From assembly GCA_025459425.1 (NCBI GenBank), contig JALOQF010000002.1, positions 1-62,633 on the forward strand: a DNA stretch of 62,633 nucleotides, in the 5' to 3' direction. Origin of the DNA: Myxococcaceae bacterium. Lineage in GTDB: Bacteria; Myxococcota; Myxococcia; Myxococcales; Myxococcaceae. The notes beneath the pieces were generated by a model that was given only the letters and a program-made list of their open reading frames with translations, was not told where the DNA came from and did not search any database. Numbering within the stretch: the stretch's first letter is position 1; the number at the start of each line of letters is the position of its first letter. A program made the position numbers and the translations under genes. Below are positions 1 to 62,633 of the stretch, piece by piece.

Positions 1-558
1 ACCCTTGCCCCAAATCCGACCTCCCTCCCATCGGATCACGACTGCGCCGTCCTGCTCACGCCACGCGACCACGCCGAGGTGGGGCCAACTCGCTTCGGCG
101 TGAGGGTTCGTCTTCCATCGGAGCGTGCCTTCGGCGGCCGACCGGGCCGTGATCACCAGGCCCCTCTCGGCGACCCAGAGAAAGACGAGGTCGTCATCAC
201 ACCGCAGGAGCGCTTCACGGTCTGCCTCGAGACTCCAGCGCACCTCGCCTGTCTCGAGTTCGAATGCGGCCAGCCCCAGGACATCGTCCCTCGCGACCAG
301 CCGCGCGCCGCTCACGCAGGTCTCGAGCGCCGGGCCCGGCTCGACCGGCAGCACGGGCTCTGCAGGTTGTCGCGGAACGGTCGCGCACCCGAAGCTGGTG
401 GCGAGGAGGAGCCAGAGAGAGGGCCCGAGCCCTCGGCCAACTGCAGAGAGCGCGGGCCACTGACCAGGGCTCGAGAGAACCGGTGCGAAGCCCCTGGAGA
501 CCGCAGAGCCGATGTTGACCGGCAGCGACTTGAAGCGCTCGTCTGAGTCTCCCGCCAC
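1..558 (-). CDS. Beta-propeller-like lipoprotein, 3' end outside the window
   Basis: Minus-strand frame open from the left edge; the C-terminus lies outside the window. The translation has a hydrophobic stretch ending in a lipobox (SFGC, Cys codon at 385-387), then a Pro/Glu-rich linker, then strand-rich sequence with phrases such as LVARDDVLGLAAFELETG, RWSLEAD and WGKG that resemble PQQ/WD-type propeller blades ('value used to be X, text Y'). That suggests an exported, membrane-anchored propeller protein of unknown partner. The start is unresolved: GTG at 558 or 576 are the in-frame candidates, but both leave an unusually long n-region before the lipobox, so a non-standard start nearer 480 or a sequence error is possible. 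The frame is real because a single phase gives protein-like sequence over 480 nt; the function is weakly supported. Confidence 0.55.
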   Translation of the reverse strand, partial: MAGDSDERFKSLPVNIGSAVSRGFAPVLSSPGQWPALSAVGRGLGPSLWLLLATSFGCATVPRQPAEPVLPVEPGPALETCVSGARLVARDDVLGLAAFELETGEVRWSLEADREALLRCDDDLVFLWVAERGLVITARSAAEGTLRWKTNPHAEASWPHLGVVAWREQDGAVVIRWEGGRIWGKG

Positions 559-569
559 GGGAGCGGGAG
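549..569 (-). terminator. Possible hairpin terminator after the three-gene string
   Basis: A 7-bp perfect inverted repeat (CTCCCGC / GCGGGAG) with a 7-nt loop lies downstream of the minus-strand gene ending at 701. There is no T-run after it, so it could be a pause site, a weak terminator or chance in G+C-rich DNA. Confidence 0.3.
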
Positions 570-700
570 TTAGCACGCGACGGGTGATTGCGAGCCCGTC
601 AATCGCGGAACGGACTGAGTTGCAGGCGCCTGCGAGGCCACCACCGACCGACTGGATGGTGCCCGGCCCCAGCCGTGGGTCGCCCTACCGCCACTCAACC

Positions 701-1114
701 TCAGGCCTCACGCGCGTCGAGTTCCGCCATGCGCCACAGGCACTGACCAACAAGCAACGCAGATGATTGGTCCTCTGGTTTCGGTCGCCCCGTCGCCTTC
801 CACGCCGTACCGGGATCCAGATTCAGCGTGAAACGATTGCCGTCATCGGAGCGCACGAGCATCGCACCGTCGTAAAGGACCCCGCCGCCGCCCTGGAGGA
901 AGTCAGGACGGAGCGTGACGCTGTCGAGGCGGGTGAACTCGAGTTCGAGTGCTACCCAGCTCACCGGAAGGCCCGATTCCCATCGAGCCACGTGTAGAAC
1001 GACTGATGCTGTCAGCAAGGCGCGATGACGTTCGACCCGAACCTCGAGTCGGTCGACCAGGCCGTCGAAGCCGTTGCCGAATTCATCGAGCAGATCCTTC
1101 ATGTAGGCCCTCAT
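701..1114 (-). CDS. Hypothetical protein (third gene of a small-gene string)
   Basis: 137 aa from ATG 1114; a second ATG at 1102 has a better-spaced GAGG upstream and would give 133 aa. No signal peptide or transmembrane segment. The N-terminus is acidic and helical (MKDLLDEFGNGFDGL), and the middle is strand-rich with SWVALELEF and RFTLNLDPG. I do not recognise a family. It follows the gene at 1173-1598 by 58 nt on the same strand, so it probably belongs to the same transcript. Small, soluble, single-domain proteins in such strings are often immunity-type or effector-chaperone proteins, but nothing in the sequence proves that here. Confidence 0.6.
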   Translation of the reverse strand: MRAYMKDLLDEFGNGFDGLVDRLEVRVERHRALLTASVVLHVARWESGLPVSWVALELEFTRLDSVTLRPDFLQGGGGVLYDGAMLVRSDDGNRFTLNLDPGTAWKATGRPKPEDQSSALLVGQCLWRMAELDAREA

Positions 1115-1172
1115 CTCTCCCGGGAATGGGTCGCAGGAGCCGGTGTCGACGACACGCGCCTGACAGACTGAC

Positions 1173-1598
1173 TCACCGCCGGCCGGCGTGCGTCGACTCG
1201 AGTTCGACGACGTGGACTTCGTTGCATGCGACTGCAAGCCCGTCGCCGTACGAGAAGGACATGCCGACGATGAAGCGCGCCTCACCCACCAGATTCCGCC
1301 ACCCGTCGCCCTGTACCCAGTAGCCCCCGCTGAGCACTCGAATCGTGTCAGGTGGGACTGCGCCCCTCGCGTCGAACTTCTCGACGCTGTGCACGATGGG
1401 GCTGCTCATGAGGCCTGTGGCACCGTATCGGGTTGACGAAGTCATTCGCAGCTCGACGAGGCTTCCATCGACGCGGCGAAAGCGAACCGAGCACGGCTCA
1501 CCGAGGGTGATGTGCTCGATGACCGCGTCGTGGACACGAAGCCCGGGGATGAGCTGGAGGGCGGTCGGAAGCTCGGTCGGTTCGGTGGTGTCCGTCAT
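1173..1598 (-). CDS. Hypothetical protein (second gene of a small-gene string)
   Basis: 141 aa, start ATG at 1598. The ATG overlaps the stop of the preceding gene (ATGA, 4 nt), so translation is probably coupled. Soluble, no signal peptide; beta-rich with VHDAVIEHITLGEPCSVRF and RVLSGGYWVQGDGW. The C-terminus VVELESTHAGRR looks like a natural end. I do not recognise the family. The reading frame has normal G+C-rich codon use and clean boundaries, so it is likely a real gene. Confidence 0.65.
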   Translation of the reverse strand: MTDTTEPTELPTALQLIPGLRVHDAVIEHITLGEPCSVRFRRVDGSLVELRMTSSTRYGATGLMSSPIVHSVEKFDARGAVPPDTIRVLSGGYWVQGDGWRNLVGEARFIVGMSFSYGDGLAVACNEVHVVELESTHAGRR

Positions 1599-1948
1599 TC
1601 GATGAACCGTATCTCTGCATCGAAGGGCCTCGCGGGCCATGGGTGGCCCGTCGCGTTGAACGTCATCACGAAGCCAACCCCCGGCTTCATCAATGAGACG
1701 AGGCGACAACGCGCTGTCGATCTCCGTTCGATCAGACTGAAGAACCCGTAGCTGAACGTCGAGCACAAGTTCGACAGGTCCACGATTGATTGCTCGGTCC
1801 ATGGGTAGTCGACGATGAAGTCGACTTCGTTCAGGCCCCTTCTCGCAGTCCAGCCCGCTGGCAGTAACCCATCGATTTCAGCCCAGAGCCCATCGGGCGT
1901 GCCTGCCCGAATCGAGGCCGAGAGGCTGATCGCGACCTCAAGCCTCAT
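1595..1948 (-). CDS. Hypothetical protein (first gene of a small-gene string)
   Basis: 117 aa, start ATG at 1948. The start overlaps the stop codon of the original reading frame of the upstream S41 protease (TGATG), a classic stop-start coupling. Its own stop overlaps the start of the next gene (ATGA). Sequence is soluble with a Trp- and Phe-rich core (FIVDYPWTEQSIVDL, STFSYGFFSL). No recognised domain. The double coupling is good evidence that this is a genuine gene co-transcribed with the protease. Confidence 0.65.
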   Translation of the reverse strand: MRLEVAISLSASIRAGTPDGLWAEIDGLLPAGWTARRGLNEVDFIVDYPWTEQSIVDLSNLCSTFSYGFFSLIERRSTARCRLVSLMKPGVGFVMTFNATGHPWPARPFDAEIRFIE

Positions 1949-2133
1949 CACGGCGCGCGGGCGGTGTTCTTCCCCGGGCCGGCGGCGGCGCCGTTCAGGT
2001 AGTTCAGCGCCACCTTCAGTTGGTAGTCGGTCAGCTTCTCCGTCACGTCCCACGCCTTCAGGTTCTCGGGCAGCGACGGCTTGAGGCTCGCGAGCTCGGG
2101 CCCGTCGCTCTCTCCGCGGAAGTGGCGCTTTCC
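1948..2133 (-). pseudogene. Out-of-frame 3' remnant of the S41 protease gene
   Basis: In the frame shifted from the S41 protease, 62 codons read as GKRHFRGESDGPELASLKPS, then LPENLKAWDVTEKLTD, YQLKVALNYLNGAA, ending at TGA 1948-1950. This is protein-like, charged and helical, and ends exactly on the start of the next gene (TGATG). In family members a segment of some tens of residues (typically starting with a G-I-x-P-D sequence) separates SIQE from this type of tail; it is missing here. The simplest reading is a deletion that removed that segment and left the tail out of frame. Confidence 0.7.
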
Positions 2134-3170
2134 TGAATGCTGCGCCCCGACGGCGTGTAATACCGCGCGATCGTCAGCTTGAGCCCCGAGCCGTCTTCCA
2201 TCTCGATCACCGTCTGCACCGAGCCCTTGCCGAACGTGGGTACGCCCATCAGCACCGCCCGCTTGTGGTCCTGCAGGGCGCCCGCGACGATCTCGCTCGC
2301 CGACGCCGAGCCCGCGTTCACCAGCACCACCATCGGGTACGGCTTCTCGGTGTCGCGGTCCTTCGCGCGCTCCTCGGTCGCCTGGGCCCCGTCACGCCCG
2401 CGCGTCGAGACGATGAGCTGGCCGCCCGGCAGAAACCGATCGGCGATCGCCACGGCCTGATCGAGCAGCCCGCCGGGGTTGTTGCGGAAGTCGACCACCA
2501 GCCCGCGCAGCTCCTTGCCGCCGTTCTGCGCGCGGAGCTTCTCGAGCTCCTTGAACAACGACGCGTCGGTGCGCTCCTGAAAGTTCTTCACCTTCACGTA
2601 GCCGATGCCGCCGTACAGCGCGCTCTCGACCGACACGGTGCGAATGTGATCCCGGATGATCGCGAACTCGCGCGGCGCCGAGAACCCCTCGCGCATGATG
2701 GTCAGCATCACCTTCTTCCCCGCCGGCCCGCGCATCTTCTGAATGGCGCGCGCCAGCTCCATCGACCGCGTCGGCTCGTCGTCGATCTTCAGCAACTGGT
2801 CGCCCGACTTGATGCCCGCGCGCTGCGCCGGCGTGTCGTCGATGGGCGCCACCACCACGATGGTGTCGTTGCGCCGCGCGATCTCGATGCCCAGGCCGCC
2901 GAACTCGCCCGAGGTGTCGATCTTCATCTCTTTGAAGACGTCGGGCGGCATGTAGACGGTGTGCGGATCGAGCGTCTCGAGCATGCCCTTGATGGCGCCC
3001 TGCATGAGCTGCTGCTCGTCGACAGTCTCGACGTAGTTGTTCTGCACGTACGAGAGCACCCGCGCGAAGAGCTCGAGCTGCCGGTACGTCTGCTCGGCCT
3101 TCGGCACCGGAGGCCCCGCCACCGCGACCGCGCCCACCAGCACGCACCACGCCACCACGAGACGACGCAT
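2058..3170 (-). CDS. S41 family C-terminal processing peptidase, C-terminus disrupted
   Basis: 370 aa as read. A signal peptide (MRRLVVAWCVLVGAVAVAG) directs it to the periplasm. A PDZ domain spans about residues 85-165 (FGGLGIEIARRND, GIKSGDQLLKIDD), followed by the S41 peptidase core. The catalytic pair is visible: Ser290 in AGSASASE and Lys315 in FGKGSVQT. Such proteases cleave the C-termini of envelope proteins. The family-typical sequence continues to GRSIQE (about 347); the last 23 residues (Ser/Arg-rich) are out of frame and not protease-like, because a deletion or frameshift lies near 2125-2135. The catalytic core is intact, so the product might still be active but would lack its normal tail. 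It is the first gene of the string that continues to 701. Confidence 0.88.
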   Translation of the reverse strand: MRRLVVAWCVLVGAVAVAGPPVPKAEQTYRQLELFARVLSYVQNNYVETVDEQQLMQGAIKGMLETLDPHTVYMPPDVFKEMKIDTSGEFGGLGIEIARRNDTIVVVAPIDDTPAQRAGIKSGDQLLKIDDEPTRSMELARAIQKMRGPAGKKVMLTIMREGFSAPREFAIIRDHIRTVSVESALYGGIGYVKVKNFQERTDASLFKELEKLRAQNGGKELRGLVVDFRNNPGGLLDQAVAIADRFLPGGQLIVSTRGRDGAQATEERAKDRDTEKPYPMVVLVNAGSASASEIVAGALQDHKRAVLMGVPTFGKGSVQTVIEMEDGSGLKLTIARYYTPSGRSIQESATSAERATGPSSRASSRRCPRT

Positions 3171-3279
3171 AGATCCGTGACTCTAACCGCCCCCACCCGG
3201 GAGATTCACCCCACGCGCCCGTAGTCAGGCGAGGTGTATGCGGAAGTGGGCGCACGTTCCCCGTGGTAGTCTCTTCTCC

Positions 3280-3498
3280 ATGCCTCGCCAGATCGACCTG
3301 AGTTCCCCCGAGTGTGAGCCGACCGATGAAGAGCTCGCAGAACTCGCCCATCGCGCGTTCTCGCAGGTCTCGGCGAAGAGTGATGCAGCAACCCATGCTT
3401 TCCGCGTTCGCATCGAGGCGGAGCGCGAAAGGGTACGAGCGGAACTGGAGTCGAAGCTCGTGAGGCTGAAGCAGGTGTCTCGACGGAAGACGCCTTGA
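3280..3498 (+). CDS. Small charged protein, probable antitoxin of zeta-like kinase
   Basis: 72 aa from ATG 3280 (MPRQIDLSSPEC); an upstream ATG at 3238 is possible but would add a basic, poorly conserved-looking leader. The protein is helical and charged, with an acidic N-terminal half and a basic coiled end (RVRIEAERERVRAELESK). Its stop overlaps the start of the kinase gene by 4 nt (TTGA), the usual arrangement for small antitoxin plus zeta-like kinase. No DNA-binding motif is obvious. The role is inferred from the position only. Confidence 0.6.
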   Translation: MPRQIDLSSPECEPTDEELAELAHRAFSQVSAKSDAATHAFRVRIEAERERVRAELESKLVRLKQVSRRKTP

Positions 3499-3977
3499 AG
3501 CCGGTCCTCATCGTCATCGCCGGCCCAAACGGTTCGGGAAAGACCACCCTGACCGAACGACTTCGCGAGGATCGATGGAGCGAAGCCGTCGAGTACTTGA
3601 ACCCCGATGAGATCGCTCAAGCCCGCTTCGGAGACTGGAACTCCCCAGAAGCCGTGCGCGCCGCAGCTCGATGGACGACCGGACGACGCGAAGAACTCCT
3701 CGCCCAACGAAAAGGCATTGCCTTCGAGACTGTCTTCTCAGCGCCCGACAAAGTCGACTTCCTCCTGAGAGCGAAGCAGGCGGATTACTTCGTTCGACTC
3801 TTCTTCGTCGGTACCGAGCACCCGCGCATCAATGCTGCGCGTGTCGCCGAGCGAGTCATGCAGGGCGGCCACACGGTGCCCATCGAGAAGATCGTCGGCC
3901 GCTATCAGCGCTCGATGAGCAACCTTTCCGCTGGCCTCAACCTCGCTGATCGGGCGTACCTGTACGAACTCCGTTGA
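3495..3977 (+). CDS. Zeta-toxin-like P-loop kinase, frameshifted near the C-terminus
   Basis: Starts with TTG at 3495, overlapping the upstream stop. The N-terminus has a P-loop (AGPNGSGKTT, about residues 9-18), then LNPDEIAQ and the FETVFS motif of zeta-toxin / AAA_33 kinases that phosphorylate UDP-N-acetylglucosamine or related substrates; YQRSMSNL is also typical. The frame stops at 3977 after RAYLYELR. Family members continue from YDNS for about 50 residues, and that continuation is present in another frame (see 3967-4110). A 2-nt deletion around 3966-3968 explains this. The product is therefore short by its C-terminal part and probably inactive or attenuated. Confidence 0.75.
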   Translation: MKPVLIVIAGPNGSGKTTLTERLREDRWSEAVEYLNPDEIAQARFGDWNSPEAVRAAARWTTGRREELLAQRKGIAFETVFSAPDKVDFLLRAKQADYFVRLFFVGTEHPRINAARVAERVMQGGHTVPIEKIVGRYQRSMSNLSAGLNLADRAYLYELR

Positions 3978-4110
3978 ACGCGTAGAAGCCAGGCTGTGTG
4001 CGCGAACCAACGACGGCCAGTTACGTAAGCTCTACGGCCCGTTGCCTGGCTGGGTCGACGACGCGCTCCGCGGCCTGCCCAGGCACCCTGACTTCTCCCA
4101 GCCGCCCTGA
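3967..4110 (+). pseudogene. Out-of-frame 3' part of the zeta-like kinase gene
   Basis: Reads N-S-V-E-R-V-E-A-R-L, then LRKLYGPLPGWVDDALRGLP and ends FSQPP-stop at 4108-4110. This fits the expected end of the kinase (Y-D-N-S followed by K-x-Y and P-x-W-V/A motifs). It finishes 1 nt before the convergent hydrolase gene, as a natural gene end would. Confidence 0.7.
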
Positions 4111-4111
4111 C

Positions 4112-4975
4112 TCAACCAGCCAGGCCCTTGGTGCGGGCGAAGTCGATCACCTTCCGCACCAGCGGCTTCGGGTTCTCCATCTGCGGCATGTGCCCGAAGC
4201 CCTCGACCTCGTGCACCTCGGCGTGCTTCGGCAGGTGCGCCTTGAAGTAAGCGAGCCCTTCGGGCGGGAGCAGCTTCTCGCGCGTGCCCCAGATGAGCAG
4301 CGTCGGCATGCCCAGGCCCGCGAGCATCGCCTCGCTCACCGCGTCTTCCGGCTGCACCTCTCGAATGAGGCTGCGCACGGTGGGGTTCTCGTAGAGCTTC
4401 TGCATCTGCCCGGGGATCAGGAGCAGCGGCAGCGGAGGCCGGGCGAACAGCCGCCGCGTCATCGCGCGCGCCTCGGCCCGGGTGTTCACCTCGAACGACT
4501 GCACCAGCGACTTGAACCGCGCGGGCTCGAGCCGGGCGCCCGCCGGCGAAATGAGGCCCAGCGCCTTCACCGACTGCGGCGTCTCGTGCGCCAGGTAGAG
4601 GCTCATGGCGCCGCCGAGCGAGTTGCCGATGAGGAAGACAGGCTCCTGCACCACGTCGTCGAGGAACGCGCGCACCGTCGCCAGCTGCTCGCGCCACGGC
4701 AGCGGCCCGCTCGGGGGCGTCGGCGAGAACCCGTTGCCCGGTACGTCGAGCGCCCACACCCGCCGGAAATAGAGCGAGAGCGGCTTCAGCGTTCTCGAGT
4801 ACGCGTTCGCCGAGCTGCCGAGCCCGTGCACCAGCAAGAGCGGCGGGCCGAGCCCCCGGCCCTCGAGGCGGTAGGCGTGCACCTCGTGCCCACGAACGCG
4901 GTGCATTTCGCTCCGCACGCCCTGTGCCACCAACACGCGCCGCATCGTCCGGTTCGCCGTCTCGAGCAGGTTCAT
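4112..4975 (-). CDS. Alpha/beta hydrolase
   Basis: 287 aa from ATG 4975; the frame stays open further upstream but that part is not protein-like. Shows the oxyanion region LLLVHGLGSS (47-55), nucleophile elbow GNSLGG (Ser119) and the catalytic His in GFGHMPQ (His262). The acid usually follows the strand IWG; here the sequence is GTREKLLP, with Glu in place of the usual Asp. Cytoplasmic, no signal peptide. The family covers esterases, C-C bond hydrolases and haloperoxidase-like enzymes; the substrate cannot be read from the sequence. It converges on the kinase remnant with 1 nt between stops. Confidence 0.85.
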   Translation of the reverse strand: MNLLETANRTMRRVLVAQGVRSEMHRVRGHEVHAYRLEGRGLGPPLLLVHGLGSSANAYSRTLKPLSLYFRRVWALDVPGNGFSPTPPSGPLPWREQLATVRAFLDDVVQEPVFLIGNSLGGAMSLYLAHETPQSVKALGLISPAGARLEPARFKSLVQSFEVNTRAEARAMTRRLFARPPLPLLLIPGQMQKLYENPTVRSLIREVQPEDAVSEAMLAGLGMPTLLIWGTREKLLPPEGLAYFKAHLPKHAEVHEVEGFGHMPQMENPKPLVRKVIDFARTKGLAG

Positions 4976-5211
4976 CGCAGACCCGTCATAGCGCTCACCG
5001 GCGATCTGGTCTGCCCCACGGGTGCGTCGACACCCGCCCCGCGAGTCTGCCCCCCACCCGTCACGTCTCTGTCGCCGTAAGGGGCCGCATTCGTTGCGCG
5101 CGCAACACCGAGCCGCTGGCGCATCGATTGCTCCATGTCTTCCCAACAGTGGGCGGGGAACTCGCGTCAATGACGACGCGGTGAGAGCCCGTCGCGGGCG
5201 AGAGAGGCGTT

Positions 5212-5664
5212 GTGAGCGCACTTCCTTCACCAGATTCCATCACGACGATGGTCAACAGCGTCACGGGCACGATGATGAACCTCAAGTTCGCGCTCGCGAA
5301 AGGCCCGACGCTGCGGGCGCCGTTCCGACGCGCGGTGCTCCCGATTCCCGGGGCCACCCCCGTGAGCGTCATCGTCACCTCGGACAAACAGAGCTGCGAG
5401 AAGCTGGGCGCGCGCCTCTTCATGGTGTCACCCGCGGCCGTCGACACCTCGATGATGGAGGACACCCTGCGCGAGCTCGCCAACATCACCGCGGGTCAGG
5501 TGCGACGGGCCATGTCGCTCGACCAGGCGCTGGGGCTGCCGAAGATCCTCACCGGTGACGAGAGCTGGACGGTCGCCGTCTCGAAGTCCCAGTGCATCAC
5601 GCTCCGCGCGACCGAGGCCGACGTCGAGCTCGAAGTGCAGATCACCACCCACCCCCGCGAATGA
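5212..5664 (+). CDS. CheX-like chemotaxis phosphatase domain protein
   Basis: 150 aa from GTG 5212, which has a GAGAGG ribosome-binding site six bases upstream. The protein matches the CheX/CheC phosphatase fold: PGATPVSVIVTSDKQ, then MMEDTLRELANITAG, where the Glu and Asn of the E-x-x-N active motif are both present. CheX-type proteins dephosphorylate receiver domains. The next gene, 31 nt downstream, encodes two receiver domains, so that protein is its likely substrate. There is no CheA or methyl-accepting protein in the window, so this is probably a stand-alone signalling module rather than classical chemotaxis. Confidence 0.82.
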   Translation: MSALPSPDSITTMVNSVTGTMMNLKFALAKGPTLRAPFRRAVLPIPGATPVSVIVTSDKQSCEKLGARLFMVSPAAVDTSMMEDTLRELANITAGQVRRAMSLDQALGLPKILTGDESWTVAVSKSQCITLRATEADVELEVQITTHPRE

Positions 5665-5695
5665 GCGCCCCCTTCCCCTCTCGAGGTGAATACCC

Positions 5696-6829
5696 ATGCC
5701 ACGTGTCCTGACCGTTGATGACAGCAAGGCCATTCGCACCATCGTCTCGAAGCAGATGCTCGACCTCGGGTTCGAGATCGACGAAGCCGAAGACGGCGTG
5801 CAGGGCCTCGCGAAGCTCGAGGAGCTGACGTTCGACCTCGTCATCCTCGACGTCACCATGCCCAACCTCGACGGCCCCGGCATGCTCGCGAAGATGCGCG
5901 ACGCGGGCAACAAGACGCCCGTGCTGATGCTCACGAGCGAGTCGAAGCGCTCGATCATGGTCGACGTGATGAAGGCCGGCATCGAGGACTACATCTTGAA
6001 GCCGTTCAAGCCCGAGGAGCTGCGGGCGAAGGTGCTCAAGGTGCTCAAGATCGCCGCGCCCTCGATGCCCGTCACCATGGGCGGTGAGCCGGCGATGCCG
6101 CAGGGCCGCATGGACCCGACCGGCAAGCAGTTCATCGACATTCTCGTCATCGACGACATGGAGAACGTGCACAAGAAGCTCAAGACGCTGGTGCCGCCGC
6201 ACGTCACCGTCGGCGCTGCCCTCTCGGCCGCGTCGGCGCTCCAGGCCTGCCGTGAGAAGGTCTTCCGCGTCGTCTTCATCGACACCGACATTCCCGACGT
6301 GAACTCGGCGGCGCTCATGAACCAGCTCCGCTCGCTGCAGCAGCACGCGGCCTTCCTCGCGCTCGCGCTGCGCTCGGCCAACGACGTGCAGAAAGAGATG
6401 CAGGCCCTGGGCTTCGACGACGTCATCTTCAAGCCCTTCGACAAGGACAACATCGACGACTTCCTGATTCGCTTCTTCAACGACCAGGACCTCGTCGTCG
6501 CCGAGGACAACCTGCTGCGCATCGGCGCCTTCGCCGGCAAGGACGACCGCATCGACAAGTACTTCACCCGCGTGTCGAAGCTGCTCGAGGAGCAGATCGA
6601 GAAGATCGCCGCCGCCTGCCACGACCAGGTGATCATCGACCTGACGAACTCGCCGCTGAAGCCCGACCGCACGCCGCGCCTCGTCATCGACCTGAAGAAG
6701 GAAGCGCAGAAGCGAGGCGTCGAGCTGAAGCTGGTGGCTGGCGCCGATCACTCGGCGCTGCTCAAGAAGTTCGACGAGACCGCCAAGATGACGGTCTGCG
6801 GCTCGGTGCACGAAGCACGCGCCGCCTGA
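5696..6829 (+). CDS. Double receiver response regulator with C-terminal STAS-like domain
   Basis: 377 aa. First REC domain (1-118): DDS at 8-10, phospho-acceptor Asp52 in VILDVTMP, Thr80, Lys102 in LKPFKP. Second REC domain (148-265): VIDDMENVH, Asp196 in FIDTDIP, Lys246 in FKPFD; it has Arg-Ser instead of the usual Thr-Ser and may be degenerate. The last ~110 residues (VVAEDNLLRIGAF, DQVIIDLTNSPL, MTVCGSVHEAR) resemble a STAS/anti-sigma-antagonist fold. It probably integrates two phosphorylation inputs and passes them on by protein contact, since there is no DNA-binding domain. It sits between a CheX-type phosphatase and an HDOD protein in one operon. Confidence 0.85.
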   Translation: MPRVLTVDDSKAIRTIVSKQMLDLGFEIDEAEDGVQGLAKLEELTFDLVILDVTMPNLDGPGMLAKMRDAGNKTPVLMLTSESKRSIMVDVMKAGIEDYILKPFKPEELRAKVLKVLKIAAPSMPVTMGGEPAMPQGRMDPTGKQFIDILVIDDMENVHKKLKTLVPPHVTVGAALSAASALQACREKVFRVVFIDTDIPDVNSAALMNQLRSLQQHAAFLALALRSANDVQKEMQALGFDDVIFKPFDKDNIDDFLIRFFNDQDLVVAEDNLLRIGAFAGKDDRIDKYFTRVSKLLEEQIEKIAAACHDQVIIDLTNSPLKPDRTPRLVIDLKKEAQKRGVELKLVAGADHSALLKKFDETAKMTVCGSVHEARAA

Positions 6830-6857
6830 CGACCGGAGGCCAGGGGAGGACGACGTC

Positions 6858-7730
6858 ATGCCAGTGGTGGCCGAGAAGCTGGGCGAGCAGGTGCAGGCGA
6901 TCCTCTCGAAGAAGATCGCCGACAACACCCTCGTGCTCCCGGCGCCGCCGACGGTGGTCACGAAGATTCTCCAGCTCGTGCGCGACCCTTCGTTCTCGCC
7001 GAAGGACGCCACCCCGCTCGTCGAGCGCGACACGGTGCTCGCGGCCCGGGTGCTGCGGGCGGCCAACTCGGTGCAGCACGGCGCGATGGAGCGCGCGCGG
7101 AGCCTGCCGCAGGCGCTCACCCGGCTCGGCGTCGAGAAGTTCAAGTCGCTGCTCGTCGAGATCTCGGCGCACCGGCTGTTCGAGTCGCGAGACCCCCGCA
7201 TCGGCGAGCACACCCGCGGGCTGTGGGAGCACTCGCTCGCGGTCGCCATGTTGTCGCGCGACGTCGCGGCGCTGTGCGGCGTGGCCGAGACCGAGGCGGC
7301 GTACCTGGCAGGCCTGCTCCACGACATCGGCAAGCCGGTGGTGGCCTTCCTGCTCCTCGAGGCCGAGAAGAACGTCGTCGGTACCCGCACCAACGTGTGG
7401 ATCGAGCCCGACGCCTGGGTCGAGGTGCTCCAGAAGGTGCACCGCCCCATCGGCGTGGCGCTGGCGAACAAGTGGGGCCTGCCCGAGACGGTGGCCTCGG
7501 CAATTCAGGACTGCAGCGAGTACAACTCGTCGGAGCGCGTGTCGGTCGGCAACTGCGTGCGCTTCGCCAACGCGCTCGCGAAGAAAGAGGGCATCTACGT
7601 CGGGAAGATCGACGAGTCCGACGTCGACGCGCTGGTGATGATCGGCCGGTCGCTGCTCGGCATCGACGACAACGTGCTGCAGCGGCTCTCGGGCGGTCTG
7701 GGCGACCGCGTTCGCGCGCTCACCGTGTAA
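6858..7730 (+). CDS. HDOD domain protein
   Basis: 290 aa, 28 nt after the receiver gene. The HDOD domain fills most of the protein: VLPAPPTVVTKILQLV (26-41), VLAARVLRAANS, and an intact metal-binding HD pair in LLHDIGKP (His155-Asp156). HDOD proteins are regulatory relatives of HD-GYP and often act with receiver proteins in bacterial signalling and motility control; some lost catalytic activity, but here the HD pair is kept. No DNA-binding or receiver domain is attached; the receiver function is supplied by the upstream gene. Confidence 0.88.
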   Translation: MPVVAEKLGEQVQAILSKKIADNTLVLPAPPTVVTKILQLVRDPSFSPKDATPLVERDTVLAARVLRAANSVQHGAMERARSLPQALTRLGVEKFKSLLVEISAHRLFESRDPRIGEHTRGLWEHSLAVAMLSRDVAALCGVAETEAAYLAGLLHDIGKPVVAFLLLEAEKNVVGTRTNVWIEPDAWVEVLQKVHRPIGVALANKWGLPETVASAIQDCSEYNSSERVSVGNCVRFANALAKKEGIYVGKIDESDVDALVMIGRSLLGIDDNVLQRLSGGLGDRVRALTV

Positions 7731-7736
7731 CGGGCC

Positions 7737-8429
7737 TTAGCCCAGGCTCTGCCAGAGTCGCTCGAACTCGCCGCGGAACGCCGACACCGCGGCCACCTCA
7801 CTCGTCACCATCACGTTCTCTTCGTTCACGCGGCTGGCCGAGCGCGTCCAGTTGAAGCTGCCGTTGAGCAGCCTGGCGCCGTCGGCGATCGCGAACTTGT
7901 GGTGCATGTGCGCCTCGGTTCGATCGATGCGCACCGGCACGCCCTGCCGCGCGAGGTGATCGACGTCGCTCCCGGTGTCGTTGCGCTTGTCGTCGTCGGT
8001 GATGATGCGCACCACCACCTGGCGGCCGTGCGCGTCGAGGATCGCCCGCGTGATGTCGTCGTCCGAGATGGTGAAGACGCAGACCTCGAGGCTGACGCGC
8101 GCCTGGGACAACAGCTTCACGATCGCCGCCTTGCAGTCGGGCCCGGGGCTGAAGAAGACCTCGGTCGGCGCGGGCACCGGCGGGCGCGCCTGGTCGATCG
8201 TGCGCACCACGCCGTCGAGCCAGGCCAGCAGGGATGCCGCGGCTGGGTCGACCCGCACCTTCAGCAGCTCGAACGCCTGGTTCCGCAGCCCCGAGAGCTG
8301 GTCGACGCGCCACGGCGCCCCCGCGAGCGCGTCGGACAGGGCCCGGCGCTCCTCGGTCGAGAGGCGCCCATCGGCGAGGGTCGCTTCGAGGCGTTTCGTC
8401 AGCTCGCGCACGTCGGACATGGAGCGCAA
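7737..8429 (-). CDS. Phospholipase D-like protein with a single HKD motif
   Basis: 230 aa (ATG 8429; a second ATG at 8420 is equally plausible). A helical N-terminal third precedes a PLD-fold domain with one complete HKD motif: His176-x-Lys178 with Asp183, followed by LLNGSFNWT. Single-HKD members (Nuc type) work as dimers and are usually nucleases or phosphodiesterases. No signal peptide is visible, so it is likely cytoplasmic. The N-terminal helical part (ADGRLSTEERRALSDAL) is not typical of Nuc. Converges on the HDOD gene with 6 nt between. Confidence 0.82.
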   Translation of the reverse strand: MRSMSDVRELTKRLEATLADGRLSTEERRALSDALAGAPWRVDQLSGLRNQAFELLKVRVDPAAASLLAWLDGVVRTIDQARPPVPAPTEVFFSPGPDCKAAIVKLLSQARVSLEVCVFTISDDDITRAILDAHGRQVVVRIITDDDKRNDTGSDVDHLARQGVPVRIDRTEAHMHHKFAIADGARLLNGSFNWTRSASRVNEENVMVTSEVAAVSAFRGEFERLWQSLG

Positions 8430-8511
8430 TGTAGCCCAGACACCGACACCGCGACGATTCGGTCACGACGCACGAAGGCGCTCGACGTCGAAGTGCGGCC
8501 TGCGGCACAAC

Positions 8512-10467
8512 GTGCGCGTGCGCTTCGCGATCGCCGCCCTGGTGCTGTTGTCGGCGTGTGAGTGCGACCGCGCCCGGGTGCGGGAGGTCGAAGACGCCGG
8601 AGTGCCCTGCGACATCGAGGTGTGCGGCAACGACCGCGACGACGACTGCGATGGGCTTTCCGACGAGGGCTGCCCGTGTCTGCGCGTGAGCGAGGTCTGC
8701 GAGTGCGTCGTCGGTGGCCCGCAAGAGCCCTGCGGGCCAGCCGTCGGTGCCTGCGTGCCCGCGACCCGCACCTGCCAGCTCGACGGGCGCTGGAGCGCCT
8801 GCACGGGTGGCCTGGGGCCGACGGACGAGCGCTGTGACGGCGTCGACAACGACTGTGATGGAGCGACCGACGAAGGCTTGACCCGTGTGTGCGGGCTCTC
8901 GCGCGGCGTGTGCCGCGAGGGCGTCGAGCGCTGCGCCGCTGGAGCGTGGAGCGCGTGCGAAGGCGCCACTGACGCCGGCGTCGAGCGCTGTGACGGCCGA
9001 CTCGACGAGGACTGCGACGGTGAGGTGGACGAAGGCTGCGCCTGCATCGAAGGCGCGACCGAGCCGTGCGGCTCCGATGCGGGCGTGTGCCGGCCCGGCG
9101 CGCGCACGTGCCAGGCCGACGGTGGGTGGAGCGCCTGCCTCGGCGGAACGAACCCCAGCCCCGAGGTGTGCGACCGCCTCGACAACGACTGTGACGGCCG
9201 CGTCGATCAGCCCGGCACCTGCCAGCCGCCGGTCGTGATGTGCCCCGCCGCGCGAGCTGCTCCGACGGCGACGCCCGTCACCTTCGTGGGCACGGCCGCC
9301 GACACCGACGGCACCATCGCCTCGACGCAGTGGACCGTCACCCAGCGGCCACCGGGTGCCACGGTGACGCTCACCACCACCAACGCCCAGGCCAGCGTGC
9401 AGGTCGATCTGCCGGGCAGCACGACGCTCCAGTTCTGCGCGACCGACGACGACGCGCAGACGGCCTGCTGCACCACCGTGCTGTCGACCGCGAGCAGCTG
9501 CGCCTCGCCGCCAGCGCCCCCGGCCAGCACCGCGTGCGCCACCAGCTGGGACGGGCGGCCCATCGTGCAGTTCTCGCCGGTGCCGGCGCTGCTGCAGTAC
9601 GAGTTGTCGCTCGCGGGCACGGTGCTGGCGACGGCGTCGACCGGCCACAACCACGTTCGTCCACAGACCCGCATCGCCCCGGGCGCGCCACCGCCGGGCC
9701 AGGCGCTCACGCTCGAGCTCCGCGCGTGCCGGGTGAACGACCCGACCTGCTGTTCCCAGCCGACGCCCGTCTTCGTGCGCGTCGTCGAGGCCTGCACGAG
9801 CGCCGTGCCGCCGACCGCCGCGAACGTGGTGCTGAGTGAATACGTCGTCACCGGCGAAGGCAGCTGCCCGTCGCCCGACTGCGTGACGATGGACACGTGC
9901 CAGGCGGGCGAGGCCGTCGAGATCACCAGCCTGTCCAACTGCCCCGTCACGCTCGACGGCTTTCACTTCGCGTACCGCAACTCGAACGCCTCGACCGCCT
10001 CGCTGCGGTGGATGAACTTCGGCGCGATGGACGTGATTCCGCCGCGCGGCGTCTACGTGGCGATTCGCAACCGGCAGTACGCGCCCACCTGCGCGGCGTC
10101 ACTCGGCGCCGAGCAGCCGGGGCTCTTCGGGCTCAGGATCAGCTCGCTGTCGATGCAGGGCCCCAACCTGTGCAGCGGCTGGTTCAACAACACGGGCGGC
10201 GGCCAGAGCGAGCTGCGGGTGGCGGCCGGCACCATCGCGACCGGCATGACGCCGACGTTTTCCCCCGGGACCGCCGTCGCGCGCATCGCGCCCTACCTGT
10301 CGACGGGCACGGCCTGCACCAGCGTGGGCTTCGACGCCGTCGACTCGTGCGGCACGGTGGCCGGTGGGAATCAGCCCAACCAGCTGCTCACGCCGAACCA
10401 GCTCGGTCGACTCTGGCACCCGTGCGACGCCGTGCTCGCGCCGGTGCCGGCGTGCGTGCGCAACTGA
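8512..10467 (+). CDS. MopE-repeat lipoprotein with C-terminal lamin-tail-like domain
   Basis: 651 aa from GTG 8512, chosen because it places VRFAIAALVLLSAC as a lipoprotein signal with lipobox LSAC. The Cys-rich N-terminal third has four repeats of the MopE type (CGNDRDDDCDG, CDGVDNDCDGATDEG, CDGRLDEDCDGEVDEG, CDRLDNDCDGRVD), known as putative metal-binding motifs in myxobacteria. An Ig/PKD-like part follows (ADTDGTIASTQWTV). The last ~220 residues (NVVLSEYVVTGEG, AVEITSLSNCPVTLDGF) resemble a lamin-tail domain. Likely an outer-surface protein. The open frame upstream of 8512 overlaps the opposite-strand PLD gene and is not protein-like. Confidence 0.85.
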   Translation: MRVRFAIAALVLLSACECDRARVREVEDAGVPCDIEVCGNDRDDDCDGLSDEGCPCLRVSEVCECVVGGPQEPCGPAVGACVPATRTCQLDGRWSACTGGLGPTDERCDGVDNDCDGATDEGLTRVCGLSRGVCREGVERCAAGAWSACEGATDAGVERCDGRLDEDCDGEVDEGCACIEGATEPCGSDAGVCRPGARTCQADGGWSACLGGTNPSPEVCDRLDNDCDGRVDQPGTCQPPVVMCPAARAAPTATPVTFVGTAADTDGTIASTQWTVTQRPPGATVTLTTTNAQASVQVDLPGSTTLQFCATDDDAQTACCTTVLSTASSCASPPAPPASTACATSWDGRPIVQFSPVPALLQYELSLAGTVLATASTGHNHVRPQTRIAPGAPPPGQALTLELRACRVNDPTCCSQPTPVFVRVVEACTSAVPPTAANVVLSEYVVTGEGSCPSPDCVTMDTCQAGEAVEITSLSNCPVTLDGFHFAYRNSNASTASLRWMNFGAMDVIPPRGVYVAIRNRQYAPTCAASLGAEQPGLFGLRISSLSMQGPNLCSGWFNNTGGGQSELRVAAGTIATGMTPTFSPGTAVARIAPYLSTGTACTSVGFDAVDSCGTVAGGNQPNQLLTPNQLGRLWHPCDAVLAPVPACVRN

Positions 10468-10530
10468 CGGCCGTCGGGCGGTCCTCCAGTCGACGACGCA
10501 CCTCTTCGTGCGCGCGTCGCGCCGAGCGAC

Positions 10531-11367
10531 TCAACGCGTGCCCAGCAGGTCGCGGGTGCGCGCGATCTCGGGCCGGGCGTCTTCCACCAGCTTCGCGAGC
10601 GCCGGTGGCTCGAGGTTGAGCCGCTCGAGCGACGACGGGTCGACCTCGGGACAGCCGCCCTCGCCGAAGCCCGCGGTGTGCGCCGCCACGTCGGACACCT
10701 GAATCACCGTCGCGAAGTAGCGCAGCGTCGCCGAGGGCGCGCTCGATGGGTCGTGGTGCCATCGCATCGCCGCGGCGATGTCCTTCGGCAGGTTCCACTT
10801 GAGCGCCACCGCCTCGCCGGCCTCGAGGTGATCCATGCCGACGGCTTCGCGCTCGAGCTCGAGCGTGGCCAGGCCTCCCTCGGGGATCGGCACCAGCGCG
10901 CCCGGCCCACCCAGCCAGGTGGCGATGACCACCTTGCCCAGGTCGTGGAGCAGCCCCGCCGTGAAGGCGAGATCGGGGTAGGTGAAGCCGGCGGCGCGCC
11001 CGATGCGGTCGGACAGCACGGCGACCGCCACCGAGTGGCCCCAGTAGTCGGCGGCCTCGATCGAGTAGCCACGCAGCTTCGGAGGGATCGTCTTCGCGAA
11101 GCTCTGCGAGGCCACCACCTCGAAGACGCGGCGCAGGCCCATGCGGCCGATCGCGTCCTTCACCGAGGTGATCTCGCGCGTCGAGCGGTAGTACGCCGAG
11201 TTCGCGCTCTTCAGCAGGTTCGCGGTGAGGCCCACGTCGGGGCGCACCACCCGCTCGAAGTCGGCCATGGTGGCCTTCGGGTCGTTGATGAGGCCGAACA
11301 CCTGCGCCACCGCGGTCGGGATCGACCCGATGCCGTCGATGGACTCGATGAGGGCCACCTGGCTCAT
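10531..11367 (-). CDS. HDOD domain protein (second copy)
   Basis: 278 aa, start ATG 11367, overlapping the stop of the upstream receiver gene by 4 nt (ATGA). HDOD features: SIPTAVAQVFGLIND, NLLKSANSAYY, DAIGRMGLRRVFEVV and an intact metal-binding motif LLHDLGK. It is only distantly similar to the HDOD protein at 6858-7730 (same domain order, few identical stretches), so it is not a recent duplicate. Translational coupling to the CheY-like gene suggests the two products act as a split receiver/HDOD regulator. Confidence 0.88.
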   Translation of the reverse strand: MSQVALIESIDGIGSIPTAVAQVFGLINDPKATMADFERVVRPDVGLTANLLKSANSAYYRSTREITSVKDAIGRMGLRRVFEVVASQSFAKTIPPKLRGYSIEAADYWGHSVAVAVLSDRIGRAAGFTYPDLAFTAGLLHDLGKVVIATWLGGPGALVPIPEGGLATLELEREAVGMDHLEAGEAVALKWNLPKDIAAAMRWHHDPSSAPSATLRYFATVIQVSDVAAHTAGFGEGGCPEVDPSSLERLNLEPPALAKLVEDARPEIARTRDLLGTR

Positions 11368-11720
11368 GACGCGAGGGCCTGCTCCAGCGCCTGCTTGAGG
11401 GCCTCGGGCGTGAAGGGCTTGTTGACGACGAAGCGGGCGCCCGCCGCGCGCGCGGTCGAGATCATCTCGGCCGTGCACTCGCTCGTCACCATGCCCACCT
11501 TCACCGAGGGCCGCTCCTGGAGCGCCTTCACCAGGGCCAGGCCGTCCATCTCGGGCATGTTCCAGTCGGTCAAGACGAAGTCGACGGGCTGCGCGTCGAT
11601 CGACTGGAGCGCCTCGGCGCCGTTGCCGGCTTCCCGGAGCTGCTCGTAACCCGCTGCCTTGAGCGCACGGCACACCAGCGACCGCATCGCCCTGCTGTCG
11701 TCCACCACGAGGATTCGCAT
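11364..11720 (-). CDS. CheY-like single-domain response regulator
   Basis: 118 aa. All receiver residues are present: VVDDSRAM, Asp in VLTDWNMPEMDG, Thr in MVTSE, Lys in NKPFTPEA. There is no output domain. It lies 43 nt behind a MinD/ParA-like ATPase and overlaps the HDOD gene, so it probably relays a phosphorylation signal to one of these neighbours. The cognate kinase is not in the window. Confidence 0.9.
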   Translation of the reverse strand: MRILVVDDSRAMRSLVCRALKAAGYEQLREAGNGAEALQSIDAQPVDFVLTDWNMPEMDGLALVKALQERPSVKVGMVTSECTAEMISTARAAGARFVVNKPFTPEALKQALEQALAS

Positions 11721-11763
11721 GGCTGAATGCCTTTGCAGTGGCTGTGCCGCGTCGATTCCCCCG

Positions 11764-12621
11764 TCAGGACACCCAGCGCCCCGGGGTCCGCGGACCCGGC
11801 TGGGTCGGTGATGACGCGCTCTCGCGCAGCCGGCGCTCGAGGCCGATGACCGCACCACCGCCGTGCTCCAGCGCGCGGGGCTCGGTGTCGAACAGCTCGG
11901 CGGCGATGCGATCGACGGCGCGCGCAGCCGGGCTCGAGGGGGCGAGCGTCACCAGCGGGCGCGAGAGGGCCGCGGCGCGTCGCACGTTGTGATCGTCTGG
12001 CAGCGAGCCGAGGTAGCCGAGCCGGGGCGCCGGCGCCCCCGTGGCGAGGCCCTGGAGCCGCCCGAAGGCGAGCTGGCCCTGCTTCTCGGAGCGCGTGCCA
12101 TTCACCACCACGTCGACCGCGCGCACGGCCGTCTCGGCGTGCAGCGTGTGCGCGAGCGTCGCGGCGTCGACGAGGCTGGTGGGCTCTGGCGTCGCCACCA
12201 GCACCACGCGCTCCGCCGAGGCCGCCGCGTGGAGCGCGTCACGGTGCAGCCCGGGCGGGCAGTCGATGAGCACGACGTCGAAGCGCTCGGCCACCTCGTC
12301 CCACAGCTGGCGCAGGAGCACCTGCTGGCTCTCGGCGAGGAACGTCAGCGACCGCTCTCCACTCGAGGCCGGGAGCAGCGCCACGCCGTGGGGCGTCTTC
12401 AACAGCGCCTCGTCGAGCGCGGCGCCGTCGAGCACGTCACCCACGTGGAGCGCGGGCTCGAGCCCGAACAAGACGTGCACGCTGGCGAGGCCCACGTCGG
12501 CGTCGACGATGATGCTGCGCAGGCCGCGCTTCGCCGCGAGCACCCCGAGGTTGGCCACGAGGTGAGACTTGCCCACCCCGCCCTTCCCACCCGTCACACT
12601 GATGACCCGCAGCGTCGCCAC
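11764..12621 (-). CDS. MinD/ParA-type ATPase (FlhG-like)
   Basis: 285 aa. Deviant Walker A GGKGGVGKS at about 11-19 with the signature Lys, IVDADVGLASVHVLFG as switch I, and VLIDCPPGL as Walker B. The pattern 'A-D-x-G-L-A-N/S' plus the P-loop is closest to the FlhG/MinD branch of polar-positioning ATPases. Myxobacteria have no flagella; related ATPases there position motility and chemosensory clusters. The C-terminus ends in a Pro/Ser-rich tail without a clear membrane-targeting helix. Its location before a CheY-like receiver and an HDOD protein suggests a role in placing or switching a signalling complex. Confidence 0.85.
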   Translation of the reverse strand: MATLRVISVTGGKGGVGKSHLVANLGVLAAKRGLRSIIVDADVGLASVHVLFGLEPALHVGDVLDGAALDEALLKTPHGVALLPASSGERSLTFLAESQQVLLRQLWDEVAERFDVVLIDCPPGLHRDALHAAASAERVVLVATPEPTSLVDAATLAHTLHAETAVRAVDVVVNGTRSEKQGQLAFGRLQGLATGAPAPRLGYLGSLPDDHNVRRAAALSRPLVTLAPSSPAARAVDRIAAELFDTEPRALEHGGGAVIGLERRLRESASSPTQPGPRTPGRWVS

Positions 12622-12654
12622 GGGCCGTCACCGCTGCAAACCGGTGGCCGCCCG

Positions 12655-13086
12655 TCAGGGCGTGCCAGTGCCCGTGAGCGAAAGCCGCGCGCGCTCGGAG
12701 TTCGCGTTGGTTTCGAACACCAGCGTGCCCGTGTACGCACCTTCGCGCACCGGGTTGAAGGTGACACTGTAGGCGCGGCTGACTCCCACGTTGACGCTGC
12801 CGGTGCCGCCGCCGACGAAGAAGACGCCGGTGTCGCCAGCGTCGGTCTCGATCTTCACGCTGCGAATGTCGAGCGCGTCTTCGCCCGTGTTGGTGGCCTG
12901 GAACGTGAGGGTCGCGCTCTCGCCCTTCTTCACGGAGCCGAAGGTGTGGCTGGCTTCGAAGACGGGCATGCCCGCGTCGGGGAGCGTGAGCTTGAGCTCT
13001 CCGCGGCTCGTCATCACGACGTCGGGGTTGCGGCCGCACGCGAGGGCTGCCGAGACGCCAAGGACCATCAGGAACATGCGCTTCAT
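12655..13086 (-). CDS. Lipoprotein with an ASH / choice-of-anchor Ig-like domain
   Basis: 143 aa. Signal peptide with lipobox ALAC (MFLMVLGVSAALACG), then one Ig-like domain of the type found in ASPM-SPD-2-Hydin and choice-of-anchor repeats: FGSVKKGESATLTFQATNTG, VSRAYSVTFNPVREGAYTGTL and RARLSLTGTG. The start overlaps the stop of the upstream TPR gene (ATGA). The fold is a small surface beta-sandwich; the partner is unknown. Confidence 0.8.
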   Translation of the reverse strand: MKRMFLMVLGVSAALACGRNPDVVMTSRGELKLTLPDAGMPVFEASHTFGSVKKGESATLTFQATNTGEDALDIRSVKIETDAGDTGVFFVGGGTGSVNVGVSRAYSVTFNPVREGAYTGTLVFETNANSERARLSLTGTGTP

Positions 13087-14216
13087 CGTTTTGCCTCCAG
13101 TTTCGGAGCGTACTGCGGAACCGACTCGGCCAGCCGGCGCCAGAGGGCTTTGGCTCCGTCGACGTCACCCTTCTCTTTGAGACGGTCGCCCAGCGCGTCC
13201 ACCGCTTCGGGCGTCTGCGTGGCCACCCGCCACACGTTGTCGGCCATCGGCTTGCCCAGCTTCACCAGCGACCAGGCCATGGCGGCGCGCAGGCGCGGGT
13301 TGTCGGGCTGGTAGGGCATCACCTGCTTGAAGCCGTCGAGGGCCTCCTGGTACCGGCCCTTCGCCAGCGCCTCTTCCCCGTCTTCGATGAGCTTCGCGTA
13401 CCGGGCGTCGGCCTCGGCGCTCTTCGGCGCGTTCTGGAACGCCGCGATGGTGGCCTGGTCGAGCACCGGCATCCCTGGGGCTGGTGCTGGCTCGGCGGCG
13501 GCCACGGGCGCGAGCTTCGACACCCCACCGGCCTTGAGGCCCGCGTCGGCGCGCTCGCGCAGGGCCTTCGCGTGCCTGGCCTTCGCAGACTGCGGCGCCC
13601 GCGAGAGGAACGTGTCGAGGTCGCTGATGGCCGCCTCGAGGGCCTTCACGTCGTCGGGCTTCTCGTCGAGGGTGAGCGCGCCGCGCGCATAGTGCGCCTC
13701 GGGGACGTCGTCGAAGCGCGCGAGCACCTCGTCGTAGCTGGCGCGCGCGCCGGGAAGATCCTTCGTGAGGAACTTGAGGTTGCCGTCGAGCAGCATCACC
13801 TCGGGCACGCCGGAGAGCGCCTTGCGCGCGCAGGTGACGGCGGCGGCGGTCTTCTTCGCCTTCGCGAGCGCCTGGGCCACCTCGAGGGTGTTGGCGAGGT
13901 TCTCGTCCTTCGGCTTGTCGGGCGTGCAGACCGCGGTCGGGTCGGGCTTCTGTGCGCCGAGCTGCTTCTTTTGCGCGGCGTAGAAGTCGAGCGCAGGCCG
14001 GGCGGTGGCGAGGGCGTCACGGGCGTAGCTCTGGGCGTCCTTCGTGCGGCCCTGGCTGAAGTAGAGCCGGGTGAGCGACGCCGAGATCTCGAAGGGCCTG
14101 GCCCGGTCCTGCAGGCCCGGCGTGCCGTCGAGCTTCTTGAGCAGCTCCTCTGGCGTGGGCGCCGACGGGGGCGCCTGGGTGAGGCTCAACGCGAGGGCGA
14201 ACGACCAGGCCGACAT
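13083..14216 (-). CDS. TPR-rich periplasmic protein
   Basis: 377 aa with a signal peptide (SFALALSLTQAPPSA) and several helical TPR-like units (LTRLYFSQGRTKDAQSYARDA, GEEALAKGRYQEALDGFKQV, NPRLRAAMAWSLVKLG). Ala/Pro-rich linker about 240-250. It starts a run of five close minus-strand genes (TPR, ASH lipoprotein, MinD-type ATPase, CheY-like, HDOD) with spacings of -4, 33, 43 and -4 nt. TPR proteins serve as scaffolds; the envelope-to-cytoplasm order suggests an assembly or motility-related operon, but this is inference. Confidence 0.8.
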   Translation of the reverse strand: MSAWSFALALSLTQAPPSAPTPEELLKKLDGTPGLQDRARPFEISASLTRLYFSQGRTKDAQSYARDALATARPALDFYAAQKKQLGAQKPDPTAVCTPDKPKDENLANTLEVAQALAKAKKTAAAVTCARKALSGVPEVMLLDGNLKFLTKDLPGARASYDEVLARFDDVPEAHYARGALTLDEKPDDVKALEAAISDLDTFLSRAPQSAKARHAKALRERADAGLKAGGVSKLAPVAAAEPAPAPGMPVLDQATIAAFQNAPKSAEADARYAKLIEDGEEALAKGRYQEALDGFKQVMPYQPDNPRLRAAMAWSLVKLGKPMADNVWRVATQTPEAVDALGDRLKEKGDVDGAKALWRRLAESVPQYAPKLEAKR

Positions 14217-14270
14217 GGGAGGGGTGTTATCACCGGTCGGATGCGGCGCTTCAACCCGTTCGCGCCCGCC

Positions 14271-14600
14271 TCAGCGCTGCACCGGGCGACTGGCGCAGGT
14301 GCCCGCGTTGCAGAACGCCTCGGGCTGGAGGCACGCCGCGGCGGCACACACCGGCTGTGGCCCGAGCCGGGGCGGGCACGCGTTCTTCGCAGCGGTCTGG
14401 TCGCGCGTGTACTTCCCCAGGTCGGCCACGTTGATGGCGGCGCTCTGACACCCGGCGCAGACCGCGCAGGCATCGCCGTCGGACACCAGCGCGCAGTCGG
14501 CGTTGGTGGTGCAGACCTGGTTGTAGTCCTTCGCGTCGATGGTGGTGGGGCCACAGGCAGCGGCGAGCACGGCGAGCAGGGGCAGCAGGAGCGAGCGCAT
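14271..14600 (-). CDS. Small Cys-rich lipoprotein
   Basis: 109 aa. Signal with lipobox AAAC (LLLPLLAVLAAACGP), followed by a short domain with many cysteines in patterns such as CAVCAGC and CLQPEAFCNAGTC, probably disulfide-bonded. The form (NQVCTTNADCALV near the N-terminus, Cys-spaced tail) is common in myxobacterial lipoproteins of unknown function. Lies 54 nt before the TPR gene and may share its transcript. Confidence 0.75.
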   Translation of the reverse strand: MRSLLLPLLAVLAAACGPTTIDAKDYNQVCTTNADCALVSDGDACAVCAGCQSAAINVADLGKYTRDQTAAKNACPPRLGPQPVCAAAACLQPEAFCNAGTCASRPVQR

Positions 14601-14729
14601 GTGCTGCACGAGAGCACGCCGCGGGCCACCCGCGCCGGGCCTGTTCTCGAAGGCTTGGCGAACGGCGACCACGAAAACCTGAGGGCTGGCGGGCGCGTCA
14701 CGGCGAAGCGGCTGTGGTACTCGGGCGCG

Positions 14730-15242
14730 ATGATGACGCGATGGCTGTCGATTCCGGTGGTGGTGGCGCTGGTCGGCTGCGCGGCTCCGGGCCGGCTCAA
14801 CGTGGTGCTGGGCGCGGAGCAGCTCGAGCGCGAGCTGACGAAGAGCTTCCCGGTGAAGCGCGAAGCGAGCGTGCTCTTCATGGAGCTGGCCGACCCGAAG
14901 GTGCAGCTGCAGTCCGGCTCGGAGAAGGTGGGGCTCACGCTGCGCGCGTCGGTGGGCGTGGCGGTGCTGCGCCTCGAGGGGCTGCTCACGGTGCGCGGAA
15001 AGCTCAGGTACCAGAGCGACGAGGGCCTCTTCTTTCTCGACGCGCCCGAGGTGGTGTCGTTCGAGGTGCCGGGCCTGCCGGCGGCGAATCAACCGCAGGT
15101 GTTCGGGCTGGTGAGCGACGTCACGCAGACCTTCCTCCCGACGGTGCCGATCCACCGGGTCGAGAAGAACAGCTCGGCGCGCATGCTGCTGAAGTCGGTG
15201 AAGGTGGAAGACGGGCGCCTCATCGCCGAGCTCGGCTTGTAG
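14730..15242 (+). CDS. DUF1439-like lipoprotein
   Basis: 170 aa. ATG at 14730 is followed by another ATG; signal with lipobox LVGC (SIPVVVALVGCA). The body LNVVLGAEQLERELTKSFPVKRE, followed by a beta-rich part with VGLTLRASVGV and LTVRGKLRYQ, agrees with the DUF1439/YceB type of lipid-binding-like tubular lipoproteins. Likely in the inner leaflet of the outer membrane. Followed after 3 nt by a membrane protein gene. Confidence 0.75.
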   Translation: MMTRWLSIPVVVALVGCAAPGRLNVVLGAEQLERELTKSFPVKREASVLFMELADPKVQLQSGSEKVGLTLRASVGVAVLRLEGLLTVRGKLRYQSDEGLFFLDAPEVVSFEVPGLPAANQPQVFGLVSDVTQTFLPTVPIHRVEKNSSARMLLKSVKVEDGRLIAELGL

Positions 15243-15245
15243 GCC

Positions 15246-15731
15246 ATGCGCGCGATGCCCGCGGGCTGGGTGGTGCACTACCGGGCCTCGTTCGTGGACC
15301 GGCTGTTGCTCACCTTCGCCGTCTTCGTCGGCCTGTTCCTGTCGCTCGTCGTCGTGGGCGGCGTGGGGGTGCTCGTCGTGAAGCTGGTGCGCGAAGGCAC
15401 CAGCGCCTTCGCGAGCGCCAGCACCCGCAGCCTCGTGTCGTATGGGGTGGCGGCGCTCTTCGGGCCCTTCTTCGCCTTCATGATGCTGCGGACGACGGTA
15501 GGCAGCTTCCTCGACCTGATCGGCTTCGAGGTCGTCGTGCACGGGCCGATCGAGAAGCTCGAGGTGATCAAGGGCTCGAGGGCGCCGTCGTTCCGAATGG
15601 TGGTGCAGGGCGAGTCGATCGAGCTTCCAGGCAGCGTCTACGAAACGCTGCGCGAGGACTTCGCCGTCTGGGCGACCGCAGGCCGCTTCGAGCGCTCCCT
15701 CAAGGTGCTCGCTCGGCCGGGGCGCCGCTGA
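15246..15731 (+). CDS. Two-TM membrane protein of unknown function
   Basis: 161 aa. Two transmembrane segments: LLLTFAVFVGLFLSLVVVGG (about 21-40) and YGVAALFGPFFAFMMLR (about 66-82), then a soluble C-terminal half (VVHGPIEKLEVIKGSRAPSF). Looks like a PH-like membrane protein, with a cytoplasmic strand-rich tail. Starts 3 nt after the DUF1439 lipoprotein stop. Similar in layout, but not in sequence, to the protein at 38037-38606. Confidence 0.7.
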   Translation: MRAMPAGWVVHYRASFVDRLLLTFAVFVGLFLSLVVVGGVGVLVVKLVREGTSAFASASTRSLVSYGVAALFGPFFAFMMLRTTVGSFLDLIGFEVVVHGPIEKLEVIKGSRAPSFRMVVQGESIELPGSVYETLREDFAVWATAGRFERSLKVLARPGRR

Positions 15732-15740
15732 AGCGCACGC

Positions 15741-16214
15741 TCAGCCCAGCCGCGAGAGGAGCACGTCGAGCCGAACGTCGAGCGCGGGGTGAACGAGGTG
15801 TGGAGCCAGGGCCAGCAGCGGCTCGAGCACGAAGCGTCGCGTCGCGAGCCCGGGGTGCGGCACGGTGAGGTCGTCGACCGAGAGCACGCGCTCGCCGTAC
15901 AGCACGAGATCGAGGTCGATGACCCGCGGCGCCCAGCGGGTGGTGACGACCCGGCCCAGCGCTCGCTCGAGGGCCTTGAGCTCGCGCAGCAACGCGAGCG
16001 GCTCGAGCGCCGTCGACAATTCGGCCACGGTGTTGAGGTAGTCGGGCTGCGGCGTTGGGTTCTCTGGCGGGAGCAGCGCGGGCGTCTCGATGACCGGAGC
16101 GACTGCGACGACCCGGGTCCGGTCGAAGGTTCCCAGCCGATGGGCCGCTTCGTCGAGGTGCGCGCGCCGGTCTCCGAGGTTGGAGCCCAGCGCCACGAAG
16201 ACCCGCTCGTTCAC
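15741..16214 (-). CDS. folK: 2-amino-4-hydroxy-6-hydroxymethyldihydropteridine diphosphokinase
   Basis: 157 aa from GTG 16214, overlapping the upstream stop by 4 nt (GTGA). HPPK features: VALGSNLGDR, TPALLPPENPTPQPDYLNTV (substrate loop), LERALGRVVTTRWAPRVIDLDLVLYG with the typical R-W-A-P-R-x-I-D-L-D-L motif, and VPHPGLATRRFVLEPLL. It transfers pyrophosphate from ATP to the pterin in folate synthesis. Length is normal. It is the last gene of the lysA-dapA-dapB-FAH-folK run. Confidence 0.95.
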   Translation of the reverse strand: MNERVFVALGSNLGDRRAHLDEAAHRLGTFDRTRVVAVAPVIETPALLPPENPTPQPDYLNTVAELSTALEPLALLRELKALERALGRVVTTRWAPRVIDLDLVLYGERVLSVDDLTVPHPGLATRRFVLEPLLALAPHLVHPALDVRLDVLLSRLG

Positions 16215-16969
16215 CGCCGCACCGGGTTCGACAGCACCCCGAGGCCTTCGATCTCCACCTCGACCACGTCGCCGTCGTTCATCGGCCCGACGCCCGACGG
16301 CGTGCCCGTCGACACCACGTCGCCGGGGAGCAGCGTCATGACGTGCGAGATGAACGACACGAGCTTCGCCGGCGCGTGCACCATGTCGCTGGTGCGGCCC
16401 GACTGCTTGAGTTCGCCGTTGAGCCGGCACGTGACGAGCAGATCCGACACGTCGAGGCCCCGCACCATCCACGGGCCGCAGCAGGCGAAGGTGTCGTAGC
16501 TCTTCGCGCGGGTGTGCTGCGCTTCGCGCCGCTGCACGTCGCGCGCCGTCACGTCGTTGAAGCACGTCGCCGCGAAGATCGCTTTGGCCGCTTCGGCTTC
16601 CGTGGCGCGCGTGAGGGTTCGACCGATGACCAGGGCGAGCTCGGCCTCGTGGTGGACCTCCTGGCTCGCGGGCGGAAGGAGAATCGGCGCGCCGTGCGCG
16701 TTGAGGGCCGTCATCGGCTTCATGAAGATGAGCGGCTCGGCCGGCACCGGCTTGCCCATCTCTTCGGCGTGCTTGCGGTAGTTCTGCCCGATGGCCACCA
16801 CCTTCGAGGCCGTGGTGGGCACGAGCCAGCGCACGCCACCGAGCGGCATCACCTCGCCGGTGCGGTGGGGCGTCGTCCACGGGGCGTCGGCCAGCACGTG
16901 CACACGCTCCCCCTCGAGCTCGACGAAGCGCGGGCCCGACGGCGTCTCGATGCGTCCGAAGCGCTGCAC
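16211..16969 (-). CDS. Fumarylacetoacetate hydrolase family protein
   Basis: 252 aa. Core FAH features: VAIGQNYRKHAEEMG, metal ligands in VHHEAELALVIG (Glu-x-Glu) and FNDVTARD, and the C-terminal GTPSGVGPMNDGDVVEVEIEGLG. Family members hydrolyse or decarboxylate beta-keto acids (fumarylpyruvate, acylpyruvate, oxaloacetate); the substrate cannot be assigned. It starts 1 nt after dapB and its stop overlaps folK, so it is co-transcribed with the lysine genes. Confidence 0.92.
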   Translation of the reverse strand: MQRFGRIETPSGPRFVELEGERVHVLADAPWTTPHRTGEVMPLGGVRWLVPTTASKVVAIGQNYRKHAEEMGKPVPAEPLIFMKPMTALNAHGAPILLPPASQEVHHEAELALVIGRTLTRATEAEAAKAIFAATCFNDVTARDVQRREAQHTRAKSYDTFACCGPWMVRGLDVSDLLVTCRLNGELKQSGRTSDMVHAPAKLVSFISHVMTLLPGDVVSTGTPSGVGPMNDGDVVEVEIEGLGVLSNPVRR

Positions 16970-16970
16970 G

Positions 16971-17777
16971 TCACCTCCCGAGAACGTCGGCCATGCCGTA
17001 CAGCCCCGGCGCGCGGCCCTTCACCCACTTCGCCGCGCGCAGGGCCCCGCGCCCGAACTGCTCGCGGCTGGTCGCCCGGTGCGTCAGCTCGATGCGCTCG
17101 CCATCGCCGAAGAAGTAGACGGTGTGCTCCCCGACGACGTCGCCGCCGCGGAGCGTCTGCACGCCGATCTCCTCACGCCGCCGCTCGCCGGTGACGCCCA
17201 CGCGCGAGGGGCGAATGTCTTCGGGGCGCCGCAACAGCGCCTTCGCGATCTCGTCGGCCAGACGCAGCGCCGTGCCGCTCGGCGCGTCCTTCTTGTGGCG
17301 GTGGTGGGCCTCGAGCACGTCGATGTCGAAGTCGTTGCCGAGGCGCGCCGCGAGCTGCGCCGCCACCTCGATGACGAGGTTCACGCCGATGCTCATGTTC
17401 GGGGACATCACGATGGGAATGGCCTTCGCCACCTCGGCGATCTCGGCCTTCGCCTCGGCCGAGAAGCCCGTCGAGCCGACCACCAGGCCGACCCTCCGCT
17501 TCGCGCAGGCGCGGGCGTGCTGCACCGAGGCCTCGGGCGTCGTGAAGTCGATGACGACGTCGGCCCGCTCGAGCGCCTCGTCGAGAGACGCCACCACCGG
17601 CACCTCGAGCTGGCCGAGGTGACAGGCGAGCCCGACGTCGAGCCCCACGCTGGCGTGCCCGGGCTTCTCGGTGCCGCCCGACAACACGAAGCCCTCGGTG
17701 TCACGAACGAGCTTCACCAGCATCTGGCCCATGCGCCCGGTGACGCCGGTGATGACGGTGCGAACGGGAGCGGCCAT
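16971..17777 (-). CDS. dapB: 4-hydroxy-tetrahydrodipicolinate reductase
   Basis: 268 aa. NAD(P)-binding ITGVTGRMGQML at the N-terminus, DFTTPEASVQH, the conserved SPNMSIGVNL and the catalytic HHRHKKDAPSGTAL. It reduces hydroxytetrahydrodipicolinate in the diaminopimelate/lysine pathway. Start ATG 17777, 4 nt after the dapA stop. Length fits the family. Confidence 0.96.
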   Translation of the reverse strand: MAAPVRTVITGVTGRMGQMLVKLVRDTEGFVLSGGTEKPGHASVGLDVGLACHLGQLEVPVVASLDEALERADVVIDFTTPEASVQHARACAKRRVGLVVGSTGFSAEAKAEIAEVAKAIPIVMSPNMSIGVNLVIEVAAQLAARLGNDFDIDVLEAHHRHKKDAPSGTALRLADEIAKALLRRPEDIRPSRVGVTGERRREEIGVQTLRGGDVVGEHTVYFFGDGERIELTHRATSREQFGRGALRAAKWVKGRAPGLYGMADVLGR

Positions 17778-17781
17778 GACG

Positions 17782-18666
17782 TCAGGCCACCAACCCGAGC
17801 TTCTGGAGCTCGGCCTTGAGCTTCGCGGTGCCCGCCTCGCTCATGGGGAAGAGCGGCGGGCGGATCTCGAGGCCGAAGCGGCCCATGAGGTGGAGCGCCA
17901 TCTTCACCGGAATCGGGTTCGACTCGCTGAAGAGCACCCGGTGGAGCGGCTGGAGCCTCAGCTGCAGCTCGAGCGCCTTCTTCGTGTCGTTGGCCAGCGC
18001 GGCGGCCACGAGGTCGGCCATCAACCGGGGCGCCACGTTCGACGACACGCTCACCACGCCCTTGCCGCCGGCGGCGATGAACGGGGCCACCACGAAGTCG
18101 TCGCCCGACAGCAGGGTGATGCGGTCGCCCACCTGCTCGTAGACGTCGAGGGTGCGCAGCACGTTGCCGGTCGCCTCTTTCAGCGCCACCACCTCGGAGA
18201 GATCGCACAGCCGCTTCACCGTCTCGGGCAAGAGGTCGACGCCCGTCCGGCCCGGGACGTTGTAGGCCATGATGGGAAAGCCCGGGTGCGCCTTCGCGAG
18301 GAGCCGGTAGTGCTCGACGAGGCCGGCCTGCGTGGGCTTGTTGTAATACGGCGTCACGATGAGCGCGCCGTCGGCGCCGAGGTCGCGCGCCACCTTCATC
18401 GACTCGATGCACTCGGCGGTGTTGTTGCTCCCGGCGCCGGCGAACACCTTCACGCGGCCCTTGTTCGCCTTGATGCAGACCTCGATGGCGCGCTTGCGCT
18501 CGGCCGCCGACATCGTCACCGACTCGCCGGTGGTGCCCATGGGAATGAGCACCGAGGTGCCGTTGGCGATCTGATCGTTCACCAGCCACTCGTACGCCGG
18601 CTCGTCGAGCGCGCCGTTCTTGAAGGGCGTGGCCAGCGCCGTCATCGAGCCCGACAGCTTCATCAT
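17782..18666 (-). CDS. dapA: 4-hydroxy-tetrahydrodipicolinate synthase
   Basis: 294 aa, start at the first of two adjacent ATGs (18666) with GGAGAG five bases upstream inside lysA; overlaps the lysA stop (ATGA). Class I aldolase features: PMGTTGESVTMS, YNVPGRTGVDLLP and the Schiff-base Lys in VALKEATGN. It condenses pyruvate with aspartate semialdehyde. Confidence 0.97.
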   Translation of the reverse strand: MMKLSGSMTALATPFKNGALDEPAYEWLVNDQIANGTSVLIPMGTTGESVTMSAAERKRAIEVCIKANKGRVKVFAGAGSNNTAECIESMKVARDLGADGALIVTPYYNKPTQAGLVEHYRLLAKAHPGFPIMAYNVPGRTGVDLLPETVKRLCDLSEVVALKEATGNVLRTLDVYEQVGDRITLLSGDDFVVAPFIAAGGKGVVSVSSNVAPRLMADLVAAALANDTKKALELQLRLQPLHRVLFSESNPIPVKMALHLMGRFGLEIRPPLFPMSEAGTAKLKAELQKLGLVA

Positions 18667-19904
18667 GGAGTCTCTCCTCGCATCAAATCGGTGATGGTCT
18701 CACGCGTCCGCACGACGCGCGCGCGGCCCTGGTCCACCAGCACTTCGGCGGGCCGTGGCCGCGAGTTGTACGACGACGACATCGACATGCCGTACGCGCC
18801 GGCGGTCATGATCGCCAGCAGATCGCCCTGCTGCAGCGGCGGCAGCGCCCGGCCATGGCCCAGCACGTCGCTCGACTCGCAGACCGGCCCGACGATCTCG
18901 ACGGTGGCCTTCTTGCCCTTGCGCGGGGCGACCGGGCGGATGTCGTGGTGGGCTTCGTAGAGCGCTGGCCGCAGCAGGTCGTTCATGCCGGCATCGACGA
19001 TGACGAAGTGCTTCGCGGGCGTCTTCTTGCGGTACAGCACGCGGGTCAGCAGCACGCCGGCGTTGGCGACCAGCACCCGGCCCGGCTCGAGCACGAGGGT
19101 GGCGCCGAGGTTCTTCAGGGGCTCGATGACGGCCTTCGCGTAGTCGGCGACGCCCGGCGGTGTCTCGGTGGTGTAGGTGACGCCGAGGCCACCACCGACG
19201 TCGAGGTGCGTGAGCGGAAAGCCTTTCGCGATGAGCGCGCGGTAGAGACTGCCGACGCGGGTCATCGCCTCGCGCACGGGCCGCGTGTCGGTCAGCTGGC
19301 TGCCGATGTGACAATCGAGCCCGCGGGCGACGAGCCCCTCGAGCTTCTTCGAGCGGGCGTAGAGAGCCAGCGCCTCGTCGAAGGGCACGCCGAACTTCGA
19401 GGTCTTGAGCCCGGTGGCGATGTACTTGTGGGTCTTCGCGTCGACGTCGGGGTTCACGCGCAGGGCGAAGGGCGCGTCGACGCCGAGCTGCTGGCCGACG
19501 CGGGCGAGGGCCTCGAGCTCTTCGGCGCTCTCGACGTTGAACATGAGGATGCCGGCCTTCACCGCGGCCACCATCTCGGCCTCGGTCTTCCCGACGCCGG
19601 CGAAGACGATCTTCCGGGTGTCACCGCCCACGCGCCGCACGCGCTCGAGCTCTCCGGCCGACACGATGTCGAAGCCGGCGCCCCCCTTCGCGAAGAGCTT
19701 GAGCACGGCCAGGTTCGAGTTGGCCTTCACCGAGTAGCAGACGAGCGTGGGTACGGAGGCGAACGCCTCCTGCACCACGCGCAGGTGACGGGTCAGCGTC
19801 GCCGTCGAGTACACGTAGGTGGGCGTGCCGACGTCACGGGCGATCTGCTCGAGCGGCACGTCTTCGCAGTGGAGCGCACCGGCCTTCGGCTCGAAGTGGT
19901 TCAC
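18663..19904 (-). CDS. lysA: Diaminopimelate decarboxylase
   Basis: 413 aa. PLP-dependent type III fold: Lys of CYSVKANSNLAVL, CHIGSQLTDTRP, LVLEPGRVLVANAG and the catalytic-site CESSDVLG near the C-terminus. It makes lysine from meso-diaminopimelate. Its start (ATG 19904) overlaps the stop of the LptM-like lipoprotein (ATGA). Confidence 0.97.
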   Translation of the reverse strand: MNHFEPKAGALHCEDVPLEQIARDVGTPTYVYSTATLTRHLRVVQEAFASVPTLVCYSVKANSNLAVLKLFAKGGAGFDIVSAGELERVRRVGGDTRKIVFAGVGKTEAEMVAAVKAGILMFNVESAEELEALARVGQQLGVDAPFALRVNPDVDAKTHKYIATGLKTSKFGVPFDEALALYARSKKLEGLVARGLDCHIGSQLTDTRPVREAMTRVGSLYRALIAKGFPLTHLDVGGGLGVTYTTETPPGVADYAKAVIEPLKNLGATLVLEPGRVLVANAGVLLTRVLYRKKTPAKHFVIVDAGMNDLLRPALYEAHHDIRPVAPRKGKKATVEIVGPVCESSDVLGHGRALPPLQQGDLLAIMTAGAYGMSMSSSYNSRPRPAEVLVDQGRARVVRTRETITDLMRGETP

Positions 19905-20041
19905 CGCGCCTCCCGGCAGCAGCCCGCGTCGGGCGGCTCGGGCGGCGGAGCCACCCCACGATCCAGCGGCGGACGCGGCGGGCCCTTGATGCCGCAGGCC
20001 AGGAACCCCAGGACGAAGACGATGATGACGCGTCGCAACAC
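19901..20041 (-). CDS. LptM-like small lipoprotein upstream of lysA
   Basis: 46 aa from GTG 20041, chosen because AGGAAGGG lies four bases upstream and the signal peptide then reads VIIVFVLGFLAC. Right after the lipobox Cys comes GIKGPP, the CGxKGP signature of the LptM/YifL family, which helps LptD assembly in Enterobacteria and commonly sits just upstream of lysA. The rest is Pro-rich with two final cysteines (DAGCCREAR). Length is short but within the family range. Start and family call rest on this motif plus the lysA neighbour. Confidence 0.72.
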   Translation of the reverse strand: MLRRVIIVFVLGFLACGIKGPPRPPLDRGVAPPPEPPDAGCCREAR

Positions 20042-20136
20042 GGCGCCCTTCCTGCCGGGAAGGGCCGTGAGCGGCAAGCGGAAGATGGCGACCGTGGAGC
20101 GCGTAGGGACGGCGCAGAGGCCCTTCGGCCGTCGGC

Positions 20137-20679
20137 TCACCGCCACGACAAGAGCACGCTGAAAGCGCGCCCCGCTTCCTTCTCGAGCTTCACCTCGGAC
20201 TGCGACACCCCTGCGATCTCGAACATGCGCCCGAGGATCCCCACCGTGAACTGAGGGGACAACGAATAGTCCGAGACGGTCATGCGGAAGAGCTTTGGCC
20301 CCAGCTTCTCGACGCGCGAGGTGACGAAGTTCACCGCGGCCTCGAAGTTGCGCGACGACCGTTCGATGTGTTTCTCGACCGGCAGGACCCGTACCATCAT
20401 CTTCGTCAACTGGCCGATGATGGTCTCGAAGTAGCCATCGATGAAGCCGCGCGCCATCAGCACGTCGGCCTCGTGCGGCGTCACGCCCGGGTGGAGCCGC
20501 TCGCGCAGCAGCTCGTACGCCTGCCGATACACCTCGGCGTCGACGGCGGTCGGAATGGCGTCGAGGTCGAGGCCCAGTGAGCGAAACCGCTCGTGGAGCT
20601 CGGGCGTCACACGCGCCCCATAGGCCCTGACGAAGAGGCCTTCGACCGTGTGCCGGAAGACGAGTCGTCGGCGTTCCAT
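20137..20679 (-). CDS. DUF2378 family protein
   Basis: 180 aa from ATG 20679. The pattern (VEGLFVRAYGARVTPEL, LRSLGLDLD-type hinge, GFIDGYFETIIGQLTKMMVRVLPV, SRNFEAAVNFVTSRVEKL) fits TIGR02265/DUF2378, a protein family expanded in Myxococcus and relatives with no known function. No membrane segments. The open frame extends upstream, but the ATG gives the usual family length. Sits 95 nt in front of the LptM-like gene. Confidence 0.82.
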   Translation of the reverse strand: MERRRLVFRHTVEGLFVRAYGARVTPELHERFRSLGLDLDAIPTAVDAEVYRQAYELLRERLHPGVTPHEADVLMARGFIDGYFETIIGQLTKMMVRVLPVEKHIERSSRNFEAAVNFVTSRVEKLGPKLFRMTVSDYSLSPQFTVGILGRMFEIAGVSQSEVKLEKEAGRAFSVLLSWR

Positions 20680-20836
20680 TCGTTCAGTGTAGCGAGCGTT
20701 CGACGGCGCCGCGCCCCCCCTCGAACGGTCACGAAGAGCTCGCCAGGCCCCTCGGCCAGAGGCGGGCCGCCCCATGCAACGGAGTGTCCCGTGAGAGCGG
20801 GGCTGCGGTGCGCGAGGCCTGTCGTAGGTCTGCGGC

Positions 20837-21535
20837 ATGCAATCGCTTCAGAACCAGACGGTGCTCGTGACCGGCGTAACGGGAGAGGTCGGCTGGGGCC
20901 TGGCCCACGCCGCGAGGGACGCGGGCGCACGGCTCGTGCTGCCCGTGCGGCGCGAGGAGCAGGTCGCGGCGCTCGAGGCCGAGTTCGGCGAGGGCGCGCT
21001 CGTGCGGGCCGTCGGCTTTACCGACGAGGCGACGCTCCAGGGGCTCCGCGACGAGGCGGTCGCGCGGTTCGGGCGGCTGAACCACGTCTTCGCCCCGCTC
21101 GGCGCGTGGTGGGCCAAAGGGGCTTCCCTCGAGCAGTCGCCCGACGAGTTTCGCGCGCTGCAAGACGTGTACGTCGAGGCGCCCTGGCAGCTGCTGCGCG
21201 CGATGGCGCCCGCGCTGCGTGACAGCACGGGCAGCTTCACCTTCATCACCGGCGCTGGAGGCGAAGCCCCCTTCATTCCCCGCTCGGGCCTGCTGGTGGC
21301 GGCCGTCGCTGCACAAATCGCCCTCGCACGAACCCTGCGACACGAGCTCGTGCGCGAGCCCTTCCGCGTGAACGAGGTGCGCATCTCGGCCAGGCTCGAG
21401 CGACAGCCCCGGCCGGGAGTGGTGCCCTCACGCGAAGCCGGTGAGACCTTCTTGAGCCTCGTCACCTCGGACGCGCGGGGCACCCTCTTCCGCTATGGGC
21501 CCGACCGTGCCCTCGTCGCCAGCGCCGAGCGCTGA
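20837..21535 (+). CDS. SDR-family protein without the catalytic Tyr
   Basis: 232 aa. N-terminal Rossmann motif LVTGVTGEVGWGLA (about 9-22, TGxxxGxG). Further strands FGRLNHVFAPLGAW and SFTFITGAGGEAP match SDRs. In classical SDRs the latter is followed by Y-x-x-x-K; here the region is SGLLVAAVAAQIALARTL and there is no Tyr-Lys pair. It may be a non-catalytic NAD(P)-binding regulator or an atypical reductase. It shares its strand with the GNAT gene 50 nt downstream. Confidence 0.78.
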   Translation: MQSLQNQTVLVTGVTGEVGWGLAHAARDAGARLVLPVRREEQVAALEAEFGEGALVRAVGFTDEATLQGLRDEAVARFGRLNHVFAPLGAWWAKGASLEQSPDEFRALQDVYVEAPWQLLRAMAPALRDSTGSFTFITGAGGEAPFIPRSGLLVAAVAAQIALARTLRHELVREPFRVNEVRISARLERQPRPGVVPSREAGETFLSLVTSDARGTLFRYGPDRALVASAER

Positions 21536-21585
21536 CGCACGTCCAATCGACACCCGACCCGTTCACCCTTAACGAGAGGCCGACC

Positions 21586-21879
21586 ATGTCCCTTCCCATT
21601 CAGCAGTCCGAGTCAGGCACGCACGGTGCCTTCTTCGTCGAGCGCGACGGCACGCGCGTCGCCGAGATGACGTATTCGAAGACGCCCGACGGCAAGCGCC
21701 TCATCATCGACCACACCGACGTGTCCGAGTCGCTCAAGGGCCAGGGCGTGGGCAAACAGCTCGTCGCCGCTGCGGTGACGTGGGCGCGCCGTGACGGGCT
21801 CATGGTGATGCCGCTGTGCCCCTTCGCGAAGGCGACGTTCGACAAGACGCCCGAGTTCCAGGACGTGCTGTGGCGCTGA
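21586..21879 (+). CDS. GNAT-family protein of the YjdJ type
   Basis: 97 aa. Contains the small Gcn5-related fold with RLIIDHTDVSESLKGQGVGKQLVAAAV (acetyl-CoA-binding R/Q-x-x-G-x-G/A as K-G-Q-G-V-G) and VMPLCPFAKATFDK. Such minimal GNAT proteins are common and of unknown substrate. Start ATG 21586. Its 3' end overlaps the cytochrome gene start by 10 nt. Confidence 0.9.
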   Translation: MSLPIQQSESGTHGAFFVERDGTRVAEMTYSKTPDGKRLIIDHTDVSESLKGQGVGKQLVAAAVTWARRDGLMVMPLCPFAKATFDKTPEFQDVLWR

Positions 21880-22856
21880 GACTCGTCATCGGCCTCGCGC
21901 TCCTCGGCCTGGGGTGCAAGAGCGAGCGTGCGCCGGCCCTCGACGCGGGCCCGGCCGAGCGTGCACCGACGGCGGCCGCGCCCAACGCCGTGCGCCCCGT
22001 GCCTGGCGACGACGTGGCCCATGGCCGCTACCTCGCGACCATCGGCGCCTGCCTCGAGTGCCACACGCCACGGCTCGCGACCGACCCGGAGCGGCTCGAC
22101 GAGACGAAGCTCATGTCGGGCGGTACGCCGTTCGGTGGGCCGTGGGGCGTCGTACACACCGCCAACGTCTCGGCCGTGGCAGCGGCGTACCAGCCGGCGC
22201 ACCTCGAGGCCGCCATTCGCGGGCAGCTCAGCTTCAAGTTCCAGATGCCGACCGATCTCTACGCCGCGTACGCGGCCGACGACATGCGCGACCTGGTGGC
22301 GTTCCTGCGCTCGCTGTCGCCGGTCGACGTTCCGGCGCCGACGAACCGGCTGGCCGACGGGTATCGACCGCCCCTGCCGCTGGCTCCGGGCACGGTGCGC
22401 GAGACGGCTCCGACGGGCGTCAGCGTCGAGCGCGGCGAGTACCTGGTGCACGTGGCCATCTGCAAGGACTGCCACTCTCCGCGCGCGGCCGACGGGGTCT
22501 CGTACGACGAGTCGCGCCGCATGTCGGGCGGAGGCATCGGCCTCAAGGTGAGCAACGCCTGGCTGGTCCCGCCGAACCTGACGAACGACCCCGAGACCGG
22601 GCTCGGCCGGTGGACCGATGACGAGATCATCACCGCCTTCCGCACCGGCAAGCGCAAGGACGGCCGGCGCCTGCACCCGGTGATGCCCGCGCGCGTCGCG
22701 TACGCAGACATGACCGACGACGACGCGAAGGCCATCGTCGCGTACCTGCGCGCCCTGCCACCGATTCGGGCGAAGCGCCCACCCAACGGGCCCTACGAGA
22801 ACCCGGGTGACATCGCCTGCTGCTTCGAACCACCCGCGCCGGAGGCCACGCCGTGA
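21870..22856 (+). CDS. Dihaem c-type cytochrome lipoprotein
   Basis: 328 aa from GTG 21870, within the GNAT gene end. Signal with lipobox LGLGC. Two haem-binding CxxCH motifs: CLECH and CKDCH, each opening a cytochrome c domain, with distal Met candidates LMSGG and RRMSGGG and MPARVAYADMTDDDAKAIVAYLRA at the end. Pattern resembles the subunits of alcohol/gluconate dehydrogenase-type cytochromes. Anchored at the outer face of the membrane. Stop overlaps the next cytochrome start (GTGA). Confidence 0.88.
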   Translation: MALRLVIGLALLGLGCKSERAPALDAGPAERAPTAAAPNAVRPVPGDDVAHGRYLATIGACLECHTPRLATDPERLDETKLMSGGTPFGGPWGVVHTANVSAVAAAYQPAHLEAAIRGQLSFKFQMPTDLYAAYAADDMRDLVAFLRSLSPVDVPAPTNRLADGYRPPLPLAPGTVRETAPTGVSVERGEYLVHVAICKDCHSPRAADGVSYDESRRMSGGGIGLKVSNAWLVPPNLTNDPETGLGRWTDDEIITAFRTGKRKDGRRLHPVMPARVAYADMTDDDAKAIVAYLRALPPIRAKRPPNGPYENPGDIACCFEPPAPEATP

Positions 22857-23473
22857 GCCCGCTCCTCGTCACGATGTTGGCCCTCGCGGCGCCCGACCTG
22901 GCGCGCGGCAAGGCCCTCTTCGCGGAGCGCTGCGCGGTGTGCCACGGCGAGACGGGGGCCGGCGATGGAACCGTCGCCGCCTCGCTCTCACCGCCGCCCG
23001 CCGACTTCACCCGCGCGCGGTTCTCGACCGACCGGTTGCTGCATGTGCTGCGCGAGGGCGTGCCGGGCACCGCGATGCCCGCCCAGCCGGGGTTGGCGCC
23101 CGCCGACCGCGCGGCCCTCATCGCCTGGGTTCAATCGCTGGGTCCCAAAGCGGCTCCGCCGAAGGCGCCCGCTCCCGTGCTGGCCCTGGGCGAGAACGTC
23201 TTCTCGATTCGCTGCTCGGCCTGTCACGGCACGTTCGCCGATGGCAGTGGTCCGTCGGCATCTCGGGTGGGCCGACCGCCGACCGACTTCACCCGCAAGC
23301 AGCCGACGAAGGAGCGGATCGTCGACGTGCTGACGCACGGCATCCGGGGCACGGCGATGACGCCCATGCGCCGGCTCTTGTCGGACGCCGAGCTCGATGG
23401 GGTGGTGGCGTACCTCCAGAGCGTCTACGGCCGGAACGTCGCGACTGGAGCCGCGGCCGAGTCAGGCCCCTGA
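22853..23473 (+). CDS. Dihaem c-type cytochrome
   Basis: 206 aa from GTG 22853, translationally coupled to the previous gene. Short signal peptide (LLVTMLALAAPDLA), then two cytochrome c domains: CAVCH with ADFTRARF and GVPGTAMPAQPG, and CSACH with TDFTRKQPTKERIVDVLTHG and GTAMTPMRRLL. Both carry a Met ligand. The paired cytochromes give four haems in one operon and probably form an electron-transfer chain; the dehydrogenase or terminal enzyme is not in the window. Confidence 0.9.
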   Translation: MSPLLVTMLALAAPDLARGKALFAERCAVCHGETGAGDGTVAASLSPPPADFTRARFSTDRLLHVLREGVPGTAMPAQPGLAPADRAALIAWVQSLGPKAAPPKAPAPVLALGENVFSIRCSACHGTFADGSGPSASRVGRPPTDFTRKQPTKERIVDVLTHGIRGTAMTPMRRLLSDAELDGVVAYLQSVYGRNVATGAAAESGP

Positions 23474-23550
23474 GCGGCCCGGGGCACGGGTCGCCGCTCG
23501 AGCGTTCGACCGTGGCACCACCGACGACTCCGTGACAGACGCCCGAGTCC

Positions 23551-23952
23551 ATGCGTGGCCTCCAGCCGACCCTCGCGCTCGTGGTGTTCACGCTCGCCTC
23601 CCCAGCGCTCGCTGAGGTCTGCGACAAGTTCGACGAGCGCAGCGGGTTCGATCGGCTGGTGCTCCTCGGTGGACCCGCAGTGGCCTGCGTCGTGGCGACG
23701 CTGCTCGTGGCCCGCGGAAGCACGCTGGCCGCAGCGCTGGCCACGGTGCTGGCCATCGCGGGCGCGCGCGCGCTGTCGGACGAGTGGGCGCTCATCGAGG
23801 CCGCGCAGGCCGAGCCGTGCGGGCCCGGGGTGCTCGCCGAGGGCAGGGTGGCGGCCGCACTGCTTTTTCTGCTCTTCGCCGTGCCGAATGGCCTGTGGAC
23901 GGTGCGCCGGGTGAAGGCCTCGCGCGGGCCTCAACCGCCTGAAACGCCCTGA
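23551..23952 (+). CDS. Membrane protein of unknown function
   Basis: 133 aa. N-terminal signal (TLALVVFTLASPALAE), two Cys in the mature protein, then three hydrophobic segments (LVLLGGPAVACVVATLLVA, AAALATVLAIAGARAL, VAAALLFLLFAVPNGLW). Ends in a basic, Pro-rich tail. No recognised family. Confidence 0.65.
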   Translation: MRGLQPTLALVVFTLASPALAEVCDKFDERSGFDRLVLLGGPAVACVVATLLVARGSTLAAALATVLAIAGARALSDEWALIEAAQAEPCGPGVLAEGRVAAALLFLLFAVPNGLWTVRRVKASRGPQPPETP

Positions 23953-24108
23953 CTTTTCGTCCAGACCGTCAACCGCCACGACACCGGCTGGTGAATTGGT
24001 GCACACGTGGGCGGCCTCGTGGGTTCCTCTCGCACCCGGGGGCGGTTCCCCTCGATTTCAAAACATCGCTTCTCCGCCGCCACGCGCGGCTTTGCCTGGA
24101 GTGTCCAG

Positions 24109-26064
24109 ATGGGCGTCTTGTTGCTTCTCGTCGGTGTCGCGGTGCTCGGCTTCGGGTTGTTCCAGCACCTCAAGGGCAAGCGCATTCTGTCGGCGCCGTT
24201 CAAGACGACGGGTGAGCTGGCGAAGAACCCGGTGAGCCCGGACGCGAAGGGCGCGATGTCGACCGAAGGCAAGGTCGTTCCGCCGGCCGAGCCGCTCCTG
24301 TCTCCCTGCACGAAGCAGCCGTGCCTCGCCTATGAGGTGAAGGTCGAGCGCCTGTGGGAGAAGGTCGAGACCACCCAGGACGGCACCAAGACGGTGAAGG
24401 GGTCGGACACGCTCGACACGCTCAAGGGCGGCGCGGTCTTCGGCCTCGACGACGGCTCCGGCGCGATTCGCGTCGACGTCTCGAAGGGGGCCGACTTCGA
24501 CAGCTACAAGGACGGCTACAAGAAGGAACTCAACGGCCGCGGCTGGGCTTCGCAGATTCAGTTCGGCGAGCTGGCCTACGACGTGCCCGTCATCAGCGAC
24601 TCCGAGAAGTACACCATCGGCTTCAAGGCGACCGAGAAGTACGTGCCGGTCGAGGGCTCGCTGTTCGTGCTGGGCAAGCTCGAGGGCGCATCGCTCGTCA
24701 AGCCGGGCTGGCGCGCGATGATGGCGAGCTCGAAGGGCCGCGAGGGGCTGCTGGGCAGCATCCAGAAGAAGAAGAAGTTCTCGTTCATCGGCGGTGGCGT
24801 CGCGGCGGTGCTGTCGATTCCGCTCATGGTGTTCGGTCCCTCCGTGTCCGACGGGGCGGCGAGCGGCGAGGGCGACCCGAACGTCTCGTTCGGTGGCTCG
24901 TGCAACTCGGCGCTCACCGGCGCGGTGAAGGGCTGCAAGGGCACCGTCTCGTCGGCCCAGGGCGCGCGCTTCTCGTGGACGGTGACGCACAAGGACACGT
25001 ACGAGCTCGTGGCCACGCCGGCGAAGGGCAAGAAGGTGCAGCTCGACCCGAACCTGGTGCTCGAGAGCGCCTCGGGTGAGGAGCTCGTCAACGCCGACGC
25101 GTCCATCGGCCAGCCGGTGACGGCGAGCGTCGAGCTCGAGCCCGGCACGTACTCGCTCATCGTGAAGGACGTCTCGGGCTACACGGTGAAGGGCGGCTTC
25201 AGCTTCGACCTCTCCATCGCCGCGCAGCACCCGGTGGTCGCGGAGCCCGCGGTCGCCCAGGCGCCGGCGCCGAAGAAGTCGCTCGCCGAGAAGGTCGCTG
25301 CGCTCAAGGCGAAGAAGGCCGGCGCCGTGCCCACGAAGGCCGTCGAGCCGCAGCCCGTCGCCGTCGCGGTGGCGCCGGCGGCCGCCCCTGCGCCCGAAGT
25401 GGCCGAGCCGATGGAGGCTGTCGCCGCGCTCGAGCCCGTCGTCGTCCCCGAGGCGCCCGTCGCTGCGGAGCCCACGCCGATGCCCGAGGTCGACCTGGCC
25501 CAGGCGCCCGCTGCCCCGGCGCCCGTCGCGAAGGACGTCGAGCTCGACATCACCGCGAAGACGCTCGCAGGCATCGCCGCCGAGATGAACGAGGCCTGCG
25601 CCGACACCTTCTGCGAGGGCGGCTACCAGTTCATCTTCACCAACCTCTCCTGCGACAAGACGGCGCGCTGGTGCCAGCTCGACGTGACGGCGCTGTCGAA
25701 GTCGACGCACCAGGCCTTCGTCGCCACCCTGCCCTTCACGCCGGCCGCGAAGACCCGCTCGGCCTTCGACGCGGTGCTCGCCGACGCGCTGGCGAACTTC
25801 GAGCGCGCGCCGAAGTCGGGCCGCCTCGCCGCCACCGTCGCCGCACCGCAGAAGGCCGTCGTGGCGAAGACGGTCGTGGCCGAGCCGCTGGCCGCGAAGC
25901 CCCAGCCCGCGCCCGTCGCTGCCCGCACCGTCGCCGTCGCCGCGAAGCCTGCGCCGAAGCCGGCCGCCGTCGTGGCGCCGCCTGCGCCGAAGGCCGCTCC
26001 GGTGAAGGCCGTCTCAGCGCCGGCCGCGGCCCCGATGCGCGCCAGCAAGAACATGAACGACTGA
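24109..26064 (+). CDS. GIDE-domain membrane protein with Ala/Pro-rich C-terminal region
   Basis: 651 aa from ATG 24109 (GGAG upstream), the start that gives an N-terminal TM anchor (MGVLLLLVGVAVLGFGLF). The following GKRILSAPFKTTGELA, then PCLAYEVKVERLWEKVE, is the GIDE domain, named for E3-ligase-like proteins such as MULAN and present in many bacteria without a RING finger. A second TM (FIGGGVAAVLSIPLMVFG) is in the middle. A periplasmic-type beta-rich part with Cys pairs and a long Ala/Pro/Val-rich tail follow. Function unknown; envelope association is likely. A good terminator lies downstream. Confidence 0.8.
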   Translation: MGVLLLLVGVAVLGFGLFQHLKGKRILSAPFKTTGELAKNPVSPDAKGAMSTEGKVVPPAEPLLSPCTKQPCLAYEVKVERLWEKVETTQDGTKTVKGSDTLDTLKGGAVFGLDDGSGAIRVDVSKGADFDSYKDGYKKELNGRGWASQIQFGELAYDVPVISDSEKYTIGFKATEKYVPVEGSLFVLGKLEGASLVKPGWRAMMASSKGREGLLGSIQKKKKFSFIGGGVAAVLSIPLMVFGPSVSDGAASGEGDPNVSFGGSCNSALTGAVKGCKGTVSSAQGARFSWTVTHKDTYELVATPAKGKKVQLDPNLVLESASGEELVNADASIGQPVTASVELEPGTYSLIVKDVSGYTVKGGFSFDLSIAAQHPVVAEPAVAQAPAPKKSLAEKVAALKAKKAGAVPTKAVEPQPVAVAVAPAAAPAPEVAEPMEAVAALEPVVVPEAPVAAEPTPMPEVDLAQAPAAPAPVAKDVELDITAKTLAGIAAEMNEACADTFCEGGYQFIFTNLSCDKTARWCQLDVTALSKSTHQAFVATLPFTPAAKTRSAFDAVLADALANFERAPKSGRLAATVAAPQKAVVAKTVVAEPLAAKPQPAPVAARTVAVAAKPAPKPAAVVAPPAPKAAPVKAVSAPAAAPMRASKNMND

Positions 26065-26125
26065 CGAAGTACCCCTGACCGCGCTCGCGCCGATCGAACC
26101 GGGCCGGCGATGCAGCGCGGACGAC

Positions 26126-26154
26126 GGGCCTGACTCCCTCGCGGCGTCAGGCCC
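26126..26154 (+). terminator. Intrinsic terminator after the GIDE gene
   Basis: Perfect 8-bp inverted repeat GGGCCTGA / TCAGGCCC with a 13-nt loop, followed by TTCGTGTTT. This is the best-formed terminator in the window, 62 nt after the GIDE stop. Confidence 0.75.
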
Positions 26155-26173
26155 TTCGTGTTTCTGGAGACTC

Positions 26174-27466
26174 GTGGAACAGTGCCGCGGCGTGACGAAG
26201 CGGCGGGTGCTCGGCGTGGTGGCGGTGGCGGCGGTCGGGCTCTTCGCCTTCGCGTCGGCCGATCGCTGCGGACCATGGCCCGACGGCGAGCCGGTCTTGA
26301 GCGGCGTGACGCGCGGCCGCGGCGCGCTCGTCGTCGGCGCGGCGAAGGTGGCCGTGCAGGTTCCGCCCGGCACCACGGTCGGAGGCTTTCCACCACCGCG
26401 CGCGTCGTCGTCGGGTGGTGACCCGGTGTACGCCCGCGCCACGGTGGTCGAAGTCGGCGGGCAGGCGGTCGCGGTGGTGTCGCTCGACCTGCTCCTGATT
26501 CCCCAGCCGCTCGTGGCCGCCATTCGCGAGGGCCTCGACGTCCCCGTGCTCGTCACTGCCACGCACACCCACACGTCGGTCGGTCAGTACGATCGCCGGC
26601 TCGCCGCGCAGATCGCTTCCCTCGGCGCGTTCGAGGCCGACGTGGAGCGCGCGCTCGTCGACGCCGCGCGACAGGCCCTCGCGCAGGCGCGTACGAGCAA
26701 GGGGCCAGCCACCCTCGAGGTGCGGCGGTTCTCGACCGAAGCCTTCGTGCGCGCGAGGAGTGGCGCGGCCGTCGACACCCGCGCCACCGAGGTGCTGTTC
26801 CGCCGCGAGCCGGGCCCCGCCGTGCGCTGGCTGCTCCTCGCCGCGCACCCGACGCTGACGCCCCGGCGGGGTTCGACGTTCGACACCGACTGGCCCGGCG
26901 CCGTCACCGCCGGGCTCGAGGCCGATGGGTCCGTCGCGCTGGTGCTGCAGACGGCGGTGGGCAACGCCTCGACGGCCAACGTCTCGTCCGAAGCGCAGTT
27001 CGCAGCGGCGCTCGACACGGCGCGTGCGTCTGCCACGCCACCCGAGGCCTGCGCCGCGTCGACCTTGAGCCTCGCGACGGTGCACCTGCCGCTGCCTCGC
27101 CCCGACGGCTCGAGGCTCGCGCCGTGGCCCCTGACGGCGCTCGTCGACAACGCGCTGTGCGCCGCCGCCGAGCAGGAGGCCGAGGTGACGATGCTGCGGC
27201 TGGGGTGCCTGTCGCTCCTCGCGCTGCCCGTCGAGCCCACCCACGCCAGCGGCACGGCGCTCGAGAAGCTGACCGGCGCCACCACGGTGCTGGCGCTCAC
27301 CAACGGCTACCTGGGGTACCTCGAGCCGGTCGACGTCGCGCGCGCGGGCCTGGGTGAGACAAAGCGCCAGTGGTTCGGCGCGGAGCTCTACGAGCGGGTC
27401 GCGACAGCGTCGCTCCTCGCCGCGATGGGCTCGGACCCGGGAGACCCCCATGTCGAAGGCCGCTGA
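26174..27466 (+). CDS. Neutral ceramidase-like protein
   Basis: 430 aa from GTG 26174 (another GTG at 26192 leaves a better signal peptide). Signal VLGVVAVAAVGLFAFASA, then VVGAAKVAVQVPPGTTVGGF, VYARATVVEVGGQAVAVVSLD and ATHTHTSVGQYD. These three blocks match the N-terminal domain of neutral/alkaline ceramidases (PF04734), including the His-rich metal site. The protein is about half the size of full ceramidases and its substrate is not clear. It ends at TGA 27466 inside the first copy of a direct repeat. Confidence 0.8.
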   Translation: MEQCRGVTKRRVLGVVAVAAVGLFAFASADRCGPWPDGEPVLSGVTRGRGALVVGAAKVAVQVPPGTTVGGFPPPRASSSGGDPVYARATVVEVGGQAVAVVSLDLLLIPQPLVAAIREGLDVPVLVTATHTHTSVGQYDRRLAAQIASLGAFEADVERALVDAARQALAQARTSKGPATLEVRRFSTEAFVRARSGAAVDTRATEVLFRREPGPAVRWLLLAAHPTLTPRRGSTFDTDWPGAVTAGLEADGSVALVLQTAVGNASTANVSSEAQFAAALDTARASATPPEACAASTLSLATVHLPLPRPDGSRLAPWPLTALVDNALCAAAEQEAEVTMLRLGCLSLLALPVEPTHASGTALEKLTGATTVLALTNGYLGYLEPVDVARAGLGETKRQWFGAELYERVATASLLAAMGSDPGDPHVEGR

Positions 27467-27468
27467 GG
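27440..27468 (+). repeat. Direct repeat, copy 1 (29 bp)
   Basis: Matches 27567-27595 at 27 of 29 positions, offset 127 bp. It contains GGAG and the start ATGTCGAAGGCCGCTG, and also the ceramidase-like stop. Copy 1's ATG (27450) opens a 47-codon frame that ends in copy 2. Confidence 0.85.
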
Positions 27469-27566
27469 GAAGCCGCGCCAGCGCCGAGCTTGCGCGCGAA
27501 CGCAACAACGAGGAACCCGGCCAGTGCTTCGACGCCAGGCCGTCTGTCGTCGTGCTGACGGCGTCA

Positions 27567-27595
27567 GGAGCCCTCCATGTCGAAGGCCGCTGAGG
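27567..27595 (+). repeat. Direct repeat, copy 2 (29 bp)
   Basis: Second copy of the 27440-27468 repeat. It provides the ribosome-binding site (GGAG) and start codon of the PPOX-type gene. The last 21 bp of both copies are identical. Confidence 0.85.
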
Positions 27596-28050
27596 CTGCG
27601 CGCGCCCTGGTCGACGGTGCCGGTCAGGGCGCCCTGGCGACGCTCTCGGACGATGGCTCGCCGCTGTCGACGTGGGTCGCGTTCACCGACGATGGCCTCG
27701 GGAACCCGCTCTTCCTGCTCTCGGGCCTCTCGGAGCACACCCGCAACCTGCGCGCGCGGCCCCGGGCCTCATTGCTCGTCGTGGCCGAGACGAGTGGCGC
27801 TGGAGGCCCGATGGATCGCGCGCGGGTGACGCTGTCGGGCGCCATCACGTTCCTTCAGGGAGCCGAAGCACAGGCCGCGAAGACCCGCTTCGTCACGCGG
27901 AACCCCGACGCCGCTCAATACGCGGACCTGCCGGACTTCACGCCCGCGCGCCTCGAGGTCGAGGCCGTTCGTTTCGTCGGAGGCTTCGCCCGGGCGACCT
28001 CGGTGCCGCTCGCGGCGTATCGAGCGGAAGGTCCAGCGGTCGCTGGCTGA
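27577..28050 (+). CDS. Pyridoxamine-5'-phosphate-oxidase-fold (HugZ-type) protein
   Basis: 157 aa from ATG 27577, with GGAG eight bases upstream. FMN-binding split-barrel features: GALATLSDDGSPLSTWVAF, LFLLSGLSEHTRNLRARPRASLLV, and RVTLSGAITFL, then FVTRNPDAAQYADLPDF. This matches the HugZ/pyridoxamine-phosphate-oxidase-related family (haem or FMN-linked oxidoreductase). Length is at the short end of the family. A second copy of its start region lies 127 bp upstream. Confidence 0.88.
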   Translation: MSKAAEAARALVDGAGQGALATLSDDGSPLSTWVAFTDDGLGNPLFLLSGLSEHTRNLRARPRASLLVVAETSGAGGPMDRARVTLSGAITFLQGAEAQAAKTRFVTRNPDAAQYADLPDFTPARLEVEAVRFVGGFARATSVPLAAYRAEGPAVAG

Positions 28051-28218
28051 CAGCCACCTGTCGACGGGCACCCACCAGGTCTCGCGAAGACGGCTCCAGG
28101 ACGCCGGCCCGGACTCAGGCGTGCCGGGTGCTGACGCTGCTTGGCCTGGCAACGACAGCGTCCCCACGCGCGGCCCGACGGGCCATGTCGGCCCCAGCTC
28201 ACCTCGACGCGCTGGTCA

Positions 28219-28977
28219 TCACAGCGACGGGCTGCCCGGCAGATACTGCACCAGGTCTGCGCTCGCGGAGCCGATGACGAACTCGGCCGTCACGCGCACC
28301 GGCAGCTTCCGCTCATCAGCCGTGTAGTACACGAGCACGTTGCCCTTCGTCGTCGCGTTCCCCTGGAAGTCGGTGGTGATGCTCACGCGGTACACCGTGA
28401 CTTCGCCGAGCTTCGTCTGGAGCCGCTCGGTGCCCTCGACCGTCGCCTTCATCGGGTACCAGCGCGCGCCCGTGAAGATGGGGATCTCGTGCACCATGCC
28501 GACCGCGATGGGCTGGGTGCGCAGCCAGAACGCCGCCGACGCGAGGTCCATCGTGTTCGCCGGCACTTCGTAGTCGACGTCGTAGGCGCCCTGCCCTTCC
28601 TTCTTCTTGTTGGCGAAGATGCGCGATTGCTCGGCATCGAAGCGGAAGCGCTCGCGCCGGCGCTTGCGGTTCTCGTCGACGAAGAAGTCGGCCGCGACCG
28701 GCTTCTGGCTCTGGGGATCGTAGTAGCTGATGAAGCGGTCGTTGATCTGGAAGACGTCGGCCACCGAGGTCGTCTGGCCCACGCACACCAGCGGCAACAC
28801 CTGCTTGCCGTGTTGCTGCGTCCTCAACCCGACGGTGATCTGCGCGACGCCGGCCGGCACACCCAGGAACCGCACCTCGTACGAGGCCTGCTCTCCGGGC
28901 GAAAACGGCGGCGCGTCGGGCGCGGCCATCGCCACCACCGAGACCAGCGTCGACAGCACCGTCAGCATCTTCGTCAT
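28219..28977 (-). CDS. DUF3108 domain protein
   Basis: 252 aa with a signal peptide (MLTVLSTLVSVVAMAAP). Family features: GEQASYEVRFLGVPAGVAQITVG, ISYYDPQSQKPVAADFFVDENRK, TKLGEVTVYRVSITTDFQGN and VLVYYTADERKLPVRVTAEF. DUF3108 proteins are periplasmic beta-barrel-like proteins of unknown function, common in proteobacteria. The start (28977) faces the response regulator across 185 nt that contain a locally A+T-richer patch near 29050-29100 and should hold divergent promoters. Confidence 0.9.
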   Translation of the reverse strand: MTKMLTVLSTLVSVVAMAAPDAPPFSPGEQASYEVRFLGVPAGVAQITVGLRTQQHGKQVLPLVCVGQTTSVADVFQINDRFISYYDPQSQKPVAADFFVDENRKRRRERFRFDAEQSRIFANKKKEGQGAYDVDYEVPANTMDLASAAFWLRTQPIAVGMVHEIPIFTGARWYPMKATVEGTERLQTKLGEVTVYRVSITTDFQGNATTKGNVLVYYTADERKLPVRVTAEFVIGSASADLVQYLPGSPSL

Positions 28978-29162
28978 CGTGCCAAACCTCCTCGCGCTGG
29001 CGCGAATGTCGCGGCAGGCATGACATCGACGTCACCGCCCCGCGGGCCATTCACCTCGATTTACGCCAGACAATTCATCAACTTCGAACGCAACCCTGAC
29101 ATCCGTTGTCCTCCGGAGACGGTCGACGCGTCATCGGGCCGGTGAAAGACTCGGCGCCCGTC

Positions 29163-29903
29163 ATGCCGAAGACCCGCGTCGCCGTCGTCGATGACCACCC
29201 GCTCGTGCGCGCCGGCCTGCGCGCGCTGCTCGAAGGGCAGGCCGACCTCGAGGTCGCCTGGGACGCCGAGCGGATCGATCAGGCGCGGCAGCACCTGAAG
29301 GCGGTCCCTGTCGACGTGATGCTGCTCGACCTCGAGTTCCGCGACGGCTCGGGGCTCGACCTGCTGCGCGAAGTCTCCGGGAGCGTTCCCGTGCTCGTCA
29401 TCACCTCACACACCACCGAGGCCTGGGCCATCACGGCCATGCGGCTGGGCGCCAGGGGCTACCTCCGCAAGACGGCGGCGCCCGGCACCGTGCTGGCGGC
29501 CGTGCGGTGCCTCGCAGAGGGCGGCTCGATGCTCGAGCCCGAGCTCGCGCGACAGCTCGCCGACGCGGCACGGCTTCCACTCGACGCCACGCCGGCGTTC
29601 GCGCAGCTGTCTGCCCGCGAGCTCGAGGTGCTTCGCCTCGTCGCGCTCGCGCTCCCCAACGACGCCATCGCGCGCCAGCTCTCGGTGAGCGAGAAGACGG
29701 TGAAGACGCACGTGTCGGCGCTGCTCTCGAAGCTGAACGTCGTCGACCGCACGGGCGCTGCCGTGCTCGCGTGGCGACTGGGCCTGGTGCGCGACGAGGT
29801 GGCCCAGCCCTCAGGGGAAGCGCCGCAACGACAGGACGAGCGGCGTCGGGCGCGAGGCGAGCTGGAGCCGGAGCCGGTCTCCAGCCGCACACGCCAGCGC
29901 TGA
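29163..29903 (+). CDS. NarL/LuxR-type response regulator
   Basis: 246 aa from ATG 29163. REC domain with DDHPLVRAG, phospho-acceptor Asp in VMLLDLEFRDGSG, Thr in VITSHT and Lys in YLRKTAAP. LuxR-type HTH at about 155-210: LSARELEVLRLVALALPNDAIARQLSVSEKTVKTHVSALLSKL. The C-terminal ~35 residues are Glu/Arg-rich and run 93 nt into the opposite-strand gene; NarL proteins normally end earlier, so the tail is probably a read-through extension. Its likely kinase is at 32922-34289, three genes away. Confidence 0.88.
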   Translation: MPKTRVAVVDDHPLVRAGLRALLEGQADLEVAWDAERIDQARQHLKAVPVDVMLLDLEFRDGSGLDLLREVSGSVPVLVITSHTTEAWAITAMRLGARGYLRKTAAPGTVLAAVRCLAEGGSMLEPELARQLADAARLPLDATPAFAQLSARELEVLRLVALALPNDAIARQLSVSEKTVKTHVSALLSKLNVVDRTGAAVLAWRLGLVRDEVAQPSGEAPQRQDERRRARGELEPEPVSSRTRQR

Positions 29904-30377
29904 CTGCCCGTCGATGGACAGCTCGCCGCCGCCGAGCACCTGCACCGAGAAGGTTCCCGCCTCGGCCCCGACACCGCCGCGCGCGCAAGCACACTGCGCC
30001 CCCTGCGCCACGCACGAGTAGCCGCCTGGCAGGCCTTCGACGTCGTCGCAGCGCCCGCTGGCGGAGCAGGCCCTCGGGCGGGCGAGCACCTCGCGCAACC
30101 GGCCCCGCAGCGCGCCCTCGCCGCGATCGCCCTGGAACCGGACGAAGCCGGCCACGGTGAGGTCGCGCGACGTCTGCGGCGCCTCGCACGTCGGCGCCGG
30201 GCCCTCGTCGGGCAACAGGCAGCTCGACTCGATGTACCAGGTGCCTTCGAGCGACCCCGCACACGCAGAGACCGGCGCGCACGCGGGCGTCACCGGCGTC
30301 TGGGGCGGCGGCCCACAGGCGACGAGCAGGAGGGCCGACACGAACGACGGCCGGCCGCGGCGACGTCGACGAAGCAT
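29811..30377 (-). other. Alternative start for a separate lipoprotein inside the fused frame
   Basis: In-frame ATG at 30377 (in AVMLRRRRR). From here the product is a 188-residue lipoprotein with a basic n-region, the hydrophobic core SFVSALLLVA and lipobox VAC, followed by GPPPQTP and a Cys-rich domain with CAGSLEGTWYIESS. This reads as a complete, well-formed lipoprotein. Confidence 0.5.
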
Positions 30378-31328
30378 GACGGCCGCCGCGAGCAGCACCA
30401 GCGGCACACCCGGCGACGCGGCGCAGGACAGCGGCGAGCGGGTCGCGTTGCCGCGGGCCGCCGACAGAAAGGCGTTGCCGCAATACCCGTTGTCGATGGT
30501 GCACCCCTCACGCCGCTCCAGCCAGCCCGCCATCACGCGGTTGGCGCCCGCCGGTCCCTCGTCGATGAGGGCCTCGATCCACTCCAGGCTGGCCACGCGC
30601 GCCGCCTGGGCCGCTGGCGCCCCGACGCCATCACACTCGTCGAGGCCAGACGAGTGCCGCAGGCCATCACGCGCCTCGTCGTGGGTGCTCGACAGCGCGT
30701 CGACGAAGTTGAGCACGTGGTGCACCTGTCGGAAGTCAGGGCTCCGCAGGCTGTGGGCGAACGAGTCCTGGAGGGCGTGCAGCGCCTCGCCGAGGTGGAA
30801 GGGCCCACGGAGCACCTCGACGTCGACCTCGCCGTAGAAGTCGAGCGTGAGCCGCACCGTGAGCGTGTCGTCGAGATGCCTGAGGGCCTCGTCGAGCCGG
30901 CCCTCGATGTGCTGTCGGGTGGCCTCGAGCGCGGCCCCGTCACCGTCGGGCCCGTCGTCGCCCGGAGCGCGCAGGGCGTGGGCGCGCTGGTCGAGCGGGT
31001 CGAGGTGGATGTCGCGGGTCCGGCTGAGGTCGAAGAGCGAGTGGGAGCGCGTGTCGGGCGCGCGCACGCCCAGCAACAGGCTGACGATGATGGCGCGCTT
31101 CTCGTCGTCGTAGGCCTCGAGCCCGAACTCGCGAGAGAACTGGTCACTCAGCTTCTCCCACGCCGCGCCGCGCGGGCGCTGCTGGCCACGAAACGGCAGG
31201 TCGGCCAGGTACGAGCCGTACACCGCGGCCGTGAGCCGCTCGTGGCAGCCGGGCGAGAAGCCCGTACCGATGCTGAAGGCGTGGGCGCTCGACGCGAGCA
31301 GGAGGACGAGCGTCGCCGCGCGCTTCAC
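29811..31328 (-). CDS. MYXO-CTERM secreted protein fused in frame to a lipoprotein
   Basis: 505 aa from GTG 31328, overlapping the upstream stop (GTGA). Signal peptide VLLLASSAHA, then FSIGTGFSPGCHERLTAAVYG and HLGEALHALQDSFAHSLRSPDF, which resemble zinc-dependent phospholipase C-like proteins (His-rich site). Near residue 295-325 comes a MYXO-CTERM-like tail: SPLSCAASPG, TM PLVLLAAAVMLRR, then a run of Arg. This should be the end of a protein, but the frame continues into FVSALLLVACGPPP, a lipobox, and a Cys-rich domain to 29811. A loss of a stop codon, or a frameshift, or two separate proteins expressed from one frame would explain it. Confidence 0.7.
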   Translation of the reverse strand: MKRAATLVLLLASSAHAFSIGTGFSPGCHERLTAAVYGSYLADLPFRGQQRPRGAAWEKLSDQFSREFGLEAYDDEKRAIIVSLLLGVRAPDTRSHSLFDLSRTRDIHLDPLDQRAHALRAPGDDGPDGDGAALEATRQHIEGRLDEALRHLDDTLTVRLTLDFYGEVDVEVLRGPFHLGEALHALQDSFAHSLRSPDFRQVHHVLNFVDALSSTHDEARDGLRHSSGLDECDGVGAPAAQAARVASLEWIEALIDEGPAGANRVMAGWLERREGCTIDNGYCGNAFLSAARGNATRSPLSCAASPGVPLVLLAAAVMLRRRRRGRPSFVSALLLVACGPPPQTPVTPACAPVSACAGSLEGTWYIESSCLLPDEGPAPTCEAPQTSRDLTVAGFVRFQGDRGEGALRGRLREVLARPRACSASGRCDDVEGLPGGYSCVAQGAQCACARGGVGAEAGTFSVQVLGGGELSIDGQSALACAAGDRLRLQLASRPTPLVLSLRRFP

Positions 31329-31858
31329 AACACGCCCTCGAGGCCGACGGTGCTGCGGAACTGCACGTCGACGAGCGGAATACCGCGGAGCACCGGCGCG
31401 ACGATGCTCACCGACAACGCGCTCAGCGTCACCCGCAGCGCTCCCACGCGCCACGCGAACTGCGCGGGGGTGAGGTCGACGAAGAGCCCCACGCTGCCCG
31501 GCGCGTCGAGCAGCGTCCGGGTCAGCAGCACCGAGGGGCCGAGCCGCAGCGAGGCACGCACCCGGTCTTCGGCCCACCGCAGCTCGGGGCCGACGCCGAC
31601 GTTGAGCGCACCTCGAAGCACCTGCGCGCGAGAGAGCTCCGTCGCGACCCACCCGTTCCATTCGACCCCGCCCACGACGCCCCAGCGCTCCGCGGCCCGC
31701 CAGCCGCCCCCCACGCCTCCGCCGAACCGCACCGCGAGGAGCGAGCCTGCCCCCAGGCCGCTCAGGAGCGTGCCGTGCCCCGAGCCCGTGAGGAACCACG
31801 ACGCCTTCGCCTCGTGCGACAGCAACAGCCACAGCAGCACCAACAGCCGAATTCGCAT
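31325..31858 (-). CDS. Small outer-membrane-like protein
   Basis: 177 aa. Signal peptide (LLVLLWLLLSHEAKA) then alternating strand sequence rich in Gly, Val, Leu and Trp (GWRAAERWGVVGGVEWNGW, GVGPELRWAEDRVRASLRLG) with a last residue Leu, typical of a small beta-barrel. It is the first gene of the two-gene unit with the MYXO-CTERM gene (GTGA overlap). No clear family. Confidence 0.65.
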   Translation of the reverse strand: MRIRLLVLLWLLLSHEAKASWFLTGSGHGTLLSGLGAGSLLAVRFGGGVGGGWRAAERWGVVGGVEWNGWVATELSRAQVLRGALNVGVGPELRWAEDRVRASLRLGPSVLLTRTLLDAPGSVGLFVDLTPAQFAWRVGALRVTLSALSVSIVAPVLRGIPLVDVQFRSTVGLEGVL

Positions 31859-31966
31859 CGCACGACGGTACCGGCGCGCCGGCTGGCCGTCCTCGGCCCC
31901 TGGACCGAGGAGCGCGTCGGCCTGGCGACCGATTCGGCCCTGGGTTCGAAGGCGTACGACGAGGTC

Positions 31967-32749
31967 ATGACCCTGCTCCGCCCCTGCGCCCTCCTCGTCG
32001 TCTTCCTCCTGTCGGCCTGTGCCCCGCCGGAGTGCTCGACCGGCTCGTACCTCGAGGGGGGCAACGTCGTGACGTGCTTCGGCACCAGAACGCTGACGCT
32101 CCCGGCGAGTGAGGAAGCGCGGAGCCTGTTCTCCGAGCGGCTGCGGCCGCTGGGCGTCGACCCCGACGCGCTGCCGGCGACCTACTATTTCCTCCCGCGA
32201 GAGGCCGCGTCGGGGCCGAACGCACGGGCGCTCTTCAAGCCCCGCCGCGGCGCCATGGGCCGCGAGTTGCTGGTCGAGCTCAACGAGGCCTTCGTCGAAG
32301 CCGCCGACGATGGCGCCCTCGTGCTCGCGCTCGTCCACGAATACGGCCATCTGGCCCAGTACCAGCGAGGCGAGCCCGCCGGTGACGAGCTACAGCAGCG
32401 GCTCTGCGCCGGGGCGTCTGACAGCGCCTGCGAGGCCGCGGTGCTGGCTCACCTGCAGCGCATGGAGCGAGACGCCGACGCCTTCCTCGTCGAGCGAATC
32501 GGCCGGTGGCCGATGGGCCTGTCACCCGGCTTCGACCCGTGGGCGCTCGTCGACCTCATCAACTCGACGGAAGCCGGCCCCAGCTACCCGCCCAACCCGG
32601 AGCGCATCGCCCCCATCGCCGCCGCGCTCGAGGCCCGGGGCCTGACACGTGCCACCGCCACCCGCGCGCGCACGCTGCTCGACCAACTCCCCGCCCTCGC
32701 CGCGCCCGCAGCCGAGGCGCTCCGCCGGCAGGGCGGCGTTCCCCGCTGA
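31967..32749 (+). CDS. HExxH metalloprotease-like lipoprotein
   Basis: 260 aa from ATG 31967. Signal with lipobox LSAC. Zinc motif in LVHEYGHLAQYQRG (His124, Glu125, His128) with a downstream acidic candidate (MERDADAFL) for the third ligand. The arrangement resembles gluzincin-type peptidases (M48-like) but the protein is short and has no TM. A cell-surface peptidase is likely; the substrate is unknown. Confidence 0.8.
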   Translation: MTLLRPCALLVVFLLSACAPPECSTGSYLEGGNVVTCFGTRTLTLPASEEARSLFSERLRPLGVDPDALPATYYFLPREAASGPNARALFKPRRGAMGRELLVELNEAFVEAADDGALVLALVHEYGHLAQYQRGEPAGDELQQRLCAGASDSACEAAVLAHLQRMERDADAFLVERIGRWPMGLSPGFDPWALVDLINSTEAGPSYPPNPERIAPIAAALEARGLTRATATRARTLLDQLPALAAPAAEALRRQGGVPR

Positions 32750-32921
32750 CGCGCCGACCGGGTGGCCGGACCGGGCGAACGTGAAGCGTTGCGAGCAGAC
32801 CGAGGCGCGACGAGAGAAGCTGCTGGCGACCACCTGACCGAGGAGCAACGATGGGCTGTGGCGCACCTGGCGCTCCCTCGACGAGAGGTCACTTGTTCGG
32901 CGCTCTGGAGTGACGGCACGC

Positions 32922-34289
32922 ATGGGTTCGACGCAGTGGCGCTCCGTTCGGGTTGGGCTGGCCTTCGCGTGCGTCGCGGCCGTGGCGACGCTGTGCACCG
33001 AGTTCCTCGGCTGGCTGGCCATCGATCGCTTCGTGCACGACGAGCACGAGGGCATCCCGCCGCTCGTCGTCGCGGCCGTCGAGAGCCGTGCCGCGACCTC
33101 GAGGCCGCTGCTGGCCGGCGCTTCCGAGGCCGCCGTCGCCGCGTGGGAGCGCTCGCTGGACGACGCCTTCTGGCCGCTGCTCAACGGCGCGGTGGTGATG
33201 GTGGGCGAAGGCACGGCACACGCCAGGCTCGTGCGCGGAGCCGCCGTCGATGCCCCGCGCGACTGCACCTCGCCGCTCGAGACGGACACCGGCGACGAGG
33301 GAACGACGACGCGCTCCTGCCGTCGCGGCGCGCGCTGGTGGGTCGGCACGTCGCTCGGTGCGAACGACACCCTCGTCGTCGAGCTCGAGCCCGCCACCAG
33401 CGTGGGCCTCATCCGGGTGGGGTGGGTCGTCTTGTCGGTCGTCTCCCTCGTGCCGGTGCTGGGGGTGTCGTTCCCCGTCGGCTTCGCGCTCGGGCTCGCG
33501 CTGACCCGGCGAGCCCGCCGGCGCGTCGAGCGGGTGGTGACCGCGGCCGCCTCGTGGAACGAGGCGCGCTCGTGGGTGCCCATCGAGGACGGGCGCGACG
33601 ACGAGCTCGGCTTCCTCGCGCGCACGCTCGACACGATGGGTCGCCGCTTCAATGAAGCGCTCGAGGGGGCTCGTCGACGCGGCGCGGCCGCCGAGCGCAG
33701 CCGGCTCCTCGACGACCTGCATGATCACTCGAAGCAGAGCGTCTTTGCCGCCCGGATGATGCTCGGCCAGCTCGCGGCGCGCGCGTCGGCCGACCCGGCG
33801 CTGTCCGAGCTCACCGACCGCGCCAGCGAGGCGCTCGGCGTCGCGTTGAACGAAATGAGCCGCCTCACCCACCCTGACGATGCGCCCGCCGCGCTGCGCG
33901 CCGAGCACCTGCGCGACGCCGTGGCAGCCGTCGCGCACTGGTGGGGCCGCCCCATCGCCGTCGACGGAGCCGACTTCGAGCTGGCGACCTCGGCGGCCGA
34001 GGTGCTCGCCATCACCCGAGAGGCCCTCTCGAACGCGATGCGGCATGCGCCCCGAGCCCACGTCACCGTCTCGTGGACGATGGAGAAAGCGACGTTCGTG
34101 CTGACCGTCACCGACGACGGCCCGGGCTTCGACCCCGCGCGGGCCGGCCGGCCGACGTCAGGGCTCGCCACCATGCGGCGCAGGGCCACCGGCCTCGGCG
34201 GCGCACTCGAGCTCACCTCGAGCCCCGGCGGCACCCACGTCCGGCTCAGCCTCCCGGCGCTCGAGGCTGCTCGAGCAGCTCCACGGTGA
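32922..34289 (+). CDS. NarL-type sensor histidine kinase
   Basis: 455 aa from ATG 32922 (GGAG upstream; GTG 32910 is also possible). TM1 (GLAFACVAAVATLCTEFLGWLAI) and TM2 (VGWVVLSVVSLVPVLGVSF) bracket an extracellular domain with two Cys. HAMP-like linker, then HisKA_3 box ERSRLLDDLHDHSKQ with the phospho-His, and HATPase (EALSNAMRHAPRAHVTVSW, DDGPGFDP, SGLATMRRRATGLGG). Probable partner of the NarL regulator at 29163. The C-terminal end overlaps the convergent receptor gene by 44 nt. Confidence 0.87.
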   Translation: MGSTQWRSVRVGLAFACVAAVATLCTEFLGWLAIDRFVHDEHEGIPPLVVAAVESRAATSRPLLAGASEAAVAAWERSLDDAFWPLLNGAVVMVGEGTAHARLVRGAAVDAPRDCTSPLETDTGDEGTTTRSCRRGARWWVGTSLGANDTLVVELEPATSVGLIRVGWVVLSVVSLVPVLGVSFPVGFALGLALTRRARRRVERVVTAAASWNEARSWVPIEDGRDDELGFLARTLDTMGRRFNEALEGARRRGAAAERSRLLDDLHDHSKQSVFAARMMLGQLAARASADPALSELTDRASEALGVALNEMSRLTHPDDAPAALRAEHLRDAVAAVAHWWGRPIAVDGADFELATSAAEVLAITREALSNAMRHAPRAHVTVSWTMEKATFVLTVTDDGPGFDPARAGRPTSGLATMRRRATGLGGALELTSSPGGTHVRLSLPALEAARAAPR

Positions 34290-36591
34290 AGGCCAGACTC
34301 CGGGGCAACTGCAGCTCGAGCGACGAGCGGTCGAACGGAGCGCCGTGCCGCTCACTCACCTCGTTCCCGAGGTCGAGCAGGTTGGCGCAGACGACCGACG
34401 CCCGCAGCGCCCAGCCCGGCGTGAGGGGCACGTCGTACGAGACCCGCACGTCGAGCTCGACCTGGAAGTCCTCGCGCCACCCGATGAGCGGAGACGAGAT
34501 CATCATCGCCGACCCGCGGTTCGAGTTCCGGCGCAGCGCCACCTGCCCGTCCTGCGTGCGCGAGTCGTAGAAGCCGAACGGCTGCCCGTCCTTGAAGAAG
34601 ACGGCGAAGGTCGTCCACAAACGGCCGAACCAGCGCCGCCCGCCGATGGCCTTGAGCACGAAGGCGCGGTCGGCGTCGGTGTTCGAAAGGCTCCGGTAGC
34701 GCGCGTTGGGGTTGGCGCCGAGCCAGTCGACGAGGCCGATGTCGTTGCCGTACGCCCCGTTGCCGAATGGCGCGTAGCCGAAGAAGTTCGCCGCCGAGAA
34801 GCCGACCGAGAAGAAGCCGTTCTCGTCGGGCAGGCGCGCGACCTCGAGGTGCACCTGGCCACCGAAGGGCGTCTCGCGGAAGGGGTCGTTCACCAGCCGA
34901 TACCGCGTCGGCGCGCCGTTGAAGAAGAAGAAGCCGTCTTCATCGAACGCGCCGACGCCGCTCGCCGGCCCGTCGAACTGCAGCCGCGACAACCCGTGCC
35001 AGGCCTTGGCGATGCCCTGCACCGTCACCTTCCACGCCTTCCCCAGGCGGCTCGTGATGCCGAAGGACGCCGAGTAGAGGCTCGGCCCGTGGAGCGAACG
35101 ATCGATGGTCGTCACGTCTCCACCGAGGCCCTGCACGAAGCGGCCATCGGCCGTGCGCTGGACGGCGCCGAGGTAGCCGGGCGTGAGCGCGAGCCCCGTC
35201 TGCGACGGAACGCCGATGGGCGTCTTGCCCACCGAGAGGAACGGCTGGAACCAGGGCGTCACCGTCAACACGCCCTGCGCCTCGGCGCCGATGTCGGGAA
35301 AGGCGAGGCCCGTGCTGCCCGCAGCCGAAGCGTGGTTGATGACGCCATAGCCGTCGACGGCGAGCTCGAAGGACTTCCATGAGAACGTGCGCTGGTAGCC
35401 CACCCGCTGCGAACCGATGACGGTCACGGTGGGCCGCGACTCGATGGCCCACGCGCCGACTGGAGCGCCCTCGAAGGTGAGCGGGTGGACCCGCGTCGGG
35501 CTGCCCGACCAGGCCAGCAGGCGGGTGTCGCTGCGCACGTACACGTCGTGCAGGCGGTGGCCGAGCTCGAGGCGCACCGAGTTCATCGCGCCCGTCGGCA
35601 CGTACGGGAAGAAGCCCTCTCCATCGACGTCGAGCAGCTCGCGGGAAAACCCCGGCGTCACCGGCGCGAGGCCGTCGTGCTTGAACGTCAGCGCCGCGCG
35701 GAAGGCGCCCCACGCGAACCCCACCAGCGCACCGCCGCTCGACTGGCGCAGCGTCTCGTCTCGCGAGTACCGGCGCTCGGCGAAGAGGTTGTCGCGAAAC
35801 CGGTACTCGGCCAGCGTCGTGAGCCGCCAGGCGCGATCGAGTGGAGCCACCTCGGCGATGCCCGACACCCGCAGCGTGCGCTCGTCGAAGGGCACCCCCG
35901 CCTGCGCGCGGTCGGCCGTGGGGAACGACTGGTGGCGCCGCACCGCCCCGTCCACCTCGAGCGCCGAGCGCACCACGAAGGCGCCCACGCGGGACTCGTC
36001 GAGCAGGCTGGCGCCGAGGCGGCCCAGGAACCGGCGCCGGTCCTCCTCGGGCTGCACGGCGCGGTTGCGCGCGTGCGCCGTGGTGAAGAAGTCAGAGACC
36101 GACTCGGCGCCAGGGGCCGTGCCGCCGACGCCGCCGATGCCGAACGACACGCGCGCCTGGCGCGTGGGCCGCCCCGCCCGTGGCGCCGTGCCCAGTCGAA
36201 CGCCGCCCCCGAAGGTGTGCCGCGCCGACTCCGCCGCCCGAAGCTCGATCTCCGACAGGAAGAGCCACGGCACCTTGAACGCGGCGGCGCCATCGAAGAG
36301 CGGATCGGTCAGGTTGAAGTCGTCGAGCCGCCACTCGTTCCACAAGGCCGAGTCACCCACGAGGGTGAAGCGCTCGGGCTCGATGTCCGAGAAGCCCATC
36401 GACTCTTCCGTCGACGAGACGGCCGGCATGAAGACACGAGAGACGACGTTCGAGATCGAGCCGGTGCCAGGGAACTGGTCGAGCGCGTCGCCCTCGAGCA
36501 CCAGCCGGTCGCTGAAGGCCACCCCGCGGCGGGCCTCGGGCGTCTGCGCCAGGCCCAACGTCGGAACGAGCATGAACAGCAACAGCCTCAT
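34246..36591 (-). CDS. TonB-dependent-receptor-like outer-membrane protein
   Basis: 781 aa. Signal peptide (LLLFMLVPTLGLAQ), a plug-like N-terminal region (VLEGDALDQFPGTGSISNVVSRV, WRLDDFNLTDPLFDGAA, LFLSEIELRAAES) and a long strand-rich barrel (aromatic belt patterns) ending in LAFTVELLEQPRAPGG. No Ton box is evident. Resembles myxobacterial TonB receptors for glycans or other substrates. Starts by ATGA overlap with the PIG-L deacetylase, so the two are co-expressed. Confidence 0.82.
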   Translation of the reverse strand: MRLLLFMLVPTLGLAQTPEARRGVAFSDRLVLEGDALDQFPGTGSISNVVSRVFMPAVSSTEESMGFSDIEPERFTLVGDSALWNEWRLDDFNLTDPLFDGAAAFKVPWLFLSEIELRAAESARHTFGGGVRLGTAPRAGRPTRQARVSFGIGGVGGTAPGAESVSDFFTTAHARNRAVQPEEDRRRFLGRLGASLLDESRVGAFVVRSALEVDGAVRRHQSFPTADRAQAGVPFDERTLRVSGIAEVAPLDRAWRLTTLAEYRFRDNLFAERRYSRDETLRQSSGGALVGFAWGAFRAALTFKHDGLAPVTPGFSRELLDVDGEGFFPYVPTGAMNSVRLELGHRLHDVYVRSDTRLLAWSGSPTRVHPLTFEGAPVGAWAIESRPTVTVIGSQRVGYQRTFSWKSFELAVDGYGVINHASAAGSTGLAFPDIGAEAQGVLTVTPWFQPFLSVGKTPIGVPSQTGLALTPGYLGAVQRTADGRFVQGLGGDVTTIDRSLHGPSLYSASFGITSRLGKAWKVTVQGIAKAWHGLSRLQFDGPASGVGAFDEDGFFFFNGAPTRYRLVNDPFRETPFGGQVHLEVARLPDENGFFSVGFSAANFFGYAPFGNGAYGNDIGLVDWLGANPNARYRSLSNTDADRAFVLKAIGGRRWFGRLWTTFAVFFKDGQPFGFYDSRTQDGQVALRRNSNRGSAMMISSPLIGWREDFQVELDVRVSYDVPLTPGWALRASVVCANLLDLGNEVSERHGAPFDRSSLELQLPRSLAFTVELLEQPRAPGG

Positions 36592-37388
36592 CGGGACGCC
36601 TCGTCATCGGCCCACGCGCGCGCTTCGTCACGCGAGAGCCAGAGGAACCACTCGTGCGGGAAGTGCCGGAAGAACGTTCGCGGCGGCAGGCCGGCCGTGA
36701 GCAGACGCAGCGTGCGCTGCTGCGAGCGATGGGCCTCGAAGGCGCGCGCCTTCGCCTCGAGCTCGTCGCCCTCGAGCGTGAGCGTCGCGACGGTGGGCGT
36801 GCGTTGCCAGCGGAACCCAGCGCCCAGCGCCCACGAGAACGGCGGCGGGGGGAGGAGCATGGCGAGCGCAGGTGACGTTGACGAGGTGTGCAAGGCGCTC
36901 CGCACCGCGGCGTGGGCCGCCATGTGATCGGGGTGCCCATTGATGCCGCGCGCGTCGAAGGTGACGACGAGGCCGGGCCGGACCCTCGCGATGGTCTGCG
37001 ACACGACGTCGATCGCCGCCACGAGGTGCTCGCGCAGCTTCGAGTCAGGGAGCGCGGGCATCGTCAGGCCCTCGGCGCCGAGAATCGCCATCGAGGCACG
37101 CAGCTCGTCGGTGCGGCAGGCCAGATGCGAGCGGCCTGCGACGACCGCCTCGTCGGTCCACGGGTTGGCGGCGCCATCGGTGAGCACCAGCAGCTCCACC
37201 TGCACCCCGGCCCGACGCAGCCGGCACACGAGGCCCACGGCGTTGATCTCGTCGTCCGGGTGGGCGAACACGAGCAGCGCGCGCTCGAGCGCCGCGAGGC
37301 CCAGCGTGTCGAGCGCGACGCGCCGGCCCTCGACGCCCAGCCGCAGGCGAAGCCCTTGTCCCCACGAGGTCGCGCGCGATTCACCCAC
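36588..37388 (-). CDS. PIG-L family deacetylase
   Basis: 266 aa from GTG 37388; other starts are possible upstream because the frame stays open, but that part is Arg-rich and not protein-like. Zinc motif AHPDDE (about residues 42-47), NGHPDHMAAHAAV for the third ligand, FDARGINGHP. The family removes acetyl groups from GlcNAc-containing molecules (for example N-acetylglucosamine-inositol or glycopeptides). Located upstream of a TonB-like receptor with coupled start. Confidence 0.9.
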   Translation of the reverse strand: MGESRATSWGQGLRLRLGVEGRRVALDTLGLAALERALLVFAHPDDEINAVGLVCRLRRAGVQVELLVLTDGAANPWTDEAVVAGRSHLACRTDELRASMAILGAEGLTMPALPDSKLREHLVAAIDVVSQTIARVRPGLVVTFDARGINGHPDHMAAHAAVRSALHTSSTSPALAMLLPPPPFSWALGAGFRWQRTPTVATLTLEGDELEAKARAFEAHRSQQRTLRLLTAGLPPRTFFRHFPHEWFLWLSRDEARAWADDEASR

Positions 37389-37463
37389 GGGGCCACGGCT
37401 ACGGAGTCCCCTTCGGCGAGTCAACGGATGATCGATTCCGCCGCGCCGGGCAACCACAGGGGC

Positions 37464-37979
37464 ATGTCTGCTCTTCGCGGCGTCCTGTTCGGTCTTCTCG
37501 TCGTCAGCTCGTCGGCGCTCGCGCACGAGCAGGTGAAGCGCTCGGTCGACGACCCGAAGCTCGAGGTCGAGGTGAGCGGTGGTGTCACCTCACGCGCCGA
37601 CGTCACGCCCACGGTGTCCGCCCGGCTCGGCGTCGACGTGTGGAACTGGTTCACCCCCTCGGTGCGGCTGGTGTCGGTGGCGCCGTGGGCCGGCTCGCAA
37701 TCGGCGTGGGCCGTGCAAGGCGAGCTGCGGGCCCACACGCGGGGAACGTTCCAGCTCACCGGTGGCCTGGGCTTCGGGCTCGCGACCGCGAACGTGGTGC
37801 GTACGGGCAGCGGCCTCGACGCCGACCTCACGCGACCAGCGCTGCCGTGGCTGACGGGCGACGTCGGCGCGCGGGTTCGCCTGGGCCCGCTCTTCCTGGG
37901 GGTCTCGCTCGGCGGAGCCCCGTTGCAGCAGCAGTGGCTCGCCTCGCTGAACCTGGGCTTCGTCGCGTTCGACGGCTGA
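37464..37979 (+). CDS. Small outer-membrane-like protein
   Basis: 171 aa. Signal peptide (LLVVSSSALA) and strand-rich sequence (LGVDVWNWFTPSVRLVS, LRAHTRGTFQLTGGLGFGLATANVV, NLGFVAFDG). Ends in Gly. Probably a small beta-barrel with no known partner. Divergent from the PIG-L gene (75 nt between starts). Confidence 0.7.
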   Translation: MSALRGVLFGLLVVSSSALAHEQVKRSVDDPKLEVEVSGGVTSRADVTPTVSARLGVDVWNWFTPSVRLVSVAPWAGSQSAWAVQGELRAHTRGTFQLTGGLGFGLATANVVRTGSGLDADLTRPALPWLTGDVGARVRLGPLFLGVSLGGAPLQQQWLASLNLGFVAFDG

Positions 37980-38036
37980 AACGTGGCGGCCAGGGAAGGG
38001 CCGGCTCCGGGGCCCCCGCGGCAGGCGAGCGGTACC

Positions 38037-38606
38037 TCAGTCAGGGCGCCGGCGATGAATGACGACGCCGTCGACCTTCTCGTCGAGCACCCGGCAATCG
38101 ACGAGGCGCGCGAGCTGCTGGGCCTCCTGCTCGAGCTGCCCGCGGTGGGCGTGATCGACGACGTTCAGCCGCGTGCCGTCCTTCAGCACGACGTTGAGCT
38201 CGTACGAGTCGAAGTCGGGTGCTTCTTCTTCGCGCACGCGCTCCCCGAGGAGCTGCAGCGCGAGCACGTCGGAGAACGGAATTCGGCGCCCCCCGATGGA
38301 GATGACCCGGCGAGCGCCATCGAACCGGACGGCGCGGGTGGCGAGCAGCAGCAGCGCTCCCGCCAGCAGCAGCAGCCCCATCGGCAGCACCACCAGCCCG
38401 AGGAGCAACGACCCCTTCAGCACCGTCACCAGGCCCGACACCGTGAGGAGCCCCGCGAAGGCGAGGCCTCCGAGCGTCCACGCCCAGGTCCTCCAGCTCC
38501 TCGCGAACACGAGGCCCGTGCGAGTCGCCACCAGGCGATGCGTCGAGTACCCGGTGCCGCCCGCTCGGAGTGGTGTCCAGTCGAGGGCCGGACCGCGCTC
38601 ACTCAC
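38037..38606 (-). CDS. Two-TM membrane protein
   Basis: 189 aa from GTG 38606, overlapping the end of yhbY by 8 nt. Two TM segments: WAWTLGGLAFAGLLTVSGLV and SLLLGLVVLPMGLLLLAGALLL, then a cytoplasmic domain with PH-like features (VRFDGARRVISIGGRRIPFSDVLALQLLGE). The C-terminus is basic. Function unknown; co-transcribed with yhbY. Confidence 0.72.
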   Translation of the reverse strand: MSERGPALDWTPLRAGGTGYSTHRLVATRTGLVFARSWRTWAWTLGGLAFAGLLTVSGLVTVLKGSLLLGLVVLPMGLLLLAGALLLLATRAVRFDGARRVISIGGRRIPFSDVLALQLLGERVREEEAPDFDSYELNVVLKDGTRLNVVDHAHRGQLEQEAQQLARLVDCRVLDEKVDGVVIHRRRPD

Positions 38607-38994
38607 GCCGGCGCACCGGACGGCGCGCGGGCTTCTTCTTCGCCGCCACGCGCTGCTTCGGCGAGCGCTCGTCGCCCGTCTGCGGCAGCACTTCTCCGTC
38701 GAAGCGGATCTTCGGCTTCTTCGGGTGCCGCTTGAACAACAGCACCGTGCGCCCGAGCACCTGCGCCACCTCGGAGCCCGTTCCCGATGCCAGGGCTTCG
38801 ATGGCGCCTTCGCGGCCCTCGCGATCGTCGGCGATGCGCACCTTCACCAGCTCGTGGTCGGCCAGCGCCTGCGCCGTCGCGCCGATGACGCCCTCGGTGA
38901 CGCCCGAGTCTCCGACCTGCACCACCGCGTGCAGGTGATGCCCGAGTGAACGAAGGTACCGCCGCTGCTTGCCGTTGAGCGCCACGAGGTTCAC
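38599..38994 (-). CDS. yhbY: YhbY-type RNA-binding protein with C-terminal extension
   Basis: 131 aa from GTG 38994, with TAAGGACA right before it. CRM fold: LNGKQRRYLRSLGHHLHAVVQVGDSGVTEGV, HELVKVRIADDREG and GRTVLLFKRH. YhbY family proteins bind ribosomal RNA. Usual members are near 97 aa; this one has an extra basic tail of about 30 residues (KKPARRPVRRRE). It follows the J-domain gene with 5 nt between. Confidence 0.87.
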   Translation of the reverse strand: MNLVALNGKQRRYLRSLGHHLHAVVQVGDSGVTEGVIGATAQALADHELVKVRIADDREGREGAIEALASGTGSEVAQVLGRTVLLFKRHPKKPKIRFDGEVLPQTGDERSPKQRVAAKKKPARRPVRRRE

Positions 38995-38999
38995 TGTCC

Positions 39000-41489
39000 T
39001 TACTTCATCATGCGCAGCTCGCGCTGGGCGTCGATGTGTTTGGGGTCGAGCTTGACCGTCTGGTTGAAGTGTTTCTTCGCCGCCGGCAGGTCGCCCAGCA
39101 GCTTGGCCATCATGCCCTGAAAGAAGTGCGCGGCGACGATGTTCGGGTTCCGCTTGAGGCAGTTGGTGATGTCCTTCATCGCCTCGGTCTGGCCCGCCTT
39201 CTTGTCCGGGAAGGTGAAGAAGCGCGCGTAGCCACGCCAGGCCGAGAACTCGGGCTCCTCGGCGTTGGCGGCGATGGCCTCGTCGAACATCTTCACCGCC
39301 TCGGGAAACTTGCGCGCCTGCACCAGGAGCTTCCCCTTCTGGAACAGCTCCTCGGCCGCGAGCAGCTTCGAGATGTCGATCTTCTCGCCAGCCCCGCCCG
39401 CGTCGAGCTCGGCGATGTACTCCTTCTTCAGGTTCTCGTCGGACAACGTGCGGTGCGCGTCACCGATGCGCGCGAACACGTCGGCCTTCGCTTTCGACAA
39501 CGCCTCCGGCGCGCCCGGGGGCACGGTGTCCGGGTGGTAGTCCTTCGCGAGCTTGAAGTACGCGATCTTCACCGCGTTCGGCGGGGCCTCGCGCGTCACC
39601 GCCAGCACCTCGAAGTGGTTCTGCGACTTCATCTTGAGCGCGAGGTCCTGCAGCTTCTTGATCTCGGCGTCGAAGCTCTGGGCCGGCGCAGCCACCACGG
39701 GGGCCGGCCGCGGTGGGGCCGCGGGAGCGACCGGGCGACCTGCCGGAGGGGCGACCGCCGGTCCCATCGTCGGCGCCGTCACCACCGGCCTGGGCGGCGC
39801 GGCGGGCGGGGGAGCGGCCACCGGCCGTGGCGGGGGCGCAGCCGGCGGCGGCATGGGCGCGCCGGGGGGCCTGGCGCCCGGGTAGGCAGGGGCCGGGGGC
39901 GCGACTGGACTTCCGGGCACCGCGCTCACGCCGACCTGCGGCGTCACCACCGGCCTCGCCCCCGGGGGCGGGCCCGCTGGAGGTGCCGCAGCCCGGGCAG
40001 GCGCGGCCACCTTCACCACCGTGCCGGCGAACGACACCAGGTCGCACGGGTACAGCATGAAGGCCACCCGCAGCGCGGCTTCCGCTTCGGGCGCCTGGGC
40101 CTGGAGCAACTGATTGAGCGTGCGGGTGCCATCGAAGAGCGCATAGGCGCGGGCCTCTTGTGGCGTCAGGCGAAGCTCCGTCACCGGCACCGGGCCAGCG
40201 CCCCGCATCACCGGGTAGTCGAGCGCCGAATGCAGCCGCGAGCGCACCTCGACGACGGGCAGCCGGCGCAGCTGCTCGCCGTACACCTGCCATCGCTGCC
40301 CCGCGGGGAGCACCTTGTGGGCCGGGAGGTCGACGGGCTGGAACGTGAAGCTGCCATCGGTGGCGAGCAGGGCCTGCCCGATGATGGCGCCCGCGCGCCC
40401 CCCCAACGCCTCGAGCGCAGCGTTCGGGTTCAAGAGCCCCAGCCCGAACAGGGCTGGCAGGAGTTCGCCTCCAAACCGCGCTCCCTCGCGCTGCGCCTGG
40501 CTCAGCGTGTCTGGCGTCACCAGGCCCCGTCGGAGCAGGAACGTCGCCAGCGCGTCCTCCGGGTGCGTCGACTCGACCGAGTCCGGGCTCCCCTTGCGGA
40601 AGTGCAGCAGCAGGGCGCGGTCGGCGAGCTGAAGCGTCAGCAACCCCGTGACGTCTTGCGCCGCGGCGAGGAAGTAGAGGCGCTGGGCGCTGACCTCGCG
40701 CAACGACCCCGCCGGGGGAATCGCCTCGAGCGGGGCGACCGCGGCCGTCGCCATTGGCACGGGAGATTGGCTCGACGCCGTCGGCATCGGCGTCTGGCCC
40801 GACGGCGAGCTGGTGGGCGGAGGCCGCGGCGGGGCGACGGCTCGAACGCCCGAGGGCGTGCTGGCGAGCTGTGACGGCGAGCTCGCCGCCCCGACCCGCA
40901 CGCCCGAGGGCGTGCTGGCGAGCTGCGACGGCGAGCTCGCCGGCACGTCGTCGAAGAGCGACGCCTCGAGCGACGTCGCGGCCGCCGGCGCGCGAGGGGG
41001 CGGCATCGCGGGCGCCATGGGCCGGGCCTGCGGCGCCTGCGCTCGGGCCTGGGCGGAGACCTGCGAGGGGTTGATGGGGCGCTGCTGTTGTTGCGCCCGC
41101 GCCCCGGGCCCAGCGACCGGGCCTCCCGGGCCAGCGCGCGGCGCAGCCCCCGGCCCTGCAACGGGCCCACCCGGTACGGTGCCCGCTCCTGCCCGGGGCG
41201 CTCCCGCGGGTGCGGCGCCCGGCAGCGCGGGCGGAGCCGCGACCTTCGCCCACTGGTCGTCGAGCTCGGTGTGCGGCAGCACCTCGCTCCCCCACAGCTC
41301 TTTGGGGAACACCATGCGAATGCCCGGCATTCGCCCGGGGAAGACGTAGTTGACGCCGTCGAGGCTCACCTGGACACGCCCAGCGATGACGCCGTTGTCG
41401 AGCAGCAGCTCGACGGACGTGGGAGAGAGGGGGCCGAAGACCTGGGCCTTCTCGGTCCGCACCCACACCTGGACGACTTCGTCACTCAT
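39000..41489 (-). CDS. GYF-like / DUF4388-like / J-domain / TPR protein
   Basis: 829 aa from ATG 41489 (a longer open frame upstream is less likely). Domain order: GYF-like N-terminus (WVRTEKAQVFGPLSPTSVELLLDNG); Ala/Pro-rich linker with two near-identical repeats; DUF4388-like middle part (LYFLAAAQDVTGLLTLQLADRALLLHFRKG); another Pro-rich linker; a J-domain (ALKMKSQNHFEVLAVTREAP, HPD in DYHPDTVPPG); and TPR-like helices to the end. J-domains stimulate Hsp70. This order, with a GYF-like entry and a DUF4388 part, is typical of myxobacterial signalling or cell-polarity proteins rather than of plain co-chaperones. Confidence 0.85.
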   Translation of the reverse strand: MSDEVVQVWVRTEKAQVFGPLSPTSVELLLDNGVIAGRVQVSLDGVNYVFPGRMPGIRMVFPKELWGSEVLPHTELDDQWAKVAAPPALPGAAPAGAPRAGAGTVPGGPVAGPGAAPRAGPGGPVAGPGARAQQQQRPINPSQVSAQARAQAPQARPMAPAMPPPRAPAAATSLEASLFDDVPASSPSQLASTPSGVRVGAASSPSQLASTPSGVRAVAPPRPPPTSSPSGQTPMPTASSQSPVPMATAAVAPLEAIPPAGSLREVSAQRLYFLAAAQDVTGLLTLQLADRALLLHFRKGSPDSVESTHPEDALATFLLRRGLVTPDTLSQAQREGARFGGELLPALFGLGLLNPNAALEALGGRAGAIIGQALLATDGSFTFQPVDLPAHKVLPAGQRWQVYGEQLRRLPVVEVRSRLHSALDYPVMRGAGPVPVTELRLTPQEARAYALFDGTRTLNQLLQAQAPEAEAALRVAFMLYPCDLVSFAGTVVKVAAPARAAAPPAGPPPGARPVVTPQVGVSAVPGSPVAPPAPAYPGARPPGAPMPPPAAPPPRPVAAPPPAAPPRPVVTAPTMGPAVAPPAGRPVAPAAPPRPAPVVAAPAQSFDAEIKKLQDLALKMKSQNHFEVLAVTREAPPNAVKIAYFKLAKDYHPDTVPPGAPEALSKAKADVFARIGDAHRTLSDENLKKEYIAELDAGGAGEKIDISKLLAAEELFQKGKLLVQARKFPEAVKMFDEAIAANAEEPEFSAWRGYARFFTFPDKKAGQTEAMKDITNCLKRNPNIVAAHFFQGMMAKLLGDLPAAKKHFNQTVKLDPKHIDAQRELRMMK
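40846..40942 (-). repeat. Two 43-bp direct repeats inside the J-domain protein gene
   Basis: Copies at 40846-40888 and 40900-40942, 54-bp period, one mismatch (GTGACG / GCGACG). They encode SPSQLASTPSGVR twice in the Pro/Ala-rich linker. In-frame, so length change would add or remove a linker unit. Confidence 0.85.
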
Positions 41490-41537
41490 CGGCTCGGAGG
41501 GCGACCGTAGCGTCATTTCGAGGCACAATCCGCAATC

Positions 41538-42221
41538 GTGGTGACGCGAGCTGGTTCCTGGGCCGCCTGCGGGGTCGCACTGTGTGCGACGGGCTGCGTC
41601 TCACTCTCGTCCATGCAGACCGCCGATACGCTCGGCGCAGGCCGGGTGCAGCTCGGCATCGAGCCCGGGGTCGCGGGCCTCGTCGAGCCGACGCGACGCA
41701 GCGTCACCGTCGCCCCAGCCGCCGACTTTTCGTTGCGCTACGGCGCCTTCGACCGGCTCGACGTCGGAGCCCGCCTGGGGCAGTCGGGGCTCGAGCTGCA
41801 GGCGAAGGTGATGGCGACGCCGCGCAGCTCGCCCTTCATCGTCTCGTTCGCACCGCACCTGGGCGGCCAGCTGCGCGTGGACTCGAAGCTGGCCATCACC
41901 GGGCAGATCATCAACCTCGGGCTCCCGCTGCTGTTGGGCGTGCGGCTGGGGCCCCACCAGCTCGTCCTCGGGCCACGACTCCATCTGCTGGCCTCGTTGC
42001 CCGCCGACCGAGCAGAGCCGGCGCGCCGCGCCATCGCCGTCGGGGGCAGCCTCGGGCTCGCCGTGCGCATCTCACGCGCCGTTCAGGTGCTGCCGGAGCT
42101 GGCCCTGGTGGCGCCCCTCGAGCCGACGCCCCTGCTCGAGCAGGCCGACACCTTCAGTCAGCTCACCGGCGGGCTGCTCGCGCAGGTTCGGCTCGGCTTC
42201 CTCATCGGAGGCGGCGAGTGA
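41538..42221 (+). CDS. Lipoprotein with outer-membrane-like sequence
   Basis: 227 aa from GTG 41538. Signal with lipobox CATGC (AACGVALCATGCVSL), then alternating beta sequence (FSLRYGAFDRLDVGARLGQSG, FIVSFAPHLGGQLRVDSKLAI, VLGPRLHLLASL) ending in GGGE. Probably a small outer-membrane barrel anchored by a lipid. 48 nt separate it from the divergent J-domain protein start. Next downstream gene on the same strand is the six-module lipoprotein. Confidence 0.7.
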   Translation: MVTRAGSWAACGVALCATGCVSLSSMQTADTLGAGRVQLGIEPGVAGLVEPTRRSVTVAPAADFSLRYGAFDRLDVGARLGQSGLELQAKVMATPRSSPFIVSFAPHLGGQLRVDSKLAITGQIINLGLPLLLGVRLGPHQLVLGPRLHLLASLPADRAEPARRAIAVGGSLGLAVRISRAVQVLPELALVAPLEPTPLLEQADTFSQLTGGLLAQVRLGFLIGGGE

Positions 42222-42294
42222 TGAGGGCCCTTCCGATGGGCGGCCCCGGCGAGATAAGGGCGATGGCTTGAGTGACCGCGGGTGGAGCGCCATC

Positions 42295-45063
42295 GTGACG
42301 AGGTTCCTGCTGCGAGGTCCCGCTGCCCTCCTGTTGGTGACGGCGTCACTGGCGTGTTCCCCGCCCACGCCCGTGGGCGGCTGTCGCTCCAGCGCCGAGT
42401 GCCCCATCGGCCAGACCTGCCTCGAGGCCCGCTGCGTCGGAGCGGTGGGCGGCGGCAGCGCTGGTGGAGGCTCGGCCGGTGGCACCGCTGGCGGAGGTCC
42501 GGGTGCGGGCGGCACGGCGGGCGGCCTCGTGCAGGCCCCGGGCGAGTCATGTGAGGCGCCGCGCCCGCTCGAGGCGAACGGCACCACGCGCGGCACGACG
42601 GTCGGCGCCCGAGACGACGTCGCGATCGACTGCACCGGCCTTCCCGCGCGTGGGCCCGACGTCGTCTATGCCCTGATGGTTCCGCCCGGGCAGCGCCTCG
42701 CGGCGACGCTCACGCCCCTGCCCGACGACGGTGGGCTCCGCTACGACTCGGCGCTGCTGCTGATCGCGGGCCCGGCAGCGAACTGCGCGCCTGACGCCGG
42801 GTCGGCCGGCGCGTGCCTGTCGGGCGCCGACGTCGATGGCCGGCCAGAGCGGGTCGCGTGGACGAACGCGGGCTCCACGCCGCGTGACGTCTTCCTGGTG
42901 GTCGACTCGTTCTACGACGCCCCGGTGCCCAACACCGGCGTGCGGCACCACGGGCCCTTCGAGCTGGCGGTGTCGCTGGCAGCGCCCCCGGCCGGCGACC
43001 GCTGCGAGACGGCGCCGACGGTGACACCCGGCACGCTGGCTGGCCAGACCCTCGTGGGCTTCACGCGCGACGTGTCGGCCGGCCCGGGCTGCCGACGCTC
43101 CGATGGGCCCGAGCGGGCCTACAAGCTGGTGGTGCCGGCCGGCCAGCGCCTGACGGCGATCGCGACGCCCTCGAACGACGGCGGAACCTTCGACCTCACG
43201 ATGAACCTGGTCGCCGGGCCCTGTGATGGGCCGATGCTGGCGTGCCTGGCGGGCGTCAACGCCCAGCCACAGGGCCAGGCCGAGCAGCTCGATTGGGTGA
43301 ACCGCGATGCGGCCGCGCGAGACGTCCTCGTCCTGGTGGGTGCGCTCGCGCCCGACGAGCAGGACACCGCGTTCACCCTCGTGACGTCGCTGTCGGCGTC
43401 GCCGCTGGGTGACGACTGCGCAGGCGCCGAGCCGCTCGTGCCCGGTCAGGCCCTCGTCGGCCAGACCTTGAGCGGCTTCGCGAACGACTATGCGCTCGGC
43501 CCCTCGTGCGCGAGCCCCAACACCGGGCCCGATCGCGTGTACGAGGTGCTGGTGCCCGCGGGCAAGGTGCTCTCGGTGAGCGTCACGCCCTCGGTGCAGC
43601 TCAACACCTCGGTGTCCCTGGTGGCCGGCGCGAACGAGTGCACGGCGGGCGTGGCGCGGTGCCTCGTCGCGAGCGACACCACGGCCGCTGGCGTGCCCGA
43701 CGTCGCGCGGTGGACCAATCGGGCCCCGGTGCCGACGCGGGTGCTGGTGCTGGTCGACAGCGTCGCGGGCAGCGCCGGCACGTTCGACCTCACCACCAGC
43801 CTCTCGGACCCACCGTCCGGAGAGGCCTGCTTCAACGCGACGCCGCTGGTGGCCGGAGCGCCCGTCACGGGCACGACGGTGGGCTACGGCAACGACTACA
43901 CCTCGGGCGCGACGACGAGCTGCGCCCGCGCGGGGACGCTCAACGCCGACCGCGTCTATGGCTTCACGGTCGCCCCTGGCCAGCGGGCGCGCGTGACGGT
44001 GACGCCCGATGCCGGCTTCGCGCCGTCGGTCAGCGTCGTCGCGGGCCCGGCCACCGCATGTGAAGCCGAGCCCAGGGCCTGTGTCGCCTCGACGACCTCG
44101 TCGTCTTCGGCGCGCACGGTGTCCTTCGTGAATGGTGCCCCGGCGCCGACCGAAGCCTTCGCCATCATCGACAGCAGCTCGAGCCTCGGAGGGACGTTCG
44201 GCATCGCGCTCGCCACCAACACGCCGCCGGCCGACGACGTGTGCGCCACGGCCATGACGATGCTGCCTCCGACGGGCCTCGCGGGGCAGTCGCTGCGCGG
44301 TGGAGGCGGCGCGACCTTCGAGCGCGACTACGACTGCGTCGGCCCCTCTGGCGGCGCCGATCGGGTGTACGTGGCCCAGACGCCACCCGGCCAGCGGTTC
44401 TCGGTGACGGTGACGCCGACCGTCGACGGCGGCTTCGACCCGGTGCTGTCGGTCATCCAGGGCCCGGCCAGCGCCTGTGACGGTGCCGCCCGGCGATGCC
44501 TTGCGGCCATCGACCAGGCGCCGAGGGGCCGGCCTGAGACGGCGACCGTCACCAACGCGACGAGCCAGCCTCAGCCCATCTTCGTGGTGGTGGGCTCGTA
44601 CTTCGCGGGCGACGTCGACACCGACTTCGCGTTGACGACGTCGACGTCACCCCTGGCGACGGGCGACGTCTGCGAGAACGCCGAGCCGGCCTCGTCGGGC
44701 ACCTCGCTGACGAACCAGACGCTCGCCGGCTACCTGCGCGAGTACACGTTCCCGGGAGCCACCTGCCGCGCCTCGACGGGTGCCGACCGGGTGTACGTCA
44801 TCTCGGTGGCACCGAACCAGACGCTCACGGCCCGGGTGGTGCCGGACCCCTCGTCGGACGTGGTGCTGAACCTCGTCGACGGGCCCGCGAGCCGCTGCAG
44901 CACCACCACCGACTGCCTCGCCTCGGCCGACCGCGGCTCGACCGGCGTCGACGACACGGTGACCTGGCGAAACAGCGGCACCAGCACCCGGAGCGTGTTC
45001 CTCGTGGTGTCCCGCTACACGCCGGGGTCGATGACGTTCGCGCTGGACGTGACGCTGCAGTAG
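42295..45063 (+). CDS. Lipoprotein with six ~130-residue beta-rich repeats
   Basis: 922 aa from GTG 42295 (TTG 42268 gives a longer n-region). Signal with lipobox SLAC, a Cys-rich start and a Gly-rich linker (GGGSAGGGSAGG). Six repeats follow, each opening with a G-D/E-x-C-x-x-A motif (for example GDRCETAPTVTPG, GDDCAGAEPLVPG, GEACFNATPLVAG), then G-x-x-L-x-G-Q-T, a Cys, D-R-V-Y, and P-x-G-Q-x-x-x-V-T-P. Repeats are similar but not identical, as in an old tandem array. Probably a long surface or adhesion-type protein. The 3' end is antisense to the PIN gene reading frame. Confidence 0.85.
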   Translation: MTRFLLRGPAALLLVTASLACSPPTPVGGCRSSAECPIGQTCLEARCVGAVGGGSAGGGSAGGTAGGGPGAGGTAGGLVQAPGESCEAPRPLEANGTTRGTTVGARDDVAIDCTGLPARGPDVVYALMVPPGQRLAATLTPLPDDGGLRYDSALLLIAGPAANCAPDAGSAGACLSGADVDGRPERVAWTNAGSTPRDVFLVVDSFYDAPVPNTGVRHHGPFELAVSLAAPPAGDRCETAPTVTPGTLAGQTLVGFTRDVSAGPGCRRSDGPERAYKLVVPAGQRLTAIATPSNDGGTFDLTMNLVAGPCDGPMLACLAGVNAQPQGQAEQLDWVNRDAAARDVLVLVGALAPDEQDTAFTLVTSLSASPLGDDCAGAEPLVPGQALVGQTLSGFANDYALGPSCASPNTGPDRVYEVLVPAGKVLSVSVTPSVQLNTSVSLVAGANECTAGVARCLVASDTTAAGVPDVARWTNRAPVPTRVLVLVDSVAGSAGTFDLTTSLSDPPSGEACFNATPLVAGAPVTGTTVGYGNDYTSGATTSCARAGTLNADRVYGFTVAPGQRARVTVTPDAGFAPSVSVVAGPATACEAEPRACVASTTSSSSARTVSFVNGAPAPTEAFAIIDSSSSLGGTFGIALATNTPPADDVCATAMTMLPPTGLAGQSLRGGGGATFERDYDCVGPSGGADRVYVAQTPPGQRFSVTVTPTVDGGFDPVLSVIQGPASACDGAARRCLAAIDQAPRGRPETATVTNATSQPQPIFVVVGSYFAGDVDTDFALTTSTSPLATGDVCENAEPASSGTSLTNQTLAGYLREYTFPGATCRASTGADRVYVISVAPNQTLTARVVPDPSSDVVLNLVDGPASRCSTTTDCLASADRGSTGVDDTVTWRNSGTSTRSVFLVVSRYTPGSMTFALDVTLQ

Positions 45064-45957
45064 CGCGCCCTGCTTCGAGGGCTCCTGCTTCGTGTGTGAG
45101 GTGTGCTCGAGGAGCGCGTCGAACTCCTCGGCAGTGAGCTGGCGTACGGCTTCGAGCGAGAGCGTGAGCCCCCGGTGATGGAGCAGCTCGCGACCAAGCG
45201 CCTCGGCCTTCGGGTCTCGCAGCAGGACCAGAAACTGCCGTGCGATCTCGAGGCGGCGATTCTGAGCGTTCGCGCGCATCAACGCTTCGAACTCCGGGTC
45301 GACGAGGGTCAGATCTGAAAGCGCGACGAGGAACTCGGTCGATGGCTGCGCCATGGCGGCGAGCAGTCGTTCGCCAATCGCCGCGAGTTGGGCATCGGTC
45401 CGAATCGTGACGACTGGTCTCAGTGCCGCAACGAGCAGCGGCACCTGAGGGGCAAGACCGTCGAGCAGCTCGCTCACCGAGACTGGCGGCCTTCTGCGCC
45501 GCTGAGCGTGCTGCCAGATGATGTCGACCACCGCTGCTGCATCGGTCTCGACGAGCGGTACGAGCACGTCATCGGGAGTGACGACCGATACGCCGTCGGG
45601 CCAACTCGACCGGGGGAAGTCCTTCAGGTTGAAGGTGACGACCTGTGTCGGCCCTTCCACCTGCGTCAACTCCCATGCTGCGGCGAGCACATGCCGGTCC
45701 TTCGGTTGATTCGTCATCACCCCCACATGTCTCTGCCAGTTCTCGACGAGTGCATCCGGGAACGCCAGTTCGATGGCCTTCAGCAGCCTCGTCGTCTGAG
45801 CGGCAGAAAGCCGCCGCTGCGACTCCAGGTTGCGGCGCATTTCGTCGAGAATCTCGCTGGTCCACGCCAGTCGCAGCAGCCCGGCCTCGCCGCAGCGGAG
45901 AAACAGGTCACGGAGCCACTCGGGAAACAGAACGCAGGCATCGAGGAGGACGCGCAT
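44647..45957 (-). CDS. PIN-domain toxin; C-terminal 139 codons run antisense into a lipoprotein gene
   Basis: 436 aa as read, with a PIN domain at the N-terminus: catalytic Asp in LLDACVLFP (Asp6), Glu in EILDEMRRN, Asp in KDRHVLAAA and Asp in VTFNLKDFP. A helical C-terminal part extends to about residue 300. It follows the HTH antitoxin gene by 9 nt. From about 45063 on, the frame overlaps the opposite-strand lipoprotein gene for 417 nt and becomes Arg/Gly-rich, so the true end is probably near 45065-45100 and the original stop was lost or never existed. Confidence 0.75.
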   Translation of the reverse strand: MRVLLDACVLFPEWLRDLFLRCGEAGLLRLAWTSEILDEMRRNLESQRRLSAAQTTRLLKAIELAFPDALVENWQRHVGVMTNQPKDRHVLAAAWELTQVEGPTQVVTFNLKDFPRSSWPDGVSVVTPDDVLVPLVETDAAAVVDIIWQHAQRRRRPPVSVSELLDGLAPQVPLLVAALRPVVTIRTDAQLAAIGERLLAAMAQPSTEFLVALSDLTLVDPEFEALMRANAQNRRLEIARQFLVLLRDPKAEALGRELLHHRGLTLSLEAVRQLTAEEFDALLEHTSHTKQEPSKQGALLQRHVQRERHRPRRVAGHHEEHAPGAGAAVSPGHRVVDAGRAAVGRGEAVGGGAAAARGPVDEVQHHVRRGVRHHPGRERLVRCHRDDVHPVGTRRGAAGGSRERVLAQVAGERLVRQRGARRGRLGVLADVARRQG

Positions 45958-45966
45958 CGAAATGCC

Positions 45967-46392
45967 CTACCGCTTGAGCGCTGCGTAACCTCCAGACTCC
46001 TCGGTAATCTGTTCCAACTCATCGAGCGCTGCCCGGCGTTCTGAGTCTCGCGTCCGTCGGTACGCGAGAACGTCTTCAAGCCGGATTCGGCGGTGTCCCC
46101 CCTCGGTCGTGACGGCTGGGAGCAGCCCGCGCTCGACGAGCCGCACGACGTACTGGCGGGATACGTTGAGGAGCGCTGCCGCGTCTTGCGTCGAGAGCTC
46201 GCGCTCCTTCGCGACCACGGTGGGCACCCCACCCGCCTCGAGGACCGCGAGGCCCTCGCGGAGCGCCTCGTGGAGTGCCTCGGGCAGTGGAATCGTGTCC
46301 TGACCCGCGGACAGCGAAACCCTCGTCTTCCGAAGGATCTCACCCAGCCGCTGAAGCGCGTCTCTCGCGTTCGAACCGTATTCCTGGGCCAT
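45967..46392 (-). CDS. Excisionase-type HTH antitoxin
   Basis: 141 aa from ATG 46392. Helical N-terminus, then a MerR/excisionase-like HTH: LSTQDAAALLNVSRQYVVRLVERGLLPAV, followed by GGHRRIRLEDVLAYRR (wing). A short helical tail LDELEQITEESGGY would wrap the toxin. Placed upstream of a PIN-domain gene, it is the probable antitoxin and autoregulator. Confidence 0.82.
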   Translation of the reverse strand: MAQEYGSNARDALQRLGEILRKTRVSLSAGQDTIPLPEALHEALREGLAVLEAGGVPTVVAKERELSTQDAAALLNVSRQYVVRLVERGLLPAVTTEGGHRRIRLEDVLAYRRTRDSERRAALDELEQITEESGGYAALKR

Positions 46393-46484
46393 CTCGTGAC
46401 GGTCGCAGCGATTCGACCAAAACGCAACTCACGCTCTGTCGGTCGGCAAGAGACCGGCCGATCCGCCAGTCTCCGATGCGCGAC

Positions 46485-47267
46485 TCACCGGCCGCGCGCG
46501 TCGAGCCACCACGCGACGTGCCCGACGAGCACGAACCCGAAGGCGTTGAGCGCCCCGTGGGTCGGCACCATGTCGGGCACCGTCAGCGCCGGCACTTCGG
46601 GCCAGTACTGGTTGGCGGCCCAGCTCACCGCCAGCGCCATGGCCACCCACGGAGACGCTGCCGAGACGAAGAGGAGCGCCCTCGCCCACCGCTGCCGAAC
46701 GCGCGCCTCTTGCGCAGAGAACACGGCCACGGCCAGCACCCCCACCGTCATCAGCACCGCGCCGCCCACCTGGAAGAAGGCGAGCTGCGTGAGGAAGCCC
46801 ACCGCGGTGAAGGGCGGCGCGACCATGAGCAGGGCGCCCGCCCAACGTCGCGCCGGGAGCGGCCTCGCCTCGACGGCACGAGCGGCCAGCGCCAGCGTGC
46901 CCGCGCCCGCGAAGGTGAAGTGAATCGCGGTGAGCTTCACGATGGGCTCGCGAATGCCGAAGAGCACCCACTCCATGCGCGAGACGACGAGGGCGAGCGC
47001 CGCGGTGAGCGAGAAGCCCGCGACGAACAGCGCGACCAGCCGCTTCCGACGCAACGCCGACACGACTTCCCGAACCGAGAGCGCCAGCCAGGGCGCGAGC
47101 ACCGCAGCAGCGGGCCAGCCTGGCGCCACCGAGAGCGAGGCGGCGACACCGACGGCGGCGACCTGAAACGCCGTGAAGGGCCGCTCAAATGCGAGCGGCA
47201 AGACGACGCCGACGCCCACCACCAGGGCCACGTTCATCACCGGTACCATCAACTCGGCGAGCGTCAT
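46485..47267 (-). CDS. YndJ-like integral membrane protein
   Basis: 260 aa, about seven transmembrane segments (LMVPVMNVALVVGVGVVLPLA, VAAVGVAASLSVAPG, LVALFVAGFSLTAALALVVS and others). Conserved tail MVPTHGALNAFGFVLVGHVAWWLD and the HFTFAGAG segment are typical of YndJ (PF14158), a family of unknown function. 41 nt downstream of the mutase gene start side; transcribed in the opposite order from it (its 5' end is at 47267). Confidence 0.82.
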   Translation of the reverse strand: MTLAELMVPVMNVALVVGVGVVLPLAFERPFTAFQVAAVGVAASLSVAPGWPAAAVLAPWLALSVREVVSALRRKRLVALFVAGFSLTAALALVVSRMEWVLFGIREPIVKLTAIHFTFAGAGTLALAARAVEARPLPARRWAGALLMVAPPFTAVGFLTQLAFFQVGGAVLMTVGVLAVAVFSAQEARVRQRWARALLFVSAASPWVAMALAVSWAANQYWPEVPALTVPDMVPTHGALNAFGFVLVGHVAWWLDARGR

Positions 47268-47308
47268 GTGAGGTGAAGAACCGGAAGGCCCGCCCGCGGT
47301 TTCGCCGG

Positions 47309-48967
47309 CTACAGAACGACGTGCTCCTGGTGCTCGCCGAAGACAGCCCGCATCGCGTCCGAGATCTCTCCCAGCGACGCCTCGGCCTTCACGGCCTCCG
47401 AGATGAGCGGAATCAGGTTCTCGTCCGGTGCGTCGGCGCCACGCTTGAGCGCATCGAGGGCGCGGCGGCAGGCCTCCTGGCTCCGCGTGCGGCGCAGGTC
47501 CTCGAGGCGCACGCGCTGCTCCTGCTCGACCGAGTCGTCGACCCGCAAGAGGCCCTTCACCGGAGGCTCGGGCTGCGTGAACTTGTTCACGCCCACGACG
47601 ACCGCCTCGCCCTTCTCGAGCGCGCGCTGGGCGTCGTACGCCGCGTTCTGGATCTCCTGCTGCGGAAAGCCCTGCTCGATGGCGCGCACCATGCCGCCGA
47701 GGTCGTCGATGCGGCGCAGGTAGTCTTCGGCCTTCGCCTCGAGCTCGTCGGTCAGCCGCTCGAGGTGAAAGCTGCCGCCGAGCGGGTCGATGGCGTCGGC
47801 CACGCCGGTCTCATAGGCGATCACCTGTTGGGTCCTCAGCGCCAGCTTCGCCGCGTCCTCTGTCGGGAGCGCGAGCGCCTCGTCCCACCCGTTGGTGTGG
47901 AGCGACTGGGTCCCGCCGAGCACCGCAGCCAGCCCCTGGATCGCCACGCGCACCACGTTGTTCATCGGCTGCTGCGCGGTGAGCGTCGAGCCGGCCGTCT
48001 GCGCGTGGAAGCGCAGCATCATCGAGCGGGGATCCTTCGCGCCGAAGCGCTCCTTCATCACGCGCGCCCACAGGCGCCGCGCGGCGCGGAACTTGGCGAT
48101 CTCTTCGAGGAAGTCGTTGTGCACGTTGAAGAAGAACGAGAGCCGGCCAGCGAAGTCGTCGACCTCGAGCCCGGCCTTCCGCGCGGCCTCGACGTACGCG
48201 ATGCCATCGGCCAGCGTGAAGCCGATCTCCTGCGCTGCCGTCGAGCCCGCCTCGCGAATGTGGTACCCGCTGATGCTGATCGGGTTCCACTTCGGCACCT
48301 TCTTCGCGCAGAAGGCGAAGAGGTTGGTGATGAGGCGAAGGCTCGGCCCGGGCGGGTAGATGTACGTGCCGCGCGCGATGTACTCCTTGAGAATGTCGTT
48401 CTGCACCGTGCCCTGGAGCGCCTCCATCGGCACGCCCTGCGACTCACCCACCGCCGCGTAGAGCATCAGCAGAATCGGCGCCGTCGCGTTGATCGTCATC
48501 GAGGTGCTGACCTCGCCCAGCGGGATGCCGTCGAGCAGCACCTTCATGTCGCGCACCGAGCAGATCGACACGCCCACCTTCCCGACCTCGCCCCGCGCGC
48601 GCGGGCTGTCGGCGTCGAAGCCCATCTGGGTCGGCAGATCGAACGCCACCGACAGGCCCGTCTGCCCGGCCTTCAGCAGCGCGTGGTAGCGCTGGTTCGA
48701 GTCCTTCGCGCTCGCGAACCCGGCGTACTGCCGCATCGTCCAGAAGCGGCCGCGGTACATGGTGGGCTGCACGCCACGGGTGAAGGGGTACTCGCCCGGA
48801 AAGCCCAGCCGCTCCACCGAAGGGCCGCTGGCGTCTGGCACGTCGACCGGCGCCCGCTCGACGCCGCTCGAGGTGAGGAAGCTGGCGCGCCGCTCGGGGC
48901 CCTTCGCCTTTGCCTTCTCGTACGTCTTCACAAGCCAGCGGGACTTCTCGGCTTTCCAGTCACTCAT
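47309..48967 (-). CDS. Acyl-CoA mutase large subunit (methylmalonyl-CoA mutase family)
   Basis: 552 aa. Matches the mutase large (alpha) subunit without the B12-binding domain: [144 protein letters not shown]. It rearranges acyl-CoA carbon skeletons using adenosylcobalamin. The small B12-binding subunit is not in this window, so it must be encoded elsewhere. Methylmalonyl-CoA versus isobutyryl-CoA cannot be decided from sequence alone here. Confidence 0.92.
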
Positions 48968-49026
48968 GGCTCAAGGCGATACCACTGCACCGCCGCAGGC
49001 GCATCTGGACGCGGAAATGAGCGATA

Positions 49027-50253
49027 ATGTCCCACATGGACGTGACGGGCATTCGGAGGGCGCTCACCACCGCCGCGCGGGACGGCAAGGTCGATGGAGC
49101 TGACGTCGACCGCATCATGCTGCAGGTGCGCGACGCGGGCGGCCTGTCGTCGACCGAGCGCACGGCGCTGCTGCACGCGGCCGACGGCTTCGACGACGCG
49201 ACGAAGCAGCGGCTGCTCAGCCACCTCGCGGCGATGGGGCAGACGAACGCGTGGGTGAACATCGAGGCGAAGGGCCAGCTCGCCAGCCTCGAAGGGCGCT
49301 ACGCCAACCTCACGCTGACGGTGCCGGGGCTCTCGGCGCGCGTCGGGCTCTTCGACAACGCGTTCGCGCTCAAGGGGAAGGCCCGGGCTGATGGCGTGCT
49401 CCAGCTCACCCTCGACGGGCAGAAGCTCTCGGTGCCGGTGAAGGCCGGCGAGGGCCCGCAGCAGATCCTGGAGAAGGTGAAGGCGCAGCTCCCGGGCGCG
49501 TTCGCGGGCGTCGTCATCGGCGGAGACGTACAGCCGTACGATGCCGCGAACTTCACCGGCCGCGCCGCGCGGCGGTCGGACGCGGCGGCCCACCTCATGC
49601 TCTACAAGCCGGCGGCCCTGGGGCTCCAGCCGGGCGAGAAGCCGATGCGCGTGGTGGTGACCGGCTACGGCGCGTTCATGGGCATCACCGACAACCCCTC
49701 GGCGAACATGGCGCAGCGGCTGGCGGAGCGCGGGGTGAAGGGCGCGATCGTCGAGTACCGCCGGCTCGACGTGACGCCGGCCGCGGTCGATGGCTTCATG
49801 GCCGAGGTGCGGCGCAGCCCGCCCGACGTCATTCTCTCGATGGGCGTCACGCACGGACAGGCCCAGGTCGAGGAGCGGCCCGAGAATCAGCTCGGCGCGG
49901 CGCGAGATGGCAACAACGAGCTGATGACGGCGCGGCCGGTGCGTGAAGGCGGCGCCGACGAGCTCTCCACCGACCTGCCCGTCGAGGCCATCGACTGGGC
50001 GCTGACCGGTTTCGGCGGGAGCCGGCAGGTGCACACGAGCCGCTCCGATACGAGCTACCAGCCCGACCGCAGCGCGTACCTGTGCAACTACCTCGGGTAC
50101 AACCTCGCGGCCGAGTTCGGGAAGACGCCGAAGACGACGGCCGGGTTCATTCACATCTCGCCCGAGACGCCGACGGAACAGATGGGCGCGGTGCTCGACG
50201 CCATCACCGCGAAGCAGCTCGAGGCACGGCGCGGCGGCTTCCCGCAGAGCTGA
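49027..50253 (+). CDS. C15 pyroglutamyl-peptidase-like protein with N-terminal extension
   Basis: 408 aa (ATG 49027, or 49036 one codon group later). N-terminal ~190 residues are helical and then beta-rich (RYANLTLTVPGLSARVGL), unrelated to the peptidase. The C-terminal ~210 residues match pyrrolidone carboxyl peptidases: RVVVTGYGAFMGITDNPSANMA; Glu in QVEERPENQ; the Cys in SAYLCNYLGYNL; and His in TAGFIHISPETP. All three catalytic residues are present. The classical GGR near the first motif is replaced (GVTHGQ). The N-terminal module makes this unlike known Pcp enzymes, which are about 215 aa. Confidence 0.8.
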   Translation: MSHMDVTGIRRALTTAARDGKVDGADVDRIMLQVRDAGGLSSTERTALLHAADGFDDATKQRLLSHLAAMGQTNAWVNIEAKGQLASLEGRYANLTLTVPGLSARVGLFDNAFALKGKARADGVLQLTLDGQKLSVPVKAGEGPQQILEKVKAQLPGAFAGVVIGGDVQPYDAANFTGRAARRSDAAAHLMLYKPAALGLQPGEKPMRVVVTGYGAFMGITDNPSANMAQRLAERGVKGAIVEYRRLDVTPAAVDGFMAEVRRSPPDVILSMGVTHGQAQVEERPENQLGAARDGNNELMTARPVREGGADELSTDLPVEAIDWALTGFGGSRQVHTSRSDTSYQPDRSAYLCNYLGYNLAAEFGKTPKTTAGFIHISPETPTEQMGAVLDAITAKQLEARRGGFPQS

Positions 50254-50369
50254 AGCGTCGTTTCGCCCGGCGGACGAGCGGTCGGGGCCACGCCTGAAGT
50301 CGACGAGTTGCGCGCGGCCCGAGGGCTGCTGTGGGCGCGGGCTCCACCCGCAGCACCACAGGAGCAGTC

Positions 50370-50636
50370 ATGGGCGACTCGACCATCGTCGGCAGCAAGG
50401 GCTTCGCTGGAGCCGGCAGTCTCAGCAGCGTCGAACACCTCGACGCGAACACCATCCCCACCCAGCACTACACGAAGGAGGCGAAGGTTGGCGACGCCAC
50501 GGTGTACCTGACGCCTGCCGACGCCGAGCGGCTCGAGACCTGGGACAAGACCGAGGTCTCGATTCACAAGAACCGCACCACGAAAGAGGCCGCGGTCGAG
50601 ACGTTCAAGGACCTCGTTCGCTGGCTGAGGAGCTGA
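50370..50636 (+). CDS. Small hypothetical protein, first of a pair
   Basis: 88 aa from ATG 50370 with GGAG eight bases upstream. Soluble and charged (HYTKEAKVGDATVYLTPADAERLETWD). No family recognised. The next gene starts 3 nt after its stop, so the two are co-translated. Confidence 0.6.
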   Translation: MGDSTIVGSKGFAGAGSLSSVEHLDANTIPTQHYTKEAKVGDATVYLTPADAERLETWDKTEVSIHKNRTTKEAAVETFKDLVRWLRS

Positions 50637-50639
50637 CCG

Positions 50640-50864
50640 ATGGCGTCCCTCGAACGCACCTTCGACCGGAAGTCGGCGACGCTCGACCAGGAGCTCGCGG
50701 CCTTCGAGACCGAGCTGATGGCCTTCGCCCAGCAGGTGGCGCCGGCGACGCTCATCACGCGGAAGACGCGCAAGGGCTCGCGGTACACCATCACCGTCAT
50801 GAGCGGGCGGGTCATCACCGCGACGCGGAGCAGCAGCCACACCGTCGAGGCGTGGAAGCCCTGA
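50640..50864 (+). CDS. Small hypothetical protein, second of a pair
   Basis: 74 aa from ATG 50640. Helical first half (RTFDRKSATLDQELAAFETELMAFAQQV), strand-rich basic second half (TRKTRKGSRYTITVMSGRVITA). Unknown family. The pair is downstream of the C15-like gene on the same strand (117 nt gap) and ends 6 nt before the convergent GT2 gene. Confidence 0.6.
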   Translation: MASLERTFDRKSATLDQELAAFETELMAFAQQVAPATLITRKTRKGSRYTITVMSGRVITATRSSSHTVEAWKP

Positions 50865-50870
50865 CGAACC

Positions 50871-52271
50871 TCACTTCTTCCCGGCGAGCTCGCGCTCGGC
50901 GTCACGACGCGCGTCGTGCCACGCCGAGCGCACTCGTTTGAGCACGCCGGCGACGCGCTCGACGCCCTGCCCCAGCCGTGGATCGACCGCGTCGAGCCGC
51001 GCCTTCACCAGCGCTTCGAGCTCGGGCGGGGGCGGCTTCGTGAGCAACGCCTCGAGCGTCACCAGCCCCCGCAGCGGCCGGGCGCGCGTGGCCTCGAGCA
51101 GCGCCGGGACGCTCACGGGCGCGAGTGAGAGCTGCTCCACCGTCGGCGCGGCGTTCGCCCACGCCGGAGGAAACAACAACGACAGCCGCGTGAAGAGCGC
51201 CGCTTCGCCCTGCTCGACCGCTTCCGGAAACGTCAGCGCGAAGGGCCCGAGCCGTGAGGTGTCGACGAGCCATTCCGCGCGGCTGACCCACCCCGCCTCG
51301 AGCCACGCCGCCAGGGAGAACGCCACGGGCCGTTCGGCGGCCGGCTGACCGCTCACCGCCGACGACGCGAGCGCCCAGGCCTGGGTGCCCTCTGCGAGCC
51401 GACGGACGAGGCCGCTCAGGTGCATCGGCGAGAACAAGGCTCCCGCTTCGGCGAACGCGACGTACTGCCCCTGCGCCGCAGCCAGCCCGGCGTTGGTACG
51501 CGCGGCCGAATCCGACGACGTGTGCGTCAGGCCGACCGCCGTCACCCCGCTGCGCGCCTTGGCCTTCTCGAGCGCCCGGTCGAGCCGATCGAGCGGGAGC
51601 GTGGCGACGACGATGAGCTCGAGGGGCCGGTGCTGTTGATTGAGCAGTGATGACACGGTGCCAGTCAGGAGCGCCTCGTCCGAACCGGACGAGACGACGA
51701 CCGAGACGAGCCCCTCGGTCCGGTCCGGCGTCGACGCGACCGTGCCGCGCTTCGCACACAGGAGCAGCCGATCGGCCGCCGCGTCGGGGTTCACCTGTTC
51801 GAGCACCTGCCGCAGCGCCGCTTCGGTGTCAGCCGACAGCCCCGTCGCCCGGTGGGGCATGACCACGACGTCCCGGGAGCTCACCACGTAGCCAGCTGAG
51901 GAGAGCCACCGACGCACTTCGGGCTCGGCGAACGTCGCAGGCGGCGTCGAGCCGGTCAGCCCCGACAGGAGCGTCGACGCCGACGCCGCGTTCGCGAACG
52001 AGAACACCAGCTCGGCTTGCCCGGCGGCCTGCGCGAGCGACCGGAAGGCCGCTCCGCCGTCCTTGAGCGCGAAGCCATCGAAGGCCACCACGACGTCAGG
52101 GCGGAACGTGGCCACGTCGTCGAGCGACGCGGGGTCGGCCAGGACGACGCACCGGTTCGCCTCGATGGCGCGCACCAGCGCCAGGTCGCTCGCGAGCACG
52201 ACGACCCGTCTTTCCACGCCGACGCGGCGGGTGACGATCGTGCGCAGGTCCTGGGCAGTCTGGGCGGCCAT
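50871..52271 (-). CDS. GT2-like glycosyltransferase family protein
   Basis: 466 aa. The N-terminal ~180 residues contain VLADPASLDD-type nucleotide-fold phrases (similar to a methyltransferase or second nucleotide domain). From about 190: VSVVVSSGSDEALLTGTVSSLLNQQHRPLELIVVA, LTHTSSDSAARTNAGLAAAQGQYVAFAEAGALF, the core of GT-A (family 2) transferases. The typical D-x-D is not clear (EAGA), so activity is uncertain. C-terminal helical part is basic. Located downstream of Wzt after a 318-nt gap. Confidence 0.75.
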   Translation of the reverse strand: MAAQTAQDLRTIVTRRVGVERRVVVLASDLALVRAIEANRCVVLADPASLDDVATFRPDVVVAFDGFALKDGGAAFRSLAQAAGQAELVFSFANAASASTLLSGLTGSTPPATFAEPEVRRWLSSAGYVVSSRDVVVMPHRATGLSADTEAALRQVLEQVNPDAAADRLLLCAKRGTVASTPDRTEGLVSVVVSSGSDEALLTGTVSSLLNQQHRPLELIVVATLPLDRLDRALEKAKARSGVTAVGLTHTSSDSAARTNAGLAAAQGQYVAFAEAGALFSPMHLSGLVRRLAEGTQAWALASSAVSGQPAAERPVAFSLAAWLEAGWVSRAEWLVDTSRLGPFALTFPEAVEQGEAALFTRLSLLFPPAWANAAPTVEQLSLAPVSVPALLEATRARPLRGLVTLEALLTKPPPPELEALVKARLDAVDPRLGQGVERVAGVLKRVRSAWHDARRDAERELAGKK

Positions 52272-52589
52272 GGGCGGCTGTGTACCGACGTTGGGCCCGG
52301 CGCGCTCGGGCTCCGATGAAGCGGAAGCGTTTCCTGAGCTCTGGCGGGGATCCGTCCGTCATCATGCCGCCGCGGCCCGCCGGCCCCGAGACTGCTGCGA
52401 CATGCGAAGGTCCCTCAAGCGGACTCCGCTGCGAGCACCTTCACGCAGACGCGAACGCGGTCGAGCACGCCCCCCCGCATCGGTGTCGGACTGCTTGCAC
52501 TCCGAGAGGCCCTTCGTCGTTGGGCAGGCGGACTCCCTGGGGCTCCGCGGTCGATGCGAGCGGCACCGCGGCCATGTGCCCCTCTGGCG
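52272..52589. other. 318-bp gap between the GT2-like and Wzt genes
   Basis: No protein-like frame, terminator or repeat is evident. Genes on both sides read on the minus strand, so it probably holds the promoter and leader of the GT2-like gene. I see nothing else in it. Confidence 0.4.
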
Positions 52590-53879
52590 TCAGGCCTCGG
52601 CCGTGAGCTTCACCGCAGGCGGGGGTTCGGACACCGTGGCGCGCGGTTCGAGCGACCACGCGTGCTCGGGTCGAATGAGCCCCGTCGCCGTCGGGTTGGG
52701 CGCTACGACGAGCGTGCGCGACAGCGCCTTCGGAGGCAGCTCTCCGCTCCAGACGGTCGCGGTGACGACGTGCGCCCCCTCACCCAACCCGAGACGGGGG
52801 AGTGACAGGCGCAGCGTCTGCGCTCCGGCCGACAGCTCTCCCGCCGCGAACTGGGTGCGGAAGAGCGACACGCCGGCGACCGTGGCGATCTCGACCGACG
52901 CGTCACAGCGCGCAGGCTCGTCGACCGTGACGTCGATGAAGACCTCGCAGGCGCCGTCGGCGGTGAAGGCCGAGGGCTGCGCGCCCACGGCGTCACGAAG
53001 GCGGACCTCCGTGACGTGCACTGGAGACGCGATCACCTCGACGGGCGGCGGCGCCTCGACCTGCGGCAGCGCGAGCCCGGGCGCCGACAACGCCGAATGA
53101 CCGACGCGCTCGCTCTCGGCCTCGGCCATCGAGATGGCCTGACGGTACGCCGCCACCACCTGCCGCGGGTCGCCCACCATGCGCGTGCGGCCGCCGTCGA
53201 TCCACACCGCCGAGTCACACCACGTCTCGATCATCGACAAGCTGTGCGTCACGAAGAGGATCGTCTTCCCCGACTGGCGGAACTCGTTCATCTTCGCCGA
53301 CGACTTGCGCCCGAAGTGCTCGTCACCGACCGACAGAATCTCGTCGATGATCAGGATCTCGGGGTCGACGTGCGTCGCCACCGCGAACGCGAGCCGCATG
53401 AACATGCCGCTCGAGTACGTGCGCACCGGCTCGTCGATGAAGTCGCCCAGCTCGGCGAAGGCGATGATCTCGTCGACCCGCGACTTCACCTCGGCGCGCG
53501 ACATGCCGAGGATGATGCCGTTGATCATGATGTTCTCGCGCCCGGTGAAGTCCGGATGGAACCCGGCCCCGAGCTCGAGCAGCGCCGAGATGCGGCCGTT
53601 CACCGTGATCGACCCCGACGTCGGCGCGTAGATGCCCGTCACCAATTTGAGCAGCGTGCTCTTGCCCGAGCCGTTGCGGCCGACGATGCCCATCGTCGAG
53701 CCCTTCGGCACGCGCAGGTCGACGCCCTTGAGCGCCTCGATGTGCGTGGCCGGCTCGACCACCTTGCGCTGCCCTTTCAGGATTCGCACCAGCTCGCTCT
53801 TGAGCGTGGTGCTCTCGTTGCGCTTCGAGCGCTTCTGGAAGTGCTTGGTGACCCGGTCGATGACGATGGCGTCGGTCAT
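52590..53879 (-). CDS. wzt: Polysaccharide ABC exporter ATP-binding protein (Wzt type)
   Basis: 429 aa. ATPase: Walker A GRNGSGKST (67-75), GRISALLELGAGFHPDFTGREN (typical of Wzt/TagH), signature TYSSGMFMRL, Walker B EILIIDEIL, H-loop VTHSLSM. The last ~150 residues form a C-terminal carbohydrate-binding-like domain as in Wzt (TEVRLRDAVGAQPSAFTADG). It exports an O-antigen or exopolysaccharide together with Wzm; the C-terminal domain usually recognises the chain end. Starts 1 nt after the wzm stop. Confidence 0.93.
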   Translation of the reverse strand: MTDAIVIDRVTKHFQKRSKRNESTTLKSELVRILKGQRKVVEPATHIEALKGVDLRVPKGSTMGIVGRNGSGKSTLLKLVTGIYAPTSGSITVNGRISALLELGAGFHPDFTGRENIMINGIILGMSRAEVKSRVDEIIAFAELGDFIDEPVRTYSSGMFMRLAFAVATHVDPEILIIDEILSVGDEHFGRKSSAKMNEFRQSGKTILFVTHSLSMIETWCDSAVWIDGGRTRMVGDPRQVVAAYRQAISMAEAESERVGHSALSAPGLALPQVEAPPPVEVIASPVHVTEVRLRDAVGAQPSAFTADGACEVFIDVTVDEPARCDASVEIATVAGVSLFRTQFAAGELSAGAQTLRLSLPRLGLGEGAHVVTATVWSGELPPKALSRTLVVAPNPTATGLIRPEHAWSLEPRATVSEPPPAVKLTAEA

Positions 53880-53880
53880 G

Positions 53881-54693
53881 TCACACCAGCTCGGCGAACT
53901 CTTCGCGACGGCGCTCGAACACCGACGTCGAGATCCACAGGATGATCAGCGTCACGCCCGCGACGACGGCGAGCGGTTGCCAGTCGGGCACCTTGTGCGT
54001 GAAGAGCACGTCGCGCCACGCCGTCATCAGCGCCGCGATCGGGTTCGACATGACGATGAGCTGCTGCACCTCGGCCGCCGACATCGACAAGCCGAAGCGC
54101 TCGACCCCCTTCACCGACGAGACCTCCCACAACACGGGCGTGAGGAAGAACAGCAACTGCATGATGTTCGCCATGATGTGCTGCAGGTCGCGGAAGGCGA
54201 CGTTGAGCGCCGACAGCAGATAGGTGATCGACAGGGTGAACAGGGTCTGCAGCAAGGCCAGCACCGGCACGAAGACCAGATGCCACGACGGCACGTCGGA
54301 ATAGAAGATGCCGAGCAGGAAGAGCAGCGGGAGCGAGAGCGTGAAGTTGATGAGGTTCGTCAGCACTACGTACGCCGGCAGCACCTGCGCCGGGAACCGC
54401 ACCTTCGTCAGCAGGTCCTTCCGGTCGCTCACCGAGGTGGTGCCGCCCAAAACCGACGACGAGAAGAAGATCCACGGGAGCAGCCCACAGAACAGATAGA
54501 ACGGGTACCGCTGCGGCGCGTTGTCCATGATGACGCCGAAGACCAGGCCATAGACGGCCATGCTCAGCGTCGGGTTGAGGAACGTCCACAGGAAGCCGAG
54601 CACGGACGCGCGGTACCGGGCCTTGAGCTCACGCAGCGACAGCGCCCAGAGCAGCGCGCGGTACTGGTAGAGCTCCTGCAGGTTGCGAATCAT
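53881..54693 (-). CDS. wzm: Polysaccharide ABC exporter permease (Wzm type)
   Basis: 270 aa. ABC-2-type permease with about six TM segments: FLWTFLNPTLSMAVYGLVFG, YPFYLFCGLLPWIFFSSSVLGG, VLTNLINFTLSLPLLFLLGI and others. The N-terminal ALLWALSLRELKARYR and the motif LLPWIFFSSS are typical of Wzm/TagG. Forms the membrane channel with the Wzt ATPase. Confidence 0.93.
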   Translation of the reverse strand: MIRNLQELYQYRALLWALSLRELKARYRASVLGFLWTFLNPTLSMAVYGLVFGVIMDNAPQRYPFYLFCGLLPWIFFSSSVLGGTTSVSDRKDLLTKVRFPAQVLPAYVVLTNLINFTLSLPLLFLLGIFYSDVPSWHLVFVPVLALLQTLFTLSITYLLSALNVAFRDLQHIMANIMQLLFFLTPVLWEVSSVKGVERFGLSMSAAEVQQLIVMSNPIAALMTAWRDVLFTHKVPDWQPLAVVAGVTLIILWISTSVFERRREEFAELV

Positions 54694-54745
54694 CGGCGGG
54701 CGAGCGCTTACAGCATGGCTCCACAGGCCACAACCGGCCGCGGCA

Positions 54746-55228
54746 TCAGGCCTTCTTCCGGGACGGTGGCTTCTTCGTCACGGGCTTCTTCGGGGCTCTC
54801 GGCCGGGGGCGCGGCTCAGGCGGAGCCGGGGGCAGACGTGCGCGCTCGAGCTCTGCCACCTTCTCCCGGAGCCGCACCACCTCGGCCGACAGCTGCGAGT
54901 AGCCGTCGAGCACCTGCCCGTTGAAGGCCACCTGACGCGCGAGCGCCTCGTTGATGAAGAGCTGCCCGATGGAGCGGAACGCCTGCTTGGCGAGCACCAC
55001 CGCGCGACCGGCCACGCCGTCACGGTGCGTCTCGATGGGCAACCCACGGGTCGAGTCGACGTGCTCCGCCATCGCCTCGACGACGAACGAGAAGGCATCG
55101 ACGGGCGCCTCGACCGACGGGTCGAGCCCCACCGCCTCGCTCGGCGGCAACAGCCCGCGGGCCGAGAGCCGCTCCTTCACGCGGTCCATCACCTTCTGCG
55201 TCGTCACGTCCTTGCCGAAGAGCTTCAT
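54746..55228 (-). CDS. Coiled-coil protein in the polysaccharide cluster
   Basis: 160 aa. Helical throughout, with a predicted coiled coil (NEALARQVAFNGQVLDGYSQL, SAEVVRLREKVAELERAR) and a basic Pro/Lys-rich tail (PKKPVTKKPPSRKKA). No signal or TM. Starts by ATGA overlap with the double GT4 gene and precedes wzm, so it is probably part of the glycan assembly or export machinery. Function unknown. Confidence 0.7.
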   Translation of the reverse strand: MKLFGKDVTTQKVMDRVKERLSARGLLPPSEAVGLDPSVEAPVDAFSFVVEAMAEHVDSTRGLPIETHRDGVAGRAVVLAKQAFRSIGQLFINEALARQVAFNGQVLDGYSQLSAEVVRLREKVAELERARLPPAPPEPRPRPRAPKKPVTKKPPSRKKA

Positions 55229-57279
55229 CGCGTTCGTCCTTCCTTCGAGCTGCGTTCGATGGAGTCGAGCCAGGCGGTGGTGACGGCGCTCCAGGTGTGG
55301 CGGGCGGCGTAGCGCAGCGCCCGCGCCGAGAGCGCCGGGCGGCTCTCTCCCACCGCGCGCACGGCCTCGATGAACGAACGCTCGTCGTCATACCCCACGC
55401 CCGCTTCGCTGCGCTCGAGCTGACCGCGCACGACGTCGCCTCGCGTGTTGCCGACGACGGGTACGCCCGCCGCGAAGGCCTCGAGCGTGAGCAGCGAGAG
55501 GCTCTCATACCGGCTCGGCACCACCACCGCGAAGGCGCCGGCCAGCGCGTCCCACTTCATCTGCTCGTCGACCCGGCCGGTGGCGATGACGCGCGTGCCG
55601 CGGGGCTTGAGCTCGCCCGAGCCCATCAGCACGAGGCTGGGCGCGTCGTGAAAGCCGGCCACGAGGCGCTGGTGGAAGTCGAGCAGCTCGGCCACGCCCT
55701 TCCCCGCCTCCATGCGGCCCACGTACAGCAGGAAGGGCCCGGGCACGTTGAAGGCGGCCCGAAAGCGCTCGGCCTTGCCCGGCAGCGGCTCGACCCCCAC
55801 GCCCACGATGCGGGACGGCGCGGCGTTCGGGAAGCGCCGGCGAATGAGGGCTTCTTCTTCGGGGGTGTTGCACAACAGCTCGCGCGGGCGCTCGAAGACG
55901 TCGGCGAAGAGGTGGAACTTCAGGGGCGGCTCGTCGTGCGCCGTCGGCACCACCAGCGCGCGCTCGGCGAGCAGCGGCACGCCGTACACCGTGGGCTGGT
56001 ACAGGTACGTGAAGAACGCGACGGCGTCGAAGCGCTCCCGCTCGGCCGAGAGCCGCTCGAGGAGTCTGGGACAGGTGGGGCCCTGATCGGCCAGCCACCG
56101 CGCCTCGGCCACCAGGTCCTGGGCGCGGCCGAACGTCTCGTCGGAGAGCCGGTTGAACGGGCGAATGTGGCGAACGCGGCTGGCCTCGAACCGATGCACC
56201 GTCAGCGGGCCGTCGTCGGCCGTTCCAGGAGGCAGCTCGTTCTTCCAGGACAGGTGATCGACCGCACAGGTGGTGAACACCTCGACGTTGGCCTGCGGCG
56301 AAAGCCGGAGCGCCACCTGCCGCGCGTGCGCCTCGGCGCCTCCGACGATTTCTTCCCCGAAGCGCTGCACGACGAAGGCGACGCGCGGCCGACGTCGCCC
56401 CGCGGCCGTCCGCACCTGCTTGCGCCCGGGCTGGAGCGCCACCTCGAGCGCAGACGACACGGCCGAGAGCGAGAAGGCCTCGAGCCGGGTACGTTGGCCC
56501 TCGACGAGCGACCGCCGCATCGCCCCGTCGTCGTGCACCTGCTGCACCACCTCGGCGAGCGCCGCGAAGTGTTTCTCGTCGAAGCACAGGCCGTGACCGC
56601 CCATCGTCTCGGGCACCGCCGCGGCGCCGAAGGCCAGCACCGGCACGTCGCTCGCGAAGGCCTCGAGCAGCGGCACGCCCACGCCCTCGTGCTCGCTCAT
56701 CGACACGAACAGCGTCGCGGCCCGATACGCAGCCACCAGCTCGGCGTGGCTCACCTTGCCGAGGAACGTCACCTGCCCCAGCGCCTTCGCCCGCCGTGCG
56801 AGGGCGCGAAACGCCGCCTGGCCCGCGTCGTAGCCGCCCGCGACGAGCAGCTGGGCCTTCGGGGCCAGCCGGCGCACTTCGGCGTGCAGCGAGAGCAGAT
56901 CATCGACGCGCTTGTGCGGCACCACCCGGCTCACCGAGAGCAGCCGCGGCGCCCCCAGCCGCTCCAGCCGCGCCTGGAATCGGCCGTCGGCCTCGCCGGG
57001 AGCGAAGCGCTCGGGCTCGACCAGCAGCGGCACCACGTGCACGTTGCGGTGGCCCGAGGCCTCGAGCTCGCGCGCGTTGAAGCGTGACACGCCGATGGAG
57101 ATCTCGACGTGCGGCGCCAGGGCCGACAGCTGCGCTCGCCCCGCGGTGAGGGCCTGCGCCAGCCGCGTGCCTTCGTAGAAGCGCGCCGGCGTAATGTTGT
57201 GGAAGACGACGCCCCGCCGGCAGCGCCACTGGAGCAGCCGCGCCACCAGGCTCGACGCGATGCCGTGGTGGTAGAGCAC
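55225..57279 (-). CDS. Tandem GT4 glycosyltransferase protein, 5' end interrupted
   Basis: 684 aa from GTG 57279. Contains two GT-B (family 4) transferase units. The first (about 1-295) has only a partial N-domain and a good C-domain: LLSVSRVVPHKRVDDLL, VTFLGKVSHAELVAAYRAATLFVSMSEHEGVG with the E-x7-E motif. The second (about 300-684) is complete: VAFVVQRFGEEIVGGAEAHARQVA, PFLLYVGRMEAGKGVAELLD, VVVPSRYESLSLLTLEAFAAGVPVV. The expected start of the first N-domain lies upstream in the same frame but is cut by a TGA at 57364-57366. As read, the first transferase lacks its N-terminal portion. Confidence 0.82.
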   Translation of the reverse strand: MLYHHGIASSLVARLLQWRCRRGVVFHNITPARFYEGTRLAQALTAGRAQLSALAPHVEISIGVSRFNARELEASGHRNVHVVPLLVEPERFAPGEADGRFQARLERLGAPRLLSVSRVVPHKRVDDLLSLHAEVRRLAPKAQLLVAGGYDAGQAAFRALARRAKALGQVTFLGKVSHAELVAAYRAATLFVSMSEHEGVGVPLLEAFASDVPVLAFGAAAVPETMGGHGLCFDEKHFAALAEVVQQVHDDGAMRRSLVEGQRTRLEAFSLSAVSSALEVALQPGRKQVRTAAGRRRPRVAFVVQRFGEEIVGGAEAHARQVALRLSPQANVEVFTTCAVDHLSWKNELPPGTADDGPLTVHRFEASRVRHIRPFNRLSDETFGRAQDLVAEARWLADQGPTCPRLLERLSAERERFDAVAFFTYLYQPTVYGVPLLAERALVVPTAHDEPPLKFHLFADVFERPRELLCNTPEEEALIRRRFPNAAPSRIVGVGVEPLPGKAERFRAAFNVPGPFLLYVGRMEAGKGVAELLDFHQRLVAGFHDAPSLVLMGSGELKPRGTRVIATGRVDEQMKWDALAGAFAVVVPSRYESLSLLTLEAFAAGVPVVGNTRGDVVRGQLERSEAGVGYDDERSFIEAVRAVGESRPALSARALRYAARHTWSAVTTAWLDSIERSSKEGRTR

Positions 57280-57363
57280 CAGGTCGTCGGCCTCGACCCG
57301 CAGCCGCTCGACCGGCTGGACGATGCCGTCGAAGCCCGGCGCTACCTCGCCCGCGAAGACGTC

Positions 57364-57471
57364 TCAGGGTACGCCGAGGTGCCGCAGCGCCCGTTGAAAG
57401 CCCAGGGCCGCCGAGCCCATCGCGACGCCGGGCCGGAAGGTGGGCACGAGATGGAGAACACGCCGCAGCAC
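57364..57471 (-). pseudogene. 5' leader of the GT4 gene, ended by an in-frame TGA
   Basis: Same frame as the GT4 gene. From GTG 57471 it reads VLRRVLHLVPTFRPGVAMGS, then ALGFQRALRHLGVP, then TGA; after it the frame continues DVFAGEVAPGFDG, then RLRVEADDLVLYHHG. This matches the usual N-terminus of such transferases (VPTFRPG... and ...Y-H-H). One base change, such as TCA/CGA to TGA, would explain it. An ATG at 57507 is also in frame but overlaps the divergent start. Confidence 0.7.
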
Positions 57472-57505
57472 GCGCGCGCTGTACCGGCTGGAGTACAACC
57501 CGTCC

Positions 57506-58735
57506 ATGACTCTCTCGCGCCTGGCCGTACTCACGCTCGTGCTGGTCGGCCTCGTGGCCGTGGCCGACGACGAGATGTACCGGGACCCCGCGTCGAAAGA
57601 GACCCTCTACGTCGCCGGCGGGCCCAACGTCTCGTACGCGAGCCTCAAGCGGAAGTCGCTGCGCCCCTTGAACATCGTCAGGCACGACCTCGACGCCGGC
57701 GTCATCGCGGTGAAGTTCGACAAGAGCCCGACGGTGTGGACGCTCACCCTCGACGCGCAGCACACGCGGTTGGTGTGCGAAGCCCCCGGCGAGCCACGGC
57801 AGGTCTTCGAGCGGGTGGCCATCGAGCGCGACCCGCTGGTCCAGACGGCCACCGGAGAGCAGACGATTCGCATCGTCAGCCCGAAGCCCGAGTTCTCGAT
57901 CTACGAGCCGTCGACGGACTTTCGCGGTGAGGTGGGGCCGGGTGCGAAGTCGATCGAGGTGACGTCGTTCGACGCCGCAGGAGGCGTGCAGTCGAAGGGC
58001 CTGATCAAGAGCTTCAAGCCGGGCGAGCGAACGTTCAGCTACCGCGTGTCGAAGGCCCTCAAGAACATGTCGCTCGGCTCGAACCGCCTGCGCTTCGTGG
58101 TCGAGTTCGACAACGGCGCCATCGCCAGCACCGAGCTGCGCGGCTCGTTCCACGAGTACGAGGGCGAGATGGCGAAGCCCGTCATCTACCTGTACCCGCC
58201 GAAGGTCCAGACGGTGTCGGTGCAGGTCTTCCCCCGCGGTGGCGTGACGGTCTCGGAGCCGCCGTACGGCACTGGCTGGACGGTGACGGCGACGCCAGAA
58301 GGAGTGCTCCGAACGGCTGACGGGCGCACGCACCCCTTCCTGTTCTGGGAATCGGGCCTCACCGAGTCACCCGGGCCGCTCACCGAAGGCGCCGTGGTGT
58401 CGCGCGAGGCGCTGCGTGCCTTCCTCGACGACGCCCTGACGACGCTGGGGCTCTCGGCGCACGAGGCCGACGACTTCAGGGCCTACTGGCTGCCGTTGAT
58501 GGCGCAGTCGCCATTCGTCGCGGTGCGGTTCGCGACCGCTGAGGAGATCGACTCGGCTGCTCCGCTGACGGTCGAGCCTCGGCCCGACACCGTCATTCGG
58601 GTGCTGATGGACTTCCGGCCGCTGGAACGCCCGGTTCAGCTGAAGGCGCAAGCGCTGAGGCCCGCTCCGTCGCGGCGGGGCTTCACCGTCGTCGAGTGGG
58701 GCGGCCTCAAGTACCGCGCGCACCTCCCGAAGTGA
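57506..58735 (+). CDS. Secreted protein of unknown function
   Basis: 409 aa from ATG 57506. Signal peptide LAVLTLVLVGLVAVAD, then Ig-like beta sequence (TVWTLTLDAQHTRLVCEAPG, VSPKPEFSIYEPSTDFRGEVG), KPVIYLYPPKVQTVSVQVFPRG and a C-terminal domain VVEWGGLKYRAHL. The KPVIYLYPP phrase is seen in several envelope proteins of unknown role. Stop overlaps the MEMO1-like gene start (GTGA), so the two are one unit. Its ATG is 1 nt from the antisense ATG of the GT4 leader. Confidence 0.7.
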   Translation: MTLSRLAVLTLVLVGLVAVADDEMYRDPASKETLYVAGGPNVSYASLKRKSLRPLNIVRHDLDAGVIAVKFDKSPTVWTLTLDAQHTRLVCEAPGEPRQVFERVAIERDPLVQTATGEQTIRIVSPKPEFSIYEPSTDFRGEVGPGAKSIEVTSFDAAGGVQSKGLIKSFKPGERTFSYRVSKALKNMSLGSNRLRFVVEFDNGAIASTELRGSFHEYEGEMAKPVIYLYPPKVQTVSVQVFPRGGVTVSEPPYGTGWTVTATPEGVLRTADGRTHPFLFWESGLTESPGPLTEGAVVSREALRAFLDDALTTLGLSAHEADDFRAYWLPLMAQSPFVAVRFATAEEIDSAAPLTVEPRPDTVIRVLMDFRPLERPVQLKAQALRPAPSRRGFTVVEWGGLKYRAHLPK

Positions 58736-60153
58736 CGCTCCTCACGCTGGCCCTGCTGGCCTCGGTCGCCGACGCGGGCCTCCCCGTCGACGTCGTCGGC
58801 ACGTACCCGGGCGATCGCCGCATGTGGGACGGCCTGGTGTCGAACGCCGAGCCGTTCTCCTTCGAGGGCCCTGTGGTGGCCGCTGTCGCGCCGCACCACC
58901 TCATCGATGGGTTCGAGCTGGCCGGGTTCTGGAAGGCCCTCGCGCACCAGAGCCCCTCGGTCGTCGTGCTGCTCGCGCCCGATCATTTCCAGCGAAGCAC
59001 CGGGCTCGCCACCGCGCGTGGCGTGCGATGGCAGACCGTGTACGGCGCGCTCGACCCCGACGAGGCGCTGAGCGCGGCGCTCGGGCTGCCCCGGGGAGAT
59101 CAGCTCTTCGTCGGCGAGCACGCCGTTCACGTGCACGCCCCCTTCATTCGCCGCTTCCTGCCGGCGACGCGCTTCGTCCCGGTGCTGCTCCGATGGGAGG
59201 CGCCCCGGGAGCAGCTGGAGCAGCTCGCAGCCCGCATCTCCTCCACTCTGCCGCCGGACACGCTCGTCGTGGCCAGCGTCGACTTCTCGCACTACCAGCC
59301 CGAGGCGTGGGCCAGCTTCCACGACGAGGCCTCGCATGCCTCGGTGACGGGTGGAGACCTCGAGGGACTGTTCGAGCGCGAGGTCGATTCGCCCGAAGCG
59401 CTGTTCGTGGCGCTCCGGGCCGCGCAGCTCCGCGGGGCGATGCGGACCGTGCGCGTGTTGCACACCAACTCGCAGCGCAGGCGGGAAGGCCTGGTGATGG
59501 ACTCGACGAGCCACCAGTACTTCGTGACGACCGTCGGCTCGCCAGCGCCGGTCGAGTCCATCTCGGTCACCATCACCGGCGACACGCCACCGGATGCAGG
59601 CCTGTCGTTCGTCGGGCCCTGGCGGTGGTCACCTGGCCGAGACGCGGGCATGCCCTCGCATCCGGCGCTGTCGTCACTCCGCGGCCAGGAAGACCGTTTC
59701 TTCATGGGCCCAGACGCCACCCTCTTCGGCGTGGCGCCCGGTGTGCACCTCGAGCGAATCGTCCGGGGCCAACGGCTGGTGGTGGTGGGTGTCGACCTGG
59801 GCGCACCGACGCTGCCGCGCCTGGAAGGCGACTGTGTCATCGCCCTGGCGCATCGGGGCACGGTGCAGCGCGACGAAGCGGCGCGGCGTGCGGCGAGCCT
59901 GTTGCAGCGCGGTGCGCACGCGGTCATTGGCCGGGGATTCGGTGCCCTCGCACCGGTCGAGTTCCTCGAGGGCGGCGTCTGGGCTCCGTCGCTCGGCCCC
60001 CTCGTCGGCGCCGCGGGGCAAGGCGTCGTGCTGGGGCTCACCTGTGGCGACGGAGTGCGCGTGCGCACGGTCCCGCTTCGAAGCGCCGATGGCCGACCTC
60101 GCCTCGACCAAAAGAGGCTCGAGGCGCTGCGGCGAGACAAGTCAGAGCGCTGA
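58732..60153 (+). CDS. MEMO1-like / CapA-like secreted fusion protein
   Basis: 473 aa from GTG 58732, coupled to the upstream gene. Signal peptide LLTLALLASVADAG. First half matches the MEMO1/AmmeMemoRadiSam system protein B fold: VVAAVAPHHLIDGFELAGFWKALA, VVLLAPDHFQRST, FVGEHAVHVHAPFIRRFLP and VVASVDFSHYQP. MEMO1-like proteins bind metal or are non-haem dioxygenase-like; many sit with radical SAM proteins, but here no radical SAM or AMMECR1 gene is nearby. The second half (VVVGVDLGAPTLPRLEG, RRAASLLQRGAHAVIGRGFG and SLGPLVGAAGQG) resembles CapA-like metallophosphatases with missing metal ligands. The two-part order and export are unusual. Confidence 0.75.
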   Translation: MTLLTLALLASVADAGLPVDVVGTYPGDRRMWDGLVSNAEPFSFEGPVVAAVAPHHLIDGFELAGFWKALAHQSPSVVVLLAPDHFQRSTGLATARGVRWQTVYGALDPDEALSAALGLPRGDQLFVGEHAVHVHAPFIRRFLPATRFVPVLLRWEAPREQLEQLAARISSTLPPDTLVVASVDFSHYQPEAWASFHDEASHASVTGGDLEGLFEREVDSPEALFVALRAAQLRGAMRTVRVLHTNSQRRREGLVMDSTSHQYFVTTVGSPAPVESISVTITGDTPPDAGLSFVGPWRWSPGRDAGMPSHPALSSLRGQEDRFFMGPDATLFGVAPGVHLERIVRGQRLVVVGVDLGAPTLPRLEGDCVIALAHRGTVQRDEAARRAASLLQRGAHAVIGRGFGALAPVEFLEGGVWAPSLGPLVGAAGQGVVLGLTCGDGVRVRTVPLRSADGRPRLDQKRLEALRRDKSER

Positions 60154-60441
60154 GTCGATGAGCGCCTCGGTCTCGGGGTCGAGGCCGATGAAGGCCGCGC
60201 CGAAGCCCTCGTTCGTGACGTGCGTCACCCGCGCGAAGGTGCTGACGAGCGCGCCGTCTTTGTTCGGCGCGAACTGGACGTGCACCGTCGAGAAGGGGAC
60301 CGGCGTCGCGCGGCTCGAGATGAACAGGCCGCCCGGCGAGAGATCGCTCGCGTAGTCGAGCTCGTACCCGCCCTCGGTCGACGTCTGGTGCTGCACGAGG
60401 AATCGAACGGGCTTGCGGGCGGCGGTGCGGCGGTCGCTCAT
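60142..60441 (-). CDS. PilZ domain protein
   Basis: 99 aa from ATG 60441. PilZ c-di-GMP-binding motifs: RKPVR (R-x3-R, residues 9-13) and DLSPGG (D-x-S-x-x-G, 33-38), then FAPNKDGALVSTFARVTHVTNEG-type strands (shown in parts). Stand-alone PilZ proteins relay c-di-GMP levels to motility or polysaccharide systems; nearby are glycosyltransferases and a polysaccharide exporter. Converges with the MEMO1-like gene by a 12-nt overlap. Confidence 0.92.
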   Translation of the reverse strand: MSDRRTAARKPVRFLVQHQTSTEGGYELDYASDLSPGGLFISSRATPVPFSTVHVQFAPNKDGALVSTFARVTHVTNEGFGAAFIGLDPETEALIDSAL

Positions 60442-60508
60442 GGGGAGGCGGACCATCGTCGATCTCGTCGCGGCGGCGCAACGGGACCATGTGGTATGCG
60501 CGCCGCCC

Positions 60509-61639
60509 GTGTCTCACCCCAGCCTCGCCCTCGACGCGTCCCTCTGGGACGAGCCCATCACCGGCATCGCGCTCTACACCCGGCAGCTCCACCGGGCGCT
60601 GACGGTGCGCGGGCTCACGGTGGAGCGCTGGGGTGCCCGGAAGTCCGGCGAGCAGCCGCGCGGTCGCTGGAGCCGCACCACGTGGACGCTCGGGGCGCTG
60701 CCAGGGCTGCTCTCGTCGCGACGACCGGCGCTGTACCACGCGGCGGCGAACTTCAACCTTCCGCTCCAGCGCACACCGGGCGTGCCGCTGGTGCTGACGT
60801 TTCACGACGCGGTGCCGCTGCTGCTGCCCGAGACGGTGTCGCGGGCGTTCCGCTGGCAGTTCCAGCTCTGGCTCTCGCGCGCCGTCCGGGTGGCCGAGCG
60901 GATCATCTGTGTGTCCGAGTTCGCCAGGCAGAGCCTGCGCGCCGTCGTCGAAGTCGACGACTCGAAGCTGCACGTGGTGCACCACGGCGTCGATCACGTC
61001 GCGACCGTGAAGCCGCCCGACGCGACGACGCTCGCCTGGCTCGACGCGCTGGGGCTGTCGTCACCGTTCGTGCTCTACGCCGGCGCGCTCGACGCGCGGA
61101 AGAACGTCGAGCTCGTGCTGGCCGCCATGGAGCGCCTCCACACCCAGGGCCGTCGCGTCACGCTCGTCCTCGCGGGGCAGCGCTGGTTCGGCAGCGGCCG
61201 CATCGAGCGTGAGGTGCTGCGCCTGAAAGAGCTCGGCGTCGACGTGCGCCCCCTGGGCTACCTCGAAGACCCCGTCTTCTACGCCCTCATGCAGCGTGCC
61301 GGCGTCTTCGTCTTCCCGTCTCGCTCCGAGGGCTTCGGCCTCCCACCGCTCGAGGCCATGCGGCTCGGCGTGCCGACCATCGTGTCCGACGCGGGCTCGC
61401 TGCCCGAAGTGGTCGGCGAGGGCGCGTGGACGGTGGGCGTCGACGACGTGGCCGGGCTCGCCGACAAGCTCGACCGCCTGCTCGGGGACGACGCGCAGCG
61501 CCGAGCCCTGGGTGAGGCGGGCCGACGCCGGGCCGCCGCCTTCACCTGGGCGCGCTGCGCGCTCGAGACGGTGAATGTCTATGCCCTCACCGGAGCGGTG
61601 CCCAGCGGTGCAGGCGTCGATCCGTCCCCGCGGCGATGA
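60509..61639 (+). CDS. GT4 glycosyltransferase
   Basis: 376 aa from GTG 60509; GTG 60491 is an alternative. N-domain WDEPITGIALYTRQLHRALT, C-domain FVLYAGALDARKNVELVLAAMERL with the E-x7-E motif in FPSRSEGFGLPPLEAMRLG, then IVSDAGSLPEVVG. GT-B retaining glycosyltransferase. It may add sugars to the glycan exported by Wzm/Wzt, but it is on the other strand and separated by four genes. Its 3' end overlaps the WD40 gene by 53 nt. Confidence 0.9.
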   Translation: MSHPSLALDASLWDEPITGIALYTRQLHRALTVRGLTVERWGARKSGEQPRGRWSRTTWTLGALPGLLSSRRPALYHAAANFNLPLQRTPGVPLVLTFHDAVPLLLPETVSRAFRWQFQLWLSRAVRVAERIICVSEFARQSLRAVVEVDDSKLHVVHHGVDHVATVKPPDATTLAWLDALGLSSPFVLYAGALDARKNVELVLAAMERLHTQGRRVTLVLAGQRWFGSGRIEREVLRLKELGVDVRPLGYLEDPVFYALMQRAGVFVFPSRSEGFGLPPLEAMRLGVPTIVSDAGSLPEVVGEGAWTVGVDDVAGLADKLDRLLGDDAQRRALGEAGRRRAAAFTWARCALETVNVYALTGAVPSGAGVDPSPRR

Positions 61640-62633
61640 GGGCGTCGTCGCTCGTGAAGGCCACCACCTGCACCTCGCCGGCCTCGGCCGGAACGTCGGC
61701 GACCAACGCGCCAGACTCGAGCTCCCACACGTAGACGTGGCCGTCGTCGCTGCCCGCCGCCAGTCGGTCCGCCGTGTCGTCGAGCCCCAGCGCCGTGACG
61801 CGGTCTCCCGGCTGCGTGAAGGTACGCACCACCCGCCGGTCGGCAGAGCTCCAGTGCTTCACGTGGCCGTTCGCCAGCGAGAAGACGAGGTCTCCCCCGT
61901 GCCAGGCCAGCGCGAGCACCGCAGCGTCGAGGCCCTCGAGCTGGCCGGTCTCGAGGCCATCCTCCGCGCGCAGCCAGCTCACCCGGCGATCGTCGCGCCC
62001 GGCAGCGAGGGTCCGTGAGTCGGGCGCAAAGCGCAGGGAGCGCACCACGTGCTCCCGGGCGCGCCGCACCACCTGCCCCTGCGGGAGCGCGAACAGCACG
62101 AAGGTGCCGTCGTCGAGCGCCCAGGCGGCCCGGCTCCCGTCGGGCGAGACCGCCACGCTCGTCACGCGCGCAGCCGACGCCGGGTGGAGCACCTCGACCG
62201 CGCCGTTCCATCGCTGCGCGAGCACCTGGCCATCGTCGCCGCCGGTGAGCACCCGCAGGGCGTCGGGCCGCTCCGGGCCGGGCACCTCGACGAGAGCCCG
62301 CACCGCGCCCTCGTGCCTCACCTCGAGGAACGCCGTCTGGCGCGTCGCCAGGTCGAGCTTGCGCACCCGCCCGTCCCTCAACCCCGTCATGAGCCAGCCG
62401 CGGGGAAAGACGACCTGCACCGTCGGCACCCCATCGTCGGGGGGCTGGCGGGGCGGCGCGGGAATCTTCCAGGCCTCGACCGAGCGGTTTCTGGGCGCGA
62501 CCACCAACAGGGCCTCGTCGGCCGACCAGGTCAGCGCCTGCACGCCGGGGCTGAACGCACGAAACGCGACGTCGGTCGTCCCGTCGTCGCGCCACACCCG
62601 CACCGAACCCTCGGCGTCCCCCGAGGCGAGCCG
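61587..62633 (-). CDS. WD40-like beta-propeller protein, 5' end outside the window
   Basis: The frame is open to the right edge; the 5' end is outside the window (start before 62633). At least 349 residues of WD-like repeats are visible: LASGDAEGSVRVWRDD, GPERPDALRVLTGGDDGQV, VTSVAVSPDGSRAAWALDDG, RSLRFAPDSRTLAAGRDD, VTALGLDDTADRLAAGSDDGHVYVWEL, VVAFTSDDALIAAGTDRRLHRW. WD40 propellers are binding platforms. An N-terminal kinase domain is common in such myxobacterial proteins but cannot be seen here. Confidence 0.85.
   Translation of the reverse strand, partial: RLASGDAEGSVRVWRDDGTTDVAFRAFSPGVQALTWSADEALLVVAPRNRSVEAWKIPAPPRQPPDDGVPTVQVVFPRGWLMTGLRDGRVRKLDLATRQTAFLEVRHEGAVRALVEVPGPERPDALRVLTGGDDGQVLAQRWNGAVEVLHPASAARVTSVAVSPDGSRAAWALDDGTFVLFALPQGQVVRRAREHVVRSLRFAPDSRTLAAGRDDRRVSWLRAEDGLETGQLEGLDAAVLALAWHGGDLVFSLANGHVKHWSSADRRVVRTFTQPGDRVTALGLDDTADRLAAGSDDGHVYVWELESGALVADVPAEAGEVQVVAFTSDDALIAAGTDRRLHRWAPLR

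Follow-up and report, generated by a model that had tools for sequence, protein, structure and literature searches.

What does a MYXO-CTERM sorting tail do in the middle of a reading frame? Cleavage of the tail by the myxosortase MrtX has been shown experimentally (PMC11980579), and its typical position is at the C terminus. We analyzed a 62,633-nucleotide stretch of DNA from a Myxococcaceae bacterium, hereafter called the window. In one of its genes, about 180 residues continue in frame behind such a tail, and the motif therefore lacks the C-terminal position. The question is whether this ORF gives one protein or two, and by what route.

The gene occupies 29811..31328 on the minus strand. It opens at GTG 31328 and ends at the stop codon 29811-29813, for a total of 505 codons. 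The original prediction gave these coordinates correctly and omitted the strand. The first 17 residues (31278..31328), which end in SSAHA, read as a signal peptide with a putative cleavage site at that point. They are followed by a body of about 280 residues (residues 18 to 300; 30429..31277), which alignment, a weak PF00882 match, and an AlphaFold2 model mark as a helical domain. The internal MYXO-CTERM-like tail comes next (30357..30425), with Cys302, a hydrophobic helix, and an Arg run up to R324. The second signal, with the h-region FVSALLLVA and the lipobox LVAC338, lies at 30315..30344 and was recognized by sequence and by the signal rule described below; the first base of the Cys338 codon is 30317. 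A cysteine-rich domain then runs from Cys338 to Pro505 (29814..30317).

The junction itself is LSCAASPGVPLVLLAAAVMLRRRRRGRPSFVSALLLVACGPPP. It passes from LSC302 through the hydrophobic helix, the Arg run, and the h-region to C338GPPP. The Arg-rich stretch R320-R326 (30351..30371) is common to the tail and to the n-region of the second signal, and it may act in both. The elements that had been read from the ORF earlier, namely, a signal peptide, a MYXO-CTERM-type tail, an in-frame second lipoprotein signal, and an Arg run belonging to both signals, are all present. The comparison confirmed the observation: within a single frame, the gene carries the code for one exported protein directly followed by that for another. 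Because the parts lie in one frame, they can form one polypeptide whose Arg run serves two signals. Overlapping reading frames were considered and ruled out for the window, where one frame contains both elements; such overlap is true only of the ATGA gene pairs described below.

The start of the gene overlaps the end of an upstream gene by GTGA. This upstream gene (31325..31858, minus strand) encodes a 177-aa protein predicted to be a β barrel. We compared the neighborhood with a contig from the same genus (L054), and blastn aligned only the barrel-body-lipoprotein module, with 71% identity over 1,776 columns. On either side of the module are two ORFs that look by eye like a response regulator (29106-29903, plus strand) and a histidine kinase (32910-34289, plus strand); neither had a blastn match in that contig. 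A divergent ORF at 31775-32749 on the plus strand begins like a lipoprotein (MTLLRPCALLVVFLLSAC) and contains an HEYGH motif; it is perhaps a metalloprotease. A consensus search detected no promoters or terminators.

The window tail matched positions 2 to 27 of the TIGR03382 model with 12.4 bits, short of the 15.85-bit cut-off, and it has no Gly before the Cys. The internal tail of a same-genus relative (L008) scored 20.6 bits in a genome search and 15.0 bits, just under the cut-off, in a whole-protein scan. The Cys302 column is Cys in all 38 aligned bodies, though it is mid-chain in 25 of those rows. Behind it are the hydrophobic helix, modeled by AlphaFold2 at residues 308 to 322, and the Arg-rich run. 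On these sequence features, the window tail is a divergent MYXO-CTERM with a sub-threshold match. The same genome encodes a MrtX myxosortase (L082; NF040593, 293.2 bits, cut-off 180).

The whole window protein had no match above the cut-off in Pfam or NCBIfam. The original prediction had called the body hydrolase-like. A PF00882-type similarity does exist, but it is weak (E = 0.3; 11.4 bits against a Pfam cut-off of 26.8), and PF00882 matched 4 of 19 relatives with a best E value of 0.018. H29, H117, H184, D188, H192, and H225 are invariant or nearly so among the aligned bodies, a His/Asp pattern that we take to recall zinc phospholipase C. These features weakly suggest a zinc-dependent phospholipase C-like helical domain. 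Profile searches gave no significant match of the body to zinc-dependent phospholipase C or S1-P1 nuclease. A PDB sequence search found no convincing relative of the window protein, and a Foldseek search with the window model had no match to the body among the best 50 of 530. Selection on the body was estimated at a dN of 0.26 and a dS of 0.75.

The second half has the features of a lipoprotein signal (n-region RRRRRGR, h-region FVSALLLVA, and LVAC338), with similar features in L002 and L060. L002 comes from another species of the same genus; it is full length, 56 to 58% identical, and likewise without a stop codon. From Met318 onward, the two lipoprotein halves are 47% identical, and L002 keeps all 11 cysteines that this half has in the window. 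The dN and dS for this half were 0.57 and 0.87, indicating weaker constraint than on the body. Among the Foldseek matches to the second half of the window model, lipocalin-like structures were ranked (5cyb and 3ge2, with target-normalized TM scores of 0.64 and 0.66), none with an E value of ≤0.001. By prediction, the second half is a lipocalin/FABP-like β barrel.

To see how far the arrangement extends, we collected relatives of the body from three partly nested genome sets, with matches in 7 of the 40 nearest relatives, 22 of 145 genomes of the order, and 31 of 195 genomes of the phylum. Scanning named genome contigs yielded another list of 19 loci, which are partly the same records. Duplicates were dropped (L011-L016, L023, L025, L026, L033-L036, L038, L042-L044, L059, L065, L067, L069, L070, L072, L075, and L077), as were two loci that reach a contig end before the junction (L007 and L064), weak distant matches with no visible tail (L027-L032, L045, and G154:C30), and the partial G152:C106. 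This left 39 readable loci, including the window.

In 26 of the 39 loci, the frame stays open past the Arg run and enters a second export signal. These are loci rather than genomes, since G000 and G002 contribute two each, and those with family codes fall into six family groups (f1, f4, f5, f7, f11, and f17). The domain behind the tail is a lipoprotein in three (the window, L002, and L060) and a member of one barrel family in 23. The other 13 bodies end with a stop codon, so fusion is not required. One further locus, L056, is cut 15 residues past the tail and is open and signal-like to the contig end; we counted it as fused in the tree and kept it outside the 26. Two fused loci, L010 and L024, are incomplete (L024 with a run of N) and were left out of the tree. 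Fused loci had a higher mean GC content than stop loci (0.691 versus 0.611; P = 0.001, uncorrected for kinship), with fused loci reaching down to 0.56. Therefore, loss of the stop codon may partly follow base composition.

The upstream barrel of the window and the barrels fused in the 23 relatives belong to one family (hhalign probability, 98.7%; E = 3.1e-16); the window's own barrel gene was placed there by profile homology only. For one fused relative, the modeled structure is similar to OprF, OmpA, and NspA, with E values of 0.006 to 0.05, none of them ≤0.001, and target-normalized TM scores of 0.52 to 0.64.

Gene order divides the tree of 38 bodies. In clade 1 (22 rows), the body comes first and the barrel after it, and 19 rows are fused and 3 have a stop. 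Clade 2 has 16 rows; 14 of them carry a barrel gene upstream of the body, and the remaining two bodies start at contig ends. Four rows of clade 2 are fused to a lipoprotein (L056 included), two to a second barrel, and 10 have a stop. L066 and L068 have two barrels each, one in a gene upstream of the body and a second one fused behind the tail. A separate tandem was seen in L048 (G147:C369), where a frame at 1351-2490 on the reverse strand, upstream of the body, holds two barrel domains. The tree contains at least five changes between the fused and stop states, three of which are forced by well-supported branches. The lipoprotein-fused rows cluster weakly (64/48).

The original prediction had asked whether relatives carry two separate genes with a stop between them, and such relatives exist. 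The body stop overlaps the start of the barrel by ATGA in L019 and L020, and that of a lipoprotein by ATGA (MNRQTQRRWAVLAAGLFLVSGC) in L071. In L057 (G152:C197), the body stop overlaps a long ORF (MNQDHDTLLRPRASD...) in the same way. The barrel start of L053 lies 30 bases past the stop or upstream of it, and an exported-looking ORF begins 26 bases past the body stop in L049. No exported gene was seen directly behind the body in the remaining seven stop loci. A small indel at an ATGA overlap would yield the fused state.

The same junction occurs in genes outside this family. The window genome has 54 matches to TIGR03382 at E ≤ 10, and eight of them have more than 100 in-frame residues behind the match. 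One of the eight (C258) is not a tail. The other seven continue into an export signal; they are on contigs C329, C495, C250, C561, C106, and C300 and in the window. A paralogue on C18 (L009), missed by the TIGR03382 model, is the eighth such gene in this genome. The genes on C329 and C495 have a second MYXO-CTERM tail at their end. In these two genes (G000:C329:975-3719, L137, and G000:C495:16086-18587, L133), the two tails are about 800 to 900 residues apart, and the first tail is followed by a signal peptide or a lipobox; their G002 counterparts are on C559 and C357 and are about 80% identical. Counterparts with the same junction were found in G002 for C329, C495, and C300, with 78.8, 81.3, and 79.5% identity before the tail. 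None of the six other junction genes matched the window body by blastp at E ≤ 1e-4. The C106 gene is related to the C300 gene, the second half of the C250 gene is common to junction genes of G100 and G012, and only about 49 residues before the tail are visible in C561 because the contig begins there.

We also read the matches in three other genomes: all 25 in G100, 30 of 36 in G002, and 30 of 38 in G012. Among these 85 matches, 71 were terminal, 10 were internal with a signal next, 2 were not tails, and 2 had a short continuation or a contig end. Three genes (G100:C1:3856938, G012:C1:12833484, and G012:C1:9930636) have an internal tail, then a signal peptide, and related second halves, and are perhaps of the MXAN_5598 type.

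A crude, ad hoc signal rule was then applied to the residues behind the Arg run. It found a signal peptide in frame after 38 of 41 internal tails (25/26 in the family and 13/15 in other genes), compared with 3 of 82 wrong-frame readings; at random downstream positions in the family, 162 of 1,040 were positive. The three failing junctions (L006, C561, and G002 C338) look like signals by eye. Three TIGR03382 matches that continue far in frame but are without a Cys-helix-Arg tail (G000:C258, G100:7118954, and G012:4804090) were set aside from this test for that reason. With them included, the count is 39 of 44, as C258 passes the rule and the other two fail.

How would such a chain be handled? 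We think that the gene probably makes one precursor with two export signals, which would be cut twice, at the tail by the myxosortase and at the lipobox by signal peptidase II. In this scheme, the first signal peptide would start export of the body. The tail helix would halt in the inner membrane and leave the Arg run in the cytoplasm. The Arg run would then act as the n-region of the second signal, and the rest of the chain would be sent back across the membrane. MrtX would cut just past Cys302, which would probably be lipidated first, and the body would be freed for the cell surface. Lgt and LspA would process the chain at Cys338, yielding a lipoprotein of its own, and the short segment of two helices left between the cuts would be discarded. 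The fusion would fix the two products at 1:1, and a benefit of this kind may explain it; the alternative arrangement would be two genes that overlap by ATGA, as in traAB. The AlphaFold2 confidence is low at the junction (below 50 for residues 326 to 347), so the model gives no support for a topology.

The continuous frame and its two hydrophobic segments could also describe an uncut fusion, in which the two segments form a membrane hairpin and the product is an inner-membrane protein with two periplasmic domains. We consider this unlikely. The second domain is a predicted outer-membrane-type barrel in 23 of the 26 fused loci, and anchorage to a hairpin in the inner membrane would be expected to keep it from the outer membrane. 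Moreover, the tail Cys is retained in every one of the 38 aligned bodies, and most of the second segments close with a site of the signal-peptidase type.

The original prediction raised a different route, in which the second protein is initiated at ATG 30377 (Met318; 30375..30377). Read-through of the body would then add a useless extension, and the second initiation would make the functional lipoprotein. The ATG does exist, and a well-formed lipoprotein signal follows it. The second signal would be N-terminal on a translated chain only if Met318 initiates. However, L002, the nearest lipoprotein-bearing relative, has CTC in this place, and L060 has CTG, a rare start at most. The same-genus relative L008 has no ATG, GTG, or TTG between the tail Cys and the end of the second signal, and in L040 and L060, read manually, no start codon at the junction would be followed by a basic n-region. 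Upstream of ATG 30377 we found no Shine-Dalgarno core of those tested, whereas GAGG precedes GTG 31328; a looser 6-base comparison scored 4 of 6 for ATG 30377, GTG 31328, and the barrel start alike. An ATG stands close before the second signal in L004, L010, L017, and L039, so internal starts may be used in some relatives, and the ATGA-overlapping starts of L019, L020, and L071 also fit a second initiation. Two starts would leave the missing stop in 26 of the 39 loci unexplained. Initiation at 30377 is thus quite improbable. Of the proposal that one stretch of DNA serves two signals, the shared Arg run stands and a separate start of the second protein is disfavored. Because ATG 30377 is not conserved and L008 has no start codon there, a continuous polyprotein is favored over internal initiation. 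Read-through as a single chain is the simpler general reading, although not a proof.

A stop codon lost through an assembly or sequencing error, for which the origin of the window in a 651-contig assembly might speak, is most improbable: the fused state recurs in the 26 loci and six family groups, and the junction type also occurs in the single-contig genomes G100 and G012, which rules out a loss in a single assembly. The joint thus looks like a real arrangement rather than a misread stop codon.

A single precursor with two cuts would have wider implications. There are about even grounds for and against the view that polyproteins are a routine way for Myxococcota to produce a surface protein together with its envelope partner. 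A MYXO-CTERM tail with a type I or type II signal directly behind it would then be a reusable two-cut linker that sends one chain to two destinations, in several different genes per genome, with repeated fusion and fission. If true, this linker would show the myxosortase acting inside chains and would account for equal production of the two partners. It would also provide a size-shift reporter for the myxosortase and for the postulated enzyme that lipidates the tail Cys. MYXO-CTERM searches that rely on the C-terminal position miss candidates of this kind.

To our knowledge, bacterial polyproteins cut at export signals have rarely been described. The cytochrome b/c1 precursor FbcH of Bradyrhizobium is one precursor that is cut at an internal signal peptide to give two proteins. 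Unlike the window protein, FbcH has no sorting tail and belongs to a respiratory complex.

A close likeness within the myxobacteria is MXAN_5598 of Myxococcus xanthus, which has an internal MYXO-CTERM motif followed by an outer-membrane barrel; the report calls such internal motifs rare, and its authors suggest that genes were fused and that the N-terminal portion is processed (PMC11980579). MXAN_5598 was also listed among proteins from outer-membrane vesicle samples (PMC4158809). As in the window, the motif lies inside an ORF, and a barrel follows it, as in 23 fused relatives. However, MXAN_5598 is described with an adhesin body and a barrel plus an OmpA domain, and we saw no second signal peptide described for it. 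In the window family, the body is a different one, the partners are of two kinds, and the pattern extends across the family.

In the TraA/TraB operon, the gene for a MYXO-CTERM protein is followed by a partner gene that overlaps it by four bases (PMC3325183). The body and partner genes of L019, L020, and L071 have the same four-base overlap. Unlike the window, TraA and TraB are two genes with a stop, and the likeness noted here is one of gene arrangement. TraA has been co-expressed with MrtX in E. coli. HVO_0405 of Haloferax volcanii is, like the window protein, a domain fusion with a central sorting site, and cutting at that site was shown experimentally and depends on the archaeosortase (PMC7157517). 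It differs in that it uses an archaeal PGF-CTERM and ArtA, and is described as strain-specific (PMC7157517); we saw no second signal described for it.

In the open-access literature, which leaves most subscription papers outside its coverage, we found no MYXO-CTERM polyprotein and no myxococcal polyprotein that fuses a sorting signal to a signal peptide. What appears to be new is the recurrence of the junction, within a family as well as in further genes, its two kinds of partner, and the type I or type II signal placed directly behind the tail, with the Arg run shared between them.
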